A stretch of DNA of 64,000 nt, from the NCBI RefSeq assembly GCF_000429185.2, contig NZ_AUBJ02000001.1:4464001-4528000 (forward strand), read 5' to 3'. The DNA is from Actinoalloteichus caeruleus DSM 43889. GTDB lineage: Bacteria > Actinomycetota > Actinomycetes > Mycobacteriales > Pseudonocardiaceae. Shown piece after piece: positions 1 to 64,000 of the stretch (positions are counted from its first letter, which is position 1; each line of letters starts with the position of its first letter). The notes under the pieces were generated by a model. The model made no database searches. It had not been told where the DNA came from and saw only the letters and a program-made list of their open reading frames with translations. Made by a program: the position numbers and the translations under genes.

Positions 1-2
1 GC

Positions 3-977
3 GACAGCCTCGGTGACTTCGTGGGGGCCAACTTCCTCGCCGAGACGGTGGTCCGGGACCGGCTCCGCCAGGCCGAGGTCGGGGCGCGGGTGGGTAGGTG
101 GCTCGCGCGTCCGGACAACGCGGAACGGCTCACCTCCGAACTGTCCACTGCCCTGCGCGGGGCAGTCGCGGTGCTGCGGGACGACGACGTGCGGGTGGTC
201 CTGGAGCAGGCCGTGGTGCGGCGGTTGGAGGAACAACCGTGGGGGCCGCCGCTGGGGCGCCTCCTCGGCCAGGTGGTGGCCGAGGGCAGCCACCACCGGC
301 TCGTGGACCTGCTCTGCGACCGTGCGTACGAGTGGGTGCGGGACAACGAGGACACCCTCCGGCGGGTCGTGTCGGAGCGGGCGCCGTCCTGGTCGCCCCG
401 TTTCGTGGACTCCATGGTCGGCGACCGGGTCTACGGGGAGGTGCTCACCTTCGCCCGGGCCGTCCGGGACGACCCGAACCACCGGGTCCGCCTGATGCTC
501 GACGACTTCCTCACCCAGTTCGCCAGGGATCTGCGGGAGGACCCGGAGGCGATGGCCAGGGCCGAGCGGTTCAAGCGCGAGGTGCTGGCGCATCCCGCCG
601 TGCAGGGTCTCGCGGCCTCGCTCTGGAGCAGGGCCAAGGAGATGCTGTTGTCCGCGGCGGAGGACCCGTCGAGCGAGCTCCGGACCCGGGTTCGCGGCGG
701 GATCGAGTCGTTGGGCGAGCGGCTGGCCACGGACCCCGAGATGCGGGACAAGGCCGAGCGGTGGCTGGAGACCGCGGTGGTCCACGTGGTGGAGAACTAC
801 CGCCACGAGCTCACCTCCCTCATCAGCGACACCGTGCGGCGCTGGGACGGGGTGGAGACGGCGAGGAAGGTCGAACTCCAGGTGGGCCGCGACCTCCAGT
901 TCATCCGGATCAACGGCACCGTGGTGGGCGCCCTGGCCGGGTTGGCCATCCACACCTTCTCCCACCTGGTGCTCTGA
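3..977 (+). CDS. DUF445 family protein, 5' end outside the window
   Basis: The reading frame is open from the first bases and already encodes family-like sequence (SLGDFVGANFLAETVV), so the true start lies upstream. The protein is rich in amphipathic helices with many Arg/Glu pairs and ends in a hydrophobic segment (IRINGTVVGALAGLAIHTF) that looks like a C-terminal membrane anchor. This matches DUF445, membrane-associated proteins of unknown function. An internal GTG at 21 could be taken for a start but would cut off conserved sequence. The next gene is on the opposite strand and only about 60 nt away, so the two converge. The biochemical role is unknown. Confidence 0.8.
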   Translation, partial: DSLGDFVGANFLAETVVRDRLRQAEVGARVGRWLARPDNAERLTSELSTALRGAVAVLRDDDVRVVLEQAVVRRLEEQPWGPPLGRLLGQVVAEGSHHRLVDLLCDRAYEWVRDNEDTLRRVVSERAPSWSPRFVDSMVGDRVYGEVLTFARAVRDDPNHRVRLMLDDFLTQFARDLREDPEAMARAERFKREVLAHPAVQGLAASLWSRAKEMLLSAAEDPSSELRTRVRGGIESLGERLATDPEMRDKAERWLETAVVHVVENYRHELTSLISDTVRRWDGVETARKVELQVGRDLQFIRINGTVVGALAGLAIHTFSHLVL

Positions 978-1037
978 GCTCGGGACCGCCCCCCTCGGCC
1001 GGCCCGGCCTCGGGCGGCTGGGCGGGGGCGGCCACCC

Positions 1038-1535
1038 TCACTCCCTGGCGCGGTGCCGCCAGTTCCTCGACTTGGCCCGGTTGCCGCACACCCGCATCGA
1101 GCACCAGGAGCGGGACCGGTTGCGGGACCGGTCATAGAAGGCCCACAGGCAGGTGTCGGCTGGGCAGATCTTGACGCGGTCCCAGGTGCCGAGGACGGCG
1201 AGCCTGGTCGCGGTGATGAGCAGGGTCCCGATGGCGTCCTCACTGGTCAGGGCGGGTACGCCGTCGAGGAGCGTCACGGCGACCGGCCAGGGGCGTGGCG
1301 GTTCCACCCGCTCCGTTCCCGGTGCGCCGGCCGCCGCCCGGAGCGCGTCCCGCACCCGCCTGGCCGCCTGGGCGTCGCCGGGCTCGCCGAGCCCGCGCTC
1401 CGCGACCCAGCGTTCCCACGCGCTGCCCGAGTCGAGCAGGTCGGTGCCCCGCTCGGCGTCCGCCGTGTTCATGAAGACGATCAGGAGCTCGATCTCCGCG
1501 TCGTGGGGGCTCGTCACCGAGGGTCCCTCCGTCAT
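1038..1535 (-). CDS. CGNR zinc finger (ABATE-type) protein
   Basis: The 165-residue protein has an N-terminal helical half of the ABATE type (FMNTADAERGTDLLDS) and a C-terminal zinc finger with CPADTC near residue 124 and CSMRVCGNR near residue 145, the signature CGNR motif. Such proteins are thought to bind DNA and are usually annotated as putative stress-induced transcription regulators; targets are unknown. A TAGGGT box lies 6 nt before the ATG, so the transcript is probably leaderless. It converges on the DUF445 gene and diverges from a promoter facing the VOC gene. Confidence 0.85.
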   Translation of the reverse strand: MTEGPSVTSPHDAEIELLIVFMNTADAERGTDLLDSGSAWERWVAERGLGEPGDAQAARRVRDALRAAAGAPGTERVEPPRPWPVAVTLLDGVPALTSEDAIGTLLITATRLAVLGTWDRVKICPADTCLWAFYDRSRNRSRSWCSMRVCGNRAKSRNWRHRARE

Positions 1536-1899
1536 CGGTCAACCCTAGAACGTCCGGTCGTGTGATCCACCCGTTGCGCCCTCTCTGGCATAACCCCCAT
1601 AATCCTCACGGTGGTTGCTAACCACTGTGACGAGAACGGTGGTGTCGGCGCGAGGGTGGGAAGAACGGCGGTCGAGGTGGACCTGCTCATGTCCGAGCAC
1701 CGACGTCGAGTGGCGGGAGCCGTCGAACGCGCCCCGGTGGGCTCGGTGGCCTTGTCACCGGCCCGGACCGCGTGGGGGTGGCCGCGGTGGCTGGGCGCAC
1801 GTGCCTTCCGGCCTCGGTCGCCGGCCGTCCGACTGGCCGCCCGACCGTGCGGAACCGACGATGCGACCGGAACGTGACCGAGGAGAAGGGTGATGACCG
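1536..1899. other. Divergent intergenic region without a convincing gene
   Basis: The 364 nt hold a leftward TAGGGT -10 box (1542-1547, minus strand) for the CGNR gene and a rightward promoter with an operator-like inverted repeat (1574-1630). The short open frames between 1611 and 1893 have arginine-rich, unconserved translations and I do not call them genes. Confidence 0.55.
1574..1630 (+). promoter_or_regulatory. Promoter followed by an 11-bp inverted repeat
   Basis: TTGCGC at 1574-1579 and CATAAT at 1598-1603 are 18 nt apart and form a plausible housekeeping promoter facing the VOC gene. Immediately downstream, TCACGGTGGTT (1606-1616) and AACCACTGTGA (1620-1630) form an inverted repeat with one mismatch and a 3-nt spacer, placed where a bound repressor would block initiation. 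The regulator is not identifiable. Confidence 0.5.
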
Positions 1900-2289
1900 A
1901 TGAGTGAGACGGCCGCCTCCGACAGGCCCGCGACGCCGTTGGCCCTGGAGGGCTACGTGCTGGACTGTCCGGACCCGAAGGCGTTGGCCTCCTTCTACCA
2001 GGACCTCCTGGGGTGGACCGAAGTGGTCGCGGACGACCCGGACTGGGTGTCGCTGCGCAACCCGAGCGGGGGGACGCTGTCGTTCCAGCGGGACCCGGAG
2101 GTGCTCCCCTCCACCTGGCCCGATCGGGAACGGCACCAGATGGCCCATCTGGACGTCACGGTGGGGGACCTCGAGGCCGAGAGCGAGCGGGCGATCCGGA
2201 TCGGGGCGACGCGGTTGTCCGAAGGACAGGGGAACTGGGTGGTCTTCGCCGATCCGGCCGGCCACCCCTTCTGCCTCTGCCGGTCCTGA
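1900..2289 (+). CDS. VOC family protein (glyoxalase/bleomycin-resistance fold)
   Basis: The 129-residue protein has the single-unit VOC fold: YVLDCPDPKALASFYQDLLGW at the start, an internal HLDVTVGDLEAE strand-helix and the usual FADPAGHPFCLC end. The His-Leu-Asp and the C-terminal Pro-x-Gly-His-Pro-Phe-Cys-Leu region are family hallmarks. Substrate cannot be inferred; many actinomycete paralogs are of unknown function. The start is set by an AGGAGAAGGG ribosome site ending 9 nt upstream. It follows a promoter with an operator-like repeat about 270 nt upstream. Confidence 0.85.
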   Translation: MSETAASDRPATPLALEGYVLDCPDPKALASFYQDLLGWTEVVADDPDWVSLRNPSGGTLSFQRDPEVLPSTWPDRERHQMAHLDVTVGDLEAESERAIRIGATRLSEGQGNWVVFADPAGHPFCLCRS

Positions 2290-2481
2290 GGTGGATTGAA
2301 TCGGGGCGGTGACGCGGAATCCCCGGAACTGATCCGGGTCGCCGTTTCCGATTCCTCCGCCGTACGGCTGAGCTGGATTCGACCGTCCGGTGGTGGCTTG
2401 CGGTCCGGCCAGATCAGACGGCTCTCGGCTGCTCGCCGCGCTGGTGACGACGATTCCCGTTTCGCGGTCTCCCTGGTGGCG

Positions 2482-2581
2482 GAAACCGTTTCGACAGCGC
2501 CGAAAAATCCGTCGTCCCCCTTTTTTTCTCCAATCCGTTGAGTCGGGAATATTCGCGGTGCTAGTTTCGCGGAACCGGTTC
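2482..2581. promoter_or_regulatory. Cluster of short palindromes upstream of the lacI-type gene
   Basis: Three dyads precede the LacI-type gene within the 310-nt gap: GAAACcGTTTC (2482-2492), GAATATTC (2547-2554) and GAACCGGTTC (2572-2581). LacI-family operators are palindromes, often with a central CG, so GAACCGGTTC, 19 nt before the start codon, is the best candidate for an autoregulatory site. Assignment is inference. A pyrimidine-rich tract lies at 2516-2530, and the rest of the gap shows nothing else. Confidence 0.4.
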
Positions 2582-2600
2582 GGCGGCGAACGGGGAAGAG

Positions 2601-3602
2601 ATGGCGACGATCGCCGATGTGGCCAGAGCCGCGGGGGTTTCCCGCAGCACCGTCTCCTACGCCCTGTCGGGGAAGCGGGCCGTCGCACCGGAGACCCTGT
2701 CCAGGGTGCGGCGCGCCGTCCGGGACCTCGGCTACACGCCCCACGCGGGAGCCCAGGCCCTGGCGCTGGCCAGGACCGAGGTCATCGGCCTCGTGCTCCA
2801 CGTCGACCACACCGGGGCGGCGCCGGCGGTGACGCGGTACGTGGCACCGATCTCCTCAGCCGCGCGCCGACTCGGGTACGACCTGCTGCTGGTGACCGAC
2901 ATCGACGGTCCCTCGGCGCTGCGCCGCATCACCGCGTCCGGCCGGGTGGACGGGCTCGTGCTCCTCGACGTCACCCAGGACGACCTCCGACTGCCGGTGC
3001 TGCGCGCCGCGGAGCGGCCCGCTGTCCTCATCGGACTACCCCGCGACGTCGGAGGGCTCGACGTCCTCGATCTCGACTTCCCGGCCGCCGCCGAGGTGGT
3101 GGTCGACCACCTCGCCGCCCTCGGCCACCGGCGGGTCACGCTGGTCACCCCGCCACGGGAGGTCTTCGCGCGGGGCGTCGGCCACGCCTGGCGCTTCCGG
3201 AGCGCCTGCCTTTCCCGGGCCAGGGAGTGGGGGCTGCGGGTCTACCCGCACTTCGCGGCCGCCCGGCAGGTGGACACCGGGCCCGTCCTCGACGCCGTGT
3301 TCCGCGCCCACCCCGACGCCACCGCCCTGGTCGTCCACGACGACCGGTCCGTCGCCGCGCTCCCCTCGGTCCTGCACCGCCGTGCGATGCGCGTTCCCGG
3401 CGACCTGTCCGTCGTCGCTCTCCACTTCTGGGGCGCCGGTGGCACGCCACCGCCCTACACCGCCGTCGACGCCGCACCGGCCGAGCTGGGCCGGCTGGCG
3501 GTGCGGCGGCTGGTCAGCCGGATGACCGCCGCGTCGGGCGACGAGCCCGCCGGCGTCACCTTGGTCAGACCACAGCTCACCGACCGGGCCAGCACCGCCT
3601 GA
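2601..3602 (+). CDS. LacI family transcriptional regulator
   Basis: The 333-residue protein starts with the canonical LacI helix-turn-helix (MATIADVARAAGVSRSTVSY, then RVRRAVRDLGYTPH hinge) followed by a periplasmic-binding-like effector domain to the C-terminus. A GGGGAAGAG ribosome site is next to the ATG. It lies directly before genes for a sugar-type solute-binding protein and two permeases in the same direction, so it most likely represses that importer and releases DNA on binding the imported sugar or a derivative. The sugar is not identifiable. Confidence 0.9.
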   Translation: MATIADVARAAGVSRSTVSYALSGKRAVAPETLSRVRRAVRDLGYTPHAGAQALALARTEVIGLVLHVDHTGAAPAVTRYVAPISSAARRLGYDLLLVTDIDGPSALRRITASGRVDGLVLLDVTQDDLRLPVLRAAERPAVLIGLPRDVGGLDVLDLDFPAAAEVVVDHLAALGHRRVTLVTPPREVFARGVGHAWRFRSACLSRAREWGLRVYPHFAAARQVDTGPVLDAVFRAHPDATALVVHDDRSVAALPSVLHRRAMRVPGDLSVVALHFWGAGGTPPPYTAVDAAPAELGRLAVRRLVSRMTAASGDEPAGVTLVRPQLTDRASTA

Positions 3603-3643
3603 CGGTGTCGTGGTCGGGGCCAGCCAGGACGAGGGGAACGGCG

Positions 3644-4885
3644 ATGACAGGAGCCAGGGCCAGGCGGGTGCTGACGGCGACGGCGCTGGTGCTCGGCCTG
3701 GCGGCGGCCTGTTCCGGCCCTGGCGCCGACGGCCGGGGCGGAGAGCGCGACTACCGCTTCTGGGACCCCTACACGCAGTTCGGGGACGACTCGGAGTGGG
3801 CCGCCCTGGTCGCCGACTGCGGACGCCGGGCCGGTGTCTCCCTGCACCGGACCGGGTACGACGGTTCGGACCTGACGACCAGGGCGATCCTCGCCGGGCA
3901 GCAGGGCAGCTCCCCCGACGTCCTCGTGCTCGACAACCCGGTGGTCACGACCCTCGCGGAGGGCGAACTGCTCCTGCCGGTCGACGAGCTGCCCGTGGAC
4001 CTCGGCGACTTCGAGGAGAACCTGCTCGAGTCGGGGGAGCTCGACGGGACCAGGTACGGGGTGCCGATCGGAGCGAACACCCTCGCCCTGTACTACAACG
4101 CGGACGTGCTCGCCGACGCGGAGGTCGATCCGGCGGCCATCCACGACTGGGCCGACCTCAGCGCCGCCCTGACGGAGATCTCGGCGAAGGGCCACCGGGG
4201 CATCACCTTCGCGGCGATCGGCAACGAGGAGGGCACCTACCAGTTCCTGCCCTGGTTCTGGGGCTCGGGCGCCGACCTGGAGGAGCTGGACTCACCGGCG
4301 GCCGTCGCGGCGCTGCGGCTGTGGAAGGGGTGGCTGGACGCCGACCTCGCCCCCAACTCCGTCATCAACAACAACCAGACCACGAGCTGGCAGGAGTTCG
4401 AGACGGGGACGTACGGGTTCGCCCTCAACGGGACCTGGCAACTGGCCAACGCCCGCGCGTCCGGCATCGACTTCGGGGTCATCCCGATCCCCTCCCGGCA
4501 CGGCGGTCCGGCTCCTGGCGCCGCGGGCGGGGAGATGGTCACCGTCCCCGTCCAGGAGGACCCCAGGAGGTACGAGCGCAGCCGCGCCATCGTCGAGTGC
4601 CTCGTCAGCGACGACAACCTGCTGACCACGGACACGGTGCTCTCCTATGTGGCCCCCGTCGAGGCGCTCACCGCCCGCCAGCGGGCCGAGGACCCCGAAC
4701 TGTCGCCCTGGATCAGCGCGGTGCGGGAGGCCAGGGGGCGCACCGCCAACGACCTGGGGACGAGGTACCCGTTGATCTCCGAGAACCTCTGGACCGCCGT
4801 GGGGAACGCGTTGTCCGGCGCCGAGACGCCCCAGGACGCCCTCGCCTTCGCCCAGGAGGCGGTGACCAGCGACTTCGGGCGCTGA
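3644..4885 (+). CDS. Extracellular solute-binding lipoprotein of a sugar ABC importer
   Basis: The 413-residue product has a lipoprotein signal peptide (RRVLTATALVLGLAAAC, lipobox Cys at residue 23) and a solute-binding domain of the maltose/multiple-sugar class, with the motif YGVPIGANTLALYYNADVL near residue 140. It would sit outside the membrane and deliver substrate to the two permeases that follow. The ATG at 3644 is chosen because it gives the signal peptide; the frame stays open far upstream but there overlaps the lacI-type gene. It is 41 nt downstream of that gene, probably in one operon. Confidence 0.88.
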   Translation: MTGARARRVLTATALVLGLAAACSGPGADGRGGERDYRFWDPYTQFGDDSEWAALVADCGRRAGVSLHRTGYDGSDLTTRAILAGQQGSSPDVLVLDNPVVTTLAEGELLLPVDELPVDLGDFEENLLESGELDGTRYGVPIGANTLALYYNADVLADAEVDPAAIHDWADLSAALTEISAKGHRGITFAAIGNEEGTYQFLPWFWGSGADLEELDSPAAVAALRLWKGWLDADLAPNSVINNNQTTSWQEFETGTYGFALNGTWQLANARASGIDFGVIPIPSRHGGPAPGAAGGEMVTVPVQEDPRRYERSRAIVECLVSDDNLLTTDTVLSYVAPVEALTARQRAEDPELSPWISAVREARGRTANDLGTRYPLISENLWTAVGNALSGAETPQDALAFAQEAVTSDFGR

Positions 4886-4982
4886 ACTGGACCGTCCCGC
4901 GCCCCCGAGGGCGGGACGGACGCGCGTGGGCGGCGAGGGGCGGAGCCAGCCGGGGAGGCGGGGGCCGACAGTGAGGAACCAG

Positions 4983-5903
4983 ATGACGACCGCACCGAAC
5001 AGGAGTGGGCCGCGCCGGCGTTGGCCGTCCCCGAGAACGACCGCCTGGGGGTTCCTCGCGCCGCTGGTCGTGTACCTGGTGGCGTTCTACCTCTACCCGC
5101 TGCTGCGGAACCTCGACCTGAGCCTGCGCGACCACACCGTCCGTTCCTTCGTGCGGAACGACGCGCCCTTCGTGTGGCTGGACAACTACGTGCGGGTGGT
5201 CACGAGCGCGGCCTTCGCCCCCGCGTTGTGGAACACCCTCGTCTTCACCGCGCTGTCCCTGGTCTTCCAGTACGGGATCGGTCTCGCGCTCGCCGTCTTC
5301 TTCCACCAGCACTTCAGGTTGTCGGTGCCCCTCAGGGCGCTGTTCCTCGTGCCGTGGTTGCTGCCGCTCATCGTGTCGGCCTCGACCTGGTCCTGGATGC
5401 TCAACAGTGAGTCGGGGGTGGTGAACTCGGTCCTCACCGCGTTCGGCGCCGACCCCGTCAACTGGCTCACCTCTCCCCAGTACTCCCTGCTCGCCGTCCT
5501 CGTCGCCAACATCTGGATCGGGATCCCGTTCAACCTCGTGCTGCTGTACAGCGGTCTCCGGAACATCCCACCGCGACTCCACGAGGCCGCCGCCCTCGAC
5601 GGTGCCGGCGGCTGGCAGCGGTTCTGGCGGATCACGATGCCCCTGCTGCGACCGGTGTCGGCGATCACGCTCCTGCTCGGCCTCGTCTACACGCTCAAGG
5701 TGTTCGACATCATCTGGATCATGACGCAGGGAGGGCCGGGGAACTCGTCGACGACCCTCGCCACCTGGTCCTACGAGCTCGGTTTCGGTTCGCTGCTGCC
5801 CCGCTTCGGCCCGGGGGCGGCGGTCGGGAACCTGCTCATCCTCATCGCCCTGTTCTTCGGCGTCATCCACATCCGGGTCCAGCGGCGACAGGAGGCGGCG
5901 TGA
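4983..5903 (+). CDS. ABC sugar importer permease, MalF/UgpA type
   Basis: The 306-residue integral membrane protein has about six transmembrane segments and the permease EAA loop (EAAALDGAGGWQRFWRITMP) near residue 205. It forms the channel with the following MalG-type permease. The ATG at 4983 follows a GAGGA box by 5 nt; a GTG at 4971 is an alternative. Its stop overlaps the start of the next gene (GTGA). No nucleotide-binding subunit is encoded nearby, so the importer probably borrows a shared MsiK-like ATPase, as is common in actinomycetes. Confidence 0.88.
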   Translation: MTTAPNRSGPRRRWPSPRTTAWGFLAPLVVYLVAFYLYPLLRNLDLSLRDHTVRSFVRNDAPFVWLDNYVRVVTSAAFAPALWNTLVFTALSLVFQYGIGLALAVFFHQHFRLSVPLRALFLVPWLLPLIVSASTWSWMLNSESGVVNSVLTAFGADPVNWLTSPQYSLLAVLVANIWIGIPFNLVLLYSGLRNIPPRLHEAAALDGAGGWQRFWRITMPLLRPVSAITLLLGLVYTLKVFDIIWIMTQGGPGNSSTTLATWSYELGFGSLLPRFGPGAAVGNLLILIALFFGVIHIRVQRRQEAA

Positions 5904-6718
5904 GCACACGGCGGCAGTGGTGGAAGACCGCGCTCGGGGTCGTGCTGACAGCCCTCATGCTCTTCCCCATCTACTGGATGATCAACGTCTCGCTGACACC
6001 CGGCGAGCGGATGCGCCAGACCCCACCCGACTGGTTCCCGACCTCGCCGACCTTCGAGGGGTACGCGGCCGTCCTCCGTGACCAGCTGCCCGCGTTGGGC
6101 ACCAGCCTGCTGGTCGGGGTGTGCACTGCGGCCCTGACCGTGGCCGTGGCCGCCCCGGCGGGCTTCGCCCTGGCCAAGCTCTCCCCCCTCGGGGGTGGAC
6201 CACTGCACTTCGTGCTGGTCATCGCCCAGATGATTCCCGGCATCATCATGGCGATGGGGTTCTACTCCCTCTACCTCAGCGTCGGGGGTCTGGACACCTG
6301 GTGGGGGCTGGTCATCGCCGACTCCACCCTGGCGGTGCCCTTCGGCGCGCTGGTGTTCACCGCCTTCATGTCCGCCGTCCCCGACGAGATCATCCAGGCC
6401 GCGCGCATCGACGGCGCCGGTCTCTGGCGCACCTTCCGGTCGGTCGTCCTGCCCGCCAGCCGGAACGCGGTGGTCACCGTCTCGCTGTTCGCCTTCCTGT
6501 GGGCGTGGTCGGACTTCGTCTTCGCCAACACGCTGAACGGGAGCGGGGACGTCCGGCCGATCACCCTGGGCATCTACCGGTACATCGGGAACAACGACCA
6601 GGACTGGAACTCGATCATGGCCACCGCCGTCGTCGCCTCGGTGCCGGCGGCGGTGTTGCTGGTGGTCGCCCAGCGCTACGTGGCCGCCGGTGTCACCGCG
6701 GGCGCGGTCAAGGACTGA
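5900..6718 (+). CDS. ABC sugar importer permease, MalG/UgpE type
   Basis: The 272-residue protein begins with a transmembrane helix (LGVVLTALMLFPIYWMINVSL) and carries the EAA-type loop IIQAARIDGAGLWRTFRSVV near residue 165. It pairs with the MalF-type permease, with which it overlaps by 4 nt, indicating translational coupling. It ends the LacI-controlled importer operon; the next gene starts 49 nt on from its own leaderless-type promoter. Confidence 0.88.
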   Translation: MSTRRQWWKTALGVVLTALMLFPIYWMINVSLTPGERMRQTPPDWFPTSPTFEGYAAVLRDQLPALGTSLLVGVCTAALTVAVAAPAGFALAKLSPLGGGPLHFVLVIAQMIPGIIMAMGFYSLYLSVGGLDTWWGLVIADSTLAVPFGALVFTAFMSAVPDEIIQAARIDGAGLWRTFRSVVLPASRNAVVTVSLFAFLWAWSDFVFANTLNGSGDVRPITLGIYRYIGNNDQDWNSIMATAVVASVPAAVLLVVAQRYVAAGVTAGAVKD

Positions 6719-6754
6719 CCCCAGGAGTTGCGCACCCGGTGCGTACACCCGGTG

Positions 6755-6767
6755 TAGGGTGCGCCCC
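6755..6767 (+). promoter_or_regulatory. Leaderless-type -10 box for the padR-type gene
   Basis: TAGGGT at 6755-6760 lies exactly 7 nt before the ATG at 6768, so transcription would begin at or beside the start codon. No ribosome-binding site precedes the start. The surrounding GTGCGTACACCCGGTGTAG contains the direct-repeat-like GGTGCGTACACCCGGTGTA, which could be an operator for PadR autoregulation (inference). Confidence 0.5.
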
Positions 6768-7109
6768 ATGTCGACGAGCCAGGCCCTGCTCGGGCTGCTC
6801 GACCAGGGGGCTCGGCACGGTGACGACCTCGAACGTGCCTATGACGAGCGCTTCGGCCGCGAGCGGGAACTGAAGTTCGGCCAGGTCCACTCGACCCTGT
6901 CCCGCTCGCTGCGGGACGGGTTGGTCGAGGTGGAGCGGACGGAACCCGGCTCGGGACCGGAGCGCGAGCGCCACACGATCACCGAGGCCGGTCGCCGCCA
7001 CGTCGCCGAGTGGCTCTCCACCCCGGAGAGACCCACCGCCCACCTGCGGAACGTGTCGTACACGGAACTGAGCCTCGCCCTGCTCACGGGACGCGATCCC
7101 GTCCGGTGA
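6768..7109 (+). CDS. PadR family regulator, N-terminal DNA-binding part (frame broken)
   Basis: The 113-residue product has the PadR winged helix (QALLGLLDQGARHGDDLERA, then GQVHSTLSRSLRDGLV, and HTITEAGRRHVAEWL). It ends at a TGA (7107-7109) right after LALLTGRDPVR, a point at which relatives continue into a C-terminal helical dimerisation domain. That continuation is present in the -1 frame from 7106, so one G appears to be missing near 7105-7106. This is a sequencing error, a true inactivating frameshift or a two-part gene. Position suggests control of the ABC exporter downstream. Confidence 0.75.
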   Translation: MSTSQALLGLLDQGARHGDDLERAYDERFGRERELKFGQVHSTLSRSLRDGLVEVERTEPGSGPERERHTITEAGRRHVAEWLSTPERPTAHLRNVSYTELSLALLTGRDPVR

Positions 7110-7294
7110 TCGACCTGCAACGGGGAGAGCACCTGACGCTGATGCGCGAGTTCACCCGCGGGAAACGGGATGGCGACGTGGCCGACCAGCTCGTGCGCGA
7201 CTACGCGCTGCCGCACCTCGAGGCGGACCTGAGATGGTTGGACACCGCCGAGGCGAGGATGGGACAGCTCGTGAACAACGGGGGACAGGAATGA
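7106..7294 (+). pseudogene. C-terminal part of the PadR regulator in the -1 frame
   Basis: From GTG 7106 the frame reads VIDLQRGEHLTLMREF and ends HLEADLRWLDTAEARMGQL, which is typical C-terminal PadR (helical) sequence. The GTG overlaps the stop of the N-terminal part (GTGA), so re-initiation would give a separate 62-residue peptide. Its TGA overlaps the ATG of the ABC ATPase (ATGA), the coupling expected of an intact padR-ABC operon. Codon use is as in the neighbours, so any mutation is recent, or it is a base-calling error. Confidence 0.65.
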
Positions 7295-8016
7295 CGGCGG
7301 GCGTGAGGGGTGCGGCGGACGGTGGATCCGGGCCGCTGCTCACCGCGGTGGGACTCGAACTCACCTTCGGGCGGAACCCGGCGCTCAGAGGCGCGAACTT
7401 CACGATCGAGCCCGGTGAGATGGTCGCGGTCCTCGGCCCCTCTGGTTCGGGCAAGTCGACCCTGTTGCACTGCCTCGCCGGAATCCTGGTGCCCACGGCC
7501 GGCTCGGTGGTGTTCGACGGCCAGGAGGTCTCGGCGATGAACGATGTGCGGCGCAGCGAGCTGCGCCGCACCTCCTTCGGGTTCGTCTTCCAGTTCGGCC
7601 AGCTCATCCCCGAGCTGACGGCCCTCGAGAACGTGGCGATGCCGTTGCGGTTGTCGGGGAAGCGGCGTCGGGTGGCGGAACGGCAGGCCCTCGAGTGGCT
7701 GGACCGGCTGGGCGTGGGTTCCGTGGCCGACCAGCGCCCCGGCGAGATCTCCGGCGGGCAGGGACAACGCACGGCCATCGCGCGGGCCTTGGTGGCCGGT
7801 CCGAGGGTCGTCTTCGCCGACGAGCCGACCGGCGCCCTCGACTCGGTGCAGGGGGACGAGGTGATGACCCTGCTCGCATCCGTCGCGAGGGAGACGGATG
7901 CCGCCGTCGTCCTGGTCACCCACGAACCACGCGTCGCCGCCTACTCCGACCGCGAGGTGATCGTTCGGGACGGGCGGACCGACGACCAGCGGGCGAACGG
8001 GGAGCGGAACCTGTGA
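7291..8016 (+). CDS. ABC transporter ATP-binding protein, MacB/LolD type
   Basis: The 241-residue ATPase has Walker A GPSGSGKST near residue 50, the ABC signature ISGGQGQRTAIARAL near 155, Walker B VVFADEP, the D-loop ALDS and the switch His in VLVTHEP. The ATG overlaps the preceding TGA, and its own stop overlaps the GTG of the FtsX-like permease. Such pairs energise export of peptides, lipids or drugs, or act mechanically at the envelope; the substrate is unknown. Confidence 0.92.
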   Translation: MTAGVRGAADGGSGPLLTAVGLELTFGRNPALRGANFTIEPGEMVAVLGPSGSGKSTLLHCLAGILVPTAGSVVFDGQEVSAMNDVRRSELRRTSFGFVFQFGQLIPELTALENVAMPLRLSGKRRRVAERQALEWLDRLGVGSVADQRPGEISGGQGQRTAIARALVAGPRVVFADEPTGALDSVQGDEVMTLLASVARETDAAVVLVTHEPRVAAYSDREVIVRDGRTDDQRANGERNL

Positions 8017-10379
8017 GTCCGCCGTCCTTCACACCGGTTCGCTGGCTGCGTGACCTCGCGCTGGGGGTCAGGTTGGCGTTGACCGGCCGCACCCCCTGGG
8101 GCCGGATGGGCCTGAGCGCGGCCGGGATCGCGCTCGGCGTCACGGCCCTCTTCGCCGTCGCCACGTTGCCCGAGATCATCGGCCTCCGCGAGGAGCGGGA
8201 CGCGGCGCGGGCCCCCGTCGCCGTCCACGAGCTGTCCGACGCGGAGGGTGTCCCGGCCGCGGCGCTGGCGGCGACCTCCGCCAGCACCAGGTTCCAGAAC
8301 GAACGGATCAGGGGTTTCTACGTCACCGACGTCGGCCCCGAGTCCCCGCTCCCGCCCGGCGTCGACGCGCTGCCAGGCCCAGGGGAGATCGTCATCTCCC
8401 CTGCCCTGCGCGAGCTGCTGGCCGCCCCCGAAGGGGAGCTGCTCCGGCCCCGCTTCCCCGAGCGCGTCGTCGGCGAGATCGGCCCGGAGGGGCTGACAGG
8501 GCCGTCCGATCTGTACTTCTACGCCGGCGCGGAACGGCCGATGGTCCAGTCGGACGTGGTGGTCGGTTTCGGCGGGTACGACCGGATCGGAACCCTGTCC
8601 CCGATCCTCTGGGTCAGCTACGCGGTGGGGACCGGGGCGATCCTCGTGCCCGTCGTCGTCTTCGTAGCCAACGCGACCCGGCTGGCGGAGTTCTCCCGCA
8701 TCCGTCGACTGGCCGCGCTGCGGCTGCTGGGCGCCGACCGCCACCAGATCCGGCGGCTGGCCGTCGGCGAGGCCCTGCTCGGAACCGCTCTCGGGCTGCT
8801 GGTCGGAGCGCTGCTCTTCGCGGTCGCCAGGGCGTGGCTGACGTCCCTCCCGATCGTGGAGGGCGGGCTGTTCCCGGACGACATCCGCCCGAACCCGTGG
8901 ATCCTGGCCGTCGTGGTCGTGGGACTGCCGCTGCTCGCGGTCGGCAGTGCCCTCTTCGCGACGCGTCGCGTCGCGGTCGAACCACTGGGGGCGGCCAGGG
9001 CGGGCGCGGCGGAACCGAGGCAACTGGGGTGGCGGGCCGTCCCGCTGTTGCTCGGCCTGGTCGGGATGGCTCTGGTCAACTGGGGCATGCTCTCGGGGAG
9101 CAACGATTTCGCGCCGTTGCTCCTGACCACCTCGGTGGTCCTGATGCTGGCCAGCATCCCCGCCCTGCTGCCGTGGATCGTCGAGCGGCTCGTCGGTGGG
9201 GCACGCGGGGGGCCGGTGGCGTGGCAGCTCGCGGTGCGACGTCTCCAGCTGGACAGTTCGACGGCCTCCCGGTCCGTCAGCAGCGTCGCGGTCGTCCTGG
9301 CGGGTGTCATCGCGCTCCAGGCCGTGCTCACCTCGACCGCCGCGTCGCTCAGGGAGATCGAGGCGACCGGGGACGGGAGCTCCGGATTCACCATTTCCTC
9401 CTCACCCCAGGTGATCCCGGTCCCGAGGGAGGAGGGCGTCGACGCGCTCCGTGGCCTGCTCGACTCCCTGTCCGCCGACTTCCCCGAGGGGCACGTCACC
9501 GGGTGGCTGGAGACGTCGGGCGAGGACGGGGACGGGGACCACTTCCCGGTCGTGATCGGCGACTGCCCCAGCCTGGTCACGATGTTCGAGGTGAACGACT
9601 GCGTGGACGGCAGTTCCTACCGCGCGGCCCTGGACGGCGAGCCCATTCCGCTCGTCCCTGGGCAGACACTGACCCTCGACCCCAACATCTGGCCGGTGAG
9701 GCCTGGGGAGCCGGTGCGGGTGGGCGAGCCCTTCGAGATTCCGGCCGGCGCCAGGGTGATCAAGCCCCTGGACGAGACCGTCGGCTGGTACCACGGTCGC
9801 GCCCTGGTCCTCACCCCCGGGGCCGCGGTCGACCTGCCCGAGGCCACCTACTACCAGCACCTGCACCTGCGGTTCGACGAGGTGGATCCGAGGCTGGTCG
9901 AGGAGGTGCGCAGCGCGGTCTGGGAGGAGTTGCCCGCGACCTACCTGTACGACGACATCCTCAGCTTCGACGAGGAGGCCAGCTCCCTCGTCCACGCTCG
10001 CCAGGGGCTCTGGATCGGAGCGTTGATCACCTTCGCGCTGGTGGCGAGCAGCCTGCTGGTGGTGGCCGTGGAACAGATCCAGGAGCGGCGCCGCCCGCTG
10101 GCCGTGGTGGCGGCGGTGGGGGCGCGTCGGCGCACGCTGGCCGGGTCCGTGCTGGTGCAGACGGCGATCCCGATGGTCGCGGGACTGTTCATCGCCGTGG
10201 TGGTGGGACTGCTGATCGCCGGGTTGGCCCTCGTCCTCCTCTTCGACCACTTCGAACCGGACTGGGCCGGGATCGCGGCGATGGCGGGCGTGTCGGCGGC
10301 AGCCGTTCTCGTGGTGACTTTGTGTACGCTGCCCACACTCCGGCGCGCGTCCCGCCCGGAGGAGCTCCGTTCGGAATAG
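8013..10379 (+). CDS. FtsX-like ABC transporter permease
   Basis: The 788-residue protein has an N-terminal membrane helix (GLSAAGIALGVTALFAVATL), a first FtsX domain with three helices near residues 205-315, a long central region with further helices and a large extracytoplasmic part (about 430-660), and a second FtsX domain at the C-terminus (LITFALVASSLLVVAVEQIQERRRPLA). The repeated motif 'RRLAALRLLGA' and 'RRPLAVVAAVGA' is the coupling helix of this family. It is the partner of the ATPase it overlaps by 4 nt. Substrate unknown. Confidence 0.88.
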   Translation: MSPPSFTPVRWLRDLALGVRLALTGRTPWGRMGLSAAGIALGVTALFAVATLPEIIGLREERDAARAPVAVHELSDAEGVPAAALAATSASTRFQNERIRGFYVTDVGPESPLPPGVDALPGPGEIVISPALRELLAAPEGELLRPRFPERVVGEIGPEGLTGPSDLYFYAGAERPMVQSDVVVGFGGYDRIGTLSPILWVSYAVGTGAILVPVVVFVANATRLAEFSRIRRLAALRLLGADRHQIRRLAVGEALLGTALGLLVGALLFAVARAWLTSLPIVEGGLFPDDIRPNPWILAVVVVGLPLLAVGSALFATRRVAVEPLGAARAGAAEPRQLGWRAVPLLLGLVGMALVNWGMLSGSNDFAPLLLTTSVVLMLASIPALLPWIVERLVGGARGGPVAWQLAVRRLQLDSSTASRSVSSVAVVLAGVIALQAVLTSTAASLREIEATGDGSSGFTISSSPQVIPVPREEGVDALRGLLDSLSADFPEGHVTGWLETSGEDGDGDHFPVVIGDCPSLVTMFEVNDCVDGSSYRAALDGEPIPLVPGQTLTLDPNIWPVRPGEPVRVGEPFEIPAGARVIKPLDETVGWYHGRALVLTPGAAVDLPEATYYQHLHLRFDEVDPRLVEEVRSAVWEELPATYLYDDILSFDEEASSLVHARQGLWIGALITFALVASSLLVVAVEQIQERRRPLAVVAAVGARRRTLAGSVLVQTAIPMVAGLFIAVVVGLLIAGLALVLLFDHFEPDWAGIAAMAGVSAAAVLVVTLCTLPTLRRASRPEELRSE

Positions 10380-10836
10380 GTAGGGCCGGGCGAGCTGCGC
10401 CGGGGGAGTCCTCGGTGGTGGTGCGGCGTTCGGGGCGCGGCACCAGCCTGGTGGCGACCGGAGTGGACCCGACGAAGCCGCGTCGGTTCACCGTGACGGC
10501 CGCCGGCGAGCCTGGGCCGTGGTCGAACGGGGTGGCCACGGCCCAGGCCCTTCCCGGGAGGACGATGCTCCGGCGCGGTACCCGCCGCACGGGTGCCCGG
10601 GGCGAGGCCGATCGGTCGGCCCGCGAGGTGCTCCGCCCGTGTTCGCCGCGACCCGTCCGCACGCTCCCACCGGGGGATGGGCGCGGGGTCCCGGGCACGG
10701 CGAGCGCGCCTCACCGGCGGCGGTAGGCGAGCGGGCGCGGCCCGCCGTGCGCAGCGGGTCCGGTAGCCGCAGCGGGTTCGGCCGTGCGAGGTGCCGGCCC
10801 GGGCGGGCGAGGACGCGCCACCCGGCGGCCGGCGGA
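10380..10836. other. Gene-free region with one strong hairpin
   Basis: None of the open frames in these 457 nt has a conserved-looking translation. The only clear structure is the 13-bp hairpin at 10510-10548. The two flanking genes converge on this stretch. Confidence 0.5.
10510..10548 (+). terminator. 13-bp stem hairpin after the ABC exporter
   Basis: GCCTGGGCCGTGG (10510-10522) pairs perfectly with CCACGGCCCAGGC (10536-10548) around a 13-nt loop. There is no T tract, as is usual for GC-rich actinomycete terminators. It lies 131 nt after the permease stop. Confidence 0.5.
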
Positions 10837-11226
10837 TCACCCGAAGATGTCGAACACGTTGTCCAGGAAGTCCTTGCGCCGCTTCTTCTTGGAGTCCCGG
10901 TACCGTCCGTGGTGGTCCCGGTCGCGGTGGTCGTCGTCCCAGTACTCGCGGTCGCGGTGGTCGTCCCGGTAGCGGTCGCGGTACCGGTCGTCGCTCCGGG
11001 GATGGGGCTCGTGACGGCGGTCGTGGACCCGCGAGGGGGGTGGGCCGGGGCGAGGTCCGGGTGGTGGCGCCGGCCGGCCGTAGTGCGCCCGCTCGGCGAG
11101 TGCGAGCTGTTCGAGTTCCCCCCGGTCGAGGAAGATCCCCCGGCAGCCCTGGCACTGCTCGATGTGCACTCCGTTGCGCTCGTACGTGCGCATCACGTCG
11201 TGACACTTGGGGCACAGCAGATCCAT
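10837..11226 (-). CDS. TFIIB-type zinc-ribbon protein with charged tail
   Basis: The 129-residue protein opens with a zinc ribbon, cysteines at residues 5, 8, 25 and 28 (CPKC and CQGC), followed by GIFLDRGELEQLALAE, the hallmark of the zf-TFIIB family. The rest is a low-complexity Asp/Arg/His/Tyr-rich tail (repeated DRYRD, DHRDR) ending in KKKRRKDFLDNVFDIFG. The start is the ATG just before MDLLCPKC; the frame is open further upstream but without family sequence. Function is unknown; a nucleic-acid-binding role would be a guess. Confidence 0.8.
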   Translation of the reverse strand: MDLLCPKCHDVMRTYERNGVHIEQCQGCRGIFLDRGELEQLALAERAHYGRPAPPPGPRPGPPPSRVHDRRHEPHPRSDDRYRDRYRDDHRDREYWDDDHRDRDHHGRYRDSKKKRRKDFLDNVFDIFG

Positions 11227-11572
11227 GCCGTCAGAGTAGGAACGACCTCGTTCGTACCCGGTGAGGTCGTCGGTACCGCCGCTGCGCGCGCGTGGCGCGG
11301 CCGGAGCCTCGGGCGTTCGGGGGCTGGCTCCCCTCCCGTGGGAGCCACCAGCCCCAGGGTCACCCCTCGCGCCGGCACACGGGACCGCCGGGGTGCCCCG
11401 CCCCCTTCTCGCCGGGAGGGGGCGGGTCGGGACGCCCCTCCGCCGAGTCTCGGTGGTCCAGGCCCGGGTGCCCGGCGGAGGCTCCGCGTCGCCCCTGGCC
11501 GGGGCTCGGTTCGCGGCGCGGGGTGCGCGAGCGGGCACGATCGGGACGGCGCCGGGCCGGGGTCACCGGGGG
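11227..11572. other. Intergenic region with two GC hairpins
   Basis: The 346 nt between the zinc-ribbon gene and fluC contain an imperfect hairpin around 11321-11355 (GGCTGGCTCCC with GGGAGCC and CAGCC) and a second one at 11397-11426. No coding potential is convincing on either strand. Confidence 0.45.
11397..11426 (-). terminator. GC-rich hairpin downstream of the fluC pair
   Basis: CCCGCCCCC (11397-11405) pairs with GGGGGCGGG (11418-11426) around a 12-nt loop. It lies about 150 nt beyond the stop of the second fluC gene and could end that transcript; there is no T tract. Confidence 0.35.
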
Positions 11573-11950
11573 TCACCCGAGGAACAGCGAGCCGAGTCCC
11601 CAGCCCAGCGCGGCGGCCGCCAGCCCGAGCGCCAGGTTGGCTCCCACGTTCGCCAGCGCCAGCCACCGCCGGCGGTCGTCGAACAGGGCCAGTGTGTCGT
11701 GGGCGAAGGTCGAGTAGGTGGTGAACGCCCCGCACAGGCCGGCTCCCAGGAGCGGCTCCGACCAGGTCGGCGCCCACCCCGCGACCAGCCCGGCGGCCAG
11801 CAGCCCGAACACCAGGGAGCCGCTCACGTTCACGAGCAGTGTGCCGAGGGGGAAGGGGCCGGGATACCACCTCCGCGCGGCCCGGTCGACGAGGTAGCGC
11901 AGCGGCGCGCCGACGCCAGCCCCCACGGCGACCAGGAGCGAGGTCAGCAC
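11573..11950 (-). CDS. crcB: Fluoride channel FluC/CrcB, distal copy
   Basis: The 125-residue protein has four hydrophobic segments and the FluC signatures: GAPLRYLVDR near residue 14, the pore asparagine in NVSGSLVFG near 41 and the GAFTTYSTF loop near 74 that carries the central sodium site and Phe box. Here the usual FTTFS reads FTTYS. FluC channels are dual-topology dimers that export fluoride. It lies 67 nt after a second fluC gene in the same direction; such pairs can form heterodimers. No fluoride riboswitch is visible upstream. Confidence 0.9.
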   Translation of the reverse strand: MLTSLLVAVGAGVGAPLRYLVDRAARRWYPGPFPLGTLLVNVSGSLVFGLLAAGLVAGWAPTWSEPLLGAGLCGAFTTYSTFAHDTLALFDDRRRWLALANVGANLALGLAAAALGWGLGSLFLG

Positions 11951-12017
11951 GCCGTACCCCCGGCGGCACTGGGAGCGAACGCGTTCGCCGGGCTCCGCCC
12001 GTCCGGGCCGCGCCGCA

Positions 12018-12425
12018 TCACCACCGCCCCTCCCGGGTCCGCACCACCCACCGCGCGAACGCGTCCCCGCCCGCCACGGCCACCAGCGCCCCGAGGAGGG
12101 TGCCGGCGAGCACCAGCACGGCGACCGCCGGCCTGCCGGCGACCAGCAGTGCCGTCACCTCGACGCTGTGGGCGGAGAAGGTGGTGAACCCGCTGATCAC
12201 CCCGGTGACGAGGAACGGCCGGAGCAGGGGGAGGCGCGGCCAGACGCGCGGGGCGAGCACGGCCACCACGCCGATCAGGAAGGACCCGAGCAGGTTGACC
12301 GACCAGGTCGCGAGGGACGGGCCGCCCGTGGGCAACGCCACGCCGACGCCGTGGCGGGCGAGCGAGCCCACCACACCGCCCAGCGCGACCACGCCCACCG
12401 TCGCGAGCTGACTCCTCCCGGCCAT
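12018..12425 (-). CDS. crcB: Fluoride channel FluC/CrcB, proximal copy
   Basis: The 135-residue protein has four hydrophobic segments, GSLARHGVGV near residue 20, the pore Asn in NLLGSFLIGV and the canonical SGFTTFSAHSVEV loop. Together with the copy downstream it would form a fluoride exporter. The ATG has a TACCGT -10 box (12435-12440, minus strand) 9 nt upstream and no ribosome site, so it is probably leaderless. It diverges from the DUF5313 gene across a 49-nt gap. Confidence 0.9.
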   Translation of the reverse strand: MAGRSQLATVGVVALGGVVGSLARHGVGVALPTGGPSLATWSVNLLGSFLIGVVAVLAPRVWPRLPLLRPFLVTGVISGFTTFSAHSVEVTALLVAGRPAVAVLVLAGTLLGALVAVAGGDAFARWVVRTREGRW

Positions 12426-12474
12426 GACGGCTCGACGGTAGTCCCCGAGGGCGGCCTTCGGTAGCGTCCCTGGC
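12426..12474. promoter_or_regulatory. 49-nt divergent promoter, both transcripts leaderless-type
   Basis: TACCGT on the minus strand (12435-12440) lies 9 nt before the fluC ATG and TAGCGT on the plus strand (12462-12467) lies 7 nt before the DUF5313 ATG. Neither start has a ribosome-binding site. Confidence 0.55.
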
Positions 12475-12879
12475 ATGAGCTCTCCTCGCCCGAATCCGCC
12501 GCAGCTGCTCTGGTACGCCCTCGGAGGACGGCTGCCGGGGCGGTACCGGGAGTGGGTGCTCGCGGACGTCACCACCCCGGGTTGGCTGTGGCGGTACGGG
12601 GCACGGGCGTTCGTCCGCCTGGCCCCGGTGGCCGCGCTGGTCGCATGGGCGCTGTGGCTCGTGAGCGGTGAGCCGCTGGTCGCGGCGATGTCGGTCTTCC
12701 TCGGCCTCATCGTCGGCGTCTACTTCTCCCTGTCCTACGCCATCGAGAAGGCGGACGCCCGTCTCGTCAGGTACGGGTACCCGCCCAACCACGCCTCGGC
12801 GGTCCGCCGGGCGGACCGGGAACGGCTGCGGCAGGAGGAGAGCGCCCGCTACGCGGCCCGATGGCGTTCCTCCCCCTGA
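12475..12879 (+). CDS. DUF5313 family membrane protein
   Basis: The 134-residue protein has the N-terminal motif RPNPPQLLWYALGGRLPGRY seen in DUF5313, two transmembrane helices (about residues 45-60 and 65-85) and a charged C-terminal tail. The family is actinobacterial and of unknown function. Its transcript is probably leaderless (TAGCGT 7 nt before ATG). Confidence 0.8.
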   Translation: MSSPRPNPPQLLWYALGGRLPGRYREWVLADVTTPGWLWRYGARAFVRLAPVAALVAWALWLVSGEPLVAAMSVFLGLIVGVYFSLSYAIEKADARLVRYGYPPNHASAVRRADRERLRQEESARYAARWRSSP

Positions 12880-13069
12880 GCAGGGGCACCGCTCGCCACC
12901 CGTTCCCCGTCCTCGCTCGCCCGGCTTCCCGCCGGCGCCGTCCCCCGCCCGGCCTCGGCCTCGGGGTCCCCCGGTGCTCTCGGGCGTCGGAGGCGTCGAC
13001 GGCGCACCCGCTCGTCCCTGATCGGATCCCGGCCTCGAGGGGCCAGCGGACGCGCGGGCATGGGGCCGT

Positions 13070-13111
13070 GCAAGCAGGGTGCTTGCGGTAGCTAGCACGC
13101 GCGCGTACCGT
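13070..13111 (+). promoter_or_regulatory. Promoter with overlapping inverted repeat before the XRE gene
   Basis: TTGCGG (13083-13088) and TACCGT (13106-13111) are 17 nt apart. GCAAGC (13070-13075) and GCTTGC (13081-13086) form an inverted repeat that overlaps the -35 box, and the palindrome GCTAGC (13091-13096) lies in the spacer. A protein binding here would block RNA polymerase; autoregulation by the XRE protein encoded downstream is the simplest inference. Confidence 0.5.
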
Positions 13112-13175
13112 CGAAAGCGCGGAGAACGTCCGCGCGAGCGAGTCCGCCGCTGATCGAGGACAGGGAGACGTGCCG

Positions 13176-13646
13176 ATGCCACGGGTCGACAGGGTGGTCA
13201 ACCGGGCTGTCGCCGACATCGGTGAGTACATCCGCACCCAGCGGAACAACGCCCAGATCTCCCTGCGGCAGCTCGCGAGGGCGGCGGGGGTGTCCAACCC
13301 CTACCTCAGCCAGATCGAGCGGGGGCTCCGACGCCCCAGCGCCGAGATCCTCTCGCAGATCGCCAAGGGGCTGCGCATCTCCGCCGAGACCCTCTACGTC
13401 CAGGCCGGGATCCTCGACCGGCCGCGAGGGGGGCCGGTGGTGGACGCCATCCACGCCGACCCGGACCTCACAGAGCAGCAGAAGCAGGCCCTGCTGGCCG
13501 TCTACGAGTCGTTCCGCGTCGGAGCCGAGCAGGCCGCCGAAGATCCCGACGACTCCGCGGTCGGCCGGTCCGTCGACCTGAGCGGAGCCGGAGCGGGAGA
13601 GGTCCCGCCCGTCTCCTCCGAGATCCGACCCCACGACAAGGAGTGA
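13176..13646 (+). CDS. XRE family transcriptional regulator (Rv0474-like)
   Basis: The 156-residue protein has a classic Cro/CI helix-turn-helix: EYIRTQRNNAQISLRQLARA, then GVSNPYLSQIERGLRRPSAE, near residues 15-60. The remainder is a helical region of unknown role. It is directly coupled to the HbhA-like gene, the same pairing as Rv0474-Rv0475. ATG 13176 is preferred because GGGAG at 13163-13167 is 8 nt upstream; GTG 13170 would be too close. Confidence 0.88.
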   Translation: MPRVDRVVNRAVADIGEYIRTQRNNAQISLRQLARAAGVSNPYLSQIERGLRRPSAEILSQIAKGLRISAETLYVQAGILDRPRGGPVVDAIHADPDLTEQQKQALLAVYESFRVGAEQAAEDPDDSAVGRSVDLSGAGAGEVPPVSSEIRPHDKE

Positions 13647-13651
13647 TGACC

Positions 13652-14353
13652 ATGCCCGCACTGCCCACCGCTGAGGACATCGACAAGGCGCGCGAGCAGG
13701 CGTCCGCCGTCGTGAACGAGGTGCTGTCCCAGGCCCGCACCCCGCTCCTGGCCGTGCTGGGAGCCGGCGACGTCGCGGCGAGGACGGTTCGTGACGCGCT
13801 GGAACGCGCCCGGAAGGAGCTCGCCGAGCGCGCCGAGGCCGCCAAGGACGGCATCGGCGAACTGCAGCTCGACACCGGCCAGTGGCGGGAGAAGTTCGAC
13901 CCGGCCGAGCTCCGCAAACTGGTCGACGCCTACAGCGAAGCCGCCGTCCGGATCTACGGCACCCTCGCCGAACGCGGCGAGGAGACCTTGGGCAGGCTGC
14001 GCGCCCAGCCTCGGGTCCAGCAGGCGTTCGACCAGGTCGGAGCCGGCGTGGACACCGCCCAGGAACGGGTGGAGACGGTCGTCGAGGACGTCCGCGAGCT
14101 CGCGGACGACGTGCTCGGCAAGGTGAGCCGGAGCACCCGGTCCACCGGCGAGAAGGTGGCGGTGGCCACGAGGAAGGCCGCCGACGAGACCGCCCGCGCG
14201 GTGCGGGACACCGCCGAGGAAGCGGCTGACGCCGTCACCGAGGCCGGCGCGTCCGCCGCCTCGGCGACGCGGAGCACGAGCAGGAAGGCGGCCAACCGCA
14301 CGCCGAGGAAGGCGCCGACCGGCGGTGCTCGGCGCGGCCAGAAGAAGGACTGA
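13652..14353 (+). CDS. Heparin-binding haemagglutinin (HbhA)-like protein
   Basis: The 233-residue protein is almost wholly helical and rich in Ala/Glu/Lys, predicted as long coiled coil, with a basic C-terminus (SRKAANRTPRKAP, ending RRGQKKD). This is the HbhA pattern; in mycobacteria the lysine-rich tail binds heparan sulphate and the protein also links to lipid bodies. In a non-pathogen it is more likely a cell-envelope or membrane-organising protein. ATG 13652 is placed 8 nt after AAGGAG; ATG 13646, overlapping the previous stop, is the alternative. Confidence 0.8.
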   Translation: MPALPTAEDIDKAREQASAVVNEVLSQARTPLLAVLGAGDVAARTVRDALERARKELAERAEAAKDGIGELQLDTGQWREKFDPAELRKLVDAYSEAAVRIYGTLAERGEETLGRLRAQPRVQQAFDQVGAGVDTAQERVETVVEDVRELADDVLGKVSRSTRSTGEKVAVATRKAADETARAVRDTAEEAADAVTEAGASAASATRSTSRKAANRTPRKAPTGGARRGQKKD

Positions 14354-14372
14354 ACGCGGCCGAAGACCAAAA

Positions 14373-14406
14373 GGGCAGGGTCGCCCCGAGTGGGGCGGCC
14401 CTGCCC
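14373..14406 (+). terminator. Strong hairpin after the HbhA-like gene
   Basis: GGGCAGGG-T-CGCCCC (14373-14387) pairs with GGGGCG-G-CCCTGCCC (14392-14406) around the tetraloop GAGT, giving 15 pairs including one U-G. It lies 20 nt after the stop codon. Confidence 0.75.
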
Positions 14407-14610
14407 CTTCGCCTGCCGGCGGGCCGACCACGTCTCCGGGTCGTGCCGTGGCCGGGGCCGGCGCCGGCCGGGGGTGCGCCCCGCAGAGCCCGCGCCGGAT
14501 GGCTGGCGGCCGGGCGGGCGCGCCGTCCACTCGTGACCGAGGTCACCCGTCGGCCCCTGTCGGACGTGGACCTCGGCCGACACTCGGGGACACCCCTTCC
14601 GCTCGGCCCG

Positions 14611-14616
14611 TAGGCT
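14611..14616 (+). promoter_or_regulatory. -10 box TAGGCT for the DUF2516 gene
   Basis: TAGGCT ends 6 nt before the ATG at 14623 and no ribosome site is present, so the transcript is probably leaderless. Confidence 0.5.
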
Positions 14617-14622
14617 GGGGGC

Positions 14623-14934
14623 ATGTACCAGGGACACCCAGCTCTCGAGCCCATCGCCTGGATCCTGTTGGCCATCAAGCTCGCTGGGATTCCAGTGGGA
14701 GCGTTCGCCTTCCTGCACGCGGTGACCCAGCGGGCGGATGCCTTCGTGGCGGCGGACAAGCTGAGCAAGAACGCCTGGATGGGCATCACCGGTGGCGCGA
14801 CCCTGGTGCTGCTGCTGTTCCACCCGATCGGGCTGGGCACGATGTTCTGGATCGCCGGCCTCGTGGCGGCTCTGGTGTACATCGTCGACGTTCGACCGAG
14901 GATCACCGATGTGCAACGCGGGCCGAGGTGGTAG
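14623..14934 (+). CDS. DUF2516 family membrane protein (Rv0476-like)
   Basis: The 103-residue protein has three hydrophobic segments (near residues 8-30, 50-66, 70-90) and the family motif RADAFVAADKLSKNAWMGIT. DUF2516 proteins are small actinobacterial membrane proteins of unknown function. Position after the HbhA-like gene matches mycobacteria. Confidence 0.85.
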   Translation: MYQGHPALEPIAWILLAIKLAGIPVGAFAFLHAVTQRADAFVAADKLSKNAWMGITGGATLVLLLFHPIGLGTMFWIAGLVAALVYIVDVRPRITDVQRGPRW

Positions 14935-14939
14935 GCGGC

Positions 14940-14945
14940 TAGCCT
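14940..14945 (+). promoter_or_regulatory. -10 box TAGCCT for the YbaK-type gene
   Basis: TAGCCT overlaps the first nucleotides after the DUF2516 stop and ends 7 nt before the ATG at 14953. The leaderless arrangement gives this gene its own promoter despite the 18-nt gap. Confidence 0.5.
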
Positions 14946-14952
14946 CCACCAG

Positions 14953-15513
14953 ATGGGCACCTTCAGCATCGGAGCACTGGGTACCGAGCCCGCGACGGAT
15001 CACACCGACCTGCTGGCCGAGCCGGTCGCGGCGGCCCTGGCCGCCCTTCCACCCGATGTCGCCCGCCAGTTCGGGGTCGCCGAGATCGACCCCGACGACT
15101 CCGACACCGCGAGGTTCACCGAACGGTACGAGGTTCCGCTCGACGCCTCGGCCAACTGCGTGGTCGTCTCGGGCCGGCGGTCCGGCGAGACCCGGACGGC
15201 CGGCTGCCTGGTGCTCGCCACGACCAGGGTGGACGTGAACGGGGCCGCCAGGCGGCGGCTCGACGTGCGGAAGGCGTCGTTCGCGGCGCAGCGGGACGCG
15301 GTGGAGCTGACCGGGATGGAGTACGGGGGCATCACCCCGCTCGGGCTGCCCCCGGGGTGGCCGCTGCTGGTGGACGAGGCCGTCCTCACGGCTCCGCTCG
15401 TGGTCCTGGGCAGCGGGGTTCGGCACGGCAAGCTCGTCGTGCCGGGTGCCGCCCTGCTCGCGCTCCCCGGCGCCGAATCCCTCCCGGGGCTGGGAGTTCC
15501 CCCGGTCTCCTGA
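14953..15513 (+). CDS. YbaK/ProX-type aminoacyl-tRNA deacylase
   Basis: The 186-residue protein has the YbaK/EbsC editing-domain pattern: NCVVVSGRR, the conserved lysine in DVRKASFA near residue 100, GMEYGGITPLGLPPGWPLLVD near 115, and a C-terminal GSGVRHGKLVVPG. Such trans-editing proteins hydrolyse mischarged tRNA (for example Cys-tRNA-Pro). Specificity is unproven here; an in-context alternative is a deacylase acting on other small amino acids. Confidence 0.8.
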   Translation: MGTFSIGALGTEPATDHTDLLAEPVAAALAALPPDVARQFGVAEIDPDDSDTARFTERYEVPLDASANCVVVSGRRSGETRTAGCLVLATTRVDVNGAARRRLDVRKASFAAQRDAVELTGMEYGGITPLGLPPGWPLLVDEAVLTAPLVVLGSGVRHGKLVVPGAALLALPGAESLPGLGVPPVS

Positions 15514-15584
15514 CCCGATCGGCGCCGACGCCGTCGTGTCCGCCCACCCGGCTCCGGGGGCCGTTGGGGTGCGCGCGGCGCTGG

Positions 15585-16484
15585 TCAGAACACGACGGTG
15601 CGGTTGCCGTGGGTCAGGACCCGGTCCTCCAGGTGCCACCGCAGGCCCCTGGCGAGGACGACCTTCTCGATGTCCCGGCCCTTGCGCACCATGTCCGCCA
15701 CCGAGTCGCCGTGGTCCACCCGGATCACGTCCTGTTCGATGATCGGCCCCTCGTCCAGGTCGGCCGTCACGTAGTGGCAGGTCGCGCCGATGAGCTTCAC
15801 GCCCCGGGTGTGCGCCTGGTGGTAGGGGCGGGCTCCGATGAAGGACGGCAGGAAGCTGTGGTGGATGTTCAGCACCCGCCCGGCCCACCGCTGGCACAGC
15901 TCGGTCGGCAGGATCTGCATGAAGCGGGCCAGCACCACGGCGTCGGGGTCGTGCTCGTCGACGATCTCGGCCACCCGGGCGAAGGCCTCCGCGCGGCGTT
16001 CAGGCTCCCGCCCGGAGGCGGGGAAGGGCACGTGGTGGAAGGGGATGCCGTGCGCCTCGGTGATCCCGGCGAGGTCGGTGTGGTTCCCGATCACCGCGCG
16101 GACGTCGACGTCGAGTTCCCCGGAGGCGACCCGGCCGAGCAGGTCGTAGAGGCAGTGCCCGGCCCGGGAGACCAGCAGGACCACGCGGCGACGGGTTCCG
16201 CTGTCGCTCACCCGCCACTCCGTGCGATCCCCCAGCTCGGCGGCGACCTCGGCGAACCGGGCGCGCAACTCCTCGAGGTCGAGGTCGAGGGAGTCGGCCC
16301 GCACCTCCTGCCGGGTGAAGAACCAGTTGGTCTCCGGGTCGGTGTGGTAGCCAGCGCCGACGATCGAGCCCCCCAGGCGGTACAGGAACCCGGAGATCGC
16401 GGCGACGATCCCGGTGCGGTCCGGGCAGCCGAGGGTGATGACGTAACGGCGGTCTGGCGTGGACATGGTTGCTGAGTCTGTCAT
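15585..16484 (-). CDS. purU: Formyltetrahydrofolate deformylase
   Basis: The 299-residue enzyme hydrolyses 10-formyl-THF to THF and formate. It has an N-terminal ACT domain (YVITLGCPDRTGIVAAISGF) and a C-terminal formyltransferase-fold domain with the catalytic Asn-His-Asp set visible in LNIHHSFLPSF, HHSF and DLDEGPIIEQD; the loop ARPYHQAHTRGVKLIGATC is typical of PurU. ATG 16484 follows AGGCGGA; ATG 16466, six codons in, is an alternative. Confidence 0.93.
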   Translation of the reverse strand: MTDSATMSTPDRRYVITLGCPDRTGIVAAISGFLYRLGGSIVGAGYHTDPETNWFFTRQEVRADSLDLDLEELRARFAEVAAELGDRTEWRVSDSGTRRRVVLLVSRAGHCLYDLLGRVASGELDVDVRAVIGNHTDLAGITEAHGIPFHHVPFPASGREPERRAEAFARVAEIVDEHDPDAVVLARFMQILPTELCQRWAGRVLNIHHSFLPSFIGARPYHQAHTRGVKLIGATCHYVTADLDEGPIIEQDVIRVDHGDSVADMVRKGRDIEKVVLARGLRWHLEDRVLTHGNRTVVF

Positions 16485-16766
16485 TCCGCCTGGTCGGCTC
16501 CCGCACTGCCCGGTACCGATGACGCCCACCAGCGCGGTGCTCGACCGCAGGTCAGGCGGTGGGCGGGCCGGCGGGGACGGCGCCGGCCGCGTCCGGTGAC
16601 CGGGGCGCGACGGTGGGTTCACGCCGACGAGGGACCCGCGCCGGGGGCATGGCGGGAGCCGACCCGGTGGAGCATCCACGTGAGGCCGCCGGGTCGACGT
16701 CGTGGCGCCCCCGCGCGTCCGGGGGAGGGCCCTGGGGGCGTGGGGTGCGGCAACCCCGTGGTCCGC

Positions 16767-17585
16767 TCAGCCCGGGGCGACGGCCGACCAGTCCACGGTG
16801 AGTTCCCCGGCCCGCCACCGGCGGTGGTTGTCCCGGACCGGCCACCCCCTGGCCGTGAGGAGGCGCACGGCCTCCGCCCACCGCGCGCGGGGCCCGAACG
16901 GGCGCAAGGGCGCCGCGGTGGCCCAGCACGAGTCCAGTTCCGCCAGCAGCGCGTGGACCCGTTCCCCGGGCACGTTGCGGTGGATGAGCGCCTTGGGCAG
17001 GCGTTCGGCCAGGTCGGACGGTGTGTCGATGTGCGCGGGCGAGCAGGCCATGGTGAAGCTCAGGGGACCGTTCCGGGAGAGGGTGACCCAGCAGCACCGC
17101 CGGCCGATCTCGTCACAGGTCCCCTCCACGAGGAGACCGCCCGGCGCCAGACCGGACGTGATGGTGGTCCACGCCGCCAGTGCCTCGGGTTCCGCGTACT
17201 GGCGGAGCACGTTGAACGCCCGCACCAGCACCGGGCGCTGACCGGCGAGTTCGAAACCACCGCGGGTGAAGCGGAGCCGGGGTGGGTCGGCAAGGCGGAC
17301 GGCGTTGCCGACCCGCTCCCCATCGATCTCCAGGCCCAGCACGCGCACGTCGCTCCGCACATCGGTGAGGCGCGCGGCGAGCTCGACGGTGGTCACCGGT
17401 GAGCTCCCGTAGCCGAGGTCGACCACGAGCGGATCGGCGGCCGACCGCAACACCTGGGACACCCACGGCGTGCCGCGCACCCAGCGGTCCACCCGCCGCA
17501 ACCGGTTCGGCCCGGTGGTGCCCCTGGTCGGCATGCCCAGCGCGCGGGCGCGGCCGGCCGCCAGTCGGGGCGCTCGCTTGGCCAT
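16767..17585 (-). CDS. Class I SAM-dependent methyltransferase-like protein
   Basis: The 272-residue protein begins with a basic stretch and then shows a SAM-binding motif I, VVDLGYGSSPVTTVELAARL near residue 53, and a second acidic strand, VRVLGLEIDGERV. Later motifs (RAFNVLRQYAEPEALAAW, LAPGGLLVEGTCDEIGRRC) fit a Rossmann methyltransferase. Substrate is unknown. It lies about 100 nt after the DUF2505 gene in the same direction, an arrangement I recall from other actinomycetes near murB. Confidence 0.72.
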   Translation of the reverse strand: MAKRAPRLAAGRARALGMPTRGTTGPNRLRRVDRWVRGTPWVSQVLRSAADPLVVDLGYGSSPVTTVELAARLTDVRSDVRVLGLEIDGERVGNAVRLADPPRLRFTRGGFELAGQRPVLVRAFNVLRQYAEPEALAAWTTITSGLAPGGLLVEGTCDEIGRRCCWVTLSRNGPLSFTMACSPAHIDTPSDLAERLPKALIHRNVPGERVHALLAELDSCWATAAPLRPFGPRARWAEAVRLLTARGWPVRDNHRRWRAGELTVDWSAVAPG

Positions 17586-17685
17586 CCGATGTCCTCCCAC
17601 ACCTCTCCACCGTCGCCCGGGTCCGCCGTCCAGCGCGGTGGGAGGTGGTCGATCTCCGGGGCGCGCCGCTCGTTCCGTGACGGGA

Positions 17686-18195
17686 TCAGCCGCTGCGCCG
17701 GCGGGCGACGTACTCCAGCGTGAAGCGGGACTCCGCGTCGAGCAGCGCGGTGACCTGCTCGGACACCGCCTTCTCCACCATCCCGCCGACGAGTGGGAGC
17801 CGGACCGTGACCTGGCCGGCACCCCGGAGTTCCGCGCCCCCGCCCACCGGGCGGATCGACGTGGTGGCGTCGATGGTGGCGGGGGTGTCGGTGACCCTGG
17901 CCGCCATCGTTCCCACGTAGCCCGCGCCCTCGCGCCGCCACGTCTCGGTGCGTTCGACCGAGATCCCGTTCGGGGCGATCGAACGCATCGCGGCCGGCAG
18001 CCCGCCGGAGGAGATGCCGTGTCGGAAGACCGCGCGGGACCCGTTGTCGTCGCTGGTCAACGCGACCAGTTCCGCCGAGGAACCGCCGAGCTCGGCCAGT
18101 CTGTCCCGCAGGTACGTCTCGTCGACCAGCACCGCGTGGAGCTCGTCGGGGGAGAGGGAGTCGGCGTGGAGGGTGAACTGGATGGGGCGTGCCAT
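17686..18195 (-). CDS. DUF2505 family protein
   Basis: The 169-residue protein matches DUF2505, a START/SRPBCC-like fold: it opens IQFTLHADSLSPDELHAVL and ends LLDAESRFTLEYVARR, with alternating beta strands between. A role in binding a hydrophobic ligand is only inferred from the fold. The ATG has TAATCT on the minus strand 8 nt upstream, so it is probably leaderless and shares a 26-nt divergent promoter with murB. Confidence 0.85.
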   Translation of the reverse strand: MARPIQFTLHADSLSPDELHAVLVDETYLRDRLAELGGSSAELVALTSDDNGSRAVFRHGISSGGLPAAMRSIAPNGISVERTETWRREGAGYVGTMAARVTDTPATIDATTSIRPVGGGAELRGAGQVTVRLPLVGGMVEKAVSEQVTALLDAESRFTLEYVARRRSG

Positions 18196-18203
18196 GGCAG
18201 CAC

Positions 18204-18213
18204 AGATTACCGT
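18204..18213. promoter_or_regulatory. Overlapping divergent -10 boxes between DUF2505 and murB
   Basis: TAATCT on the minus strand (18204-18209) and TACCGT on the plus strand (18208-18213) overlap by two bases. Each ends 8 nt before the start codon it serves (18195 and 18222). The -35 region of each promoter lies inside the coding sequence of the other gene. Confidence 0.55.
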
Positions 18214-18221
18214 TGGCGTCC

Positions 18222-19313
18222 GTGACTACTCGTTCGTCCGGCGAGGCCGTCGGCGTCGCCGTTCCCCTCGCCGAGCACACCACCCTCCACCTGGGCGGGC
18301 CCGCGGCCCGCCTCGTGGAGGCGACCACGGCGGAGGACCTCGTCGAAGCGCTGCGGCGCGCCGACACCGGCGGTGACGACGTCCTCGTCCTCGGTGGTGG
18401 ATCCAACCTGGTCGTCGGCGACGAGGGGTTCGCCGGGACCGTGGTGCGGGTGGCGACGACGGGGAGACGAGCGGACCGCGTCGCGGACGGCACCGTCCAG
18501 CTCACGGTCGAGGCGGGTGAGGACTGGGACGCGGTCGTGGCCGCCGCCGTCGCCGACGGGCTCTCGGGCGTGGAGTGCCTGTCCGGCATCCCGGGCCGGG
18601 TGGGCGCGGTCCCCGTGCAGAACGTGGGCGCCTACGGCGTGGAGGTCGCGGAGCTGCTCGACTCGGTGGACGTCTACGACCGCCTCGACGGGTGCGTCCG
18701 CACCGTGCCCGCAGCCGATCTGGGGCTGGCCTACCGGACGAGCCGGCTCAAGGGCAGCGCCACGTCGGTCGTCCTCCGCGCGCGCTTCGCACTGGCGGAC
18801 AGCGGCTCCTCCGTGCCCATCCGGTACCCCGAACTGGCCAGGGCGCTCGGGGTCGAACTGGGCGACCGGGTGCCGCTCGCCGCCGCGCGGGAGGCGGTGC
18901 TCGCGCTGCGTGCCGGCAAGGGCATGGTGCTGGACCCGGCGGACCACGACACCTGGAGCGCCGGATCGTTCTTCACCAACCCGTTGGTGCCCGACGAGGC
19001 CGTTCCCGAGGTCCTCGCCCGGATCGCCGAGCGGCTCGGCGGGGAGGCACCGGTGCCGAGGTACCCGGGAGGGCCGGGGCGCACCAAGTTCTCCGCGGCC
19101 TGGCTCATCGAGCGAGCGGGCTTCCGGCGCGGCCACCAGGGCCCCGGCGGCCGGGTGGCGTTGTCGAGCAAGCACACGTTGGCCCTCACCAACCGGGGGA
19201 CGGGGAGCACCGCGGACCTGCTGGCGCTGGCCTCGGAGGTTCGTGACGGCGTCCGAGCGGCGTTCGGTGTCGTGCTGGAGCCGGAACCCGTGTTGGTGAA
19301 CTGCGCGCTCTGA
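18222..19313 (+). CDS. murB: UDP-N-acetylenolpyruvoylglucosamine reductase
   Basis: The 363-residue flavoenzyme makes UDP-MurNAc for peptidoglycan. Visible are the FAD motif GGGSNLVVGDEGF near residue 62, SGIPGRVGAVPVQNVGAYG near 123, the catalytic Ser in AGSFFTNPLV near 247 and the C-terminal Glu in LEPEPVLVNC. GTG 18222 is chosen because TACCGT lies 8 nt before it (leaderless); an upstream GTG at 18189 would overlap the divergent DUF2505 gene. Confidence 0.95.
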   Translation: MTTRSSGEAVGVAVPLAEHTTLHLGGPAARLVEATTAEDLVEALRRADTGGDDVLVLGGGSNLVVGDEGFAGTVVRVATTGRRADRVADGTVQLTVEAGEDWDAVVAAAVADGLSGVECLSGIPGRVGAVPVQNVGAYGVEVAELLDSVDVYDRLDGCVRTVPAADLGLAYRTSRLKGSATSVVLRARFALADSGSSVPIRYPELARALGVELGDRVPLAAAREAVLALRAGKGMVLDPADHDTWSAGSFFTNPLVPDEAVPEVLARIAERLGGEAPVPRYPGGPGRTKFSAAWLIERAGFRRGHQGPGGRVALSSKHTLALTNRGTGSTADLLALASEVRDGVRAAFGVVLEPEPVLVNCAL

Positions 19314-19315
19314 GA

Positions 19316-19383
19316 CCGGCGGGCGGTGGGGGTGAGACGGGCCCCGGCCCCCGCCGGACCGCTCACCGGAACTGGTTACCAGT
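19316..19383. terminator. Convergent intergenic hairpin and palindrome after murB
   Basis: CCGGCGGG (19316-19323) can pair with CCCGCCGG (19350-19357). Just beyond it, ACTGGT-T-ACCAGT (19371-19383) is a perfect 13-nt dyad. Lying between two convergent genes, these probably form a bidirectional stop signal rather than an operator. Confidence 0.4.
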
Positions 19384-19422
19384 GGTGGCCGGTGGGGCCG
19401 TTCGCGGCCCCGCCTGGTCGGG

Positions 19423-20211
19423 TCAGGACCGCCGGTGGGCTCGGGTGGCGGAGTGCTGGTCCCGGGGTTTCAGCACGATCTGGTCGATGTTGACGTGCGA
19501 CGGCCTGGTGACGGCGAAGACGATGGCCTCCGCCACGTCCTGCGCGGTGAGCGGTGTGAGGCCCTGGTAGACGGCGTCGGCCCGAGCGGCGTCACCCTCG
19601 AACCTCACCAGGGAGAACTCCGTCTCCACCATGCCCGGGCAGATCTCGGTGAACCTGACCGGATCTCCCAGGTGTTCCCCGCGCAGCGTCCGGTGCAGCA
19701 CGGCCTGCGCGTGTTTCGCGGAGGTGTAGCCGGAGCCGTTGTCGTAGGCCTCCAGGGCCGCGATCGAGGTGACGGTCACCACGTGCCCGTCACCGGAGTC
19801 GATCAGCCTGGGCAGGAGCGACCTGGTCATCCGGAGGGTGCCGAGGACGTTCGTCTCCCACATCCACCGCCAGTTGTCCTCGTCCGACTCGGCGACGCGC
19901 TCCAGCCCGCGTGCCCCGCCGGCGTTGTTCACCAGCACCCGGCACGTCGGGACCTCGGCGAGGAAGGCGTCGACGGATTCGGCGTCGGTGACGTCGAGCC
20001 GGTGGGCGGAGCCGCCGATCTCGGCGGCCAGCTCGGCGCACCGGTCGAGGCGGCGGGCGCCCAGGACGACGTGGAACCCGGCTTCCGCCAGGCCGCGCGC
20101 GGTGGCCTCGCCGATGCCGGCGCTGGCTCCCGTCACGACCGCGACCGGCTTTCCGGCGGCCGGGGACGTGGTCGGTGGGGTGTGGTGCTGGGGCTGCTGG
20201 TCGTGGGTCAT
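19423..20211 (-). CDS. Short-chain dehydrogenase/reductase (Rv0484c-like)
   Basis: The 262-residue protein has the classical SDR NADP-binding motif VTGASAGIGEATARG near residue 27, VLVNNAGGARG near 92, the catalytic Ser in VTVTSIAALEAY and Tyr-x-x-x-Lys in GYTSAKHA near 159. The substrate is unknown. It converges on murB, as in mycobacteria. Confidence 0.92.
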   Translation of the reverse strand: MTHDQQPQHHTPPTTSPAAGKPVAVVTGASAGIGEATARGLAEAGFHVVLGARRLDRCAELAAEIGGSAHRLDVTDAESVDAFLAEVPTCRVLVNNAGGARGLERVAESDEDNWRWMWETNVLGTLRMTRSLLPRLIDSGDGHVVTVTSIAALEAYDNGSGYTSAKHAQAVLHRTLRGEHLGDPVRFTEICPGMVETEFSLVRFEGDAARADAVYQGLTPLTAQDVAEAIVFAVTRPSHVNIDQIVLKPRDQHSATRAHRRS

Positions 20212-20265
20212 GACGCCGATCGTGCCTGACCCGCCGGTGGTCTGTCAGCGGCGGGCGAGCGGGGA

Positions 20266-20290
20266 GCCCCGGCCCTCGCGAGGCCGGGGC
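20266..20290 (-). terminator. Compact GC hairpin after the first SGNH hydrolase
   Basis: GCCCCGGCC (20266-20274) pairs with GGCCGGGGC (20282-20290) around a 7-nt loop. It lies 9 nt beyond the stop of the SGNH hydrolase gene and before the SDR gene. Confidence 0.6.
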
Positions 20291-20298
20291 CGCTGTTC

Positions 20299-21582
20299 TC
20301 AGTCCAGCAGGTTGAGGTCGCCGAGGATCATGTCGAGGTCGACGGCGTTCGCCAGTTCGACGGCGCCGGCGCTGTTCGGGTGGATGCCGTCGTGGACATC
20401 CCACTCCGGGAGGATCCGGCTCGGGTGGTCGGGGTCGCGGACGGCGGCGTCGAAGTCGACGACCCCGTCGAACTTGTCGGAGGCGCGGATGCGCCGGTTG
20501 ATCTCCTGCCGGTTCTCCTCCAGGTGCGGTTCCCAACTGAACCAGCCCTCGAACGGCGTGATCGTCGCCATGTAGAAGAGCATCCCGCGCTCGTGCGTGC
20601 GGTCGGCGAACTCCTCGAAGGTCGCCATCAGCAGGTCGAGGTCGGTGGTCTGCGGGGGGTGTTGCATGTCGTTGATGCCCGCGGCGAAGAGGACGGCGTC
20701 GGCCCCGGGGAGGTCGAGCACGTCGCGGTCGTACCGTTCCAGCACCCGCTGGCCTCCGTAACCCGAGGAGGTCAGCATCCTGTTGCCCGACATGCCCGCG
20801 TTGGCCACCGAGAGCCGGCGCGGCCCGTACTCGTCCACGATCCGGCGGGACAGCACGTCGGACCAGCGGTCCGAGCCCTTCGAGAAGTCGACGCCGACAC
20901 CGTCGGTCATCGACCCGCCGATGGTCACCAGGGTTCCCGTGGCCGTCTCGGGCACCACCGTGATGGCGCCGACGAGCGGCCGGGTGCTCATCGTCTTCTC
21001 CTCGACCTGGAAGGGGCGGCCGTTGACGTTCTCGGTGTGGTCACCGGTCGCGATGCGGCTGTGCTCCCCGGCGAACGAGTGGGTGGTGACCCGGCCGGTG
21101 GGCCCCGGGAAGTAGAAGGACACCGCGACGTCCGCCCCGTCGGGGATCTCCATCCGAGCCAGGTCGGTGTACACGCTCTCCCCCGGCGCGAGGGTGAAGG
21201 AGGTTTCCCGCTCCACCCGGAGCTCGGTCAGGCTGGACGGGTTGATGCCGCCCTCGCGGTCGGTGGCCAGCGCGATGGTCACCCGGCCGACGTGCAGCTC
21301 GTCGGGGCTGAAGGTGTTGTCGAGCCGCACACGGACCGCCGAACCACCGGAGCTGACGCGCATCCGGGTGCGGACGGTGTTGTCGGTGAACCCCTCGAAC
21401 TCCCGTTCCCTTTCCTGGGCTGCCTTGGGTGAGGCGGTGAAGGTCGTGATCTCCCGCTCTTCCGCGAGCTCCGCACCGGCGGGTAGTGCCCGTTCCAGCG
21501 TCGTCTCCGGGACCATCGCGCATCCGGCCACCAACAGGCTCATGCCCGTGACCGCCGCGAACCACCGTCGGCGCACCATCAT
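20299..21582 (-). CDS. SGNH/GDSL hydrolase lipoprotein, copy 1
   Basis: The 427-residue protein has a lipoprotein signal (lipobox LVAGC, Cys 21), a beta-rich N-terminal domain (about 60-190) and an SGNH esterase domain: block I GGSMTDGVGVDF, NAGMSGNRM, AGINDMQHPP and the His block DGIHPN near the end. It should be a surface-anchored ester hydrolase acting on carbohydrate or lipid esters. ATG 21582 follows AGGA by 5 nt; ATG 21594 and 21579 are alternatives. A paralog follows upstream in the same direction. Confidence 0.85.
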   Translation of the reverse strand: MMVRRRWFAAVTGMSLLVAGCAMVPETTLERALPAGAELAEEREITTFTASPKAAQEREREFEGFTDNTVRTRMRVSSGGSAVRVRLDNTFSPDELHVGRVTIALATDREGGINPSSLTELRVERETSFTLAPGESVYTDLARMEIPDGADVAVSFYFPGPTGRVTTHSFAGEHSRIATGDHTENVNGRPFQVEEKTMSTRPLVGAITVVPETATGTLVTIGGSMTDGVGVDFSKGSDRWSDVLSRRIVDEYGPRRLSVANAGMSGNRMLTSSGYGGQRVLERYDRDVLDLPGADAVLFAAGINDMQHPPQTTDLDLLMATFEEFADRTHERGMLFYMATITPFEGWFSWEPHLEENRQEINRRIRASDKFDGVVDFDAAVRDPDHPSRILPEWDVHDGIHPNSAGAVELANAVDLDMILGDLNLLD

Positions 21583-21792
21583 CTCCGTCCTCATGCCGCT
21601 GACTGCTCGCCGACTCACGGACGACGTGGACGCCGGGGATCTGGGAGACCGGACAGCAGAACGGCTCCGGATTCGCCTCGGGCGCCACGCGACCGGCTCG
21701 GCGAGTTTCTGCGGAGAAGAATAGACAACCCCGAGATCAACACGGGTCGCCACGGTGCCGGAACGGTCGGCGACCACGTCCTGGCCGGGGGT

Positions 21793-23034
21793 TCAGCGGG
21801 GGAGGAGCGCCTCCACCGGCACCGACTCGCCGACGAGGGTGTACCCGCGCTGGTTCAGGTGCAGGCCGTCCCCGAGGTCGAGATCCGGCCGGACGAGTTC
21901 CGGGTCGTCCGGGTCCCGGAGCAACGTGTCGAGGTCGAAGACGGCGTCGTACTCGTCGGCGTGGGTCCGGATGAGGGCGTTCACCCGGGTCCTCGTGGTC
22001 TCCAGTTCGGGCTTCCAGGTCTCCCAGCTCCCGAAGGGGGGGATGGTGGCCACGACGACCCGCAGGCCCGCGTCCCGGCTCCGCCGGGCGAGGTCGTCGA
22101 TGGCGGCGAAGAGCGTCCGCGCGTCCGTCTCGTGCGGTGTCTGCTGGATGTCGTTGGTGCCCACGGCGAGGATGACGGCCGCCGCGCCGGGCAGCGACAA
22201 CACGTCGGTGTCGTAGCGGTCGAGGAGGCGCGGGCCGCCGCCGACCGATCCGAGGAGGATGCGGTTGCCGGACAGGCCGGAGTTCGCGACCGCCAGCCGA
22301 CGTCCCGGTGGTAGGGAGAGCAGGCGGTCCGCGAGGACGTCGGGCCAGCGACCGGATTCGGGGAAGTCGACTCCGAGGCCGTCGGTCAGCGAACCGCCGA
22401 CGGCCACCACCGTGCCGCTGGCCTCGGAGCCCAACACCAGGACCGCGTCCACCACCGCCCGGTGCTCCACCGGGCGGAACCTGTCCGAGGTGGGGTTCTC
22501 GGTGTGGTCTCCCCTGGCGAGCAGGGTGGGTTCCCCGCTGATCGGGTGGTTGCCCAGCGGACCGGTCGGACCGGGCAGGAAGAGGCTGACGTGGAGCCGA
22601 GCGCGGTCGGGCACGTCCAGGCCGGCGGGGTCGGTGTAGCGGTGGTGGCCGGGCGGGACGGTGAAGTCCGACCGCCCGTCGAGCAGCAGCGGCCGGACCG
22701 TCCCCGGGAGCGAGGACCCGTCGAATCCGTCGGCCAGGGCGACCGAGGCCGCCCCGATCCGCAGCGGACGGTCGCCGTAGGTGTTGTCCAGGCGGACCCG
22801 GACCCCGGATCCACCGGCGCTGATCCGGACCATCGTGCGCAAGGTCACGTTGGCGAAGCCCAGTTCCTCCCGCTGGTTCGGTTGGGCCGGCATCTGCGGT
22901 GCGGCCCAGGTGGTCACCCCGGTGGTGGGTACCGGCTCGGCCGTTCCCGGGGACAGCGGGGTCGGGGGCACCACGGGTTCGGCCGACACGAGGAGGCCCA
23001 GGCAGCACACGACGATCAGCAGGAGTCGGACCAC
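21793..23034 (-). CDS. SGNH/GDSL hydrolase, secreted, copy 2
   Basis: The 413-residue paralog of the adjacent gene has a cleavable signal peptide (VRLLLIVVCCLGLLVSAEP) instead of a lipobox, the same N-terminal beta domain (VRVRLDNTYGDRPL matches VRVRLDNTFSPDEL of copy 1) and an SGNH domain with GGSLTDGLGVDF, NSGLSGNRI, VGTNDIQQTP and DGLHLN. The tandem pair thus places one esterase on the membrane surface and one free outside. GTG start with a G-rich ribosome site. Confidence 0.85.
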   Translation of the reverse strand: MVRLLLIVVCCLGLLVSAEPVVPPTPLSPGTAEPVPTTGVTTWAAPQMPAQPNQREELGFANVTLRTMVRISAGGSGVRVRLDNTYGDRPLRIGAASVALADGFDGSSLPGTVRPLLLDGRSDFTVPPGHHRYTDPAGLDVPDRARLHVSLFLPGPTGPLGNHPISGEPTLLARGDHTENPTSDRFRPVEHRAVVDAVLVLGSEASGTVVAVGGSLTDGLGVDFPESGRWPDVLADRLLSLPPGRRLAVANSGLSGNRILLGSVGGGPRLLDRYDTDVLSLPGAAAVILAVGTNDIQQTPHETDARTLFAAIDDLARRSRDAGLRVVVATIPPFGSWETWKPELETTRTRVNALIRTHADEYDAVFDLDTLLRDPDDPELVRPDLDLGDGLHLNQRGYTLVGESVPVEALLPR

Positions 23035-23349
23035 GGCGCGACCCCCCTCGGTGCTCCCTCGCAGTCAACGCGCGCCGACCGGGCGTGCGCTGGCGTTGCC
23101 CCGACGGCGTGGCCAGGGTAGACACCGGTCGTCCTCACCCAGGTGAGCGACTGATCACGGCCCCGCGAGGGGCTGGAAGCTCTACCGCCTCGTTTGTGTT
23201 GCATTCCCATGACAGGCAGCGAGCATCGGGGCGCGGGCAGGCCCGGAAAGGTTGACTACACGTGGCTAAGCGTGGGTTCGTGTGCGCGACAACCGCGCAG
23301 GTTCGACTCGCTGGTAGCAGCGGATCCTCCGATCGAGGAGGGTCTCCTC
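23035..23349. other. Divergent intergenic region between SGNH hydrolase 2 and mshA
   Basis: These 315 nt must hold promoters in both directions. The stretch is less GC-rich around 23180-23300. A TTGACT at 23250-23255 has no good -10 partner. The last part is the hairpin that covers the mshA ribosome site (23334-23350). No gene is supported. Confidence 0.4.
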
Positions 23350-23350
23350 G
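23334..23350 (+). promoter_or_regulatory. Hairpin covering the mshA ribosome-binding site
   Basis: CGAGGAG (23334-23340) and CTCCTCG (23344-23350) form a perfect 7-bp stem with the loop GGT. The stem contains the GAGGAGG ribosome site and the first G of the GTG start, so folding would hide the initiation region. This could limit or modulate MshA synthesis (inference). Confidence 0.45.
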
Positions 23351-25098
23351 TGAGTGACTCGTTACGAGTGGTAACTGGCGGCGGGGGGAGATCGGCGACT
23401 TCCGCCGGCAGTGGTTCCCCCCGCCGGGTGGCGCTGTTGTCGCTGCACACGTCGCCGTTGGAACAACCGGGCACCGGGGACGCGGGCGGGATGAACGTCT
23501 ACGTGCTCCAGACGGCCCGTCGTCTCGCCCGGCGCGGGGTCGAGGTGGAGGTCTTCACCCGGGCCACGTCCTCCGAGCACCCACCGCTGGTGCGGGTGGA
23601 GCCGGGGCTGCTGGTCCGCAACATCATCGCCGGGCCCTTCGAGGGCCTGGGCAAGAACGACCTCCCCGCCCAGCTGTGCGCGTTCGCCGCCGGGGTGCTG
23701 CGGGTCGAGGCCAGGCACGAGCCCGGCTACTACGACCTGGTCCACTCCCACTACTGGCTGTCGGGCCAGGTGGGGTGGCTCGCCCGGGAGCGGATGGGGG
23801 CGCCGCTGGTCCACACGGCGCACACCCTCGCGCGGGTGAAGAACGCCGCGCTCGCCGAGGGGGAACCCGCCGAGCCCCGGGTCCGGGTGATCGGGGAGCA
23901 GCAGGTCGTCGACGAGGCGGACCGCCTGGTGGCGAACACGAGCGTGGAGGCCGAGCAGCTGGTGCGGCTCTACGGTGCCGACCCCGCCGCCGTGGTGACC
24001 GTCGAGCCCGGGGTCGACCTCGACTGCTTCACCCCCGGGGAGCGGTCGGAGGCGCGACGGACCCTCAGAGCGGCCGGCGTGGTGCTCCCGCCGGACCCGG
24101 TCGTCCTGACCTTCGTCGGGCGGATCCAGCCGCTGAAGGCGCCGGACGTCCTCCTGAGGGCGGCGGCGCGCCTGCTCGCCGAGGAGCCACGCCTGCGGGG
24201 CCGGCTGGCCGTGCTCGTCGTCGGCGGTCCCTCCGGCTCCGGGCTCCAGGAACCGGAGGCCCTCCAGAAGCTCGCGGGGGAGCTGGGGATCACCGACGTG
24301 GTGACCTTCCTGCCGCCCCGGTCCGGTGCCGAGCTCGCGGACGTCTACCGCGCCTCCGACGTCGTGGCCGTCCCCAGCCACAACGAGTCGTTCGGCCTGG
24401 TGGCGCTGGAGGCCCAGGCCTGCGGGACGCCGGTGGTCGCCGCGGACGTGGGCGGCCTGTCGGTCGCCGTGGTGGACGGGTCCACGGGACTGCTGGTGCC
24501 CAGCCACGCACCGGAGGACTGGGCGGCGGCCCTGCGCGCCGTGGCGCTACCCGCGACCGGCTCACCGGACGAGGTCCCGGAGTCGGTGCGTTCCCGGGCG
24601 GCCGGGGTTCGGCCGGAGAACGCGGTGCGGCACGCCAACGACTTCTCCTGGGACCGCACCACCGACGGGCTGCTGCGCGCCTACCGGCAGGCTGCCCTGG
24701 CCTTCGGCCGGGGCGTGCGCGACGCTGGTGGGGCAGGAACCGGCACGGACGGCGAGGGGCGAGGCGTGAGCTCGGACGCGGACGGGAGCTCTCCCGAGGA
24801 GGCGGTGCGGACGGTGGAGCGCACGCTGCGCGACCGCGACCTGGACTTCGACCACGCCTCCCCGGGTCGCTTCCTCGTGCGGCTGCCGGGGAACGGAAGC
24901 AACGGACGAGTTGCTGGCTCGTGGTCGGGCGCCACGGGCTGCTCGTCGAGGCGTTCGTGTGCCGCCGCCCCGACGAGAACCAGGCCGGGGTCCACCACTT
25001 CCTGCTCCGGCGCAACGCCAGGCTGTACGGGGTGCACTACACGGTCGACGAGGACGGTGACATCCACCTGGTGGGGAGGTTGGGGGCGCACGCCGTGA
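23350..25098 (+). CDS. mshA: D-inositol-3-phosphate glycosyltransferase, frame running into YbjN
   Basis: MshA makes the first intermediate of mycothiol from UDP-GlcNAc and inositol 3-phosphate. The GT-B enzyme shows [19 protein letters not shown] near residue 37, [15 protein letters not shown] near 135, [16 protein letters not shown] near 258 and the EX7E-type motif [20 protein letters not shown] near 345. The MshA part ends near residue 470 (24766); the frame then continues without a stop into the start of a YbjN-like protein ([20 protein letters not shown]) and finally, after a frame break, into nonsense up to 25098. An expected stop, TGA at 24767-24769, is in the +1 frame. Confidence 0.85.
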
Positions 25099-25280
25099 CC
25101 GAGGACGAGCTGGACCGGGTGCTGGGCCAGGTGCTGGAGGCGGCCGACGGCGACTTCAACAAGCTCCTGGAGCTGGGCTTCGCCGGGGCGATCCGCCGGG
25201 AGTGGGCCTGGCGGAGGTCTCGTGGTGAATCCCTGGCCAACCTCGCCGCCTTCGAGCACCTCGCCCGGGACCAACGCTGA
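24766..25280 (+). pseudogene. YbjN domain protein (Rv0487-like), frame broken
   Basis: GTG 24766 opens a YbjN-family sequence ([27 protein letters not shown]) in the mshA frame. At the GGGG run 24888-24891 the homology moves to the -1 frame and continues [38 protein letters not shown] and ELGFAGAIRREWAWR to the TGA at 25280. Adding one G to the run restores a protein of about 171 residues. In relatives this gene directly follows mshA and is of unknown function (a chaperone-like role is proposed for YbjN domains). Either a homopolymer error or a real mutation. Confidence 0.75.
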
Positions 25281-25333
25281 CGCCCTCGACGCGCCGGCGC
25301 GACCGCCAGGTGCGCCGGCCGGGGGAGTGGCAG

Positions 25334-25384
25334 GGCGGGGCGGCTTGGGAGAGAGGGGGAGTCACGAACTCAAGCCGCCCCGCC
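25334..25384 (+). terminator. 14-bp perfect inverted repeat after ybjN
   Basis: GGCGGGGCGGCTTG (25334-25347) is the exact reverse complement of CAAGCCGCCCCGCC (25371-25384), with a 23-nt loop. It lies 54 nt after the YbjN stop and is the likely terminator of the mshA transcript; there is no T tract. Confidence 0.55.
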
Positions 25385-25521
25385 GTGAGGTCCCGCCACT
25401 GCGGGTTCCCCTGGCGGGGGGCACCCGGGAACCCGGACGGGCCGCGGCCTGACGGGGGAGGCAGACCACGGTGCACCCTCTCAAGATCGGGGAGTGCGTG
25501 GGAGCCGATCGAAGAGAGTGT

Positions 25522-25534
25522 TGCCAACTTGGCA
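25522..25534. promoter_or_regulatory. Dyad TGCCAA-C-TTGGCA
   Basis: A perfect 6+6 inverted repeat with a one-base centre in an AT-richer intergenic stretch. It resembles a binding site for a dimeric regulator; none is identified. Confidence 0.35.
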
Positions 25535-25879
25535 GAATCGACGACCTGGGCACAAGCCCATCGCGCTACTCCATTCGAGTGTATCTGCGACGTGATCGTA
25601 ACGTCGCGGAGTCAAAGCCTCGTAACGTAACCGCCCGGGTCGCCCCATCTCACACCGCTGGGCCAGGTCAGTGAGCGTTTCTTCCTTCCGGTGACTGTAA
25701 GTGTTGGTGGGCGTGGGTGTGGGCCGGTGCCCCGCGAGCGCCGTCACCCCAACGCCACCGCCTTGCCGCTCCGGCAACCCGCGCGGCCCCACCGGGGTGG
25801 ACCGGACCGGAGCGGTGGGAGCGCGGCCAGGAGACGACGTCGTCCGCCGTCCCCCGACCGGACCTGGCAGGCTGGGCGC

Positions 25880-26632
25880 ATGACCAAGGCAGTAGGCACC
25901 CTGGTGCTCCTCCGCCACGGAGAGAGCACGTGGAACGCGGAGAACCTGTTCACGGGATGGGTCGACGTCCCCCTGTCGGAGAAGGGGCAGGCGGAGGCCC
26001 GGCGCGGCGGCGAACTGCTGGCCGAGGCTGGCCTGCTCCCCGACGTGCTCCACACCTCCCTCCTGCGCAGGGCGATCTCCACCGCCAACATCGCGCTCGA
26101 CGTGGCGGACCGGCACTGGATCCCGGTGCGCCGCGACTGGCGGCTCAACGAGCGCCACTACGGCGCCCTCCAGGGGAAGAACAAGAAGCAGACGTTGGAG
26201 GCTTACGGCGAGGAGCGGTTCATGCTCTGGCGCCGTTCCTACGACACCCCGCCTCCCGAGATCGAGCCGGGAGCGGAGTACGGGCAGGACGGCGACCCGA
26301 GGTACGCCGAGCTCGGGGACGAGCTGCCCCGCACGGAGTGCCTCAAGGACGTCGTGGCCAGGCTGCTCCCCTACTGGGAGAGCAGCATCGTCCCCGACCT
26401 GCGCGCCGGCCGGACGGTGCTGGTCGCGGCCCACGGGAACTCGCTGCGCGCCCTCGTCAAACACCTCGACGGCGTGTCCGACGAGGTCATCGCCAAGCTG
26501 AACATCCCCACCGGGATCCCCCTGCGCTACGACCTGGACGAGCAGCTCATGCCGGTCGTCCCCGGCGGGACCTACCTCGACCCCGACGCGGCGGCCGAGG
26601 CGATCGACGCTGTCGCCAACCAGGGGCGTTGA
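25880..26632 (+). CDS. gpmA: 2,3-bisphosphoglycerate-dependent phosphoglycerate mutase
   Basis: The 250-residue glycolytic enzyme interconverts 3- and 2-phosphoglycerate. It has the phosphohistidine motif [19 protein letters not shown] near residue 10, [11 protein letters not shown] near 60, the [15 protein letters not shown] loop and the second catalytic His in [15 protein letters not shown] near 185. Position next to senX3-regX3 matches mycobacteria (Rv0489). Start ATG 25880 has CAGGCT 6 nt upstream and may be leaderless. Confidence 0.95.
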
Positions 26633-26638
26633 CCAGCG

Positions 26639-26656
26639 GGTGAACACCGGGTGACA
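26639..26656 (-). promoter_or_regulatory. PHO-box-like direct repeat before senX3
   Basis: On the plus strand GGTGAAC (26639-26645) and GGTGACA (26650-26656) are 11 bp apart, one helical turn. On the minus strand this reads as TGTCACC-n4-GTTCACC, matching the GTTCACC direct repeats bound by PhoP in Streptomyces and RegX3 in mycobacteria. It starts 6 nt after the gpmA stop and lies 78 nt before senX3, as expected for autoregulation. Confidence 0.65.
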
Positions 26657-26733
26657 GGATGCGCAACCCCGCCGCCCAGGGTGTAGTTACTGTCACGTCC
26701 TGGGCGGCAGGGCTGGGCTAACCGGGTGGTTTC

Positions 26734-27969
26734 GTGCTTACGATTCGGAACGTGACCGGGATGGGTTACCTCGCCCTGTCGATCAGCCTCGTGCTCGTCG
26801 GCGGGCTCCTCGGTTTTGTCGCCGGACGGCTCTCGGAGCGCCGGCCACGCCGAGGACACGGCGGCGTCACCGTCGCGGAGCTCCTCCGCAGGCTGGTGAA
26901 CTCCTCGCACAGCGGGGTGGCCGTCCTGAACCGCTTCGGCGATGTCCTCTTCCACAACCAGCGGGCCGTGGAGCTGGGGGTCGTCACCGCCAACGTCATC
27001 GACCCCAGAGCCGGCCAGGCGGCCGACCTGGCACTGGCGGAGAACCGGGTCGTCGCGGTCGACCTCCCGCCGACCGGGGCCGTCCGCAAGCGCCGGCCCG
27101 AGGCGGTCGCCGCCGAGGTGCGTCCCCTCGGGGAGGGGTTCACGGTCGTCGACGCGGCGGACGAGTCCGAGGCCGTGCGGCTGGAGGCCACCCGCCGTGA
27201 CTTCGTCGCCAACGTGAGCCACGAGCTGAAGACCCCCGTCGGCGCGCTGGCCCTGCTCGCCGAGGCGATGCTGGACGCGGCCGACGAGCCGGACGAGGTC
27301 CGTCGCTTCAGCGAGAAGATCCGCCACGAGGCCACCAGGCTCGGGGCGCTGACCAGCGAACTCATCGTGCTCTCCCGTCTCCAGGGCGCGGAGCCGCTTC
27401 CCGACCCCGACCCGGTGTCAGTCGACGCGGTCGTCGACGAGGCGCTCGGTCGGTGCCGGCTGACGGCCGAGGCGGCGGGCATCACCGTGACCACCGACCC
27501 GAGGAGCGGGCTGGTGTGCGCGGGCGACCGAGTGCTGCTCACCACCGCGCTGTCCAACCTGCTGACCAACGCGATCGCCTACTCCCCGGAGGGCAGCGCC
27601 GTGTCGGTGTCCCGCCGCCTCCGGGACGGGATGGTGGAGGTCGCGGTCACCGACCGGGGGCTGGGAATCGCCCCCGAACACCAGGAACGGGTCTTCGAAC
27701 GGTTCTTCCGGGTCGACCCGGCCAGGTCGAGGGCCACCGGCGGGACGGGCCTCGGGCTGGCCATCGTCAAGCACGTCGCCAACAACCACGGCGGCTCGGT
27801 GCGCCTCTGGAGCCTGCCGGGCACCGGGTCCACCTTCACGCTCAGCCTGCCGGCCCTCGACGCGGAGGAACCGCGTGCGGGAACGGAGCGGCCACTCGCC
27901 GCCGCGTCCGCCGGTGGACCGGGCACCACGATCTCCTCGCAACCCAGGAATCCGGGAGGAAAGCCATGA
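26734..27969 (+). CDS. senX3: Sensor histidine kinase of the phosphate system
   Basis: The 411-residue kinase has one N-terminal transmembrane helix (YLALSISLVLVGGLLGFVAG), a PAS-like region (about 45-145), the H box FVANVSHELKTPVGA with the phospho-accepting His near 161, the N box NLLTNAIAYSPEGS near 280, and G boxes DRGLGIAP and GGTGLGLAIVKHV. SenX3 phosphorylates RegX3 at low phosphate. GTG 26734 gives the helix; GTG 26752 is possible. It overlaps regX3 by 4 nt (ATGA). Confidence 0.93.
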   Translation: MLTIRNVTGMGYLALSISLVLVGGLLGFVAGRLSERRPRRGHGGVTVAELLRRLVNSSHSGVAVLNRFGDVLFHNQRAVELGVVTANVIDPRAGQAADLALAENRVVAVDLPPTGAVRKRRPEAVAAEVRPLGEGFTVVDAADESEAVRLEATRRDFVANVSHELKTPVGALALLAEAMLDAADEPDEVRRFSEKIRHEATRLGALTSELIVLSRLQGAEPLPDPDPVSVDAVVDEALGRCRLTAEAAGITVTTDPRSGLVCAGDRVLLTTALSNLLTNAIAYSPEGSAVSVSRRLRDGMVEVAVTDRGLGIAPEHQERVFERFFRVDPARSRATGGTGLGLAIVKHVANNHGGSVRLWSLPGTGSTFTLSLPALDAEEPRAGTERPLAAASAGGPGTTISSQPRNPGGKP

Positions 27970-28646
27970 CGAGGGTGCTCATCGTCGAGGACGAGGAGTC
28001 CTTCGCCGATCCGTTGGCGTTCATGCTGCGCCGGGAGGGCTTCACTCCTGCGGTGGCCACCGACGGTCAACAGGCGCTGGCCGAGTTCGACCGCAACGGC
28101 GCCGACATCGTGCTGCTCGACCTGATGCTGCCCGGGATGAGCGGGACGGACGTCTGCCGGCAGCTGCGCGCCAGATCATCGGTGCCGGTCATCATGGTGA
28201 CGGCGAGGGACAGTGAGATCGACAAGGTCGTGGGACTCGAACTCGGGGCCGACGACTACGTCACCAAGCCGTATTCCGCCCGGGAGCTGATCGCGCGGAT
28301 CCGGGCCGTCCTCCGCCGAGGCGGTGAGTCCGAGGAGACCGCGCCCCAGGTGTTGGCCGCCGGGCCGGTGCGGATGGATGTCGAACGTCACGTGGTGACG
28401 GTGGGTGGCGGCGACGTCACGCTGCCGTTGAAGGAGTTCGACCTGCTGGAGTACCTGTTGCGGAACTCCGGTCGGGTCCTCACCCGCGCCCAGCTCATCG
28501 ACCGGGTCTGGGGGGCGGACTACGTCGGGGACACCAAGACGCTGGACGTGCACGTCAAACGCCTGCGGTCCAAGATCGAGCCCGACCCGGGGAACCCGAG
28601 GCACCTGGTGACCGTGCGCGGGCTCGGCTACAAGTTCGAGGCCTGA
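27966..28646 (+). CDS. regX3: OmpR-type response regulator of the phosphate system
   Basis: The 226-residue regulator has a receiver domain (VLIVEDEESFADPLAFMLRR, phospho-acceptor Asp in VLLDLMLPGMSG near residue 52, Lys in DDYVTKPYSARELIARI) and a winged-helix DNA-binding domain (LPLKEFDLLEYLLRNSGRVL, TLDVHVKRLRSKIE). It is the partner of SenX3 and probably binds the PHO-box-like repeat at 26639-26656. Strong ribosome site GGAGGAAAG. Confidence 0.95.
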   Translation: MTRVLIVEDEESFADPLAFMLRREGFTPAVATDGQQALAEFDRNGADIVLLDLMLPGMSGTDVCRQLRARSSVPVIMVTARDSEIDKVVGLELGADDYVTKPYSARELIARIRAVLRRGGESEETAPQVLAAGPVRMDVERHVVTVGGGDVTLPLKEFDLLEYLLRNSGRVLTRAQLIDRVWGADYVGDTKTLDVHVKRLRSKIEPDPGNPRHLVTVRGLGYKFEA

Positions 28647-29159
28647 CCCCTCGCCGACGCGGCCAGCGGGACGTGGTGCCCCGGAACGAGGTAACGTAGC
28701 GTGTCACGTCCCGCGGGGTTCGACCACCGTCGAGCGCTCGCGGCAGGTGGGGACGCGGCCCTGTCACGACCCGACGTCGTCGTGGCTCCCGAGGGAGCCG
28801 GTCGCCGGGGTGCCAGCGGCCACGGCCGACGCCGGTGCCGGGGCACCGTTCACGAACGCCGAGGGCGGGGGCCCGGCGGGAGTGCGGAGAACCACCGCTG
28901 GTCCGGGAGGACTCGGCTGCCGGCCCCTCTCCGGAGAGCGGCGAGGGGTGACGCGGGCCACGACCCGTGCTCGGTCACTCGTCCGGCCCCTGCCTGTTTG
29001 CTGCCAGTATGGAGCGAGGGCATCGCACCTGCTCTGTCGGATAGATGGTTCAAACAGGAGAGAACGAGCTGCTGTGACTGTTCCAGCGCCCCGGCGAACC
29101 GAGCGAGTGACGGAACCAGTCACTGGACGAACGACGCCTTACTGGGCACGGTGGAAGCG
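28647..29159. other. 513-nt intergenic region after regX3
   Basis: In mycobacteria one or more genes lie here (Rv0492-Rv0496); none of them is recognisable in this stretch. It contains the regX3 terminator-like hairpin (28666-28714) and a tight dyad CGGTGCC-GG-GGCACCG (28833-28848). The last 150 nt before the next gene are less GC-rich and should hold its promoter. The open frames that cross it are compositional. Confidence 0.45.
28666..28714 (+). terminator. 10-bp inverted repeat after regX3
   Basis: GCGGGACGTG (28666-28675) pairs perfectly with CACGTCCCGC (28705-28714) across a 29-nt loop, 20 nt after the regX3 stop. Confidence 0.45.
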
Positions 29160-30467
29160 ATGAGTCGGGATAACCGGTCGGAGAGCGAGGGCCAGCGCAG
29201 CGTCGCGGAGCTGCTGGCCGCCTACGGCGGCAAGGGGGGCGGCGGCCGCCGCCGTCGCCGCAGAGCCGAGGACCCCACCGACACCGCTCCGCAGGCCATC
29301 ATCGACCGGGTCCTGTCCGAGAGCGGGAACCTCCGCCGGGTCGAGGAAGCCGACGAGGCCCCCGGACCCGAGGGACAGCAGTACCAGCCGCCGCCCAGGC
29401 CGGCTCCCGTCGGCCAGGACCGACCGACGCCCCCACCGCACCCCGAGCCACCGCACCACCCGGCCGAGCCGGACTACCCGCGAAACGACTACCCGCAGGG
29501 TGACTACCCGGAGGACGACTACCCGACCGCGAGCGACTACCCGCGGGGCGACTACCCGGTGGACCGGGGGCAGCGTGGCCAGGTCGATGGGCCAGGTCCG
29601 CAACCCGAGGCCGGTGCCCGCCCGGCGTTCCCCGCTGCCGGTCAGCTCCCAGCCGACCAGACCGTGCTCTACCCCGTCGACCCCGACATGACCGCCCAGT
29701 ACCCGCCCCTCACCGGGGAGCCACCGGCCGTGGCGTCCGACGTCGGGGGGCGGCTGGACGCACCCCCCGACGACCCGCACACGGAGCAGTTCCCCCGGGT
29801 CGCCGGCGACAACTTCGGCGGCTCCATCCTCGACGACCCCGCCGGCACCTTAGACGCCGGCTCCGACGCGGAACGCACCGTCGTGGGGACCGGCTGGTTC
29901 GAGACCGGTGAGGTCGCCGCCTACCGGGAGGACGGTCCGGACCCCTCGGCGGGGCCCGCCGAGACGCGGCAGCAGGCGCCGGTGGCACCCGGGGTGGACG
30001 TCGACCCGGACGCGGGGGAGCGCCCGGCGGACCGGCGCGACGACGCGGACGACCACGACTACGAGCCCGGCGACTACGGGGCCGATGACTACGGGTCCGG
30101 CGACTACGAGCCCGATGACTACGGGGCAGACGACTACGACGAGGACTACGACGAGGACGACTCGGCCGAGGAGGGCGTCGAGGAACCGGCGGAGAAGCCG
30201 GTGTCCCCCGTCAAGGAGTGGCTGCTCATGATCGGGCAGCTGGTGGTCGGAGTGGTGGGAGGAGCCGGGCTGTGGCTCGTCTTCCAGTGGCTCTGGCTGA
30301 ACATCCCCGCCGTCGCCCTGGTGGTGGCGCTCCTCGTCATCACCGGCATGGTCTTCCTCGTGCGGAAGATCCGTCGCAGCGACGACCTCCAGACCACCCT
30401 GTTCACCGTGCTCGTCGGACTCATCGTGACGGTGTCGCCGGCCGCCCTGCTCCTGTTGGGAACGTGA
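29160..30467 (+). CDS. Rv0497-like membrane protein with acidic Tyr-rich repeats
   Basis: The 435-residue protein starts with a conserved SVAELLAAYGGKGGGGRRRR segment, has a long disordered Pro/Asp/Tyr-rich middle (about 60-355) and ends with three transmembrane helices (about 360-435). Two repeat clusters are visible: DYPxxDYP units near residues 102-135 and DYGxxDYGSGDYEPDDYG-type acidic units near 300-330. The conserved ends match Rv0497; function unknown. Topology places the long acidic region in the cytoplasm. ATG 29160 follows GGTGGAAG. Confidence 0.78.
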   Translation: MSRDNRSESEGQRSVAELLAAYGGKGGGGRRRRRRAEDPTDTAPQAIIDRVLSESGNLRRVEEADEAPGPEGQQYQPPPRPAPVGQDRPTPPPHPEPPHHPAEPDYPRNDYPQGDYPEDDYPTASDYPRGDYPVDRGQRGQVDGPGPQPEAGARPAFPAAGQLPADQTVLYPVDPDMTAQYPPLTGEPPAVASDVGGRLDAPPDDPHTEQFPRVAGDNFGGSILDDPAGTLDAGSDAERTVVGTGWFETGEVAAYREDGPDPSAGPAETRQQAPVAPGVDVDPDAGERPADRRDDADDHDYEPGDYGADDYGSGDYEPDDYGADDYDEDYDEDDSAEEGVEEPAEKPVSPVKEWLLMIGQLVVGVVGGAGLWLVFQWLWLNIPAVALVVALLVITGMVFLVRKIRRSDDLQTTLFTVLVGLIVTVSPAALLLLGT

Positions 30468-31396
30468 TCCCGGTGGGAGATGGCGTCAGGATTCCCGTGG
30501 GCCTGTCCACCGCCTCCGTCTGGCCGGAGCCGGCTGAGGGAGCCTTCCGGCTCGCCGCCGAGCTCGGTTACGACGGGGTCGAGGTGATGGTGTGGGCCGA
30601 CCCGGTCAGCCAGGACCCGGAGGCCGTCCGGCGGCTGGCTGGCCAGTACCGAGTTCCCGTGCTGGCCGTGCACGCCCCGTGCCTGTTGATCACGCAGCGG
30701 GTGTGGTCCTCCGACCCGGTCGAGCGACTCCGCCAAGCGGTGCGCGCGGCCCAGACACTGGACGCCGCGACGGTCGTGGTGCACCCCCCGTTCCGCTGGC
30801 AGCGGCGCTACGCGGACATGTTCGCCGACCTCGTCGCCGAACTGGAGGACGACACCGGCATCACCGTCGCCGTGGAGAACATGTTCCCGGTGCGGCCGTT
30901 GGGCAACCGGCAGCTCGGCACCCGGCCACCTGGCTCTGGCCCCTTGTCGTCCCGGCTGATGAACTCGCAGCTCATGGGCGCCTACCTCAAGGGCGAACAG
31001 CTGATCGGAAGTCAGCTGCGGGACTCCTGGCCCCCGAGGGTGTCCGCCTTCCACCCCTCGCCGGACCCCACCGAGGCCGGCTACCGCAGCTACACCCTCG
31101 ACCTGTCCCACACGGCCGTCGCCCACGCCGATGCCATGCTGCTGGCAGCCCGGATGGGAAGCGGCCTGCGTCACGTGCACCTCGGGGATGGCACGGGTGC
31201 GCCCCGCGACGAGCACCTGCTCCCGGGGCGGGGGAACCAGCCCTGCGCCGAACTGCTCCGCAGCCTCCGGCCGTCCGGCTTCGACGGGTCCGTGGTGCTC
31301 GAGGTGAACACCCGGAAGGCCCGAGCACCGGGGGAACGGGCGGCGGAGCTCACCGAGGCACTGCTGTTCGCCAGGAAGCACCTCGGTCCGGAGTGA
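30464..31396 (+). CDS. Sugar phosphate isomerase/epimerase-like TIM barrel (Rv0498-like)
   Basis: The 310-residue protein is a xylose-isomerase-like TIM barrel: LSTASVWPEPAEGAFRLAAE, GYDGVEVMVWADP, VLAVHAPCLL, VVVHPPFRWQ, the metal-site Glu in VAVENMFP, LDLSHTAVAHADAM, HVHLGDGTGAPRDEHLLPGRG and VVLEVNTRKAR. Between VAVENMFP and FHPSPD it carries about 40 extra residues rich in Gln-Leu pairs (RQLGTR, SQLMGAY, EQLIGSQL). It overlaps the previous gene by 4 nt (GTGA). Substrate unknown. Confidence 0.85.
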   Translation: MIPVGDGVRIPVGLSTASVWPEPAEGAFRLAAELGYDGVEVMVWADPVSQDPEAVRRLAGQYRVPVLAVHAPCLLITQRVWSSDPVERLRQAVRAAQTLDAATVVVHPPFRWQRRYADMFADLVAELEDDTGITVAVENMFPVRPLGNRQLGTRPPGSGPLSSRLMNSQLMGAYLKGEQLIGSQLRDSWPPRVSAFHPSPDPTEAGYRSYTLDLSHTAVAHADAMLLAARMGSGLRHVHLGDGTGAPRDEHLLPGRGNQPCAELLRSLRPSGFDGSVVLEVNTRKARAPGERAAELTEALLFARKHLGPE

Positions 31397-31522
31397 CCGG
31401 GCCCGGGGCGGAGTGAGCCGGCCTCGGGGCGGTGGTGCTCGCACTCGCCTCGCCCGTGGTCGCGGGGAGGTCCACCCGGGCGGAGTCTCGCGCGAGGCAG
31501 CTGACGGTGTTTCCATCGAAGC

Positions 31523-32404
31523 GTGCCGTCGAGGGCCCGGGTTCTCCTGACGAGCGCCGCGCTGGCCGCGGCGAGGAACGACGCCGTGCGCGGCCGGTCC
31601 GTCGTGACCCGCCGGCGCACCCGGCAGAACGCGGGGAAGGACGCGGTCGGGGCGGTGCTGGCGGCCCGTCGCCTCGTCGCCAGGTTCGGTCGAGTCCGCC
31701 TCGACCACCTCGTGGAGGGCGCCACCGACCGAGGCGCGGCGGTCCGGGCCACCCAGGAGTTGCTGGACCTGCTTGGCGAGATCGACCTCTCCGGACTGGC
31801 CCCGTTCGTCGACGTCGGGCTCCGGCCCTCGGGCTGCGGGCTCGCGCTGGACGTCGGCCTGGCGGAGGAGAACCTCGACCGGATCTGCGGGCTCGCCCAC
31901 CGCGTCGGGTGCACCGTCACCCTGGACACCGAGGACCACTCCTCGGTGGACCAGGTCCTGGCCGTCGCCGGCTCGCTGCGCGACCGGTGGCGCGGCCTCG
32001 GGGTGGTGCTGCACGCGAACCTCCACCGGACCGTCGAGGACTGCGTGGCGCACTCGCGCGCCGGTTCCCGGGTCGTGCTGAGCCCGGCGTCCCACCCCGA
32101 GTCGGCGTCGGTCGCGGTGTTCGACCCCCACGAGGTGGACCTCCAGTACGTGCGCTGCGCCCGCGTCCTCCTCGCCGGTGCCTGCCGACCGGTGTTCGCC
32201 GCCCGACGTCCCCGGCTGCTCGGCGCCGTGGTCGGCGCGGCCAGGTGGCACCGACGGGATGTGCGCTCGTTCGAGTGCCAGGTGCCCCCCTGGATGCCGC
32301 CGTCGGACCGCCGCCGGCTGGCCGGAGCGGGGGTGGCGCTGCGGGCGGTGGTGAGGTTCGGGGCGGACGCCGGGCCGCCGGTCGTGCCTCGGCCTGGGCA
32401 CTGA
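31523..32404 (+). CDS. Proline-dehydrogenase-like protein, degenerate
   Basis: The 293-residue product follows the PutA/ProDH barrel in outline: VRLDHLVEGATDRGAAVRATQ, VTLDTEDHSSVDQVLAVAGSL, GVVLHANLHRTVEDCVAHS, VDLQYVRCARVLLAG and VRSFECQVPPWMPPSDRRRLA. But sites expected in active enzymes are altered or gone: the KGAY-like strand reads SPASHPES, the FEFQ/YQM-LYG strand reads FECQVPPW, and the final RVYVPYG...YxxRRLAE helix that binds proline is absent. It is probably not an active dehydrogenase. It starts 126 nt after the isomerase gene. Confidence 0.62.
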   Translation: MPSRARVLLTSAALAAARNDAVRGRSVVTRRRTRQNAGKDAVGAVLAARRLVARFGRVRLDHLVEGATDRGAAVRATQELLDLLGEIDLSGLAPFVDVGLRPSGCGLALDVGLAEENLDRICGLAHRVGCTVTLDTEDHSSVDQVLAVAGSLRDRWRGLGVVLHANLHRTVEDCVAHSRAGSRVVLSPASHPESASVAVFDPHEVDLQYVRCARVLLAGACRPVFAARRPRLLGAVVGAARWHRRDVRSFECQVPPWMPPSDRRRLAGAGVALRAVVRFGADAGPPVVPRPGH

Positions 32405-32723
32405 ACTCGAGCGTGGTGCTCCGCCTGGGGGCCGGCGCGGTGGTGCGAGTGGTGGACGGGGACGTCGGTGGGTGTGCCCTGACGGTCGGTCACTGGGGCG
32501 GGCGTTGGAGCACGTGGCCGGTGGTGGCGGCGGTACGGTGGGCGGCGTGACGAGGTCGGCGGTGGGAGTCGCGGCGGTCGAGGGCGAGGTCGCGAGTCCA
32601 ACGGGGACCGACCGCGCCGGGAAGGGGCAGCCATCGCGGGCCGGCGCCCGGCGCCAACGGTGGCGCCGAACCGCACAAGGTCAAGAAACGGTAACGGTCC
32701 TCCATTGGTGCAGGTCGCGAAGG
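32405..32723 (+). other. Probable CRISPR leader region
   Basis: The 319 nt upstream of the first repeat have no convincing gene. The last 70 nt before the array are less GC-rich (around AAGGTCAAGAAACGG) and would be the leader, because the degenerate repeats are at the opposite end. A TACGGT box at 32532-32537 followed by a GTG 7 nt on looks like a leaderless start, but the translation runs into the repeats and is not protein-like. Confidence 0.45.
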
Positions 32724-33239
32724 GAAAGCCCCGCGCAAGCGGGGGTGAGCCGGTCTCGGGTGTCCTCGGCGTGCCTGGCCCGGCGAAAGCCCCGCGCAAG
32801 CGGGGGTGAGCCGTGCGACGCATACGACGCCGAGACCGCCCGCATGAAAGCCCCGCGCAAGCGGGGGTGAGCCGACGTGACCGCCCTGGCGTCGGCCTCC
32901 TACGCGGAAAGCCCCGCGCAAGCGGGGGTGAGCCGGATGCCCTCGACATCGGTCGGCGTCTCCCCTTGAAAGCCCCGCGCAAGCGGGGGTGAGCCGTCGG
33001 ACACGGCGTAGGCGACGCCGCAGCTCACGAAAGCCCCGCGCAAGCGGGGGTGAGCCGCAGGGTCGCCACCCGGGTGCCGGGCGATGGTGCGAAAGCCCCG
33101 CGCAAGCGGGGGTGAGCCGCCCGACCGCACCCGTCACACGTGTGACGCCGTGAAAGCCCCGCGCAAGTGGGGGTGAGCGGCCGCCACCTGCCGGCCGCAT
33201 CCGCACGCCCCGGAAAGCCTTGCGCAAGTGGGTGAGCCG
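32724..33239 (+). CRISPR. Type I-E-like CRISPR array, 9 repeats and 8 spacers
   Basis: The repeat is 29 nt: GAAAG, then the hairpin CCCCGC-GCAA-GCGGGG, then GTGAGCCG. Repeats start at 32724, 32785, 32846, 32907, 32968, 33029, 33091, 33152 and 33213. Spacers are 32 nt except the sixth (33058-33090, 33 nt). Repeats 1-7 are identical; repeat 8 has two changes (AAGT and GCGG) and repeat 9 (33213-33239) is 27 nt and degenerate, which marks the trailer end and puts the leader on the left. A 61-nt period and repeat form fit subtype I-E. No cas gene lies in the window. Confidence 0.95.
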
Positions 33240-33368
33240 CGCCTCGCGACCGGGTACCCGGTCACCCCTCGGCGGCGGGCAGGGGCGTGTCCGGAGTGAT
33301 GTTCCGGTCCCGGCACGGGGTGCTGGTGGTGTGGTCCGCCTGGCTCCCGCTGGCTGGGCGGCACGGAA

Positions 33369-33400
33369 CAGCCCCCGGCTCCGCGCGGAGCCGGGGGCTG
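33369..33400 (-). terminator. 14-bp stem terminator after the DUF397 gene
   Basis: CAGCCCCCGGCTCC (33369-33382) pairs perfectly with GGAGCCGGGGGCTG (33387-33400) around GCGC. It lies 9 nt beyond the DUF397 stop and separates that operon from the CRISPR array. Confidence 0.75.
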
Positions 33401-33409
33401 GGGTGGTTG

Positions 33410-33592
33410 TCAGTGCAGGCGGTCGGCCTTGACGGCGTCGACCAGGGCCACGAAGGCGGTCCGGTGCACCAAAAGTGTTCCGCCGTCCCGGTTCTTGGTG
33501 TCGCGGATGCCGACGACCTCGCTCGCTCCCGTACCGATCTCGACGCAGTTGGACGACGAGACGGATCGTCGAGGTTTGCGCCACCGTGTCAC
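33410..33592 (-). CDS. DUF397 domain protein
   Basis: The 60-residue protein has the DUF397 pattern: WRKPRRSVSSSNCVEIG, then VVGIRDTKNRDGGTLLVHRTAF, ending LVDAVKADRLH. DUF397 proteins are almost always paired with an HTH-DUF5753 regulator, as here; in Streptomyces such WhiJ-type pairs affect development, and toxin-antitoxin-like behaviour has been discussed. The GTG overlaps the TGA of the regulator gene (GTGA). Confidence 0.88.
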   Translation of the reverse strand: MTRWRKPRRSVSSSNCVEIGTGASEVVGIRDTKNRDGGTLLVHRTAFVALVDAVKADRLH

Positions 33593-34422
33593 AGCTCGCC
33601 CTCCAGTGCGCGCAGCCGCGTCCGCGACTCCTCCTCCGACAGGGCCACGCCGAGCAGGTGATCTCTCGTCGCGACCACGGGTGCGACGTCCCGTTCGCTG
33701 TACAGCCAGGTGGATGACCGGTAGTGCTCCAGGTGCACGACCGCCGGCGCGTCGTCGAACTCGATGATCTCGAACCCGGCGACCAGGCCCCGGTAGAAGC
33801 CCCGCTCGGCGGGGATGACGCGGACCGACACGGCGGGCAGCCGTGACCACTCGTGCAGGGCCGCCAGTTGGCCGCGACGGACGTCGACCCCGCCGGGCGG
33901 CGTGGTCCTCCGAAGCGCCAGCTCGTCGATGATCGCCACGTAACCCACGTCCCCGCCGAGGACGTGAGCCCTCCGACGTTCCCTCATCGCGAGTGCCTGG
34001 TCCATGTCGATCGCCGGCGTCTCCCCGTGCGCCAGCAGCGCCGCCGCGTACTCGCGCGTCTGGAGCGGGCCGGGGACGAGGACCGGGTGGACCTCCGTGA
34101 TGGAGCTGGCGTCGCGTTCGTAGCGCTCCAGATCGGTCAACGATTCGGCGATCTCGTCCGATCCGACCGGCGACCACTGCTGGACGGTGACCGTGTCGAC
34201 CAGTTTCCCCAACTCGGCGCGGAGCGCACCGGGCGGGTCGTAGAGCTCGATCATCCGGGCGACGGCGCTGGCGTCCGGTGTCCGTGAACCTCGTTCAGAT
34301 CGGGATATCAGCGACTGGCTGACTCCCAGCTGTCGGGCTGCCTGCTGCTGGCTCAGGCCCGCTGCGGTGCGGGCTTGTGCCAGGGCGCGGCCCAAGGCCA
34401 GGACTGCCGGTGAGCGCGCCAT
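33589..34422 (-). CDS. Helix-turn-helix regulator with DUF5753 domain
   Basis: The 277-residue protein has an XRE-type HTH (ALAQARTAAGLSQQQAARQL, GVSQSLISRSERGSRTPDAS) followed by a DUF5753 domain (PVLVPGPLQTREYAAALL, RERRRAHVLGG, ALRRTTPPGGVDVRRGQLAAL, VSVRVIPAERGFYRGLVAGFEIIEF). It forms the actinomycete regulator/DUF397 module. A GAAAGGAAGG ribosome site precedes the ATG, and palindromes at 34474-34492 may be its operator. The pair lies between the CRISPR array and a solitary CRISPR repeat. Confidence 0.9.
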   Translation of the reverse strand: MARSPAVLALGRALAQARTAAGLSQQQAARQLGVSQSLISRSERGSRTPDASAVARMIELYDPPGALRAELGKLVDTVTVQQWSPVGSDEIAESLTDLERYERDASSITEVHPVLVPGPLQTREYAAALLAHGETPAIDMDQALAMRERRRAHVLGGDVGYVAIIDELALRRTTPPGGVDVRRGQLAALHEWSRLPAVSVRVIPAERGFYRGLVAGFEIIEFDDAPAVVHLEHYRSSTWLYSERDVAPVVATRDHLLGVALSEEESRTRLRALEGEL

Positions 34423-34473
34423 ACTGCCTTCCTTTCATGCTTACGGGTTATTCGCTGACTGTCGATTCGCACT

Positions 34474-34492
34474 AGTCGACTGAGTCGCGACT
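34474..34492. promoter_or_regulatory. Adjacent palindromes AGTCGACT and AGTCGCGACT
   Basis: AGTCGACT (34474-34481) and AGTCGCGACT (34483-34492) are near-identical dyads separated by one base, in the only clearly AT-richer stretch nearby (34430-34560), 52 nt upstream of the HTH-DUF5753 gene. They are good candidates for its autoregulatory operator. Confidence 0.45.
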
Positions 34493-34562
34493 GATTATGA
34501 CGGAATGAAAAGTCGCGCTTACGGATTGAGGTTAGCGCACGAGCGGATCGCTTCTTGCCGGT

Positions 34563-34829
34563 GTGATCGTCGTTGTACCGGCTGTCCTCCTGGTCGTCGT
34601 CGCGGTCCTGGTCGGATACCACGTGGACCGTTCTGAGCAGCACCGCGACCCGGGACCGAAATTGGTGGTCTCCTCTTGGTCAGCTGTTCCGTTCGACCAG
34701 TCCGTTCCGCTGTTCTTCCCGTCGTTGGCGTCGCTACCGATCGAGCAGGTGCGCCGGGCCGTTGCGGAGTACTTCCGGACGGGCCGCCGGCCGGACTGCG
34801 TCCAGCGGCAGCCGGGGGACTGGTACTGA
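34563..34829 (+). CDS. Small membrane protein, unknown
   Basis: The 88-residue ORF starts at GTG 34563 with a hydrophobic helix (IVVVPAVLLVVVAVLVGYHV) followed by a soluble tail containing a helix (PIEQVRRAVAEYFRTGRRPD) and ending DCVQRQPGDWY. No ribosome site is obvious. It diverges from the HTH-DUF5753/DUF397 pair across 140 nt. I do not recognise the family; it could be part of that module or a chance ORF, but its membrane-then-helix order and residue balance look protein-like. Confidence 0.5.
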   Translation: MIVVVPAVLLVVVAVLVGYHVDRSEQHRDPGPKLVVSSWSAVPFDQSVPLFFPSLASLPIEQVRRAVAEYFRTGRRPDCVQRQPGDWY

Positions 34830-34918
34830 GAACGCCCGCGCCCACCTGGTGGGCGAGTCCGGCGGCGATGACGAACCAGGCTCCGTCTCCCCGTCGCGGC
34901 GCCGGCGGTGTGGTGCGG

Positions 34919-34947
34919 GAAAGCCCCGCGCGAGCGGGGGTGAGCCG
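34919..34947 (+). repeat. Solitary CRISPR repeat upstream of proC
   Basis: These 29 nt match the array consensus with one change: the loop reads GCGA instead of GCAA, and the hairpin CCCCGC/GCGGGG is intact. It is in the same orientation as the array and 1.68 kb from its last repeat. It has no second repeat, so there is no spacer. Confidence 0.85.
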
Positions 34948-35051
34948 GTATGGGCGACCGGGTTTCGCGCACCGGCGGGAATCCCACCGATCGGGCGGGC
35001 TCCGCTGGAGTGCGTGCGGCGGCGGAGCGCGAGCTGGCAGGCTCACCCTCC

Positions 35052-35888
35052 ATGAGTTCTATCGCAGTACTCGGTGCGGGCAAGATCGGCGAGGCGTTGC
35101 TCTCCGGCCTGATCCGAGCCGGACACCAGCCCGACACGCTCTCCTTCACCGAGCGCCACCCGGGCCGGGCGAAGGAGCTGGCGGGGCGGCACGGGGTTGA
35201 CGCGGTGGCGGTCGCCGAGGCAGCCGTGAATGCCGACGTCCTGGTGGTGGCGGTGAAACCGCAGGACATCGAGCCGCTGCTCGACGACCTGAGCGGCTCG
35301 GTGGCCGAACGCCCGGCGGACAGGGGCCTCCCGCTGGTGGTCTCGCTCTGCGCGGGCCTGCCCACCGCCCTCTACGAGAGCAGGTTGCCGCCGGGCACGC
35401 CGGTGGTGCGGGCGATGCCGAACACGCCGATGCTGGTGGGTGAGGCGATGAGCGTCATCTCGGCCGGTAGCCACGCGTCCGAGGACGACCTCTCGCTGGT
35501 GGAGGAACTGCTGGCGAGCGTGGGCCGGGTCCTGCGGGTCCCCGAGGAACAGCAGGACGCCGTGACCGCGCTGTCCGGTTCCGGCCCGGCCTACTTCTTC
35601 TACCTCGTCGAGGCGATGATCGACGCGGGCATCCTGCTCGGACTGCCCAGGGCGGCGGCGGCCGAGCTGATCATCCAGTCGGCGGTGGGCGCGGCCACCA
35701 TGCTCCGTGGATCGGAGAGCCATCCCGTCATCCTCCGGGAGGCCGTCACGTCTCCGGCCGGCACGACGATCGCCGGGATCAGGGAACTGGAGAAGCACGG
35801 CGTGCGGGCGGCGATGATCGACGCGATCGAGGCGGCCAGGGACCGGTCGGTGGAACTGGGCAGAGCCCACGAGGGAACCGGGAGCTGA
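35052..35888 (+). CDS. proC: Pyrroline-5-carboxylate reductase
   Basis: The 278-residue enzyme makes the last step of proline synthesis with NAD(P)H. It shows the Rossmann motif VLGAGKIGEALLSGLI, VVAVKPQDIEPLL near residue 62, VVRAMPNTPMLVGEAM near 117, ALSGSGPAYFFYLVEAM near 175 and SPAGTTIAGIRELE near 235. CAGGCT at 35038-35043 lies 8 nt before the ATG, suggesting a leaderless transcript; an upstream ATG at 34950 would start inside sequence next to the CRISPR repeat and is rejected. Confidence 0.95.
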   Translation: MSSIAVLGAGKIGEALLSGLIRAGHQPDTLSFTERHPGRAKELAGRHGVDAVAVAEAAVNADVLVVAVKPQDIEPLLDDLSGSVAERPADRGLPLVVSLCAGLPTALYESRLPPGTPVVRAMPNTPMLVGEAMSVISAGSHASEDDLSLVEELLASVGRVLRVPEEQQDAVTALSGSGPAYFFYLVEAMIDAGILLGLPRAAAAELIIQSAVGAATMLRGSESHPVILREAVTSPAGTTIAGIRELEKHGVRAAMIDAIEAARDRSVELGRAHEGTGS

Positions 35889-36062
35889 CCCGGGTCCGGC
35901 CTGGTCAGCGCGGCTCCCGCCGGTCGCGCGCCCCTCGGCCGCCTCGCTCGTGCGTCGCAGGAACACCAGGGGCACCGTTACCCTCGACAGCAGCACGTGC
36001 GTGTCGGTACCGCTGGGAGGGGAAGCCCGGCGGCGCGGCAGGTGCCGAAGGAAACGGTGGCT

Positions 36063-36275
36063 ATGTTGACGCAAAGGGAGCATGACAACGGATTCGGCCA
36101 GGTTCGATTCCTGACTGTCGCCGAAGTGGCGGCGATGATGCGAGTGTCCAAGATGACGGTCTACCGACTGGTCCATTCGGGTGAACTGCCCGCGGTGCGG
36201 GTCGGCAGGTCGTTCCGCGTCCCGGAGAAGACCGTGCACGCCTATCTCCAGAAGTCGTACTACGACGTGGGATGA
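36063..36275 (+). CDS. Excisionase-type winged-helix protein, BdtA/Rv0500A-like
   Basis: The 70-residue protein is nearly all DNA-binding domain: FLTVAEVAAMMRVSKMTVYR, then LVHSGELPAVRVGRSFRVPEK, and a short tail VHAYLQKSYYDVG. This is the MerR/excisionase winged helix conserved between proC and bS22 in actinobacteria (Rv0500A; BdtA in Streptomyces by recall). It is probably a small transcription regulator. ATG 36063 follows GAAGGAAACGG. Confidence 0.9.
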   Translation: MLTQREHDNGFGQVRFLTVAEVAAMMRVSKMTVYRLVHSGELPAVRVGRSFRVPEKTVHAYLQKSYYDVG

Positions 36276-36652
36276 GCGAGCGTCCGGCTGCCGGCCGTCC
36301 GGTCGGCAGCCGGGTCACTCCACCAGGCGCCGCGTCCACCACCGCCCGCGTCGCTCCCGAACGCGTCCACCGATCGTTCCCGGAACCGTGCTCGTCCCCC
36401 GGCCCACCGGCGCGGGAGGGCGCGATCCGTCTCGGCGCCCGCGCGGCGCCGGAAACCCGGCCCGGCGCGTCCCGTGCCCCCGCCCCGCCCCGGTGGCCGA
36501 CGCCGGCGCCCGGACAGGGCTGCGAGGACCGGCTACCGACCCGGGTACGCTGGTAGGCCGTTCGCACCCGACGTGTTCCCGCGGTCCTCGACTCGCGGTT
36601 CGCGTGGTGCGAGGAACGCACCAAGAGACGATGAGAACTGCGAGGGACCCGT
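36276..36652. other. Gene-free region upstream of bS22
   Basis: No conserved ORF is visible in the 377 nt. TACGCT at 36546-36551 is a good -10 box and would give a leader of roughly 95 nt to the bS22 gene. No clear -35 box is seen. Confidence 0.45.
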
Positions 36653-36754
36653 ATGGGCTCGGTCATCAAGAAGCGTCGCAAGCGGATGTCCAAGAAGAAG
36701 CACCGCAAGCTGCTCCGCAGGACCCGCGTGCAGCGGCGCAAGCTCGGCAAGTGA
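36653..36754 (+). CDS. Small ribosomal protein bS22 (AURKAIP1/COX24 domain)
   Basis: The 33-residue, extremely basic protein begins [20 protein letters not shown] and ends [12 protein letters not shown]. It matches the mycobacterial 30S protein bS22 (Rv0500B), found near the decoding region of the ribosome. It is widely missed because of its size. GCGAGGGA serves as ribosome site and a strong terminator follows at 36787. Confidence 0.93.
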
Positions 36755-36786
36755 GTCCGAGCCGGCCGGTCCGCCCCGCAGGTGGC

Positions 36787-36816
36787 CCACCGCGACGCCC
36801 AGCGGCGTCGCGGTGG
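36787..36816 (+). terminator. 13-bp perfect hairpin after bS22
   Basis: CCACCGCGACGCC (36787-36799) and GGCGTCGCGGTGG (36804-36816) pair perfectly around the loop CAGC, 32 nt after the bS22 stop. Confidence 0.75.
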
Positions 36817-36973
36817 CGGCTCCGCGCGTCATGGGCGACCGGCCGGCCGGCGCCGTCCACCCGGCTCGTCCGTTCCCCGCGGGGCGGTGGGCGTCCGGGT
36901 GAACCGATCGGCCGCCCGTGACCCGGCTCAGCCCGCCGGATTGCGCCGATCGAGTGGAACGGTCACCCGTCGG

Positions 36974-37004
36974 TTGTCGCGGCCCTCGTGACGTCTCGTA
37001 GCCT
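36974..37004 (+). promoter_or_regulatory. Promoter for the epimerase gene
   Basis: TTGTCG (36974-36979) and TAGCCT (36999-37004) are 19 nt apart; an alternative -35 TCGCGG (36977-36982) gives 16 nt. Transcription would start about 95 nt before the ATG at 37109. Confidence 0.4.
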
Positions 37005-37108
37005 GGCACCAGCGGTCTCGTCGGCGATCCAGCGAGGTGTCGGCCGCGACCCGGTCCGTCTGGACGGGTGCCGCCGTGGTCCCGACACCACGTGATGGGA
37101 GCCAGACC

Positions 37109-38143
37109 ATGACACCTCGCGTCGTCCTGGTGACCGGTGTGAACGGGTTCCTGGGAGCCCAGCTCGCGATGCGGCTGGCGTCCGACCCGGACATCGAGCG
37201 CGTGCTGTGCGTGGACATCGTTCCCCCCTCCCCCGAGGTCCGGCGGAGGCTGGGCAGGGCGGAGTTCATCCGCGCCGACATCAGGAACAGGCTGATCGCC
37301 AAGGTGATCGCCGCCGCCCGGGTGGACACGGTCGTGCACACCTCGGTCAGCCCGGAACCCGTCGGTGGCGGTCGCGCGCTCAACAAGGAACTCAACGTCA
37401 TCGGCACGATGCAGCTCCTCGCCGCCTGCCAGACCTCGCCGCTGGTCCGCAGGGTGGTCCTGAAGTCGACGAGCGCCGTCTACGGCAGCAGCCCCCGGGA
37501 TCCGGCGGTCTTCACCGAGCGGACGGAACCGCGCGAACTGCCCAGCGGCGGCTACGCCAAGGACGCCGCCGAGATCGAGGGCTACCTGCGGGGCTTCGCG
37601 CGACGGCGGCCCGACGTCGTCACCACCACGCTCCGTTTCAGCAACTTCCTCGGCCCCCGGGCCGACACCGTCCTGTCCCGGTACTTCGCGCTGCCGGCGG
37701 TACCCGTTCCCCTCGGTCACGATCCCCGCCTCCAACTCGTGCACACCGAGGACGCCGTCGCGGTCACCCGACTCGCCACCCTCACCGACCTGCCGGGCGT
37801 GTACAACGTGGCGGGTGAGGGCGTGCTGACGCTCACCCAGGCGGTGCGCAGGGCTGGCAGGCTGCCAGTGGTCCTGCCCAGGCCGGCGTTGCGCCCCGTC
37901 GGCGCCGTGCTGCGCCGGGTGGTCCCGCTCGGGTGGCCACCGGAGTCCGGTACGCCTGACTTCGGACAGGTGATGGACACCACCTCTCTGCGGGAGAACG
38001 CCGGCTTCGTGCCGCGGTGGTCGACGGCTCAGGTGTTTGATGACTTCGTCCAGGGCAGGGGACTGCGCCCGCTGGTCGACGCGGACCGGTTGGGCGGCGG
38101 GTGGGATCGGATCCGGTCCGCGACCGTGCCCGGACGACGCTGA
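37109..38143 (+). CDS. NAD-dependent epimerase/dehydratase family protein (Rv0501-like)
   Basis: The 344-residue extended SDR has the NAD motif VTGVNGFLGAQLAMRL near residue 8, DIVPPSPEVRRRL, VVLKSTSAVYGSSPRD near 112 and FSNFLGPRADTVLSR near 177. At the catalytic Tyr (SGGYAKDAAEIEGYLR) the usual Lys at +4 is Ala; the same GYAKD form is, as I recall, typical of the Rv0501 group, so this may be a non-epimerising relative. It precedes an acyltransferase gene as in mycobacteria. Confidence 0.85.
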   Translation: MTPRVVLVTGVNGFLGAQLAMRLASDPDIERVLCVDIVPPSPEVRRRLGRAEFIRADIRNRLIAKVIAAARVDTVVHTSVSPEPVGGGRALNKELNVIGTMQLLAACQTSPLVRRVVLKSTSAVYGSSPRDPAVFTERTEPRELPSGGYAKDAAEIEGYLRGFARRRPDVVTTTLRFSNFLGPRADTVLSRYFALPAVPVPLGHDPRLQLVHTEDAVAVTRLATLTDLPGVYNVAGEGVLTLTQAVRRAGRLPVVLPRPALRPVGAVLRRVVPLGWPPESGTPDFGQVMDTTSLRENAGFVPRWSTAQVFDDFVQGRGLRPLVDADRLGGGWDRIRSATVPGRR

Positions 38144-38254
38144 TCTCGCGGGCGAGGTCCACGTCCCGTGGCCCGGGAGGACGAGGACGTGCGCCCGGGG
38201 GGTGACCCGTGTCGCGGTGCCGCGGCCGTCAGGACGATCACGGAGGAGGAACGA

Positions 38255-39289
38255 GTGGCCGAGGCACGAGTGATACCGCTGCGTCCGGGACGGGTGTCCG
38301 GGGGCGGCGCCCAACCCGTGGCGGAGGACACGACCGCCTCCGAGGACCTGCCCGGCACCGTGCGGGCAGCGCGGAGCGGCGACGGCCCCGCGCAGGCGGG
38401 CGGCGGGCGGGACGGGGAGGCCCCGGAACCAGACCCCGCCGTGGACGCGCGCCTCGAGGACCGGCTGGCGGGGCTGGCGCGGTTCGTCCGCCGCCGCCTC
38501 GCCGGTGAGTACGAGGTCGACGAGTTCGGGTTCGACGCGGAGCTCAACGACGCGGTGTTCCTGCCCGCGCTGCGCCTGCTCTACGAGCGGTGGTTCCGGG
38601 TCGAGGCGGTGGGGTTGCACAACGTGCCGGGCGACAGCGGGGCGCTCATCGTCGCGAACCACGCGGGCACGCTGCCGGTGGACGCGCTGATGACGGCCGT
38701 GGCCGTCCACGACCACCACCCCGAGCGGCGGCACCTGCGGTTGCTCGGGGCCGACCTGGTCTTCCGCCTTCCCGTGCTCGGTGCGACGGCGCGCAGGGCC
38801 GGTCACACCCTCGCCTGCGGTCCCGACGCGGAGCGGCTGCTCCGGGGTGGCGAGGTGGTCGGTGTCTGGCCGGAGGGGTTCAAGGGGGTGGGCAAGCCCT
38901 TCCGGGACCGCTACAAGCTCCAGCGGTTCGGCCGGGGTGGTTTCGTCTCCGCGGCGTTGCGCACGGGGACGCCGATCGTGCCCTGTTCCATCGTGGGTGC
39001 CGAGGAGATCTACCCGAAGATCGGGGACATCCGACCGCTCGCTCGGCTGCTCGGGTTGCCCTACTTCCCGATCACACCGTTCTTCCCCCTGCTGGGACCG
39101 CTGGGCGCCGTTCCGCTGCCGTCGAAGTGGTACATCGAGTTCGGCGAGCCGATCAGCACCGCGGAGTACGGTCCCGACGCGGCGGAGGACCCGATGCTGG
39201 TCTTCGACCTCACCGACCAGGTGCGCGAGACGATCCAGCAGACCCTCTACCGGATGCTGTCCCAGCGGCAGAGCGTGTTCCTCGGCTGA
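38255..39289 (+). CDS. PlsC-type 1-acylglycerol-3-phosphate acyltransferase family protein (Rv0502-like)
   Basis: The 344-residue protein has a variable Pro/Glu-rich N-terminus (1-75) and an acyltransferase domain: LIVANHAGTLPVDALM (His and Asp of the active site, here spaced seven apart), LLGADLVFRLPVLGATARRAG, GVWPEGFKGVGKPF and TPIVPCSIVGAEEIYPKI. It probably acylates a lysophospholipid or glycolipid at the inner face of the membrane. GTG 38255 follows a strong GGAGGAGG by 4 nt; an upstream in-frame start at 38168 lacks one. Confidence 0.85.
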   Translation: MAEARVIPLRPGRVSGGGAQPVAEDTTASEDLPGTVRAARSGDGPAQAGGGRDGEAPEPDPAVDARLEDRLAGLARFVRRRLAGEYEVDEFGFDAELNDAVFLPALRLLYERWFRVEAVGLHNVPGDSGALIVANHAGTLPVDALMTAVAVHDHHPERRHLRLLGADLVFRLPVLGATARRAGHTLACGPDAERLLRGGEVVGVWPEGFKGVGKPFRDRYKLQRFGRGGFVSAALRTGTPIVPCSIVGAEEIYPKIGDIRPLARLLGLPYFPITPFFPLLGPLGAVPLPSKWYIEFGEPISTAEYGPDAAEDPMLVFDLTDQVRETIQQTLYRMLSQRQSVFLG

Positions 39290-39318
39290 GGCGGACGGGC
39301 CACTCGCGGCTCGGGCGC

Positions 39319-39337
39319 CCCGGCGGCGTCCGCCGGG
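39319..39337. terminator. Bidirectional 8-bp hairpin between convergent genes
   Basis: CCCGGCGG (39319-39326), loop CGT, CCGCCGGG (39330-39337). It sits in the 51-nt gap where the acyltransferase and HAD genes converge. Confidence 0.6.
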
Positions 39338-39340
39338 TCG

Positions 39341-40234
39341 TCAGATCCTCGGGCGGCGGTGGTAGCGCAGGCCGGCGGCGACCGCTCCCACGAGAGCGCC
39401 CGCTCCGAGCATCGAGTTCACCCCGATCTTCGCGGCCCGCCTGCCGGTGCGGAAGTCCCTGATCTGCCAGCCCCTGGCCCTGGCGGCCTCCCGCAGCGGG
39501 GGGTCCGGGTTCACCGCGACGGCGGTGCCCACCGCCGACAGCATCGGGATGTCGTTCACCGAGTCGGAGTAGGCGGTGCACCGGCGCAGGTGCAGGCCCT
39601 CGCGAACCGCGAGCGCGCGCACCGCCTGGGCCTTGGCCTTGCCGTGCAGCAGATCCCCGACGAGCCGCCCGGTGTAGACGCCGTCCTCGCTCTCGGCCAC
39701 CGTCCCCAGCGCACCGGTGAGCCCGAGGCGACGGGCGATGATGTCGGCGAGTTCGCGTGGTGTCGCGGTCACCAGCCACACCCGCTGGCCGGAGTCAAGG
39801 TGCTTCTGCGCGAGCGCGCGGGTGCCCTCCCAGATCCGGTCCGCCATCACCTCGTCGTAGATCTCCTCGCTCAGGCGGACCAGTTCCTCCACCGAGCGCC
39901 CCGCGACGAAGGAGAGGGCCTGTTCCCGACTGGACTGGATCTCCTCGGGGTTCTCCCGCCCACCGATGCGGAACTTGATCTGCTGCCAGGCGAAGCCCGC
40001 CATGTCGGAGGTGGTGAAGTACTTCCGCGCCGCCAGTCCTCGGGCGAAGTGGTAGATCGACGCCCCCATCATCATGGTGTTGTCGACGTCGAAGAACGCC
40101 GCGGCCGTGAGGTCGGGCGCCACGGCGGGTACCTCGGCTGGCGCGGTCACCGCCGCCTCCGCCGAGATCTGCCCCGCCCGGGTCGCATGGTCTTCCAGTG
40201 CCTGGCCGGTCTCGCGCTTCCGCCACAACGGCAC
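39341..40234 (-). CDS. HAD-IB phosphatase, SerB1-like (Rv0505c-like)
   Basis: The 297-residue protein has HAD motif [21 protein letters not shown] near residue 47, motif [15 protein letters not shown], the Lys region [12 protein letters not shown] and motif [19 protein letters not shown]. It ends with a hydrophobic C-terminal helix ([17 protein letters not shown]), so it may be membrane-bound. It is annotated as phosphoserine phosphatase-like, but a lipid-phosphate substrate is as likely given the acyltransferase next to it. GTG 40234 follows GGGAGG by 7 nt; longer starts exist. Confidence 0.82.
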
Positions 40235-40463
40235 CGCGGCGCCTCCCTGGATCGGTGGGTGTCGCTCCCAGCGGATCGGTTCCGGAGGGGATTCGGTATC
40301 CAGGGTAACGATCGGGCGAGGCCGCGAGATCATCACTCGCCGTGACCCGAGCCTCAACGCGGGTCCGCGCCGGTGCCGGAGCGGCGCCGAGGACCCGGAT
40401 GGCGCGGCGCGCGCCGGGCGCGGGTGGTGACGGGAACCCCCGGCGCCGCCGCGGCCGGACCGC

Positions 40464-41036
40464 TCACCGCAGGCCCTCCGGCAGCATCCGCGCCAAGCGG
40501 CGCACGGCCCGTTGTTGCAGGGCCTTCACCGCGCCCTCGTTGCGGCCCATCCTGGCCGCGGTCTCGGCCACCGACAGGCCGCCGAGGAACCGGAGGACCA
40601 CGCACTCCCGTTGGTCGGTGCCGAGTCGGCCGAGGTGGCGCAGCAGCTCGGAGTGCACCGCCTCGGTGAGGACCTTCTGCTCGGGGCCGGCCTGCACCGG
40701 CAGCGATGCCGACAGCGGCCCGTCCTCCGGCCGGGCGACCGGGACCTCCATGCGGTACTGGCCGGAGCGCACGTGGTCGAGGACCAGGTTGCGCGCGATC
40801 GTCACGAACCAGGCGCCCACGTCCCGGCCGCGTTCACGGAGTGAACTGATCCTGCGCAGCGCCCGCAGGAAGGTCTCGCTGGTGACGTCCTCCGCCAGCT
40901 CCCGGTCGCCGGTCCTCAGCAGCGCGTACCGGAACACGACGTCCACGTGGGTCCGGTACAGCTCGGCGAAGGCGGTCGGGTCGCCCCGCTGCGCGGCGCG
41001 TACGAGCGACCACCCTTCCGCCCGTGTCGTCGACAT
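40464..41036 (-). CDS. ECF RNA polymerase sigma factor, BldN-like
   Basis: The 190-residue protein has sigma region 2 ([54 protein letters not shown]) and region 4 ([40 protein letters not shown]). Both regions, and the genomic position upstream of hemA, resemble Streptomyces BldN, which drives aerial-hypha genes. No anti-sigma gene like rsbN is adjacent. It diverges from the acyl-CoA dehydrogenase gene over 244 nt. Confidence 0.88.
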
Positions 41037-41280
41037 CCCACCCCCTGTCGCACCGAACCCGACTCGTGACGGAGTGGTCACCCAGGGTTGGTGGTCGGGG
41101 GGATTCTGGCGAACCCCGGGCGCCAACTTCCAGTTCAGCCCGGTTTTTCACTCCAGCAGGGTCCTTCTCCTGGCAGGTGATCGGAGACACCCGCCAACTC
41201 GGGGGAACATTGGACGACCGAGTATCGGATGACCCAGAATTCGAGCGGAATGTGCTCGCCAGCAGTACGGAGGTCATCGA

Positions 41281-42438
41281 GTGACGAACGCGCGAGAGGT
41301 GGAGCGGCAGTTACCGAGCCAGGAGGCGCGGGACCTGCTCGCGCTCACGAGTGACATCGCCAGTCGGGAACTCGCCCCGCGCGCGGCGGCGGCCGAGGAG
41401 CGCCGTGAGTTTCCCCGGGACCTCTTCGGCCTGCTCGGGCAGGCGGGTCTCCTCGGCCTGCCTTACCCGGAGGAGTACGGCGGGGGTGGGCAACCCTACG
41501 AGGTCTACCTCCAGGTGGTGGAGGAGCTGTCGAGGGCCTGGCTGACGGTGGGCCTCGGCACCAGCGTGCACTGCCTCTCGTGCCACGGGCTGGCCACCTT
41601 CGGCAGCGACGAACAGCGCGAACGCTGGCTGCCCGACCTGGTCGGCGGTGACCTGCTCGGGGCGTACTGCCTCTCCGAGCCGCACTCCGGGTCCGACGCG
41701 GCCGCGTTGCGGACCAGGGCGGAGCGGACCGCCGACGGATACCGGCTGTCGGGCACGAAGGCGTGGGTGACGCACGGAGGGGTCGCCGACTTCTACCTGG
41801 TCCTGGCCAGGACGGGCGAGGACGGGCCCAAGGGGATCAGCGCCTTCCTCGTGGACGGCGGCACCCCGGGCCTGAGCGGGGCCAGTCCGGAACGGAAGAT
41901 GGGCCTCCGGTCCTCCGTGACGTCCCAGGTCGTGCTCGACGGAGTCGAGGTGCCCGTGGAACGGCGCCTCGGCGCCGAGGGCGACGGCTTCCGAGTGGCG
42001 ATGGCGGCGCTCGACGCCGGACGTCTCGGCATCGCCGCCGGCGCGGTGGGCGTCGCCCAGGCCGCGCTGGACGTGGCGGTGGAGTACGCGGGGCAGCGCA
42101 CGGCGTTCGGCCGGCCGATCGGGGAGTTCCAGGGGGTGTCGTTCCTGATCGCCGACGCGGCGGCGGGCATCGAGGCCGCGCGGCAGCTCTACCTCGCCGC
42201 CGCCCGTCGCAAGGACGGTGGTCTGCCGTACGGCCGGCAGGCGGCGATGGCGAAGTTGGTGGCCACCGACACCTGCATGCGGGTGACGACCGACATGGTC
42301 CAGGTCCTCGGGGGCGCCGGGTACGTGGAGGACTACCCGGTCGAGCGCTACATGCGGGAGGCGAAGGTGTTGCAGATCGTGGAGGGCACCAACCAGATCC
42401 AGCGCATGGTGATCGCCCGCTCCCTGATACAACGGTGA
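41281..42438 (+). CDS. Acyl-CoA dehydrogenase
   Basis: The 385-residue flavoenzyme has the family signature YCLSEPHSGSDAAALRTRAE near residue 125, LSGTKAWVTHGGVADFYLVL near 157, RTAFGRPIGEFQGVSF near 280, MVQVLGGAGYVEDYPVER near 340 and the catalytic-Glu region QIVEGTNQIQRMVIARSL near 365. It oxidises an acyl-CoA at C2-C3; chain specificity is not readable. GTG 41281 follows GGAGG. It overlaps the glutaredoxin-like gene by 4 nt (GTGA). Confidence 0.93.
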   Translation: MTNAREVERQLPSQEARDLLALTSDIASRELAPRAAAAEERREFPRDLFGLLGQAGLLGLPYPEEYGGGGQPYEVYLQVVEELSRAWLTVGLGTSVHCLSCHGLATFGSDEQRERWLPDLVGGDLLGAYCLSEPHSGSDAAALRTRAERTADGYRLSGTKAWVTHGGVADFYLVLARTGEDGPKGISAFLVDGGTPGLSGASPERKMGLRSSVTSQVVLDGVEVPVERRLGAEGDGFRVAMAALDAGRLGIAAGAVGVAQAALDVAVEYAGQRTAFGRPIGEFQGVSFLIADAAAGIEAARQLYLAAARRKDGGLPYGRQAAMAKLVATDTCMRVTTDMVQVLGGAGYVEDYPVERYMREAKVLQIVEGTNQIQRMVIARSLIQR

Positions 42439-42683
42439 GCGTGCCAGACCACCACACCGTCACGCTGTTGGTCCGCCAGGGCTGCCACGGCTGCGTCGAG
42501 GCGGAGCGGGACATCGACCGGATCTGCGGTGAACTCGGGGTCCCCTGGACCTCGGAGGACGTCGACGACAACCGTGAGCTGCGCGCCGAGTACGGGGACC
42601 GGGTGCCGGTGATCCTGGTCGACGGGCGGGAACACGGGTACTGGCGCGTCGAGGAGGAGCGGCTTCGCGCCGCTCTGCGCTGA
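42435..42683 (+). CDS. Glutaredoxin-like protein (Rv0508-like)
   Basis: The 82-residue thioredoxin-fold protein has the redox motif CHGC at residues 17-20, the cis-Pro in DRVPVILVDGREHGYWRV and the glutaredoxin-like pattern VTLLVRQGCHGCVEAERDI. It is of the short DUF836 type found upstream of hemA in actinobacteria. In a mycothiol producer it may act as a mycoredoxin-like reductase (inference). Confidence 0.88.
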   Translation: MSVPDHHTVTLLVRQGCHGCVEAERDIDRICGELGVPWTSEDVDDNRELRAEYGDRVPVILVDGREHGYWRVEEERLRAALR

Positions 42684-43206
42684 GCGCTTCACCTCCTGGG
42701 ACCCGACCGGGAGCGGGGAGGACCCGGGTGGTCCCTCCCACCCGTCGCGGAACGTCGCTGCGTCCGCCCTGTGGAGCCAGCTGGCGGGGCGGCCCCCTCG
42801 GTGGCCGGCGGGGCCGGCCCTCCCGCCAGCCCCGCCAGTCGGGCCGCTTCCGCCGTGGCCGGTTCCGGTCTTCCAGCGGGCTCGTCCGCGTGGCGCTCCG
42901 CTCCGCCGGGCGGGCCGCTCGTCCTCGGCCACGCTCGTCTCGCCGGGTGGAGCGATCCCGCCCGCGCCCAGTGCCCGTGCGGCGCCCTCCGCTCGAGGTG
43001 GTCGCCGGGGTGTTCGCCCCGCCTCGGGGCTCCCCGTTCGCGACGCGCCGGTATCCGGCTGAAATGCCCGTCGGTGCGCCCACCGCTACCTATCGTGCTG
43101 AACCAGGTTTGACGCGAAACCTCACCCGCGACCAGCGCGCGGCCGGCCGGTTCGACACGGTCGCCGCTGGTCGGGCCTGGTCGACGATCGAGAAGGAGTG
43201 ATCTGC
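42684..43206. other. 523-nt GC-rich intergenic region
   Basis: Apart from the hairpin at 42716-42739 the stretch to about 43040 is extremely GC-rich and holds only compositional ORFs on both strands. The last 150 nt are less GC-rich; TATCGT at 43091-43096 is a possible -10 box for the fasciclin lipoprotein gene. The region corresponds to a slot occupied by other genes in relatives. Confidence 0.45.
42716..42739 (+). terminator. Hairpin after the glutaredoxin-like gene
   Basis: GGGAGGACC (42716-42724) pairs with GGTCCCTCCC (42730-42739) with a single bulged C and a 5-nt loop, 32 nt after the stop. Confidence 0.55.
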
Positions 43207-43992
43207 GTGCGGAAGGCGCAACGCCACGCTGTGGTCGGGACTCTCGCGGCGGTTGCCCTGGTGGCGCCCGCCTGCTCGAACAACGAGCAGCCCGCCGACG
43301 ACACCGCTACCACCACCACCGCCGAGCAGGAGACCTCCGCGGAGCAGTCCCCGTCCCCCACCCGCGATCCGAACAGCGGCGTGACGACCGTCGACGACGC
43401 CTTCGGCCCGGGCTGTCCGGACCTGCCGCAGGACGACGAGCCCGGATCGCTCAACGCGATGTCCGAGCAGCCGGTGGCGACGGCGGTGGAGAGCAACCCG
43501 CTGCTCACCCAGTTGACCGCCGCGATCAACGCCGTGCCCAACCTCGCGGACACCCTGAACAACTCGCAGGCCCTGACGGTGTTCGCCCCGGCGGACTCCG
43601 CGTTCGAGCAGCTGGGCGAGGACCAGCTCAACCAGCTCCTGGCCAATCCGACCGAGCTCGAACCCCTCCTCTCCTACCACGTCGTCGGGGAGAGGTTCGA
43701 CGCCGAGGAGCTGTCCGAGGCGGGGTCGGTGGCGACCCTGCAGGGCAGCCACGTCAGCGTCGAGGGCAGTGGTGAGGACATGACGGTGGGCGGGGCGCAG
43801 GTCCTGTGCGGCAACTTCCCCACCGCCAACGCGACCGTGTTCGTCGTCGACCAGGTGCTCCAGCCGGAGGAGGGAGCGGCGCCCAGCGGTGAGAGCAGCG
43901 CACCGGCCGAGTCCGAGGCTCCTGGCGCGGAGGAGCCGGGCGGGGGCGAGCCGGTCGAGGAGGACGGTGAGATGCCGGTACCCACGAACTGA
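43207..43992 (+). CDS. Fasciclin (FAS1) domain lipoprotein, MPT83-like
   Basis: The 261-residue protein has a signal peptide with a likely lipobox (LVAPAC, Cys 23), an acidic Thr/Glu/Ser-rich linker (25-60), one FAS1 domain (about 85-215: QLTAAINAVPNLADTLNNSQ, LTVFAPADSAFEQL, LLSYHVVGERFD, VFVVDQVLQPE) and an acidic Glu/Pro-rich tail. FAS1 lipoproteins mediate adhesion at the cell surface. GTG 43207 lies 8 nt after AAGGAG; GTG 43198 overlaps that site. Confidence 0.88.
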   Translation: MRKAQRHAVVGTLAAVALVAPACSNNEQPADDTATTTTAEQETSAEQSPSPTRDPNSGVTTVDDAFGPGCPDLPQDDEPGSLNAMSEQPVATAVESNPLLTQLTAAINAVPNLADTLNNSQALTVFAPADSAFEQLGEDQLNQLLANPTELEPLLSYHVVGERFDAEELSEAGSVATLQGSHVSVEGSGEDMTVGGAQVLCGNFPTANATVFVVDQVLQPEEGAAPSGESSAPAESEAPGAEEPGGGEPVEEDGEMPVPTN

Positions 43993-44063
43993 GCCTCGTC
44001 GCCGAGGGGGTCCGGCTCGGCCGGGCGCCCCTCGGCCCGTACGAGGCGCCGCTTCCCCGCATT

Positions 44064-44107
44064 CGAGGGCGGCCACCGCGGAACCCGTGGTGGCCGCCCT
44101 CGTTTTT
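44064..44107 (+). terminator. Rho-independent terminator with T tract
   Basis: CGAGGGCGGCCACC (44064-44077) pairs perfectly with GGTGGCCGCCCTCG (44089-44102), followed by TTTTT (44103-44107). This is the only textbook intrinsic terminator in the window and isolates the fasciclin gene from the rex-hem operon. Confidence 0.9.
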
Positions 44108-44175
44108 CACCCTTTCAGGGAGTTGCCTCGCAGGGGAGCTGACCTCGTCTTACGGGTCGATTCACGTATGCAACT

Positions 44176-44203
44176 TTGTGCACCTCTTCACAAGCGCTAC
44201 CGT
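44176..44203 (+). promoter_or_regulatory. Rex operator over the rex-hemACD promoter
   Basis: TTGTGCACCTCTTCACAA (44176-44193) differs from the Rex consensus TTGTGAAnnnnTTCACAA-type by one or two positions. TTGTGC could serve as -35 and TACCGT (44198-44203) as -10 with a 16-nt spacer, so Rex binding would cover the promoter. The start at about 44210 gives a leader of roughly 95 nt. This is autoregulation of rex and redox control of hemA-hemC-hemD. Confidence 0.85.
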
Positions 44204-44305
44204 GTAGCCGTCACCCCGCCGGGGCCGCGTGCGGACCAACCGCGGTCGGCCGGCGGTTCGTCGACGCAGGTCATGGCGAAAGTCATCACGGCGAGGAGAG
44301 TCAGC

Positions 44306-45184
44306 GTGGCAACACAGCGGGATGCGGGCGAGAGTGTCGTGACCGGTACCGCAGCCGCCGCGTCGGACCGTGCCGGAGAGGGCGCTGCCGAGGGCGACCC
44401 CGGCGCGTCCCCGGACGCCCGGCCGGCGGGGACGGCGGCGCCGGACGCCGACGTCGCCGTCGTTCGCGCCCGAGCGCGCGCCATCCCGGAGGCCGCCGTC
44501 GCCAGGCTCGCCGTCTACCTGCGCGTGCTCTCGGACCTCTCCGACGACGGCGTCGTGACCATCTCCAGCGAGGAGCTGTCGGTGGCCGCCGGGGTCAACT
44601 CGGCGAAGCTCCGCAAGGACCTCTCCTACATCGGCTCCTACGGAACGCGCGGCGTCGGCTACGACGTCAACGTGCTCGTCGGGCAGATCGAGCGGACCCT
44701 CGGCCTCACCCGCAAGCACAAGGTCGCGGTCGTCGGTATCGGTAACCTTGGTCACGCCCTGGCCAACTACGGAGGGTTCCCGAGTCGAGGCTTCCCGGTC
44801 GCCGCGCTCTTCGACGTCGACCCTGACCTCGAAGGAATCCCGGTCGGCGGGGTCCCGGTGCACCACACCGACGAGATCGTCCGGGTCTGCGGTGAGCTGG
44901 AGATCACCATCGGCGTCATCGCCACCCCAGCCCAGGGCGCCCAGGCGGTCTGCGACGGTTTGGTCCAGGGCGGTGTGCGGTGCATCCTGAACTTCGCACC
45001 CGTCGTTCTCCAGGTCCCGGACAACGTCGAGGTGCGCAAGGTCGACTTGGCGGTGGAGATGCAGATCCTGTCCTTCCACGTCGCCCGGCGGGACGACGCA
45101 GCGTCCGGCCCGGAGGCGGCACGCGTCGGTGACGGCGCCAACCCGGACCGCGACGAGGTCAACGGGGTGGTGGTCTCGAAGTGA
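44306..45184 (+). CDS. rex: Redox-sensing transcriptional repressor Rex
   Basis: The 292-residue protein binds NADH and then leaves its operator. After a variable N-terminus of about 60 residues it shows the winged helix ([36 protein letters not shown]) and the Rossmann motif [20 protein letters not shown] near residue 140, with FDVDPDLEG and [22 protein letters not shown] 44306 follows GAGGAG by 7 nt; ATG 44273 is a weaker alternative. It overlaps hemA by 4 nt (GTGA). Confidence 0.95.
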
Positions 45185-46587
45185 CGGTCCTCGCCGTCGG
45201 CCTCTCGCACCGCACCGCGCCCATCCAGCTCCTCGAGCGGGTGGCCGTCTCCGGCGACCGGTCGGAGAAGCTGCTGCTCGAACTGCTGGAGTGCGGCTCG
45301 CTCTCCGAGGTCGTGCTGCTGTCCACCTGCAACCGGGTCGAGATCTACGCCGTCGCCGACTCGTTCCACAGCGGTTTCGACGATGTGGCCGGTGTGCTCG
45401 CCCGACGCGCGGGCGTCGAGGTGCCGGACCTGGGCGGCAGCCTCTACGTGCACTACGCCCAGGCCGCCGTCGAGCACCTCTTCACCGTCGCGGCCGGCAT
45501 GGACTCCATGGTCGTCGGCGAGTCCCAGATCCTCGGTCAGCTCCGCTCCGCCTACGCCCAGGCCGAGCGGCTGGGCACCGTGGGCAGCGTCCTCCACGAG
45601 CTGAGCCAGCAGGCGCTGCGGGTCGGCAAGCGCGTCCACGCGGAGACCGGGATCGGGGCCGAGGGCGCGTCGGTGGTCTCCGAGGCGCTCTCCGACGCAA
45701 GCGAGCTGCTCGGCGGGCTGGCCGGGCGACGGGCGCTGCTCGTCGGGGCGGGCTCGATGGGCGGGCTCGCCGCCGCCCACCTGCGTCGCGCCGGGGCCGG
45801 TGAGATCGTCGTGGCCAACCGCGGCCTGGACAACGCCCGTCGGCTCTCCGAGCTGAGCAGGCAGAACGGCACCCCGGCCCGCGCCGTGGGCCTCGACTCC
45901 CTTGCCGAGGAACTGGCCGTGGCCGACGTCGTCGTCGCCTGCACCGGAGCGGTCGACGCCGTCGTGGAGGTCGGAGCCGTCGTGCGCGCCAACCAGCTGC
46001 GCGCCGAGGCGGGGAGGGCGCACCACCCGCTGGTGCTCTGCGACCTCGGCCTGCCCAAGGACGTCGCGCCCGGCGTCGCCGAACTCCCCCAGGTGCGGGT
46101 CGTCGACCTGGAGTCGCTGCGCGCGCGGCTGCGCGGCGACCAGGACGGCAACGCCTTCGCGCGTGCCTCGGAGGTCCTGGCCGAGGAGGTCGCCAACTAC
46201 CTCGCTGCCCAGCGCTCCGCCCAGGTCACCCCGACCGTGACCGCGCTGCGCAAGCGCGCCGCCGACGTGGTCGACGCGGAACTGCTCCGGCTGGACTCCC
46301 GGTTGCCCGACCTCGACGTGACCGTGCGGGAGGAACTCGCCAGGACGGTCCGCCGCGTGGTCGACAAGCTCCTGCACACGCCGACGGTCCGGGTGAAGGA
46401 ACTGGCCGCCGGCCCGGGCGGCGGTGACTACGCCGACGCGCTCCGCGAGCTCTTCGCCCTCGACCCGAGGGCCCCTGGCGCCGTCAGGTCCCGACGCGGT
46501 GGGGCTGGCAGCGCGCTGCCAGCACACGGTGGTCCCGGCCGGCAGGACGTCCCCCCGGAGCGCGACCAGGAGGGTGAGGCCAGGTGA
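45181..46587 (+). CDS. hemA: Glutamyl-tRNA reductase
   Basis: HemA makes glutamate-1-semialdehyde from Glu-tRNA, the first committed step of haem synthesis in the C5 pathway. The 468-residue protein has the catalytic Cys in STCNRVEIY near residue 50, [18 protein letters not shown] near 110, the NADPH motif [21 protein letters not shown] near 185, [14 protein letters not shown] and a C-terminal dimerisation domain. The last 40 residues ([15 protein letters not shown]...) are a variable tail. GTG start overlaps rex. Confidence 0.96.
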
Positions 46588-47522
46588 CCCGCACTCTCCG
46601 GCTCGGGACCCGGGGCAGCGCACTGGCGATGACGCAGGCCGGATGGGTCGCCGACCGGCTCAGGGCCGAGGGCGTCGCCGTGGAGCTGGTGACGATCAGC
46701 ACCGAGGGCGACCGGTCCAGCGCCCCCGTCGCCGAGATCGGCGTCGGCGTCTTCACCTCGGCACTGCGGGACGCGCTGGCCGAGGGGGAGGTGGACCTCG
46801 CGGTCCACTCCTACAAGGACCTGCCGACGGCACCCGACCCCCGGCTCCGCCTGGCCGCCGTCCCCACCAGGGAGGACCCGAGGGACGCCCTCGTCGCCAG
46901 GGACGACCTGCTCTTGGCCGAGCTGCCGGCGGGCTCGACCGTCGGTACCGGCTCGCCCCGGCGCGCCACCCAGCTCCGAGCACTCGGACTCGGACTGGAG
47001 GTACGCGCGTTGCGGGGCAACGTGGAGACCCGGCTGCGCAGGGTCGCCGATGGCGACCTTGACGCTGTGGTGGTGGCGCGTGCCGGCCTCGCCCGACTGG
47101 GCAGGCTGGACGCGATCACCGAAACGCTCGACCCCCTCCAGATGCTTCCCGCGCCCGCGCAGGGAGCCTTGGCGGTGGAGTGCCGCGTCGACGACGCGGA
47201 CGTCGAGCACCTGACGCAGTCCATTGTGGACGACCCGGCCAGCCGCGACGCGGTGACGGCCGAGCGCGCCTTGTTGGCCGCGCTCGACGCCGGTTGCAGC
47301 GCTCCCGTCGGCGCGCTGGCCGAAATGGTGGAGGACCTCGACGACGAGGGACGAGCGGTGACCCGCCTGTTCCTCCGGGGTGTCGCGGGAACCGCGCGGG
47401 ACGCGGTGACGCGTGCCTCCGCCATCGCAGAGACGACAGCAGCAGAGCAGCTCGGCCGCGATGTCGCCGCCGAGCTGCTCGACCTCGGGGCAGCGGTGCT
47501 CAGCGGCCCCGAGCGGCAATGA
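46584..47522 (+). CDS. hemC: Hydroxymethylbilane synthase (porphobilinogen deaminase)
   Basis: The 312-residue enzyme joins four porphobilinogens. It begins [21 protein letters not shown], has [10 protein letters not shown] near residue 75, [14 protein letters not shown] near 130, [13 protein letters not shown] near 150 and the dipyrromethane-cofactor Cys in [11 protein letters not shown] near 240. The GTG overlaps the hemA stop. Confidence 0.96.
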
Positions 47523-47537
47523 GTGGGGAGTGCCCTG

Positions 47538-49067
47538 ATGACCCGAGCACGTAAGACCCCCGGACGTATCGCCTTCGTGGGTACCGGCCCCGGAGACGCG
47601 GGACTCCTCACCGTCCGGGCGAAGAAACTGTTGGCCGCGGCCTCGCTGGTGGTCACCGATCCCGACGTCGCCTCGGAGGCGAGTTCGCTCGTCGCCGACG
47701 GAGCGGAGGTCCGCCCCGCGGTGGGGAACCCGGGCGAGGTGGCGACCGACCTGGCGAACGAGGCCCGGGCCGGCCGCTCCGTCGTCCGGCTGGTCAGCGG
47801 CGACCCGCTGACCTCGGACGCGGTGGTCGCCGAGGCCCGGGCGGTCGCCGGCACCGACGTGCCCTTCGACGTCGTGCCCGGCGTCGCCGCGGGCAGCGCG
47901 GTGCCCGCCTACGCCGGGGTCGCCCTCGGCGCGGTGCACACCGAGGCCGACGTCCGAGGCGACGTGGACTGGGCGGCGCTGGCCGCCGCCCCCGGCACCC
48001 TGGTGCTGCACGCCGCCGGCAGCCACCTCGCCGAGGCGGCGTCCTCCCTGGTGGAGCACGGGCTGTCCGCCCAGACGCCCGTCGCGGTGACGGCGGAGGG
48101 CACGGCGTTCACCCAGCGCACCCTGGACACCACCCTGGCCTCCCTGGCGGCGGACGCGGGCGAACTGCCCGGCCCGCTGGTCGTCACCATCGGTGACGCG
48201 GTCGCCAACCGCCAGGAACTGTCCTGGTGGGAGTCGAGGGCGCTGTACGGCTGGAAGGTGCTGGTCCCCAGGACCAAGGACCAGGCCGGGGCGATGAGCG
48301 ACCGGCTGCGGGCGCACGGCGCCATCCCGGTGGAGGTGCCGACGATCTCGGTCGAGCCCCCGCGCAGCCCCGCGCAGATGGAGCGCGCGGTCAAGGGCCT
48401 GGTCGACGGTCGCTACCAGTGGGTGGTGTTCACCTCGACCAACGCGGTCCGTGCCGTGTGGGAGAAGTTCCGCGAGTTCGGCCTCGACGCCAGGGCCTTC
48501 TCCGGCGTGAAGATCGCCTGCGTGGGCGAGGCCACCGCGGAGCGCGTGCGCGGCTTCGGCATCGTGCCGGAACTCCTGCCCTCCGGGGAGCAGTCCAGCG
48601 AGGGGCTGCTCGCCGACTTCCCGCCCTACGACGACATCCTCGACCCGGTGGACCGGGTCCTGCTGCCCCGGGCCGACATCGCCACCGAGACCCTGGCCGC
48701 CGGCCTGCGGGACCGCGGGTGGGAGATCGACGACGTCACCGCGTACCGGACAGTGCGGGCCGCTCCGCCGCCCGCCGACACCAGGGAGATGATCAAGACC
48801 GGCGGCTTCGACGCCGTCTGCTTCACCTCCTCGTCGACGGTCCGGAACCTGGTCGGCATCGCCGGCAAGCCGCACACCAGGACGATCGTGTCCTGCATCG
48901 GGCCGGCCACCGCCGAGACCGCGACCGAGTTCGGGCTCCGGGTCGACGTCCAGCCGGAGACGGCGCAGGTCGCGGCGCTCGTGGACGCGCTCGCCGAGCA
49001 CGCCTCACGGCTCCGGGCGGAGGGCGCCCTGCCCCCGCCGAGGAAGGCGAAGCGGGCCCGCCGCTGA
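47538..49067 (+). CDS. hemD: Bifunctional uroporphyrinogen-III methyltransferase-like/synthase
   Basis: The 509-residue fusion has an N-terminal SUMT/CobA-like tetrapyrrole methylase domain ([54 protein letters not shown]) and a C-terminal uroporphyrinogen-III synthase domain ([68 protein letters not shown]). It closes the tetrapyrrole ring and may feed sirohaem or cobalamin synthesis. The methylase half lacks several usual SUMT motifs, as is common in actinobacterial fusions. ATG 47538 is 15 nt after hemC. Confidence 0.93.
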
Positions 49068-49084
49068 GCACAGGGGGACTGGCC

Positions 49085-49120
49085 GGTGGTCGGGTGGGCG
49101 CGAGGCGCCACCCGACCACC
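49085..49120 (+). terminator. 13-bp hairpin between hemD and hemB
   Basis: GGTGGTCGGGTGG (49085-49097) and CCACCCGACCACC (49108-49120) pair perfectly around a 10-nt loop. It starts 17 nt after the hemD stop and ends 32 nt before hemB, so it may end or attenuate the rex-hem transcript. Confidence 0.6.
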
Positions 49121-49152
49121 CCGCCCCGACGCGCGACGAAGGGAGACGACGG

Positions 49153-50133
49153 ATGTTCCCCCTGGAACGCCCGAGGCGGTTGCGGCGCACCCCGGCGATG
49201 CGCCGCCTCGTCGCGGAGACCAGCCTCGAACCGAGGCACCTGGTGCTGCCCCTGTTCGTCCGGGAGGGGGCGTCGGAACCGGTTCCCATCGCGTCGATGC
49301 CCGGTGTCGTGCAGCACGACCTCGACTCGCTGCGGCGGGCCGCGGTGGCCGCCGTCGACGCCGGTGTCGGCGGTCTCATGCTGTTCGGGGTCCCGGAACG
49401 CCGGGACGCGAGGGGCAGTGGCGGCGCGGCCCCCAAGGGCATCCTCAACGTGGCGCTCCGCGCGCTGTCCGAGGAGGTGGGTGACGGCACCGTGCTGATG
49501 GCGGACACCTGCCTCGACGAGTTCACCGACCACGGTCACTGCGGCCTGCTCACCGACGACGGCGTGGTGGACAACGACCTCACCCTGGAGGCGTACGCGG
49601 AGATGGCCGTCGCGCAGGCCGATGCCGGCGCGCACGTGGTGGGCCCGAGCGGCATGATGGACGGGCAGGTGGAGGTGATCCGCCAGGCCCTCGACGAGGC
49701 GGGGCTTGACGAGACCGCCGTGCTCGCCTACTCGGCCAAGTACACCTCGGCCTTCTACGGCCCGTTCCGCGACGCCGTCGAGTCCCAGCTCACCGGTGAC
49801 CGCCACACCTACCAGCAGGATCCGGCCAACGGCCGGGAGGCGCTGCGGGAGGTTCGGCTCGATCTGGCCGAGGGCGCCGACGCCGTCATGGTGAAACCGG
49901 CGATGTCCTACCTGGACGTGGTGCGCCAGGTCGCCGAGATTTCCGAGGTCCCCGTCGCGGCCTACCAGGTGTCCGGTGAGTACGCGATGGTGGAGGCCGC
50001 CGTGGCGAACGGGTGGCTCGACCGCCGGCGCACGGTCCTGGAGACGCTGACCTCGATCCGCCGGGCCGGCGCCGACATCGTCCTCACCTACTGGGCGGCC
50101 GAGGCCGCCGGGTGGCTGCGCTCGGCCCGCTGA
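49153..50133 (+). CDS. hemB: Delta-aminolevulinic acid dehydratase (porphobilinogen synthase)
   Basis: The 326-residue enzyme condenses two 5-aminolevulinates. Both active-site lysines are visible, in [17 protein letters not shown] near residue 197 and [14 protein letters not shown] near 250. The metal site reads [14 protein letters not shown]: first and third zinc ligands Cys, second replaced by Asp, a mixed form compared with the zinc (three Cys) and magnesium (no Cys) classes. Ribosome site GAAGGGAGA. Confidence 0.96.
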
Positions 50134-50467
50134 GCCCTGGGACTCCGCACGACTGGTGGGACGCCGTGCTGACCTCGGTGGACGCTCCCGGGGGTGGCGG
50201 AACGGGTTCCGGGCCGAGCCGATCGGATCGCCGCGCGCCCTGTCGGCGTTCCCCGCTCCCGTCGTCGGGGCGGACCGCGCGGGAGCCGGCGTCCCCGGCT
50301 CGTCGGAGGCCTTGGCGGGACGAGCGGCGGTCGCTCGCGACCCCCTCGTCGTCATCCTCCGAGGGATCGACCGGAGCCATTACCGCACGCCACGGTGTCT
50401 GGTTCGTCCCGGAACGGCGGAATGGCCCTCGGTGGACGTTCCCGCCGAAGGCTCGTAGCGTTGACGC
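50134..50467. other. Gene-free region between hemB and a membrane protein gene
   Basis: The 334 nt contain a small dyad CGGAAC-GG-GTTCCG (50198-50211) and, at the end, the -10 box TAGCGT (50456-50461). Open frames here are compositional. Confidence 0.45.
50456..50461 (+). promoter_or_regulatory. -10 box TAGCGT, leaderless type
   Basis: TAGCGT ends 6 nt before the GTG at 50468, with no ribosome site between. Confidence 0.5.
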
Positions 50468-51007
50468 GTGTCCACTCCCCAGGATCCCCGTGAGCCCGAC
50501 GAGCCCGACCGTCAGCCGGGAGGCGGGATGCCCCCGCCTCCGCCGTTGAGCCCGGACGAGGACGGTCGGAGCCAGCCGGCGATGCCCACCGAGGTCAGGG
50601 TGTCGTTCTGGATCTGGATCGGTAGCGCCGTCCTGAACATCGTCTTCAACCTCCTCGCGCTGACCGGTCTGGACGAGTTGCGGGAGGAGTTCCGCCGGGA
50701 GGGTCAGGCGAACGGTCTGAGCCCGGACGAGGTGGACAGCGTCTTCAACACGGCCATCGGCGTGACACTGGTCGTCGCGCTGGCCATCCAGGCCCTGTAC
50801 GTCCTGTTCGCGTTCAAGATGCGCGACGGCCGGAACTGGGCCCGGGCCGCGCTCACGGTGCTCGCCGTGCTGAACCTGCTGCTCTTCGCCTCCGCGGGAG
50901 GCGGCAACGGCATGAACACCCTGTTCAACATGTTGCCCGTCGTCGCCACCGTGTTGCTGTTCCTCCCCAACTCCAACGCCTACTTCCAGGCGCACCGGAG
51001 ACACTGA
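50468..51007 (+). CDS. Small multi-pass membrane protein, tandem paralog 1
   Basis: The 179-residue protein has a Pro/Asp-rich cytoplasmic N-terminus (1-40) and four transmembrane helices (VSFWIWIGSAVLNIVFNLLA, TLVVALAIQALYVLFAF, LTVLAVLNLLLFASA, LFNMLPVVATVLLFLP). The loop FKMRDGRNWARAALTVLAVL and the tail NSNAYFQAHR recur in the next gene. These proteins are widespread in actinomycetes and of unknown function; they intrude into the hem cluster. Confidence 0.8.
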   Translation: MSTPQDPREPDEPDRQPGGGMPPPPPLSPDEDGRSQPAMPTEVRVSFWIWIGSAVLNIVFNLLALTGLDELREEFRREGQANGLSPDEVDSVFNTAIGVTLVVALAIQALYVLFAFKMRDGRNWARAALTVLAVLNLLLFASAGGGNGMNTLFNMLPVVATVLLFLPNSNAYFQAHRRH

Positions 51008-51012
51008 CCCGA

Positions 51013-51046
51013 GGCCGAGGGCGCGACTTCAGGTGCGCCCTCGGCC
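51013..51046 (+). terminator. 12-bp hairpin between the two membrane paralogs
   Basis: GGCCGAGGGCGC (51013-51024) pairs perfectly with GCGCCCTCGGCC (51035-51046) around a 10-nt loop, 5 nt after the stop. The second paralog therefore needs its own promoter, for which TACCGT lies at 51143. Confidence 0.7.
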
Positions 51047-51142
51047 AGGTCCCCCGCCGGTTCCCGCGCCGCCGAGGTGCCGTTCCTCGGGTCTTCGACA
51101 ACGAATATCCCCAGTTCGGTGGACACCCGGGTGGCCGGCTTC

Positions 51143-51148
51143 TACCGT
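51143..51148 (+). promoter_or_regulatory. -10 box TACCGT, leaderless type
   Basis: TACCGT ends 6 nt before the GTG at 51155. Confidence 0.5.
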
Positions 51149-51154
51149 CGCCGG

Positions 51155-51859
51155 GTGACCAACCCTCAGGGCCCCTACCAGCAGGGCTCACCGCATCCCG
51201 CCAACACTCCGCCACCCGGCTGGGGGCCGCCGCCCGGCGCGTCCGGCGGCGGTACTCCGCCGCCCGGGTACGGGCAGCCCCAGTTCCCCGCCGCTCCCGG
51301 CTACGGCCAGGCACCAGGCCAGTTCGGTGGCGGCATGCCGCCGGCGGGGTTCGGCATGGCTCCGCCCCCGCTGTCCGACCCCGAGCAGCGCGCCGGGCAA
51401 CGGCCAGCCTCCGTGAACACCGCGTTCTTCCTGTGGATGGGCAACGCGGTGCTCGGCATCCTCGCCACGGTCGCCATGATCGTGCTGCTGGACACCGTCG
51501 TCGCGCGTGAGGTGGCGGCCTCGGGCGTCAGCGCGGAGCTCGGCGAGAGCGTCACCAGCCTCGCGCGGTCCGCCGCGATGGTGGCGGCGACGATCAGCGC
51601 GATCCTGGCCGGCCTCATGATCCTCTTCGTCTTCAAGATGCGGGCCGGGCGCAACTGGGCCAGGATCCTGCTGACCGTGCTGGGAGCCCTCTCGATCCTG
51701 GGCACCCTGAGCGACCTCGGCAGCCTCGCCGCGAACTTCGAGGTCGGTGGCCCCGGGATCCTGCTGGGCCTCCTCGCGATCGCGCAGCCCCTGCTGGTCA
51801 TCGGAGGTCTCGTGATGATGTACCTCGCCGACTCCAACCGGTACTTCCGGCAGTCCTGA
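51155..51859 (+). CDS. Small multi-pass membrane protein, tandem paralog 2
   Basis: The 234-residue protein has a Gly/Pro/Gln-rich disordered N-terminus (about 1-85: repeated PPPG, GYGQ) and four transmembrane helices. The loop FKMRAGRNWARILLTVLGAL and the end YLADSNRYFRQS match the preceding paralog. GTG 51155 is chosen for the -10 box 6 nt upstream; the frame is open further 5' without a signal. Function unknown. Confidence 0.8.
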   Translation: MTNPQGPYQQGSPHPANTPPPGWGPPPGASGGGTPPPGYGQPQFPAAPGYGQAPGQFGGGMPPAGFGMAPPPLSDPEQRAGQRPASVNTAFFLWMGNAVLGILATVAMIVLLDTVVAREVAASGVSAELGESVTSLARSAAMVAATISAILAGLMILFVFKMRAGRNWARILLTVLGALSILGTLSDLGSLAANFEVGGPGILLGLLAIAQPLLVIGGLVMMYLADSNRYFRQS

Positions 51860-51925
51860 CCGCCTCGGGGACCCCGAACGGGCGGCCCGGCTGCGGTCGG
51901 TGCCGGTGAACCCGACGGCTCTCGC

Positions 51926-52342
51926 GTGGAAGACTCACGTTCCGTGAAGGCAACCGAGACTGGCGAGCTCCCCGACCGGCGGGACGGGGCCTCGGCCGAC
52001 GGTGGCGTCCCCGTCACACCGGAGGAGGCCGTGCCACGGCTCCACAGCCCGCTCCGCGCCGTCGTCGGCGGCCTTGAGCTGCTGCTGGCACTGGGCGCCG
52101 GCGCGCTGACCGCGTGGATGTGGCAGCGCGGGGTGGTCGTCCTCGACTACGTCGCGACCGACGGCCAGGTCGAACACGTCTCCCACCGGCACCTGGGGAA
52201 CTGGTTGGCCGGGGCCGTCGGTTGCGGCACCCTCGGTGCCCTGCTGCTGCTCGACGCCGCCCGCCAGTTGGTGCTGGCCAGCCGGGCCGGGAAGGGGCCG
52301 GCCCCGGATGTCGAGGCCGGCCCAGAGCCGCCGCCGCGGTGA
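51926..52342 (+). CDS. Membrane protein of unknown function
   Basis: The 138-residue protein has an acidic N-terminus and two transmembrane helices (AVVGGLELLLALGAGALTAWMW near residue 45 and NWLAGAVGCGTLGALLLLDAA near 92) joined by a short external loop with two histidines. I do not recognise a family. GTG 51926 and GTG 51944 are equally plausible starts. It lies just before hemL in the same direction. Confidence 0.68.
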   Translation: MEDSRSVKATETGELPDRRDGASADGGVPVTPEEAVPRLHSPLRAVVGGLELLLALGAGALTAWMWQRGVVVLDYVATDGQVEHVSHRHLGNWLAGAVGCGTLGALLLLDAARQLVLASRAGKGPAPDVEAGPEPPPR

Positions 52343-52405
52343 GGTGCGCGACTCCACCCCCACCTCGGACCCCGGCCGCCGAGAGGTCCTTGCGAGACTG
52401 GTCCC

Positions 52406-53770
52406 GTGAGCGAGCAGCGGGAACCAACGGGTGCGGAAGGACACGGCGTCGGATCGGCTGGCCGATCCGTCGAGCGGTCGAGGGAGTGGTTCGAACGGGC
52501 CAGCGCGCTCACCCCGGGCGGGGTGAACAGCCCGGTGCGGGCGTTCCACTCCGTCGGGGGCACCCCGAGGGTGATGGTGCGCGGCGCCGGCCCGCACCTG
52601 TGGGATGTCGACGGGAACCGGTACGTGGACCTCGTGTCCTCGTGGGGGCCGATGATCCTCGGGCACGCCCATCCCGCCGTCGTGGAGGCCGTTCGGTCGG
52701 CGGCCACGAACGGGCTGTCCTTCGGCACGCCCACCACCGGTGAGGTGGAGCTCGCCCAGGAGATCATCGACCGCGTGCCACCGGTCGCCCAGCTGCGACT
52801 GGTCAACTCCGGCACCGAGGCCACCATGAGCGCCGTGCGGCTCGCCAGGGGCCACACCGGGCGGCGCAAGGTCGTGAAGTTCGCCGGCTGCTACCACGGG
52901 CACGTCGACGCCCTGCTGGCCAGCGCCGGCTCCGGGGTCGCGACGCTGGGACTGCCCACCACTCCGGGCGTCACCGGCGCCCAGGCCGAGGACACCCTCG
53001 TCCTGCCCTACAACGACCTCGCCGCCGTGCGGGAGGCCTTCGACCGCCACGGCGCCGACATCGCCTGCGTGATCACCGAGGCCGCGGCCGGCAACATGGG
53101 TGCCGTCGCGCCCGTGCCCGGCTTCAACGCCGGTCTCCGGGAACTGTGCGACCGGCACGGCGCCCTGCTCGTGATGGACGAGGTCATGACCGGGTTCCGG
53201 GTGTCCCGGTCCGGGTGGTACGGCCTCGACGGGGTCGCCGGCGACCTCTACACCTTCGGCAAGGTGATGTCCGGTGGGCTCCCGGCGGCCGCGTTCGGCG
53301 GCCGGGCCGAGGTGATGGCCCGGCTCGCTCCGGCCGGCCCCGTCTACCAGGCCGGCACGCTCTCCGGGAACCCCGTGGCCGTGGCGGCGGGTCTGGCGAC
53401 GTTGCGCGCCGCCGACGACACCGTGTACGCCCGGCTCGACGAGAACGCCCGTCGGCTCGGTGGCCTGCTCGGTGACGCCCTGACCTCGGCCGGCGTGCCA
53501 CACCACGTCGCCTACGCCGGTAACCTGCTCAGCGTCTTCTTCAGCGAGGACGAGGTCCACGACTACGCCGCGGCCCAACGGGCCGACACCTGGCGCTTCC
53601 CCGCGTTCTTCCACGCGCTGCTGGAGCGTGGCGTGTACGCGCCGCCCAGCGCCTTCGAGGCCTGGTTCGTGTCGGCCGCGCTGGACGACGACGCGTTCGA
53701 GGCGATCGCGGCGGCGCTGCCGCCGGCCGCCGAGGCCGCCGCGGCGGCGAGCCGAGAGGGGACGAGATGA
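52406..53770 (+). CDS. hemL: Glutamate-1-semialdehyde 2,1-aminomutase
   Basis: The 454-residue PLP enzyme converts the HemA product to 5-aminolevulinate. It has [20 protein letters not shown] near residue 33, [19 protein letters not shown] near 130, [28 protein letters not shown] near 255 and the PLP-binding Lys in [18 protein letters not shown] near 287. GAGACT lies 6 nt before the GTG, a weak leaderless -10. It overlaps the next gene (ATGA). Confidence 0.96.
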
Positions 53771-54399
53771 CGACCCGGACGACCGTGCACCTGCTCCGCC
53801 ACGGCGAAGTGCACAACCCGAGCGGCGTGCTGTACGGCCGCCTGCCGAACTTCCACCTCTCCGCGACCGGGGAACAGCAGGCCAAGGAGGTCGCGGCGTT
53901 CCTGGCCGACCGGGACCTCGTGCACGTGGTGGCCTCGCCGCTGGAGCGGGCCCAGCAGACCGCGCAGCCGCTGGTGGCCACCCACGGCGTGGAACTGGCC
54001 ACCGACGAGCGCCTCATCGAGGCCGGCAACCTCTTCGAGGGGCTCCGGGTGTCGGTGGGGGACGGCGCGCTGCGGTCCCCCAAGCACTGGTCCAAGCTGC
54101 GGAACCCGTTCCGCCCCTCCTGGGGCGAGCCCTACCTGCGGATCGCGCACCGCATGCTCGGAGCCGTCCATCGGGCGCGGGCCGCCGCGGAGGGCCACGA
54201 GGCGGTGTGCGTCTCGCACCAGCTGCCGATCTGGACCATCAGGCTGTTCCTCGAAGGACGGCGGATGTGGCACGACCCCCGGCGGCGGCAGTGCTCACTC
54301 GCCTCCCTGACCAGCCTGGTCTTCGACGACGAGCAGCTGGTTCGGATCTCCTACTTCGAGCCCGTCGGCAGCACCGACGCACGGGTGACGGGAGCCTGA
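53767..54399 (+). CDS. Histidine phosphatase family protein (Rv0525-like)
   Basis: The 210-residue phosphoglycerate-mutase-fold protein has the phosphohistidine motif [20 protein letters not shown] near residue 8, [13 protein letters not shown] near 57 and the second catalytic His in [18 protein letters not shown] near 145. The substrate is unknown. It overlaps hemL by 4 nt, and its position before the thioredoxin/ccdA genes matches mycobacteria. Confidence 0.9.
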
Positions 54400-54524
54400 G
54401 CGGCGGCCGCCGGCCCGGTTCCGAGGTGCCGCCTCGGCGGTGGCAGGCTGGCGCCGGGGCACCGCCACCCCGGCGGACGGGCGATGTCCGGTGACGGCGA
54501 CGGACCCCAGCGGGAAGGTGTGTG

Positions 54525-55241
54525 ATGAGCGGTACCGAAGAGGCCGACCGCGGCGTCGGCGGGACACGGAGTCGACGGCGACGCCGTCCCCTCGCGGCCC
54601 TGGTGGTGGCCACCGGCCTGCTGGTCGGCGCCTGCACCGGCACCGACCAGGTGGAGGGGGACTTCCAGTTCATCGCGCCCGGCGGCCAGACCCGCCTCCA
54701 CTACGAGGCGGCGGAACGGCAGCCCGTACCGGACATCTCGGGTGAGGACCTGTTCGACGAGGACAGCCGCATCAGCGTCGCCGACTACGCCGGTGACGTC
54801 GTCGTCGTCAACATCTGGGGTTCCTGGTGCACGCCGTGCCGGGAGGAGGCCCCCGAGCTCCAGCGCATGTCCGAGGCGACCGCGGACGAGGACGTCCAGT
54901 TCCTGGGGATCAGCGTGCGGGACAACCCTCGCAGCGCGCCGATTGACTTCATGGAGAACCTCGGGCTGACCTACCCGAGCATCTACGACCCCTCCGGCCG
55001 GTCGCTGCTCGGGCTGCGCGGCTACCCGCGCAACGCCGTGCCCTCCACCCTGTTGATCGACAGGGAGCAGCGGGTGGCGGCCGTGTTCCTCGCTCAGGTC
55101 CACGAGGAGGAGCTGATGCCCGCCGTCGAGGACCTGCTCGCCGAGGGCGGTGGCGACGCGGCGGCCCCGGGGGCCGACGACCGGGGCGAGGAGACCGACG
55201 GCACCTCCGCCGGGGACGGCGGGGAGGTGGGTGGCCGGTGA
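54525..55241 (+). CDS. TlpA/ResA-type thioredoxin lipoprotein
   Basis: The 238-residue protein has a basic N-terminus, a lipoprotein signal (lipobox LVGAC, Cys 37) and a thioredoxin-like domain with the redox site WGSWCTPCREEAPEL near residue 103 and cis-Pro in AVPSTLLIDREQRV. It keeps apocytochrome c haem-binding cysteines reduced outside the membrane and is recharged by CcdA downstream. The C-terminal 30 residues are acidic and variable. ATG 54525 follows GGAAGG. Confidence 0.92.
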   Translation: MSGTEEADRGVGGTRSRRRRRPLAALVVATGLLVGACTGTDQVEGDFQFIAPGGQTRLHYEAAERQPVPDISGEDLFDEDSRISVADYAGDVVVVNIWGSWCTPCREEAPELQRMSEATADEDVQFLGISVRDNPRSAPIDFMENLGLTYPSIYDPSGRSLLGLRGYPRNAVPSTLLIDREQRVAAVFLAQVHEEELMPAVEDLLAEGGGDAAAPGADDRGEETDGTSAGDGGEVGGR

Positions 55242-55317
55242 GCGGAGGAGTGGGCCGCGCCACGCGTGGACGACCCCCGGCGCCGTATCCGTTTCGTACT
55301 ACTTACTCTCGTTGAGC

Positions 55318-56199
55318 GTGGACCCCACCGAGTTCGTGATCAGCGGCCCGCTGCTGTTGGCGATGGGCCTCTCGGCGCTGGCCGGCGTCGTGAGCTTCGC
55401 GTCGCCGTGCGTGATCCCGCTGGTCCCCGGCTACCTCGCCTACCTCGCGGGGTTGGTCGGCGCGTCCGCACCCGACGAGGTCCCCGACCGGGCGGGGAAA
55501 CCGGTTCCCGCCGGCGCGTCGCCCTCGGCGTCCCAGACCTCGACGTCCTCGGTCGAGCCGGTCGAGGGGCCGGCGACGGCGCGGGACGCGCGCCAGCAAG
55601 CGGGTGCGGGTCGGTGGCGGGTCGCCGGCGCGGCGCTGCTCTTCGTCCTGGGTTTCACGGTCGTGTTCATGCTCGCGACGGTGAGCCTCCTCGGCCTCTC
55701 CGAGACGATCACGGCCAACGAGGTCGTGCTCCAGCGGGTGGGCGGCGTGATCACCATCGCGATGGGACTGGTCTTCCTCGGCTTGGTGCCCGCCCTGCAA
55801 CGTGATCTCCGGTTCCACCGGGTCCGCCGGGACGGTCTCCTCGGCGCCCCACTCCTCGGTGGGGTGTTCGCGCTGGGCTGGACACCCTGCCTCGGCCCGA
55901 CCCTGACCGGGGTGCTGTCCTTCGCCATCGCCACCCAGGGCGACGGCGGGGTCCTGACCAGGGGGGTCACCCTCGTCGCCGCGTACTGCCTCGGTCTGGG
56001 TCTGCCGTTCGTGCTCCTCGCGGTCGGCGCGGGCTGGGCGGTGCGCAGCGCCGGTTGGCTGCGGCGGAACACGAGGAGGATCCAGCTGGCGGGTGGCGTG
56101 ATGATGATCGTGGTGGGGGTTCTGCTCGTGACCGGTACCTGGAACTGGCTCATCGGCGTGCTGCGTGGTCCGATCAGCGGCTTCGAGTTGCCGCTCTGA
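55318..56199 (+). CDS. ccdA: Cytochrome c biogenesis protein CcdA (DsbD-type)
   Basis: The 293-residue protein has six predicted transmembrane helices and the paired redox cysteines in VSFASPCVIPLVPGYLAYLAG near residue 29 and GWTPCLGPTLTG near 187. It carries electrons from cytoplasmic thioredoxin to the TlpA lipoprotein. GTG 55318 is preferred because no other start in frame gives a membrane-protein N-terminus; TACTTA-like sequence upstream may be a -10 box. A loop of about 60 variable residues (56-95) follows the first helix pair. Confidence 0.9.
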   Translation: MDPTEFVISGPLLLAMGLSALAGVVSFASPCVIPLVPGYLAYLAGLVGASAPDEVPDRAGKPVPAGASPSASQTSTSSVEPVEGPATARDARQQAGAGRWRVAGAALLFVLGFTVVFMLATVSLLGLSETITANEVVLQRVGGVITIAMGLVFLGLVPALQRDLRFHRVRRDGLLGAPLLGGVFALGWTPCLGPTLTGVLSFAIATQGDGGVLTRGVTLVAAYCLGLGLPFVLLAVGAGWAVRSAGWLRRNTRRIQLAGGVMMIVVGVLLVTGTWNWLIGVLRGPISGFELPL

Positions 56200-57857
56200 T
56201 GGCCGAGGAGTCGAAGGCCCGGGAGGAGACCAGGCCGGGACGCGCGCCACACCGGGTGGTGCTGGCGACCCTCCGGAACTACTGGCGTGGTCTGACGACC
56301 ATGCGGACCGCGCTGGTGCTGCTGTTCCTGCTGGCGCTGGCGTCGGTGCCCGGCGCGCTGCTCCCCCAGCGGTCGGTGGCCCCGGAACTCGTCGTCGACT
56401 ACTACAACGACAACCCGCGTCTGGCCCCCCTCCTCGACCGGCTGTCGATGTTCGACGTCTTCGGCAGCGTGTGGTTCGCCGCGATCTACGTCCTGCTGTT
56501 CACCTCCCTCGTCGGGTGCGTGGTGCCGAGGTGCGCGGAGTTCGTCCGGCAGCTGCGCGCCAGGCCGGTGTTGACGCCGAGGAACCTCGACCGGCTGCCG
56601 CACCACCACCGCGTGGAGACCGACGTGTCGCCCGAGGAGGCGGTCGCGCACGCCCGGACCGTGCTCAGGGGGTGGCGGGTCGCCGAACGCGAGGAGGACC
56701 AGGGCGTCCGAACCCTCAGCGCCGAACGCGGTTACCTCCGCGAGGCGGGGAACCTGGTCTTCCACACCGCGATGCTGGGCCTGTTGGTCGCCTTCGCCCT
56801 GGGCGAGCTGTTCGGGTACGAGGGCCAGACCATCGTCCGAGCCGACGGCCAGGAGTTCTGCAACTCGGGCATCTACAACTACGACTCCTTCAACGCCGGG
56901 ATCAGCGTCGACGGCACCAACCTGAACCCGTTCTGCGTCCGCGTCGACGGGTTCCGCGCCGAGCACCTGCCCACCGGGCAGGCCCTCCAGTACCACGCCG
57001 ACCTGTCCTACCAGGTGGGCGACGCCCTGGAGACCGGCGAGTGGAGTGAGCACGAGCTCCAGGTGAACCACCCGCTGCGCACCGGCACGGACCGCGTGTA
57101 CCTGCTGGGGCACGGTTACGCGCCCCGCTTCACCGTCACCTTCCCCAACGGGGAGGAACGGGTGAAGAACACGCAGTGGCGGCCGGTGGAACTCCAGACC
57201 ATGCTCTCCGAGGGGGCGACCAAGTTCGATCCGCCGGGGACACCGGACGAGGAGGAACGCCACCGCGGCCAGCTGGCCATCACCGGTCTGCTCGCGCCCA
57301 CCCCCGCCTACGACGGAACCCTGCTGACCTCCCGGTTCCCCGCGCTCAACGAGCCGGCCGTCGCCGTGGACGTGTTGCGCGGGAACCTGGGCAACGACTC
57401 CGGCCGAGGGCAGTCGATCTTCGAGATCGACCAGGAGATGGTGGACGCCGGCCTCCTCGAACGGGTCGCCAGGGAGAACCTGTCGGTCGGTGAGGAACTG
57501 GAGCTGGACGACGGCACCGTGATCCGCTTCGACGGGGTCGACGACTGGGTCTCGCTCCAGGTCTCCCACGACCCGGCGCAGATCTGGGTCCTGGTCGCCA
57601 GCATCGCGGTACTGCTGGGGCTGAGCCTGTCGTTGGGGATCAAACGGCGCCGGGTCTGGGTGCGCGCCACCCCTGCCGATCCGGATGACCCCGGTGGTCG
57701 TACCGTGGTGCGCATCGGTGGTCTGGCACGGACTGACCAGGCCGGTTACGGCGAGGAGTTCACCCGGCTCGCCGCCGAGCTGGAGCCCGCCGGCCGTTCG
57801 GAACCGCCGGCTGACCCGGAGCCCGCCTCGGCCCGGGCGCACGGGAAGGACACCTGA
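56199..57857 (+). CDS. resB: Cytochrome c biogenesis protein ResB
   Basis: The 552-residue protein is half of the system II haem-handling complex. It has an N-terminal helix pair (MRTALVLLFLLALASVPGALLPQR, VWFAAIYVLLFTSLVGCVVPR), a third helix (NLVFHTAMLGLLVAFALGELFG), a large external domain (about 210-460) and a final helix (IWVLVASIAVLLGLSLSLGI). The ATG overlaps the ccdA TGA and its stop overlaps the ccsB start. Confidence 0.93.
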   Translation: MAEESKAREETRPGRAPHRVVLATLRNYWRGLTTMRTALVLLFLLALASVPGALLPQRSVAPELVVDYYNDNPRLAPLLDRLSMFDVFGSVWFAAIYVLLFTSLVGCVVPRCAEFVRQLRARPVLTPRNLDRLPHHHRVETDVSPEEAVAHARTVLRGWRVAEREEDQGVRTLSAERGYLREAGNLVFHTAMLGLLVAFALGELFGYEGQTIVRADGQEFCNSGIYNYDSFNAGISVDGTNLNPFCVRVDGFRAEHLPTGQALQYHADLSYQVGDALETGEWSEHELQVNHPLRTGTDRVYLLGHGYAPRFTVTFPNGEERVKNTQWRPVELQTMLSEGATKFDPPGTPDEEERHRGQLAITGLLAPTPAYDGTLLTSRFPALNEPAVAVDVLRGNLGNDSGRGQSIFEIDQEMVDAGLLERVARENLSVGEELELDDGTVIRFDGVDDWVSLQVSHDPAQIWVLVASIAVLLGLSLSLGIKRRRVWVRATPADPDDPGGRTVVRIGGLARTDQAGYGEEFTRLAAELEPAGRSEPPADPEPASARAHGKDT

Positions 57858-58846
57858 TGCCTGTCAACGAGACGCTGTCGGTCTACAGCGATCTCTGCTA
57901 CGCCGCCGCGTTGGCCGTGTTCATGCTCGGACTGCTGCTGCACGCCGCGGAGTACGGATTCACCCGCAAGCCGAAGCAGCGCGCGGCGACACCGGCCGCC
58001 GGGGTCGCCGCGGGCGGGGTGGCCACGCTGGACCGGCCGGAGGAGGACTCGCCGGGCGGGGCGGTCGGTCCCGGGGTCCGCGACCGACGTCCGCTGGCGG
58101 CTCGGCTTGGCCGGATGGGCGTGGCCCTGACCGTGCTGGCCGCCGTCCTCCAACTGGCGTCCCTGGTGCTGCGGGGTCTGGCGACCAGCCGCATCCCGTG
58201 GGGCAACATGTACGAGTACATCGCGGCCCTGTGCCTGGCCGCGGTCGTCGCCTGGCTGGTGGTGCTGCGGCGTCACCCGGTCCGGGAGATCGCGGTCTTC
58301 GTGCTGCTCCCGGTGGTCATCCTCTACTTCGTCGCTGGAACCTTCCTGTACGCCGAGGCCGCGCCGCTCGTGCCCTCGCTGCGTTCCTACTGGATCATCA
58401 TCCACGTCTCCGCGGCCATCGTCGGCAGTGGAATCCTGCTGGTCTCCGGCATGGGTGCCGTGGCGTACCTGATCAAGTCCGCGCACGAGCGGCGGCCGGA
58501 GCGGTTCCGCAACCTCGGCGCGAAACTGCCGGACCTCGTGGCGCTGGACCGGCTCGCGTACCGCACCGCCGTCTTCGCGTTCCCGATCCTGACCTTCGGC
58601 ATCATCTGCGGGGCCATCTGGGCCGAGGCGGCCTGGGGCCGGTTCTGGGGGTGGGACCCCAAGGAGACGGTGGCCTTCATCTCCTGGGTGGTCTACGCGG
58701 GTTACCTGCACGCGCGGGCCACCACCGGCTGGCGCGGGGTGCCCGCCGCCTGGATCAACGTGATCGGTTTCGCCACCGTCGTCTTCAACCTCTTCTTCGT
58801 GAACCTGGTTGTGGCGGGCCTGCATTCCTATGCTGGAGTCGGTTGA
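57857..58846 (+). CDS. ccsB: Cytochrome c synthase subunit CcsB (CcsA family)
   Basis: The 329-residue protein has about eight transmembrane helices and the tryptophan-rich haem-handling WWD motif WGRFWGWDPKETVAFISWVV near residue 255, with haem-ligand histidines in IIIHVSAAIVGSG and GYLHARATTG. With ResB it attaches haem to CXXCH cysteines. The first external-cytoplasmic loop (about 35-80) is variable. It ends the tlpA-ccdA-resB-ccsB operon. Confidence 0.95.
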   Translation: MPVNETLSVYSDLCYAAALAVFMLGLLLHAAEYGFTRKPKQRAATPAAGVAAGGVATLDRPEEDSPGGAVGPGVRDRRPLAARLGRMGVALTVLAAVLQLASLVLRGLATSRIPWGNMYEYIAALCLAAVVAWLVVLRRHPVREIAVFVLLPVVILYFVAGTFLYAEAAPLVPSLRSYWIIIHVSAAIVGSGILLVSGMGAVAYLIKSAHERRPERFRNLGAKLPDLVALDRLAYRTAVFAFPILTFGIICGAIWAEAAWGRFWGWDPKETVAFISWVVYAGYLHARATTGWRGVPAAWINVIGFATVVFNLFFVNLVVAGLHSYAGVG

Positions 58847-58971
58847 TCGGCGGTGGCGCTGGTCTGGCGGACGGAACGCGAACCCCCCACAAGCACGGGA
58901 AACGACTGGCGTTACCGTCGGAGGCGGGTCGGGGAAGGCTCGATCCGTTCGCTCGTGTGGAAGGACGAACG

Positions 58972-60372
58972 GTGACCGGACAGTACGAGCCGGAATCGCG
59001 CTCGGAGCCGAACTGGCAGGCGGCCGGTGGACACCCCGGCGGGGACGGTTCCGCCAGCGGGCCCTACTACGTGGAACAGACCCCGTCAGGTCCGCAGCCG
59101 GCCGGTTACCCCGATCCGTCGCGTTCGGGTCCGTACCAGGTCGATCCGTCGCGTTCGGGTCCGTACCAGGTTGACCCGTCGCGTTCGGGTCCGTACCAGG
59201 TTGACCCGTCGCGTTCGGGTCCGTACCAGGTTGACCCGTCGCGTTCGGGTCCGTACCAGGTCGATCCGTCGCGTTCGGGTCCGTACCAGGTCGATCCGTC
59301 GCGTTCGGGCCCCTACCAGGTTGACCCCGCGGTGTCCGGACCGCACCAGGCGCAGGACGGGGGAGCGGCGGGGCAGCCGCCCTACGGTTACTCCAACCCC
59401 CAGCACGGTCAGCAGCCGGCCGCTCCGCCGGCCGGGGGCCAGCAGCGGGACCTCGCCTCCTCACGGCTGCTGCGGCAGGCCAAGCGCCCGCCCCAGTCCG
59501 GGTGGCGGCGAGCCGTCTACCGGCTCAGCGGGCAGACCATCAACCTCGGCGAGAGCACGGACGACCGACGGCGGCGGGAACTGATCGCCCGGATCAACCA
59601 GCCACTCCAGGGTTGCTACAAGATCGCCATGCTCAGCCTGAAGGGTGGCGTCGGGAAGACGACCACGACCGCGACGCTCGGGTCCACCTTCTCCTCCCTC
59701 CGGGGGGACCGCGTGATCGCGGTGGACGCCAACCCCGACCGGGGCACCCTGAGCCAGAAGATCCCGCTGGAGACGACGGCCACCGTGCGCCACCTCCTCC
59801 GGGACGCCGAACGGATCCGGAAGTACAGCGACGTCCGCGCGTACACCTCGCAGGGCCCGAGCCGGTTGGAGGTGCTGGCGAGTGAACAGGACCCGGCCGT
59901 GTCGGAGGCGTTCAGCGAGGACGACTACCGACGCACCGTGGACCTGCTGGAGCTCTTCTACAACGTGGTCCTGACCGACTGCGGGACGGGGCTGATGCAC
60001 TCGGCGATGCGGGGCGTGCTCGACGTCGCCGACTCCCTGGTCATCGTGTCGTCCGGTTCCATCGACGGGGCCAGGAGCGCGTCAGCGACCCTCGACTGGC
60101 TGGACGCGCACGGCTACCGCAACCTGGTCTCGCGCTCCATCGCCGTCATCAACTCGGTCCGGCCGAGCTCGGGCAAGGTGGACCTGGACAAGTTGACGCA
60201 ACACTTCGAATCCCGCTGCCGGGCCGTCTGCCGGATCCCGTTCGACGGTCACCTGGAGGAGGGGGCGGAGATCGAACTGGACCGGCTCGGGCCGGACACC
60301 CGGCTGGGGCTGCTCGAACTCGCGGCGACCGTGGCGGACGGTTTCCCGCAGGCGGTCAGCCGGACGAGCTGA
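58972..60372 (+). CDS. MinD/ParA-like ATPase with a repetitive N-terminus (Rv0530-like)
   Basis: The 466-residue protein has a disordered N-terminal region (1-180) with seven exact DPSRSGPYQV repeats, then a ParA/MinD ATPase domain: deviant Walker A SLKGGVGKTTTTATLG near residue 222, VIAVDANPDRGTLSQK, VVLTDCGTGLMHSAM and VINSVRPSSGKVDLD. The domain resembles the EspI-like ATPases associated with type VII secretion and cell-pole proteins. Its partner is unknown. GTG 58972 follows GGAAGG. Confidence 0.85.
   Translation: MTGQYEPESRSEPNWQAAGGHPGGDGSASGPYYVEQTPSGPQPAGYPDPSRSGPYQVDPSRSGPYQVDPSRSGPYQVDPSRSGPYQVDPSRSGPYQVDPSRSGPYQVDPSRSGPYQVDPAVSGPHQAQDGGAAGQPPYGYSNPQHGQQPAAPPAGGQQRDLASSRLLRQAKRPPQSGWRRAVYRLSGQTINLGESTDDRRRRELIARINQPLQGCYKIAMLSLKGGVGKTTTTATLGSTFSSLRGDRVIAVDANPDRGTLSQKIPLETTATVRHLLRDAERIRKYSDVRAYTSQGPSRLEVLASEQDPAVSEAFSEDDYRRTVDLLELFYNVVLTDCGTGLMHSAMRGVLDVADSLVIVSSGSIDGARSASATLDWLDAHGYRNLVSRSIAVINSVRPSSGKVDLDKLTQHFESRCRAVCRIPFDGHLEEGAEIELDRLGPDTRLGLLELAATVADGFPQAVSRTS
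59113..59322 (+). repeat. 30-bp minisatellite, seven in-frame units
   Basis: Units start at 59113, 59143, 59173, 59203, 59233, 59263 and 59293, each encoding DPSRSGPYQV; an eighth, degenerate unit (DPAVSGPHQA) starts at 59323. Units differ only at a few wobble positions (GATCCG/GACCCG and GGTC/GGTT), a sign of recent slippage or recombination. Confidence 0.95.
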
Positions 60373-60556
60373 GCCCGCTGGGGCCGGGTGGCTACGCCAC
60401 GCCGGCTCGGGGTCGCCCAGCTCGGTGACGGGTGGGGTCGCTGGCCGGCGGAACGGCCCGTGTGGTCGCTCCACCCGGCGTCCGGACGCCGCCGCCGGGC
60501 GCCCGCGCCGACGGGACGTCGGCGGCGGACCCCTCCGGCGTGGCCGGGCCGGTGTG

Positions 60557-60787
60557 TCAGGAACCCGAGGGGTTCTCGTTGTCGGGGTCGGAACGCTCCG
60601 ACCGGCGTTGTTGCCGCCGGCGTTCCTCCCACTGCCGCTCGGCCAGTCGGCGCAGGAACTCCGGGTCGTCGTCAGGGGCCTTGGCCGTCTCCGGCCGTGG
60701 GGCGGCCCCTACCCGCTCCGGAGCGAACGCGCGCCACAGCAGCACCGCGACACTGATCACGCCGATAGCCGCGAGCAGGTACAGCAC
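60557..60787 (-). CDS. Small single-pass membrane protein
   Basis: The 76-residue protein has one N-terminal helix (LYLLAAIGVISVAVLLWRAF) and a charged tail (DDDPEFLRRLAERQWEERRR). GTG 60787 lies 8 nt after AAGGAGG; GTG 60796 abuts that site. Small proteins of this type occur beside BldC genes in related genomes as far as I recall. Function unknown. Confidence 0.72.
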   Translation of the reverse strand: MLYLLAAIGVISVAVLLWRAFAPERVGAAPRPETAKAPDDDPEFLRRLAERQWEERRRQQRRSERSDPDNENPSGS

Positions 60788-60930
60788 AGTCGCCACCTCC
60801 TTGTCCCTATGCGAGGTTAACCCGTTTCGAACTGTTCATGTTGAGCAGGGCTGGGGTGGCGGGTGCCCTGGGGCCGGGACCGGAGCCGGCCGAACGGCTG
60901 GCGGCGGCCCCTGGCCTGGGGCGGACGTGG

Positions 60931-61164
60931 TCAGCTCGCCGTCACCGGCGTGCTCGCCTCCCGGGTGAGCGTGGCGAGCAGGCTCTTCACCTCCGACTCC
61001 CGGAAGCGGCGGTGGCCTCCCGGCGTGCGGATGGAGCCGATCCGGCCCGCGGTGGCCCACCGGGTCACCGTCTTGGGGTCGACCCGGAACATGGTCGCCA
61101 CCTCGCCGGGGGTGAGCAGTCGTTCCGGTGAGCGTTCCTCGGCCTGCTGGATGGACCCGGACAC
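60931..61164 (-). CDS. bldC: BldC-type MerR-like transcriptional regulator
   Basis: The 77-residue protein has the BldC winged helix RLLTPGEVATMFRVDPKTVTR followed by WATAGRIGSIRTPGGHRRFRESEV, nearly identical in this core to Streptomyces BldC, which binds DNA as head-to-tail oligomers on direct repeats and times development. GTG 61164 follows GAGGAGG by 6 nt. The upstream region to 61394 would hold its promoter. Confidence 0.92.
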   Translation of the reverse strand: MSGSIQQAEERSPERLLTPGEVATMFRVDPKTVTRWATAGRIGSIRTPGGHRRFRESEVKSLLATLTREASTPVTAS

Positions 61165-61394
61165 AAGCAGCCTCCTCGACTGTCGGGAAAACCGACGTAC
61201 CGGTCGCATCGTGACACCTCACCCACCAGGTACTCGAACGCTTGTGAGTAGGTAAAGGGACAGTAAGGCACGAATCGCTCGCTTCGGACTCACGCCGACC
61301 TCCCGGGCCTGGTCACGCGGGGAAAACCGCTGGCGAGCGCCCCGCGCCGACGGTTCGTTGGGGGCCGAGCGCCTGTCCGGGACAATCGACGGTC

Positions 61395-61862
61395 ATGGAC
61401 GCTGTCGACCGGAGGATCATCGCCGCGCTGCGGATCAGCGGGCGTGCCACCTACGCGGATCTGGGACGTCAGGTGGGACTGTCCGCCTCCGCCGTGCACG
61501 AGCGGGTGGGCAAGCTGGAGGCGGCCGGGGTGATCACCGGGTACCACGCCGTCGTCGACCCGAGCACCGTCGGGCTCGGCGTGACCGCTCTCGTCGGGAT
61601 CCACCCCACCAACGAGGGGGACGACGACCGGATCGCCGAGGCGCTGGCCGAGCTGCCCGAGGTGGAGTCGTGCTACGCCGTCGCGGGCGAGGAGGCCTTC
61701 GTCGTCAAGGTGCGGGTGGCGGCGATGGACGAGTTGGAGAAGAGCCTGGGGCGGCTTCGGCGCATCGAGGGGGTGGCCCGCACCCGGACGACGATCGTCC
61801 TCTCCACCCGCTTCGAGGGGCGGCCCAACACCCCCTCGGAGTTGGGTCCGGTGGAGGCCTGA
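61395..61862 (+). CDS. Lrp/AsnC family transcriptional regulator
   Basis: The 155-residue protein has an N-terminal helix-turn-helix (DRRIIAALRISGRATYADLG, VGLSASAVHERVGKLEAAGV) and a C-terminal RAM/AsnC ligand-binding domain (VTALVGIHPTNEG, VESCYAVAGEEAFVVKVRV, GVARTRTTIVLSTRFEGRP). It is probably an amino-acid-responsive regulator; no target gene is evident. Confidence 0.92.
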   Translation: MDAVDRRIIAALRISGRATYADLGRQVGLSASAVHERVGKLEAAGVITGYHAVVDPSTVGLGVTALVGIHPTNEGDDDRIAEALAELPEVESCYAVAGEEAFVVKVRVAAMDELEKSLGRLRRIEGVARTRTTIVLSTRFEGRPNTPSELGPVEA

Positions 61863-61981
61863 GGCCGGGTTCGGCGTGCGGGGTCGTCCCGTCCGTGACG
61901 TGGCCGCGTAGGGTGCGTGGGTGGGTGGTGACGGCTCCGGCCGTCAGGCCCGTACCGCAGGACCCGGGTGAGGAGGATGCC

Positions 61982-62338
61982 GTGAGCACCGGTGGTCGAC
62001 CCGTCGAGACTCCGTCGGTGTCCGAGGAGACCCCGCGGGGGGCGGAAGCCGCCCCGAGCGCGACCGACGAGCCGGTGGCCTGGATGGGACCCGTGCTGCT
62101 CTACACGGCCGCCCGAGTCGGCATCGTCCTGCTCTTCGCGCTGCTGCTCGGGCTGCTGGGGGTCCCCCTGCTCGTGGCGTTGCTCATCGCCCTGGTCTTC
62201 GGGATGGCGGTGTCGATGATCGCCTTCCGGGGACTGCGGTCCCGGATGGCGGACGCGTTGGCCGCGCGGTCCGGCCAGCGCAGGGCCAAGCGGGAACGCC
62301 TCCGGGCCGAGCTGCGCGGCGAACGCGCCGGTAGCTGA
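61982..62338 (+). CDS. DUF4229 family membrane protein
   Basis: The 118-residue protein has a disordered acidic N-terminus (1-35), two transmembrane helices (LLYTAARVGIVLLFALLLGL and LLVALLIALVFGMAVSMIAF) and a basic tail (SGQRRAKRERLRAELRGE), the DUF4229 pattern. It lies beside menA, as in mycobacteria. GTG 61982 follows GAGGAGG. Function unknown. Confidence 0.82.
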   Translation: MSTGGRPVETPSVSEETPRGAEAAPSATDEPVAWMGPVLLYTAARVGIVLLFALLLGLLGVPLLVALLIALVFGMAVSMIAFRGLRSRMADALAARSGQRRAKRERLRAELRGERAGS

Positions 62339-62383
62339 CCGCGCCGTGCGCCGGAGCGCGGGATCCGCCGAGGCCCGCTGGCG

Positions 62384-63256
62384 TCAGCCCAGCGCGAGCG
62401 CCACTCCGGTGGCCACCGACCACACCAGCAACGCCAGCCCGGTGTCCCGGAGCACCCCGACCAGGGCTCGTCCGGTGCCGCCGCGCAGCACGATCCTGAT
62501 CGGCAGGATCACCAGCAGGATCGCGACGAACCCGGCCAGCGCCGCCGAGTTGCGCAGACCGATCAGCGTCGTGATGAAGAACGGGATCGTCACCAGCGCC
62601 GCGTAGAGGAACCGGGTGTCCCGCGCGCCGAGCAGCACCGCCAGGGTTCGTTTCCCGACGTTGGCGTCGGTCTCGATGTCCCGCAGGTTGTTCGCGACCA
62701 GTACCGCGCTGGAGAAGCAACCGACGGCGACCGCGCAGCCGATGTCGATGCCGCTGATGCGTTCGGCCTGGAGGTAGACGGTCCCGAGCGTGGCGATGAG
62801 CCCGAAGAAGACGAAGACCGCCAGTTCGCCGAAGCCGGCGTAGCCGTACGGTCGCTTGCTGCCCGTGTAGAACCACGCTCCGGCGATGCAGAACAGGCCG
62901 AAGGGGATGAGCCACCACTGCTGGGTGAGCAGCGTGACCACCGCGCCCCCCAGCCCGCCCAGCGCGAGGCAGCCGACGGCGGCGAAGAGGACCTGCCGGG
63001 GTTTCGCCGCGCCCGAGCCGACCAGCCGCAGCGGGCCGGTCCGCACCGTGTCGGTGCCCCGGATCCCGTCGGAGTAGTCGTTCGCGTAGTTGACGCCCAG
63101 GATCAGCAGCAGGGCGATCCCCAGCGCGGCCAGCGCTCGCCACAGCACGAAACCGTCGACACCGTAGGCGGCGCCGCTCCCGACGATGATCGGGGCGACC
63201 GCGTTGGGCAGCGTGCGCGGACGCGCGCCCTCGATCCACTGCGCGAGTGTGGCCAT
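62384..63256 (-). CDS. menA: 1,4-dihydroxy-2-naphthoate polyprenyltransferase
   Basis: MenA prenylates DHNA to make demethylmenaquinone. The 290-residue protein has about nine transmembrane helices, begins WIEGARPRTLPNAVAPIIVG and has both Asp-rich prenyl-diphosphate motifs, NYANDYSDGIRGTD near residue 56 and NNLRDIETDANVGKRTLAV near 188. Confidence 0.95.
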   Translation of the reverse strand: MATLAQWIEGARPRTLPNAVAPIIVGSGAAYGVDGFVLWRALAALGIALLLILGVNYANDYSDGIRGTDTVRTGPLRLVGSGAAKPRQVLFAAVGCLALGGLGGAVVTLLTQQWWLIPFGLFCIAGAWFYTGSKRPYGYAGFGELAVFVFFGLIATLGTVYLQAERISGIDIGCAVAVGCFSSAVLVANNLRDIETDANVGKRTLAVLLGARDTRFLYAALVTIPFFITTLIGLRNSAALAGFVAILLVILPIRIVLRGGTGRALVGVLRDTGLALLVWSVATGVALALG

Positions 63257-63320
63257 GTGCCCATCCTCTGCTATCGCCGTTCCCGGTGAACCGCCGGCCA
63301 GGTCGTTCCCCGGCCGTGGA

Positions 63321-63339
63321 CGCCGCGCCCGGCGCGGTG
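63321..63339 (-). terminator. GC hairpin after the peptide deformylase gene
   Basis: CCGCGC (63323-63328) and GCGCGG (63332-63337) pair around CCG, extended by one G-U and one C-G pair to 63321-63339. It lies 19 nt beyond the deformylase stop, before menA. Confidence 0.5.
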
Positions 63340-63357
63340 CCCGGTCGCCGAGGGCGG

Positions 63358-64000
63358 TCAGCCCTGCGGGGACGAGTAGGACCAGGCCTGCCCGCTGCTC
63401 CGGTACTGCTCGACGGGGATGGGTTGGGCGCGCTCCCCGAGGTAGTCCCGGCAGAGGACACCGTCGAGGTGGTCGATCTCGTGGGCCACGAGACGGGCGA
63501 CGCCGCGCTCGAACACCGTGATCCGGCGCTCGCCGTTGAGGTCCTGGTGCGCCACGTGGATCATGAGCGGTCGGGGGACGAGGGAGCGGACGTCGAAGAA
63601 GCTGAGGCAGCCCTCGTACTGCTCGTCGGTGTCGTCACTCGCCTCGATCACGCGCGGGTTCAGCAGGGTGATGGGTTCGGAGCTGCCCGGCGGGCGGATG
63701 ATCGCGGCCGCGCGTTCGATGCCCAGTTGCGGGGCGGCGACCCCCATGCCCTTGCCGAAGGTGTGGGCCCGGACCACCCGGTCCCCGGCGAGCCGCAGCT
63801 CGCTGATGACCCGCTGCGCGTCGGCCGCCTCCGAGGGCAGGTCGAACTCCCGCGCGGGCCGGCGGAGGACCGGATCACCTTCCTGCACGACCCCGAGCGA
63901 GGCCATGATCTGGCTCGGCTTCGGCGGGACGGGCTGCCGGCGCTCGTCGTTGCGGAAGTGCCATTCGAGCCGGTAGCGGGCGTGGAGGGGCGGATCGTCG
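63358..64000 (-). CDS. def: Peptide deformylase domain protein, 5' end outside the window
   Basis: The domain has the three deformylase motifs: GMGVAAPQLG, EGCLSF with the metal Cys, and HEIDHLDG with the two metal His and the catalytic Glu. It removes formyl groups from nascent proteins. ATG 63906 gives a 182-residue protein of ordinary size, but the frame stays open to the window edge with protein-like sequence (ARYRLEWHFRNDERR), so an N-terminal extension is likely. The Arg/Lys-rich linker QPVPPKPSQI joins the two. Confidence 0.85.
   Translation of the reverse strand, partial: DDPPLHARYRLEWHFRNDERRQPVPPKPSQIMASLGVVQEGDPVLRRPAREFDLPSEAADAQRVISELRLAGDRVVRAHTFGKGMGVAAPQLGIERAAAIIRPPGSSEPITLLNPRVIEASDDTDEQYEGCLSFFDVRSLVPRPLMIHVAHQDLNGERRITVFERGVARLVAHEIDHLDGVLCRDYLGERAQPIPVEQYRSSGQAWSYSSPQG

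Follow-up and report, generated by a model that had tools for sequence, protein, structure and literature searches.

The single CRISPR repeat just upstream of proC in Actinoalloteichus caeruleus is, judged from sequence comparison, most probably a decaying leftover of the leader-distal end of the neighbouring array, severed from it by a regulator gene pair of a kind common in actinobacteria. The window, meaning the whole stretch of 64,000 nt that was analysed, holds these features around the repeat:

32677..32723, + strand: CRISPR leader block (AAGGTCAAGAAACGGTAACGG...GCAGGTCGCGAAGG), near-identical to or recognisable in the block before the family's other arrays
32724..33180, + strand: type I-E-like orphan array, seven perfect 29-nt repeats and an eighth with two mismatches, with spacers of 32-33 nt
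33213..33239, + strand: degenerate leader-distal ninth repeat of 27 nt, with a 2-nt deletion common to the congener
33410..33595, - strand: DUF397 protein, 61 aa (Pfam PF04149, 4.6e-15)
33589..34422, - strand: XRE-type HTH-DUF5753 regulator, 277 aa (Pfam PF19054, 9.8e-40; PF13560, HTH_31, 1.3e-16)
34563..34829, + strand: Imm1-type immunity protein, C-terminal part (Pfam PF14430, 1e-8)
34919..34947, + strand: lone CRISPR repeat, leaderless, 28 of 29 bases as in the array repeat; read as the first unit left of an old array tail
35052..35888, + strand: proC, pyrroline-5-carboxylate reductase (Pfam PF14748, 1.9e-39)

The lone repeat was recovered exactly at 34919-34947 on the + strand, in the orientation of the array (32724-33239) and with the degree of identity that the sequence-only reading had claimed; its one change relative to the array repeat is GCGCAAGC to GCGCGAGC. 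The alignment score was 54 of 58 against a top score of 23 in 260 kb of reversed sequence, and the reversed repeat pattern gave no genome match at three or fewer mismatches, so the lone repeat is not a chance match. It folds into a hairpin with a 6-bp GC stem (z -2.6), sits chromosomally between PRODH and proC and ends 104 nt before the proC start at 35052, the gap that had been read from the letters; the HTH-DUF5753/DUF397 module reported between array and lone repeat was likewise identified by Pfam. No trace of a leader block was found in the 130 nt 5' of the lone repeat. Other repeat-like candidates in the window were rejected. A third repeat at 34979-35004 scored 11 (probability about 0.03) and is not significant, a hairpin resembling the repeat and ending at 34861 (score 19) does not keep the array period and is consistent with a terminator downstream of the Imm1 fragment, and a match at 33796 (score 24) lies inside the DUF5753 coding sequence. 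Matches of the repeats to the Rfam Chlorobi-1 RNA reached 17-19 bits, under the gathering score of 50.

In repeat and spacing the array itself conforms to type I-E, with a 29-nt hairpin repeat, unique spacers of about 32 nt and a 61-nt period. The perfect repeat GAAAGCCCCGCGCAAGCGGGGGTGAGCCG starts at 32724, 32785, 32846, 32907, 32968, 33029 and 33091, the eighth repeat lies at 33152, and the period across 32724-33239 is 61-62 nt. A leader directly precedes the first repeat at 32724 and does not precede the repeat at 34919. The leader block recurs, near-identical or recognisable, before each of the genome's four leader-bearing arrays with this type of repeat, as well as before those congener arrays whose start was assembled. 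No phage match was found for the spacers of the window array. The degenerate ninth repeat, the + strand Imm1-like fragment and the further arrays of the same family had no place in the sequence-only reading.

On the 6.04-Mb chromosome the leader-bearing arrays of the family are located at 646, 1963, 4497 (the window array) and 5312 kb; in addition, a remnant of two repeats without a leader lies at 2095 kb and a tail of three degenerate repeats at 1962 kb. In the 646-kb array (L014:8427-8821) one 32-nt spacer occurs three times in tandem. The array at 1963 kb (L012, C1:1961940-1963320) begins with a leader and three intact repeats. The next interval, of about 1.1 kb, contains coding sequence, assigned by eye to the C-terminus of an exonuclease-like frame and to a frame of nudix type; beyond it come three degenerate repeats that match the intact ones in orientation and period. 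The layout in the window is therefore not unique in the genome, as the same arrangement recurs there with different genes between. The GCGCGAGC variant of the lone repeat is also present in the 1962-kb tail and in one other array of the genome. The only Cas6e gene found lies at about 1.69 Mb (L016) with cse1, cas7 and cas5, next to an array with another repeat; no cas1, cas2 or cas3 was found beside this type I-E locus. Cas1 genes were found in the I-C locus (0.51 Mb) and the I-B locus (1.93 Mb), and no type I-E Cas1 was recognisable in the genome.

The history of the locus was approached through one genome of the same genus (G001), on which the whole congener comparison rests. Its proC contig, at about 90-95% identity, shows the leader, array, degenerate last repeat, gene pair and pre-proC repeat in the same layout as the window, and the last array repeat carries the identical two-base deletion. 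All array spacers differ between the two, none being common, which implies turnover of the array on the leader side and none in the tail. The pre-proC repeat of G001, GAAAGCCCGCGCGAGCGGGGGTCGAGCCC, has two 1-nt indels and folds more weakly (z -0.9 versus -2.6 in the window). A second decayed repeat, GAGAGGCCCCACGCAGGCGTTCGGGGGGCCG, starts 58 nt after it, i.e. at one array period, with a score of 20, where a score of at least 20 within an 11-nt window has a local probability of about 0.001. A further degenerate repeat at array spacing, as expected of an array remnant, is thus present in G001. It lies within about 48 nt that are present in G001 and missing in the window, and the pre-proC element accordingly behaves as an array tail that is losing units. 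Taken with the shared layout, this second repeat marks the lone repeat as the better-preserved survivor of a leaderless tail that is older than the species split. The earlier suggestion that it might be the remnant of a once longer array gained support in this way, since the repeat has no leader, sits distal to the leader in the orientation of the array and is accompanied in G001 by a second decayed repeat.

Parts of the locus have been exchanged more recently. Window positions 35020-37818 are nearly identical to G001, with three differences in 2.8 kb and proC DNA identical, and a second near-identical stretch covers about 31600-31990; both are flanked by DNA of about 90-95% identity. These tracts, proC included, indicate recent homologous exchange, and one edge of a recombinant tract lies about 75 nt from the lone repeat. 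The density of substitutions and indels within the lone repeat (1 substitution and 2 indels in 29 nt) is, on small numbers, not below that of the surroundings. Neither this density nor the repeat's fold and distance to proC point to selection on a proC control element. Elsewhere in G001 (C237:7356; L162:7226-7384) one repeat alone stands behind a leader block, as in an array that is empty or has collapsed. At the corresponding type I-E locus, G001 (L179) retains a type I-E Cas1, and a long open frame stands at the cas3 position.

Between array and proC, the start of the DUF397 gene overlaps the stop of the HTH gene, and an XRE HTH and DUF5753 protein beside a DUF397 protein is the arrangement that characterises XRE-DUF397 pairs. 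Against the congener, a dN/dS-like ratio of about 0.18 indicates purifying selection on the HTH-DUF5753 gene; DUF397, at about 0.39 from few sites, is probably under purifying selection as well, and the Imm1 fragment, at about 0.86, looks to be evolving without clear constraint. The Imm1 match covers only profile positions 61-125 of 125 and the N-terminus of the frame is unrelated, and the frame at 34563-34829 is probably a gene fragment. Known actinobacterial pairs, such as SCO4441/SCO4442 (PMC6262351, PMC10364602), likewise combine an HTH and DUF5753 regulator with an overlapping small DUF397 gene, but the pair in the window differs in being placed between a CRISPR array and a remnant, beside an Imm1 fragment. 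Toxin-antitoxin function has been proposed for XRE-DUF397 pairs in the literature, yet regulatory effects have been demonstrated (PMC10364602). The module probably works without any link to the CRISPR sequences, as a regulator of the usual XRE-DUF397 kind or a putative toxin-antitoxin pair. At the module borders no trace of the IS3-family element described below was found, and inspection revealed no target-site duplication or integrase. A 24-nt inverted repeat flanking the module (33302-33325 and 34638-34661) was considered as a transposon end and rejected, since others that look equally good occur in this GC-rich sequence.

The comparison was extended to the proC loci of 80 named relatives, nearly all Pseudonocardiaceae, a set that may omit close named relatives of the genus. 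Most of these loci have a TIM-barrel gene upstream of proC and a subset has a PRODH-like gene. None has an HTH-DUF5753 homologue, and none has a repeat with fewer than eight mismatches or any convincing copy. Among 150 genomes of the family, close relatives of the HTH-DUF5753 protein were found only in the two congeners, and the next, in another genus, were 39-43% identical. Not found in the other relatives compared, the gene pair and the array are lineage-specific at the proC site. A comparison of relatives had been proposed with the sequence-only reading; it turned up neither a lone repeat with no array nearby nor the module at this place with no repeats, as G001 has all three together and the 80 others have neither module nor repeat.

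From these comparisons the following history can be proposed. At an earlier time a longer array, or an old tail of the present one, would have extended to just upstream of proC. The XRE-DUF5753/DUF397 pair and the Imm1 fragment would have come into its distal part before the two species separated. The leader side would have stayed joined to its leader and gone on exchanging spacers, while the repeats past the module, having lost the leader, could not be renewed and would have been decaying and deleting since, leaving two recognisable tail units in G001 and one in the window. Since the search brought up no array-bearing genome that lacks the module, we infer, and did not directly see, entry of the module by insertion into the array. 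The idea of a split by module insertion, already put forward from the letters, is thus plausible and has a counterpart in the second array of like layout at 1963 kb, while the step itself is reconstructed. G001 was unusable as an empty site for that second array, as its contig ends in an IS inside the array. The remnant is presumably without function. Counting against the proposed history, the lone repeat at 28 of 29 bases is better kept in the window than might be expected if it had only decayed since before the two species parted; it could have been refreshed by recombination with copies in the array.

Also counting against it, a pair of tandem arrays that were never continuous, the distal one losing its leader when the module arrived, would look alike and is not separable from a split by sequence alone, and the GCGCGAGC variant does occur in the 1962-kb tail and in a different array. 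Such a pair is nevertheless unlikely, as it requires an extra leader and an extra loss, and the 130 nt before the lone repeat hold no leader trace. Growth in place of decay, with the lone repeat as a seed or nascent array awaiting spacers, could draw on its good preservation and on the leader with a single repeat elsewhere in G001, hence on the existence of such structures in the genus. The missing leader block at 34919, the decay and not growth seen at the site in G001 and the lack of a recognisable type I-E Cas1 in the window genome make this highly improbable, and the earlier proposal of a seed repeat at the proC promoter is not supported. There is even less to be said for a Racr-like solitary repeat unit, an RNA anti-CRISPR that a mobile element would have carried in along with the module. 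Racrs do consist of solitary repeats (PMC10651486), and the lone repeat adjoins a probably acquired gene pair. Whereas a Racr is a single repeat after a promoter in a virus or mobile element, the repeat here is chromosomal, its surroundings showed no phage or plasmid genes, no sigma-70-type site was found before it, and the second decayed repeat of G001, at array spacing, fits an array tail and not a single unit.

A regulatory role was the other possibility to be weighed. The hairpin was said to lie in or beside the proC control region; this holds for its position and not for a function, as the repeat in G001 has two indels, a weaker fold and another distance to proC, and with sequence, fold and distance not kept in the congener a role for proC is unsupported. 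In the CreA-like form of this idea the lone repeat would be a domesticated ectopic repeat whose crRNA-like guide steers Cascade to a promoter, e.g. that of proC or of the XRE gene. The hairpin is intact and stands beside the promoter region, and cse1, cas7, cas5 and cas6e of type I-E remain, so that with no cas3, cas1 or cas2 found adjacent binding alone would be possible. CreTA and CreA ectopic repeats (PMC8501985, PMC9458426) are likewise one or two CRISPR-like repeats outside an array beside other genes. Unlike them, the window yielded no conserved guide, target match or toxin, and the repeat decays in G001. The 'spacer' after the lone repeat is not common to G001, given the 48-nt difference, no seed match with an AAG/ATG motif was found near the proC or XRE promoter, and a scan restricted to the sigma-70 type found no promoter upstream of the lone repeat. 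In CreTA a guide flanked by two repeats partly matches a toxin promoter; the putative guide of the window showed no such match near proC or the XRE gene and is not kept in G001. A CreA-like function is thus very unlikely.

An IS3-family element of 1322 nt, with ends TGGACCGTACTGG...GGGGCGGTCCA, an OrfA (PF01527) and an OrfB (rve), was observed in other arrays. The window genome has copies at 665 kb (L193, C1:665173) and 1767 kb (L195, C1:1767009) and a 69-nt remnant at 2095 kb (L011:5564-5633, C1:2095607). In G001 the element is cut off at three contig ends, giving two left ends (L164:16-41 and L179:9833-9858) and one right end. Each of the five left ends located in the two genomes (at three or fewer mismatches) lies in a spacer of a CRISPR array; the arrays belong to different repeat families, both orientations occur, and 3-nt target duplications are visible wherever the two ends were assembled. 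The copy count is small, and older, more diverged copies would escape detection. The element may prefer CRISPR arrays. Four distant relatives (about 50% identity) are found on plasmids, where the neighbouring genes carry no CRISPR annotation. In M. tuberculosis, IS6110, likewise of the IS3 family, is known in the CRISPR locus (PMC7708916). A speculative and rather doubtful extension would treat the CRISPR arrays of the genus as docking sites for foreign DNA that are repeatedly left with leaderless tails. XRE-DUF397 in the window, the nudix-type gene at 1963 kb and the IS3-family element might then all have settled in arrays, and arrays might suit this by being harmless to interrupt and rich in similar hairpins.

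To return to the array remnant, the lone repeat is real, well explained and ordinary, one more remnant of an already known kind, for which a neighbour genome is informative. Orphan arrays and remnants of arrays that lie apart from cas genes (Shmakov et al. 2020), in so far as PMC8616872 describes them in citing that study, resemble the present family in that its arrays are likewise far from cas, with degenerate leader-distal repeats and leftovers after loss of cas or leader. Unlike those in that description, the leftover in the window is parted from its array by a gene pair and adjoins a housekeeping gene. In Mycobacterium tuberculosis, where IS6110 interrupts the CRISPR locus (PMC7708916), an array has similarly been split by inserted DNA and has then lost repeats on one side, but the inserted DNA of the window is a regulator pair that lacks IS features, and the IS3 insertions of the genus are in other arrays.

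If the pattern of insertion into arrays is general, a preferred landing of mobile DNA in arrays becomes testable. The locus also advises caution, in that a relative should be checked before isolated repeats near promoters are read as regulatory RNAs. For the biology of the genus, it offers an example, dated before the species split, of how a CRISPR array ages: on the leader side all spacers are replaced, and the severed tail decays.
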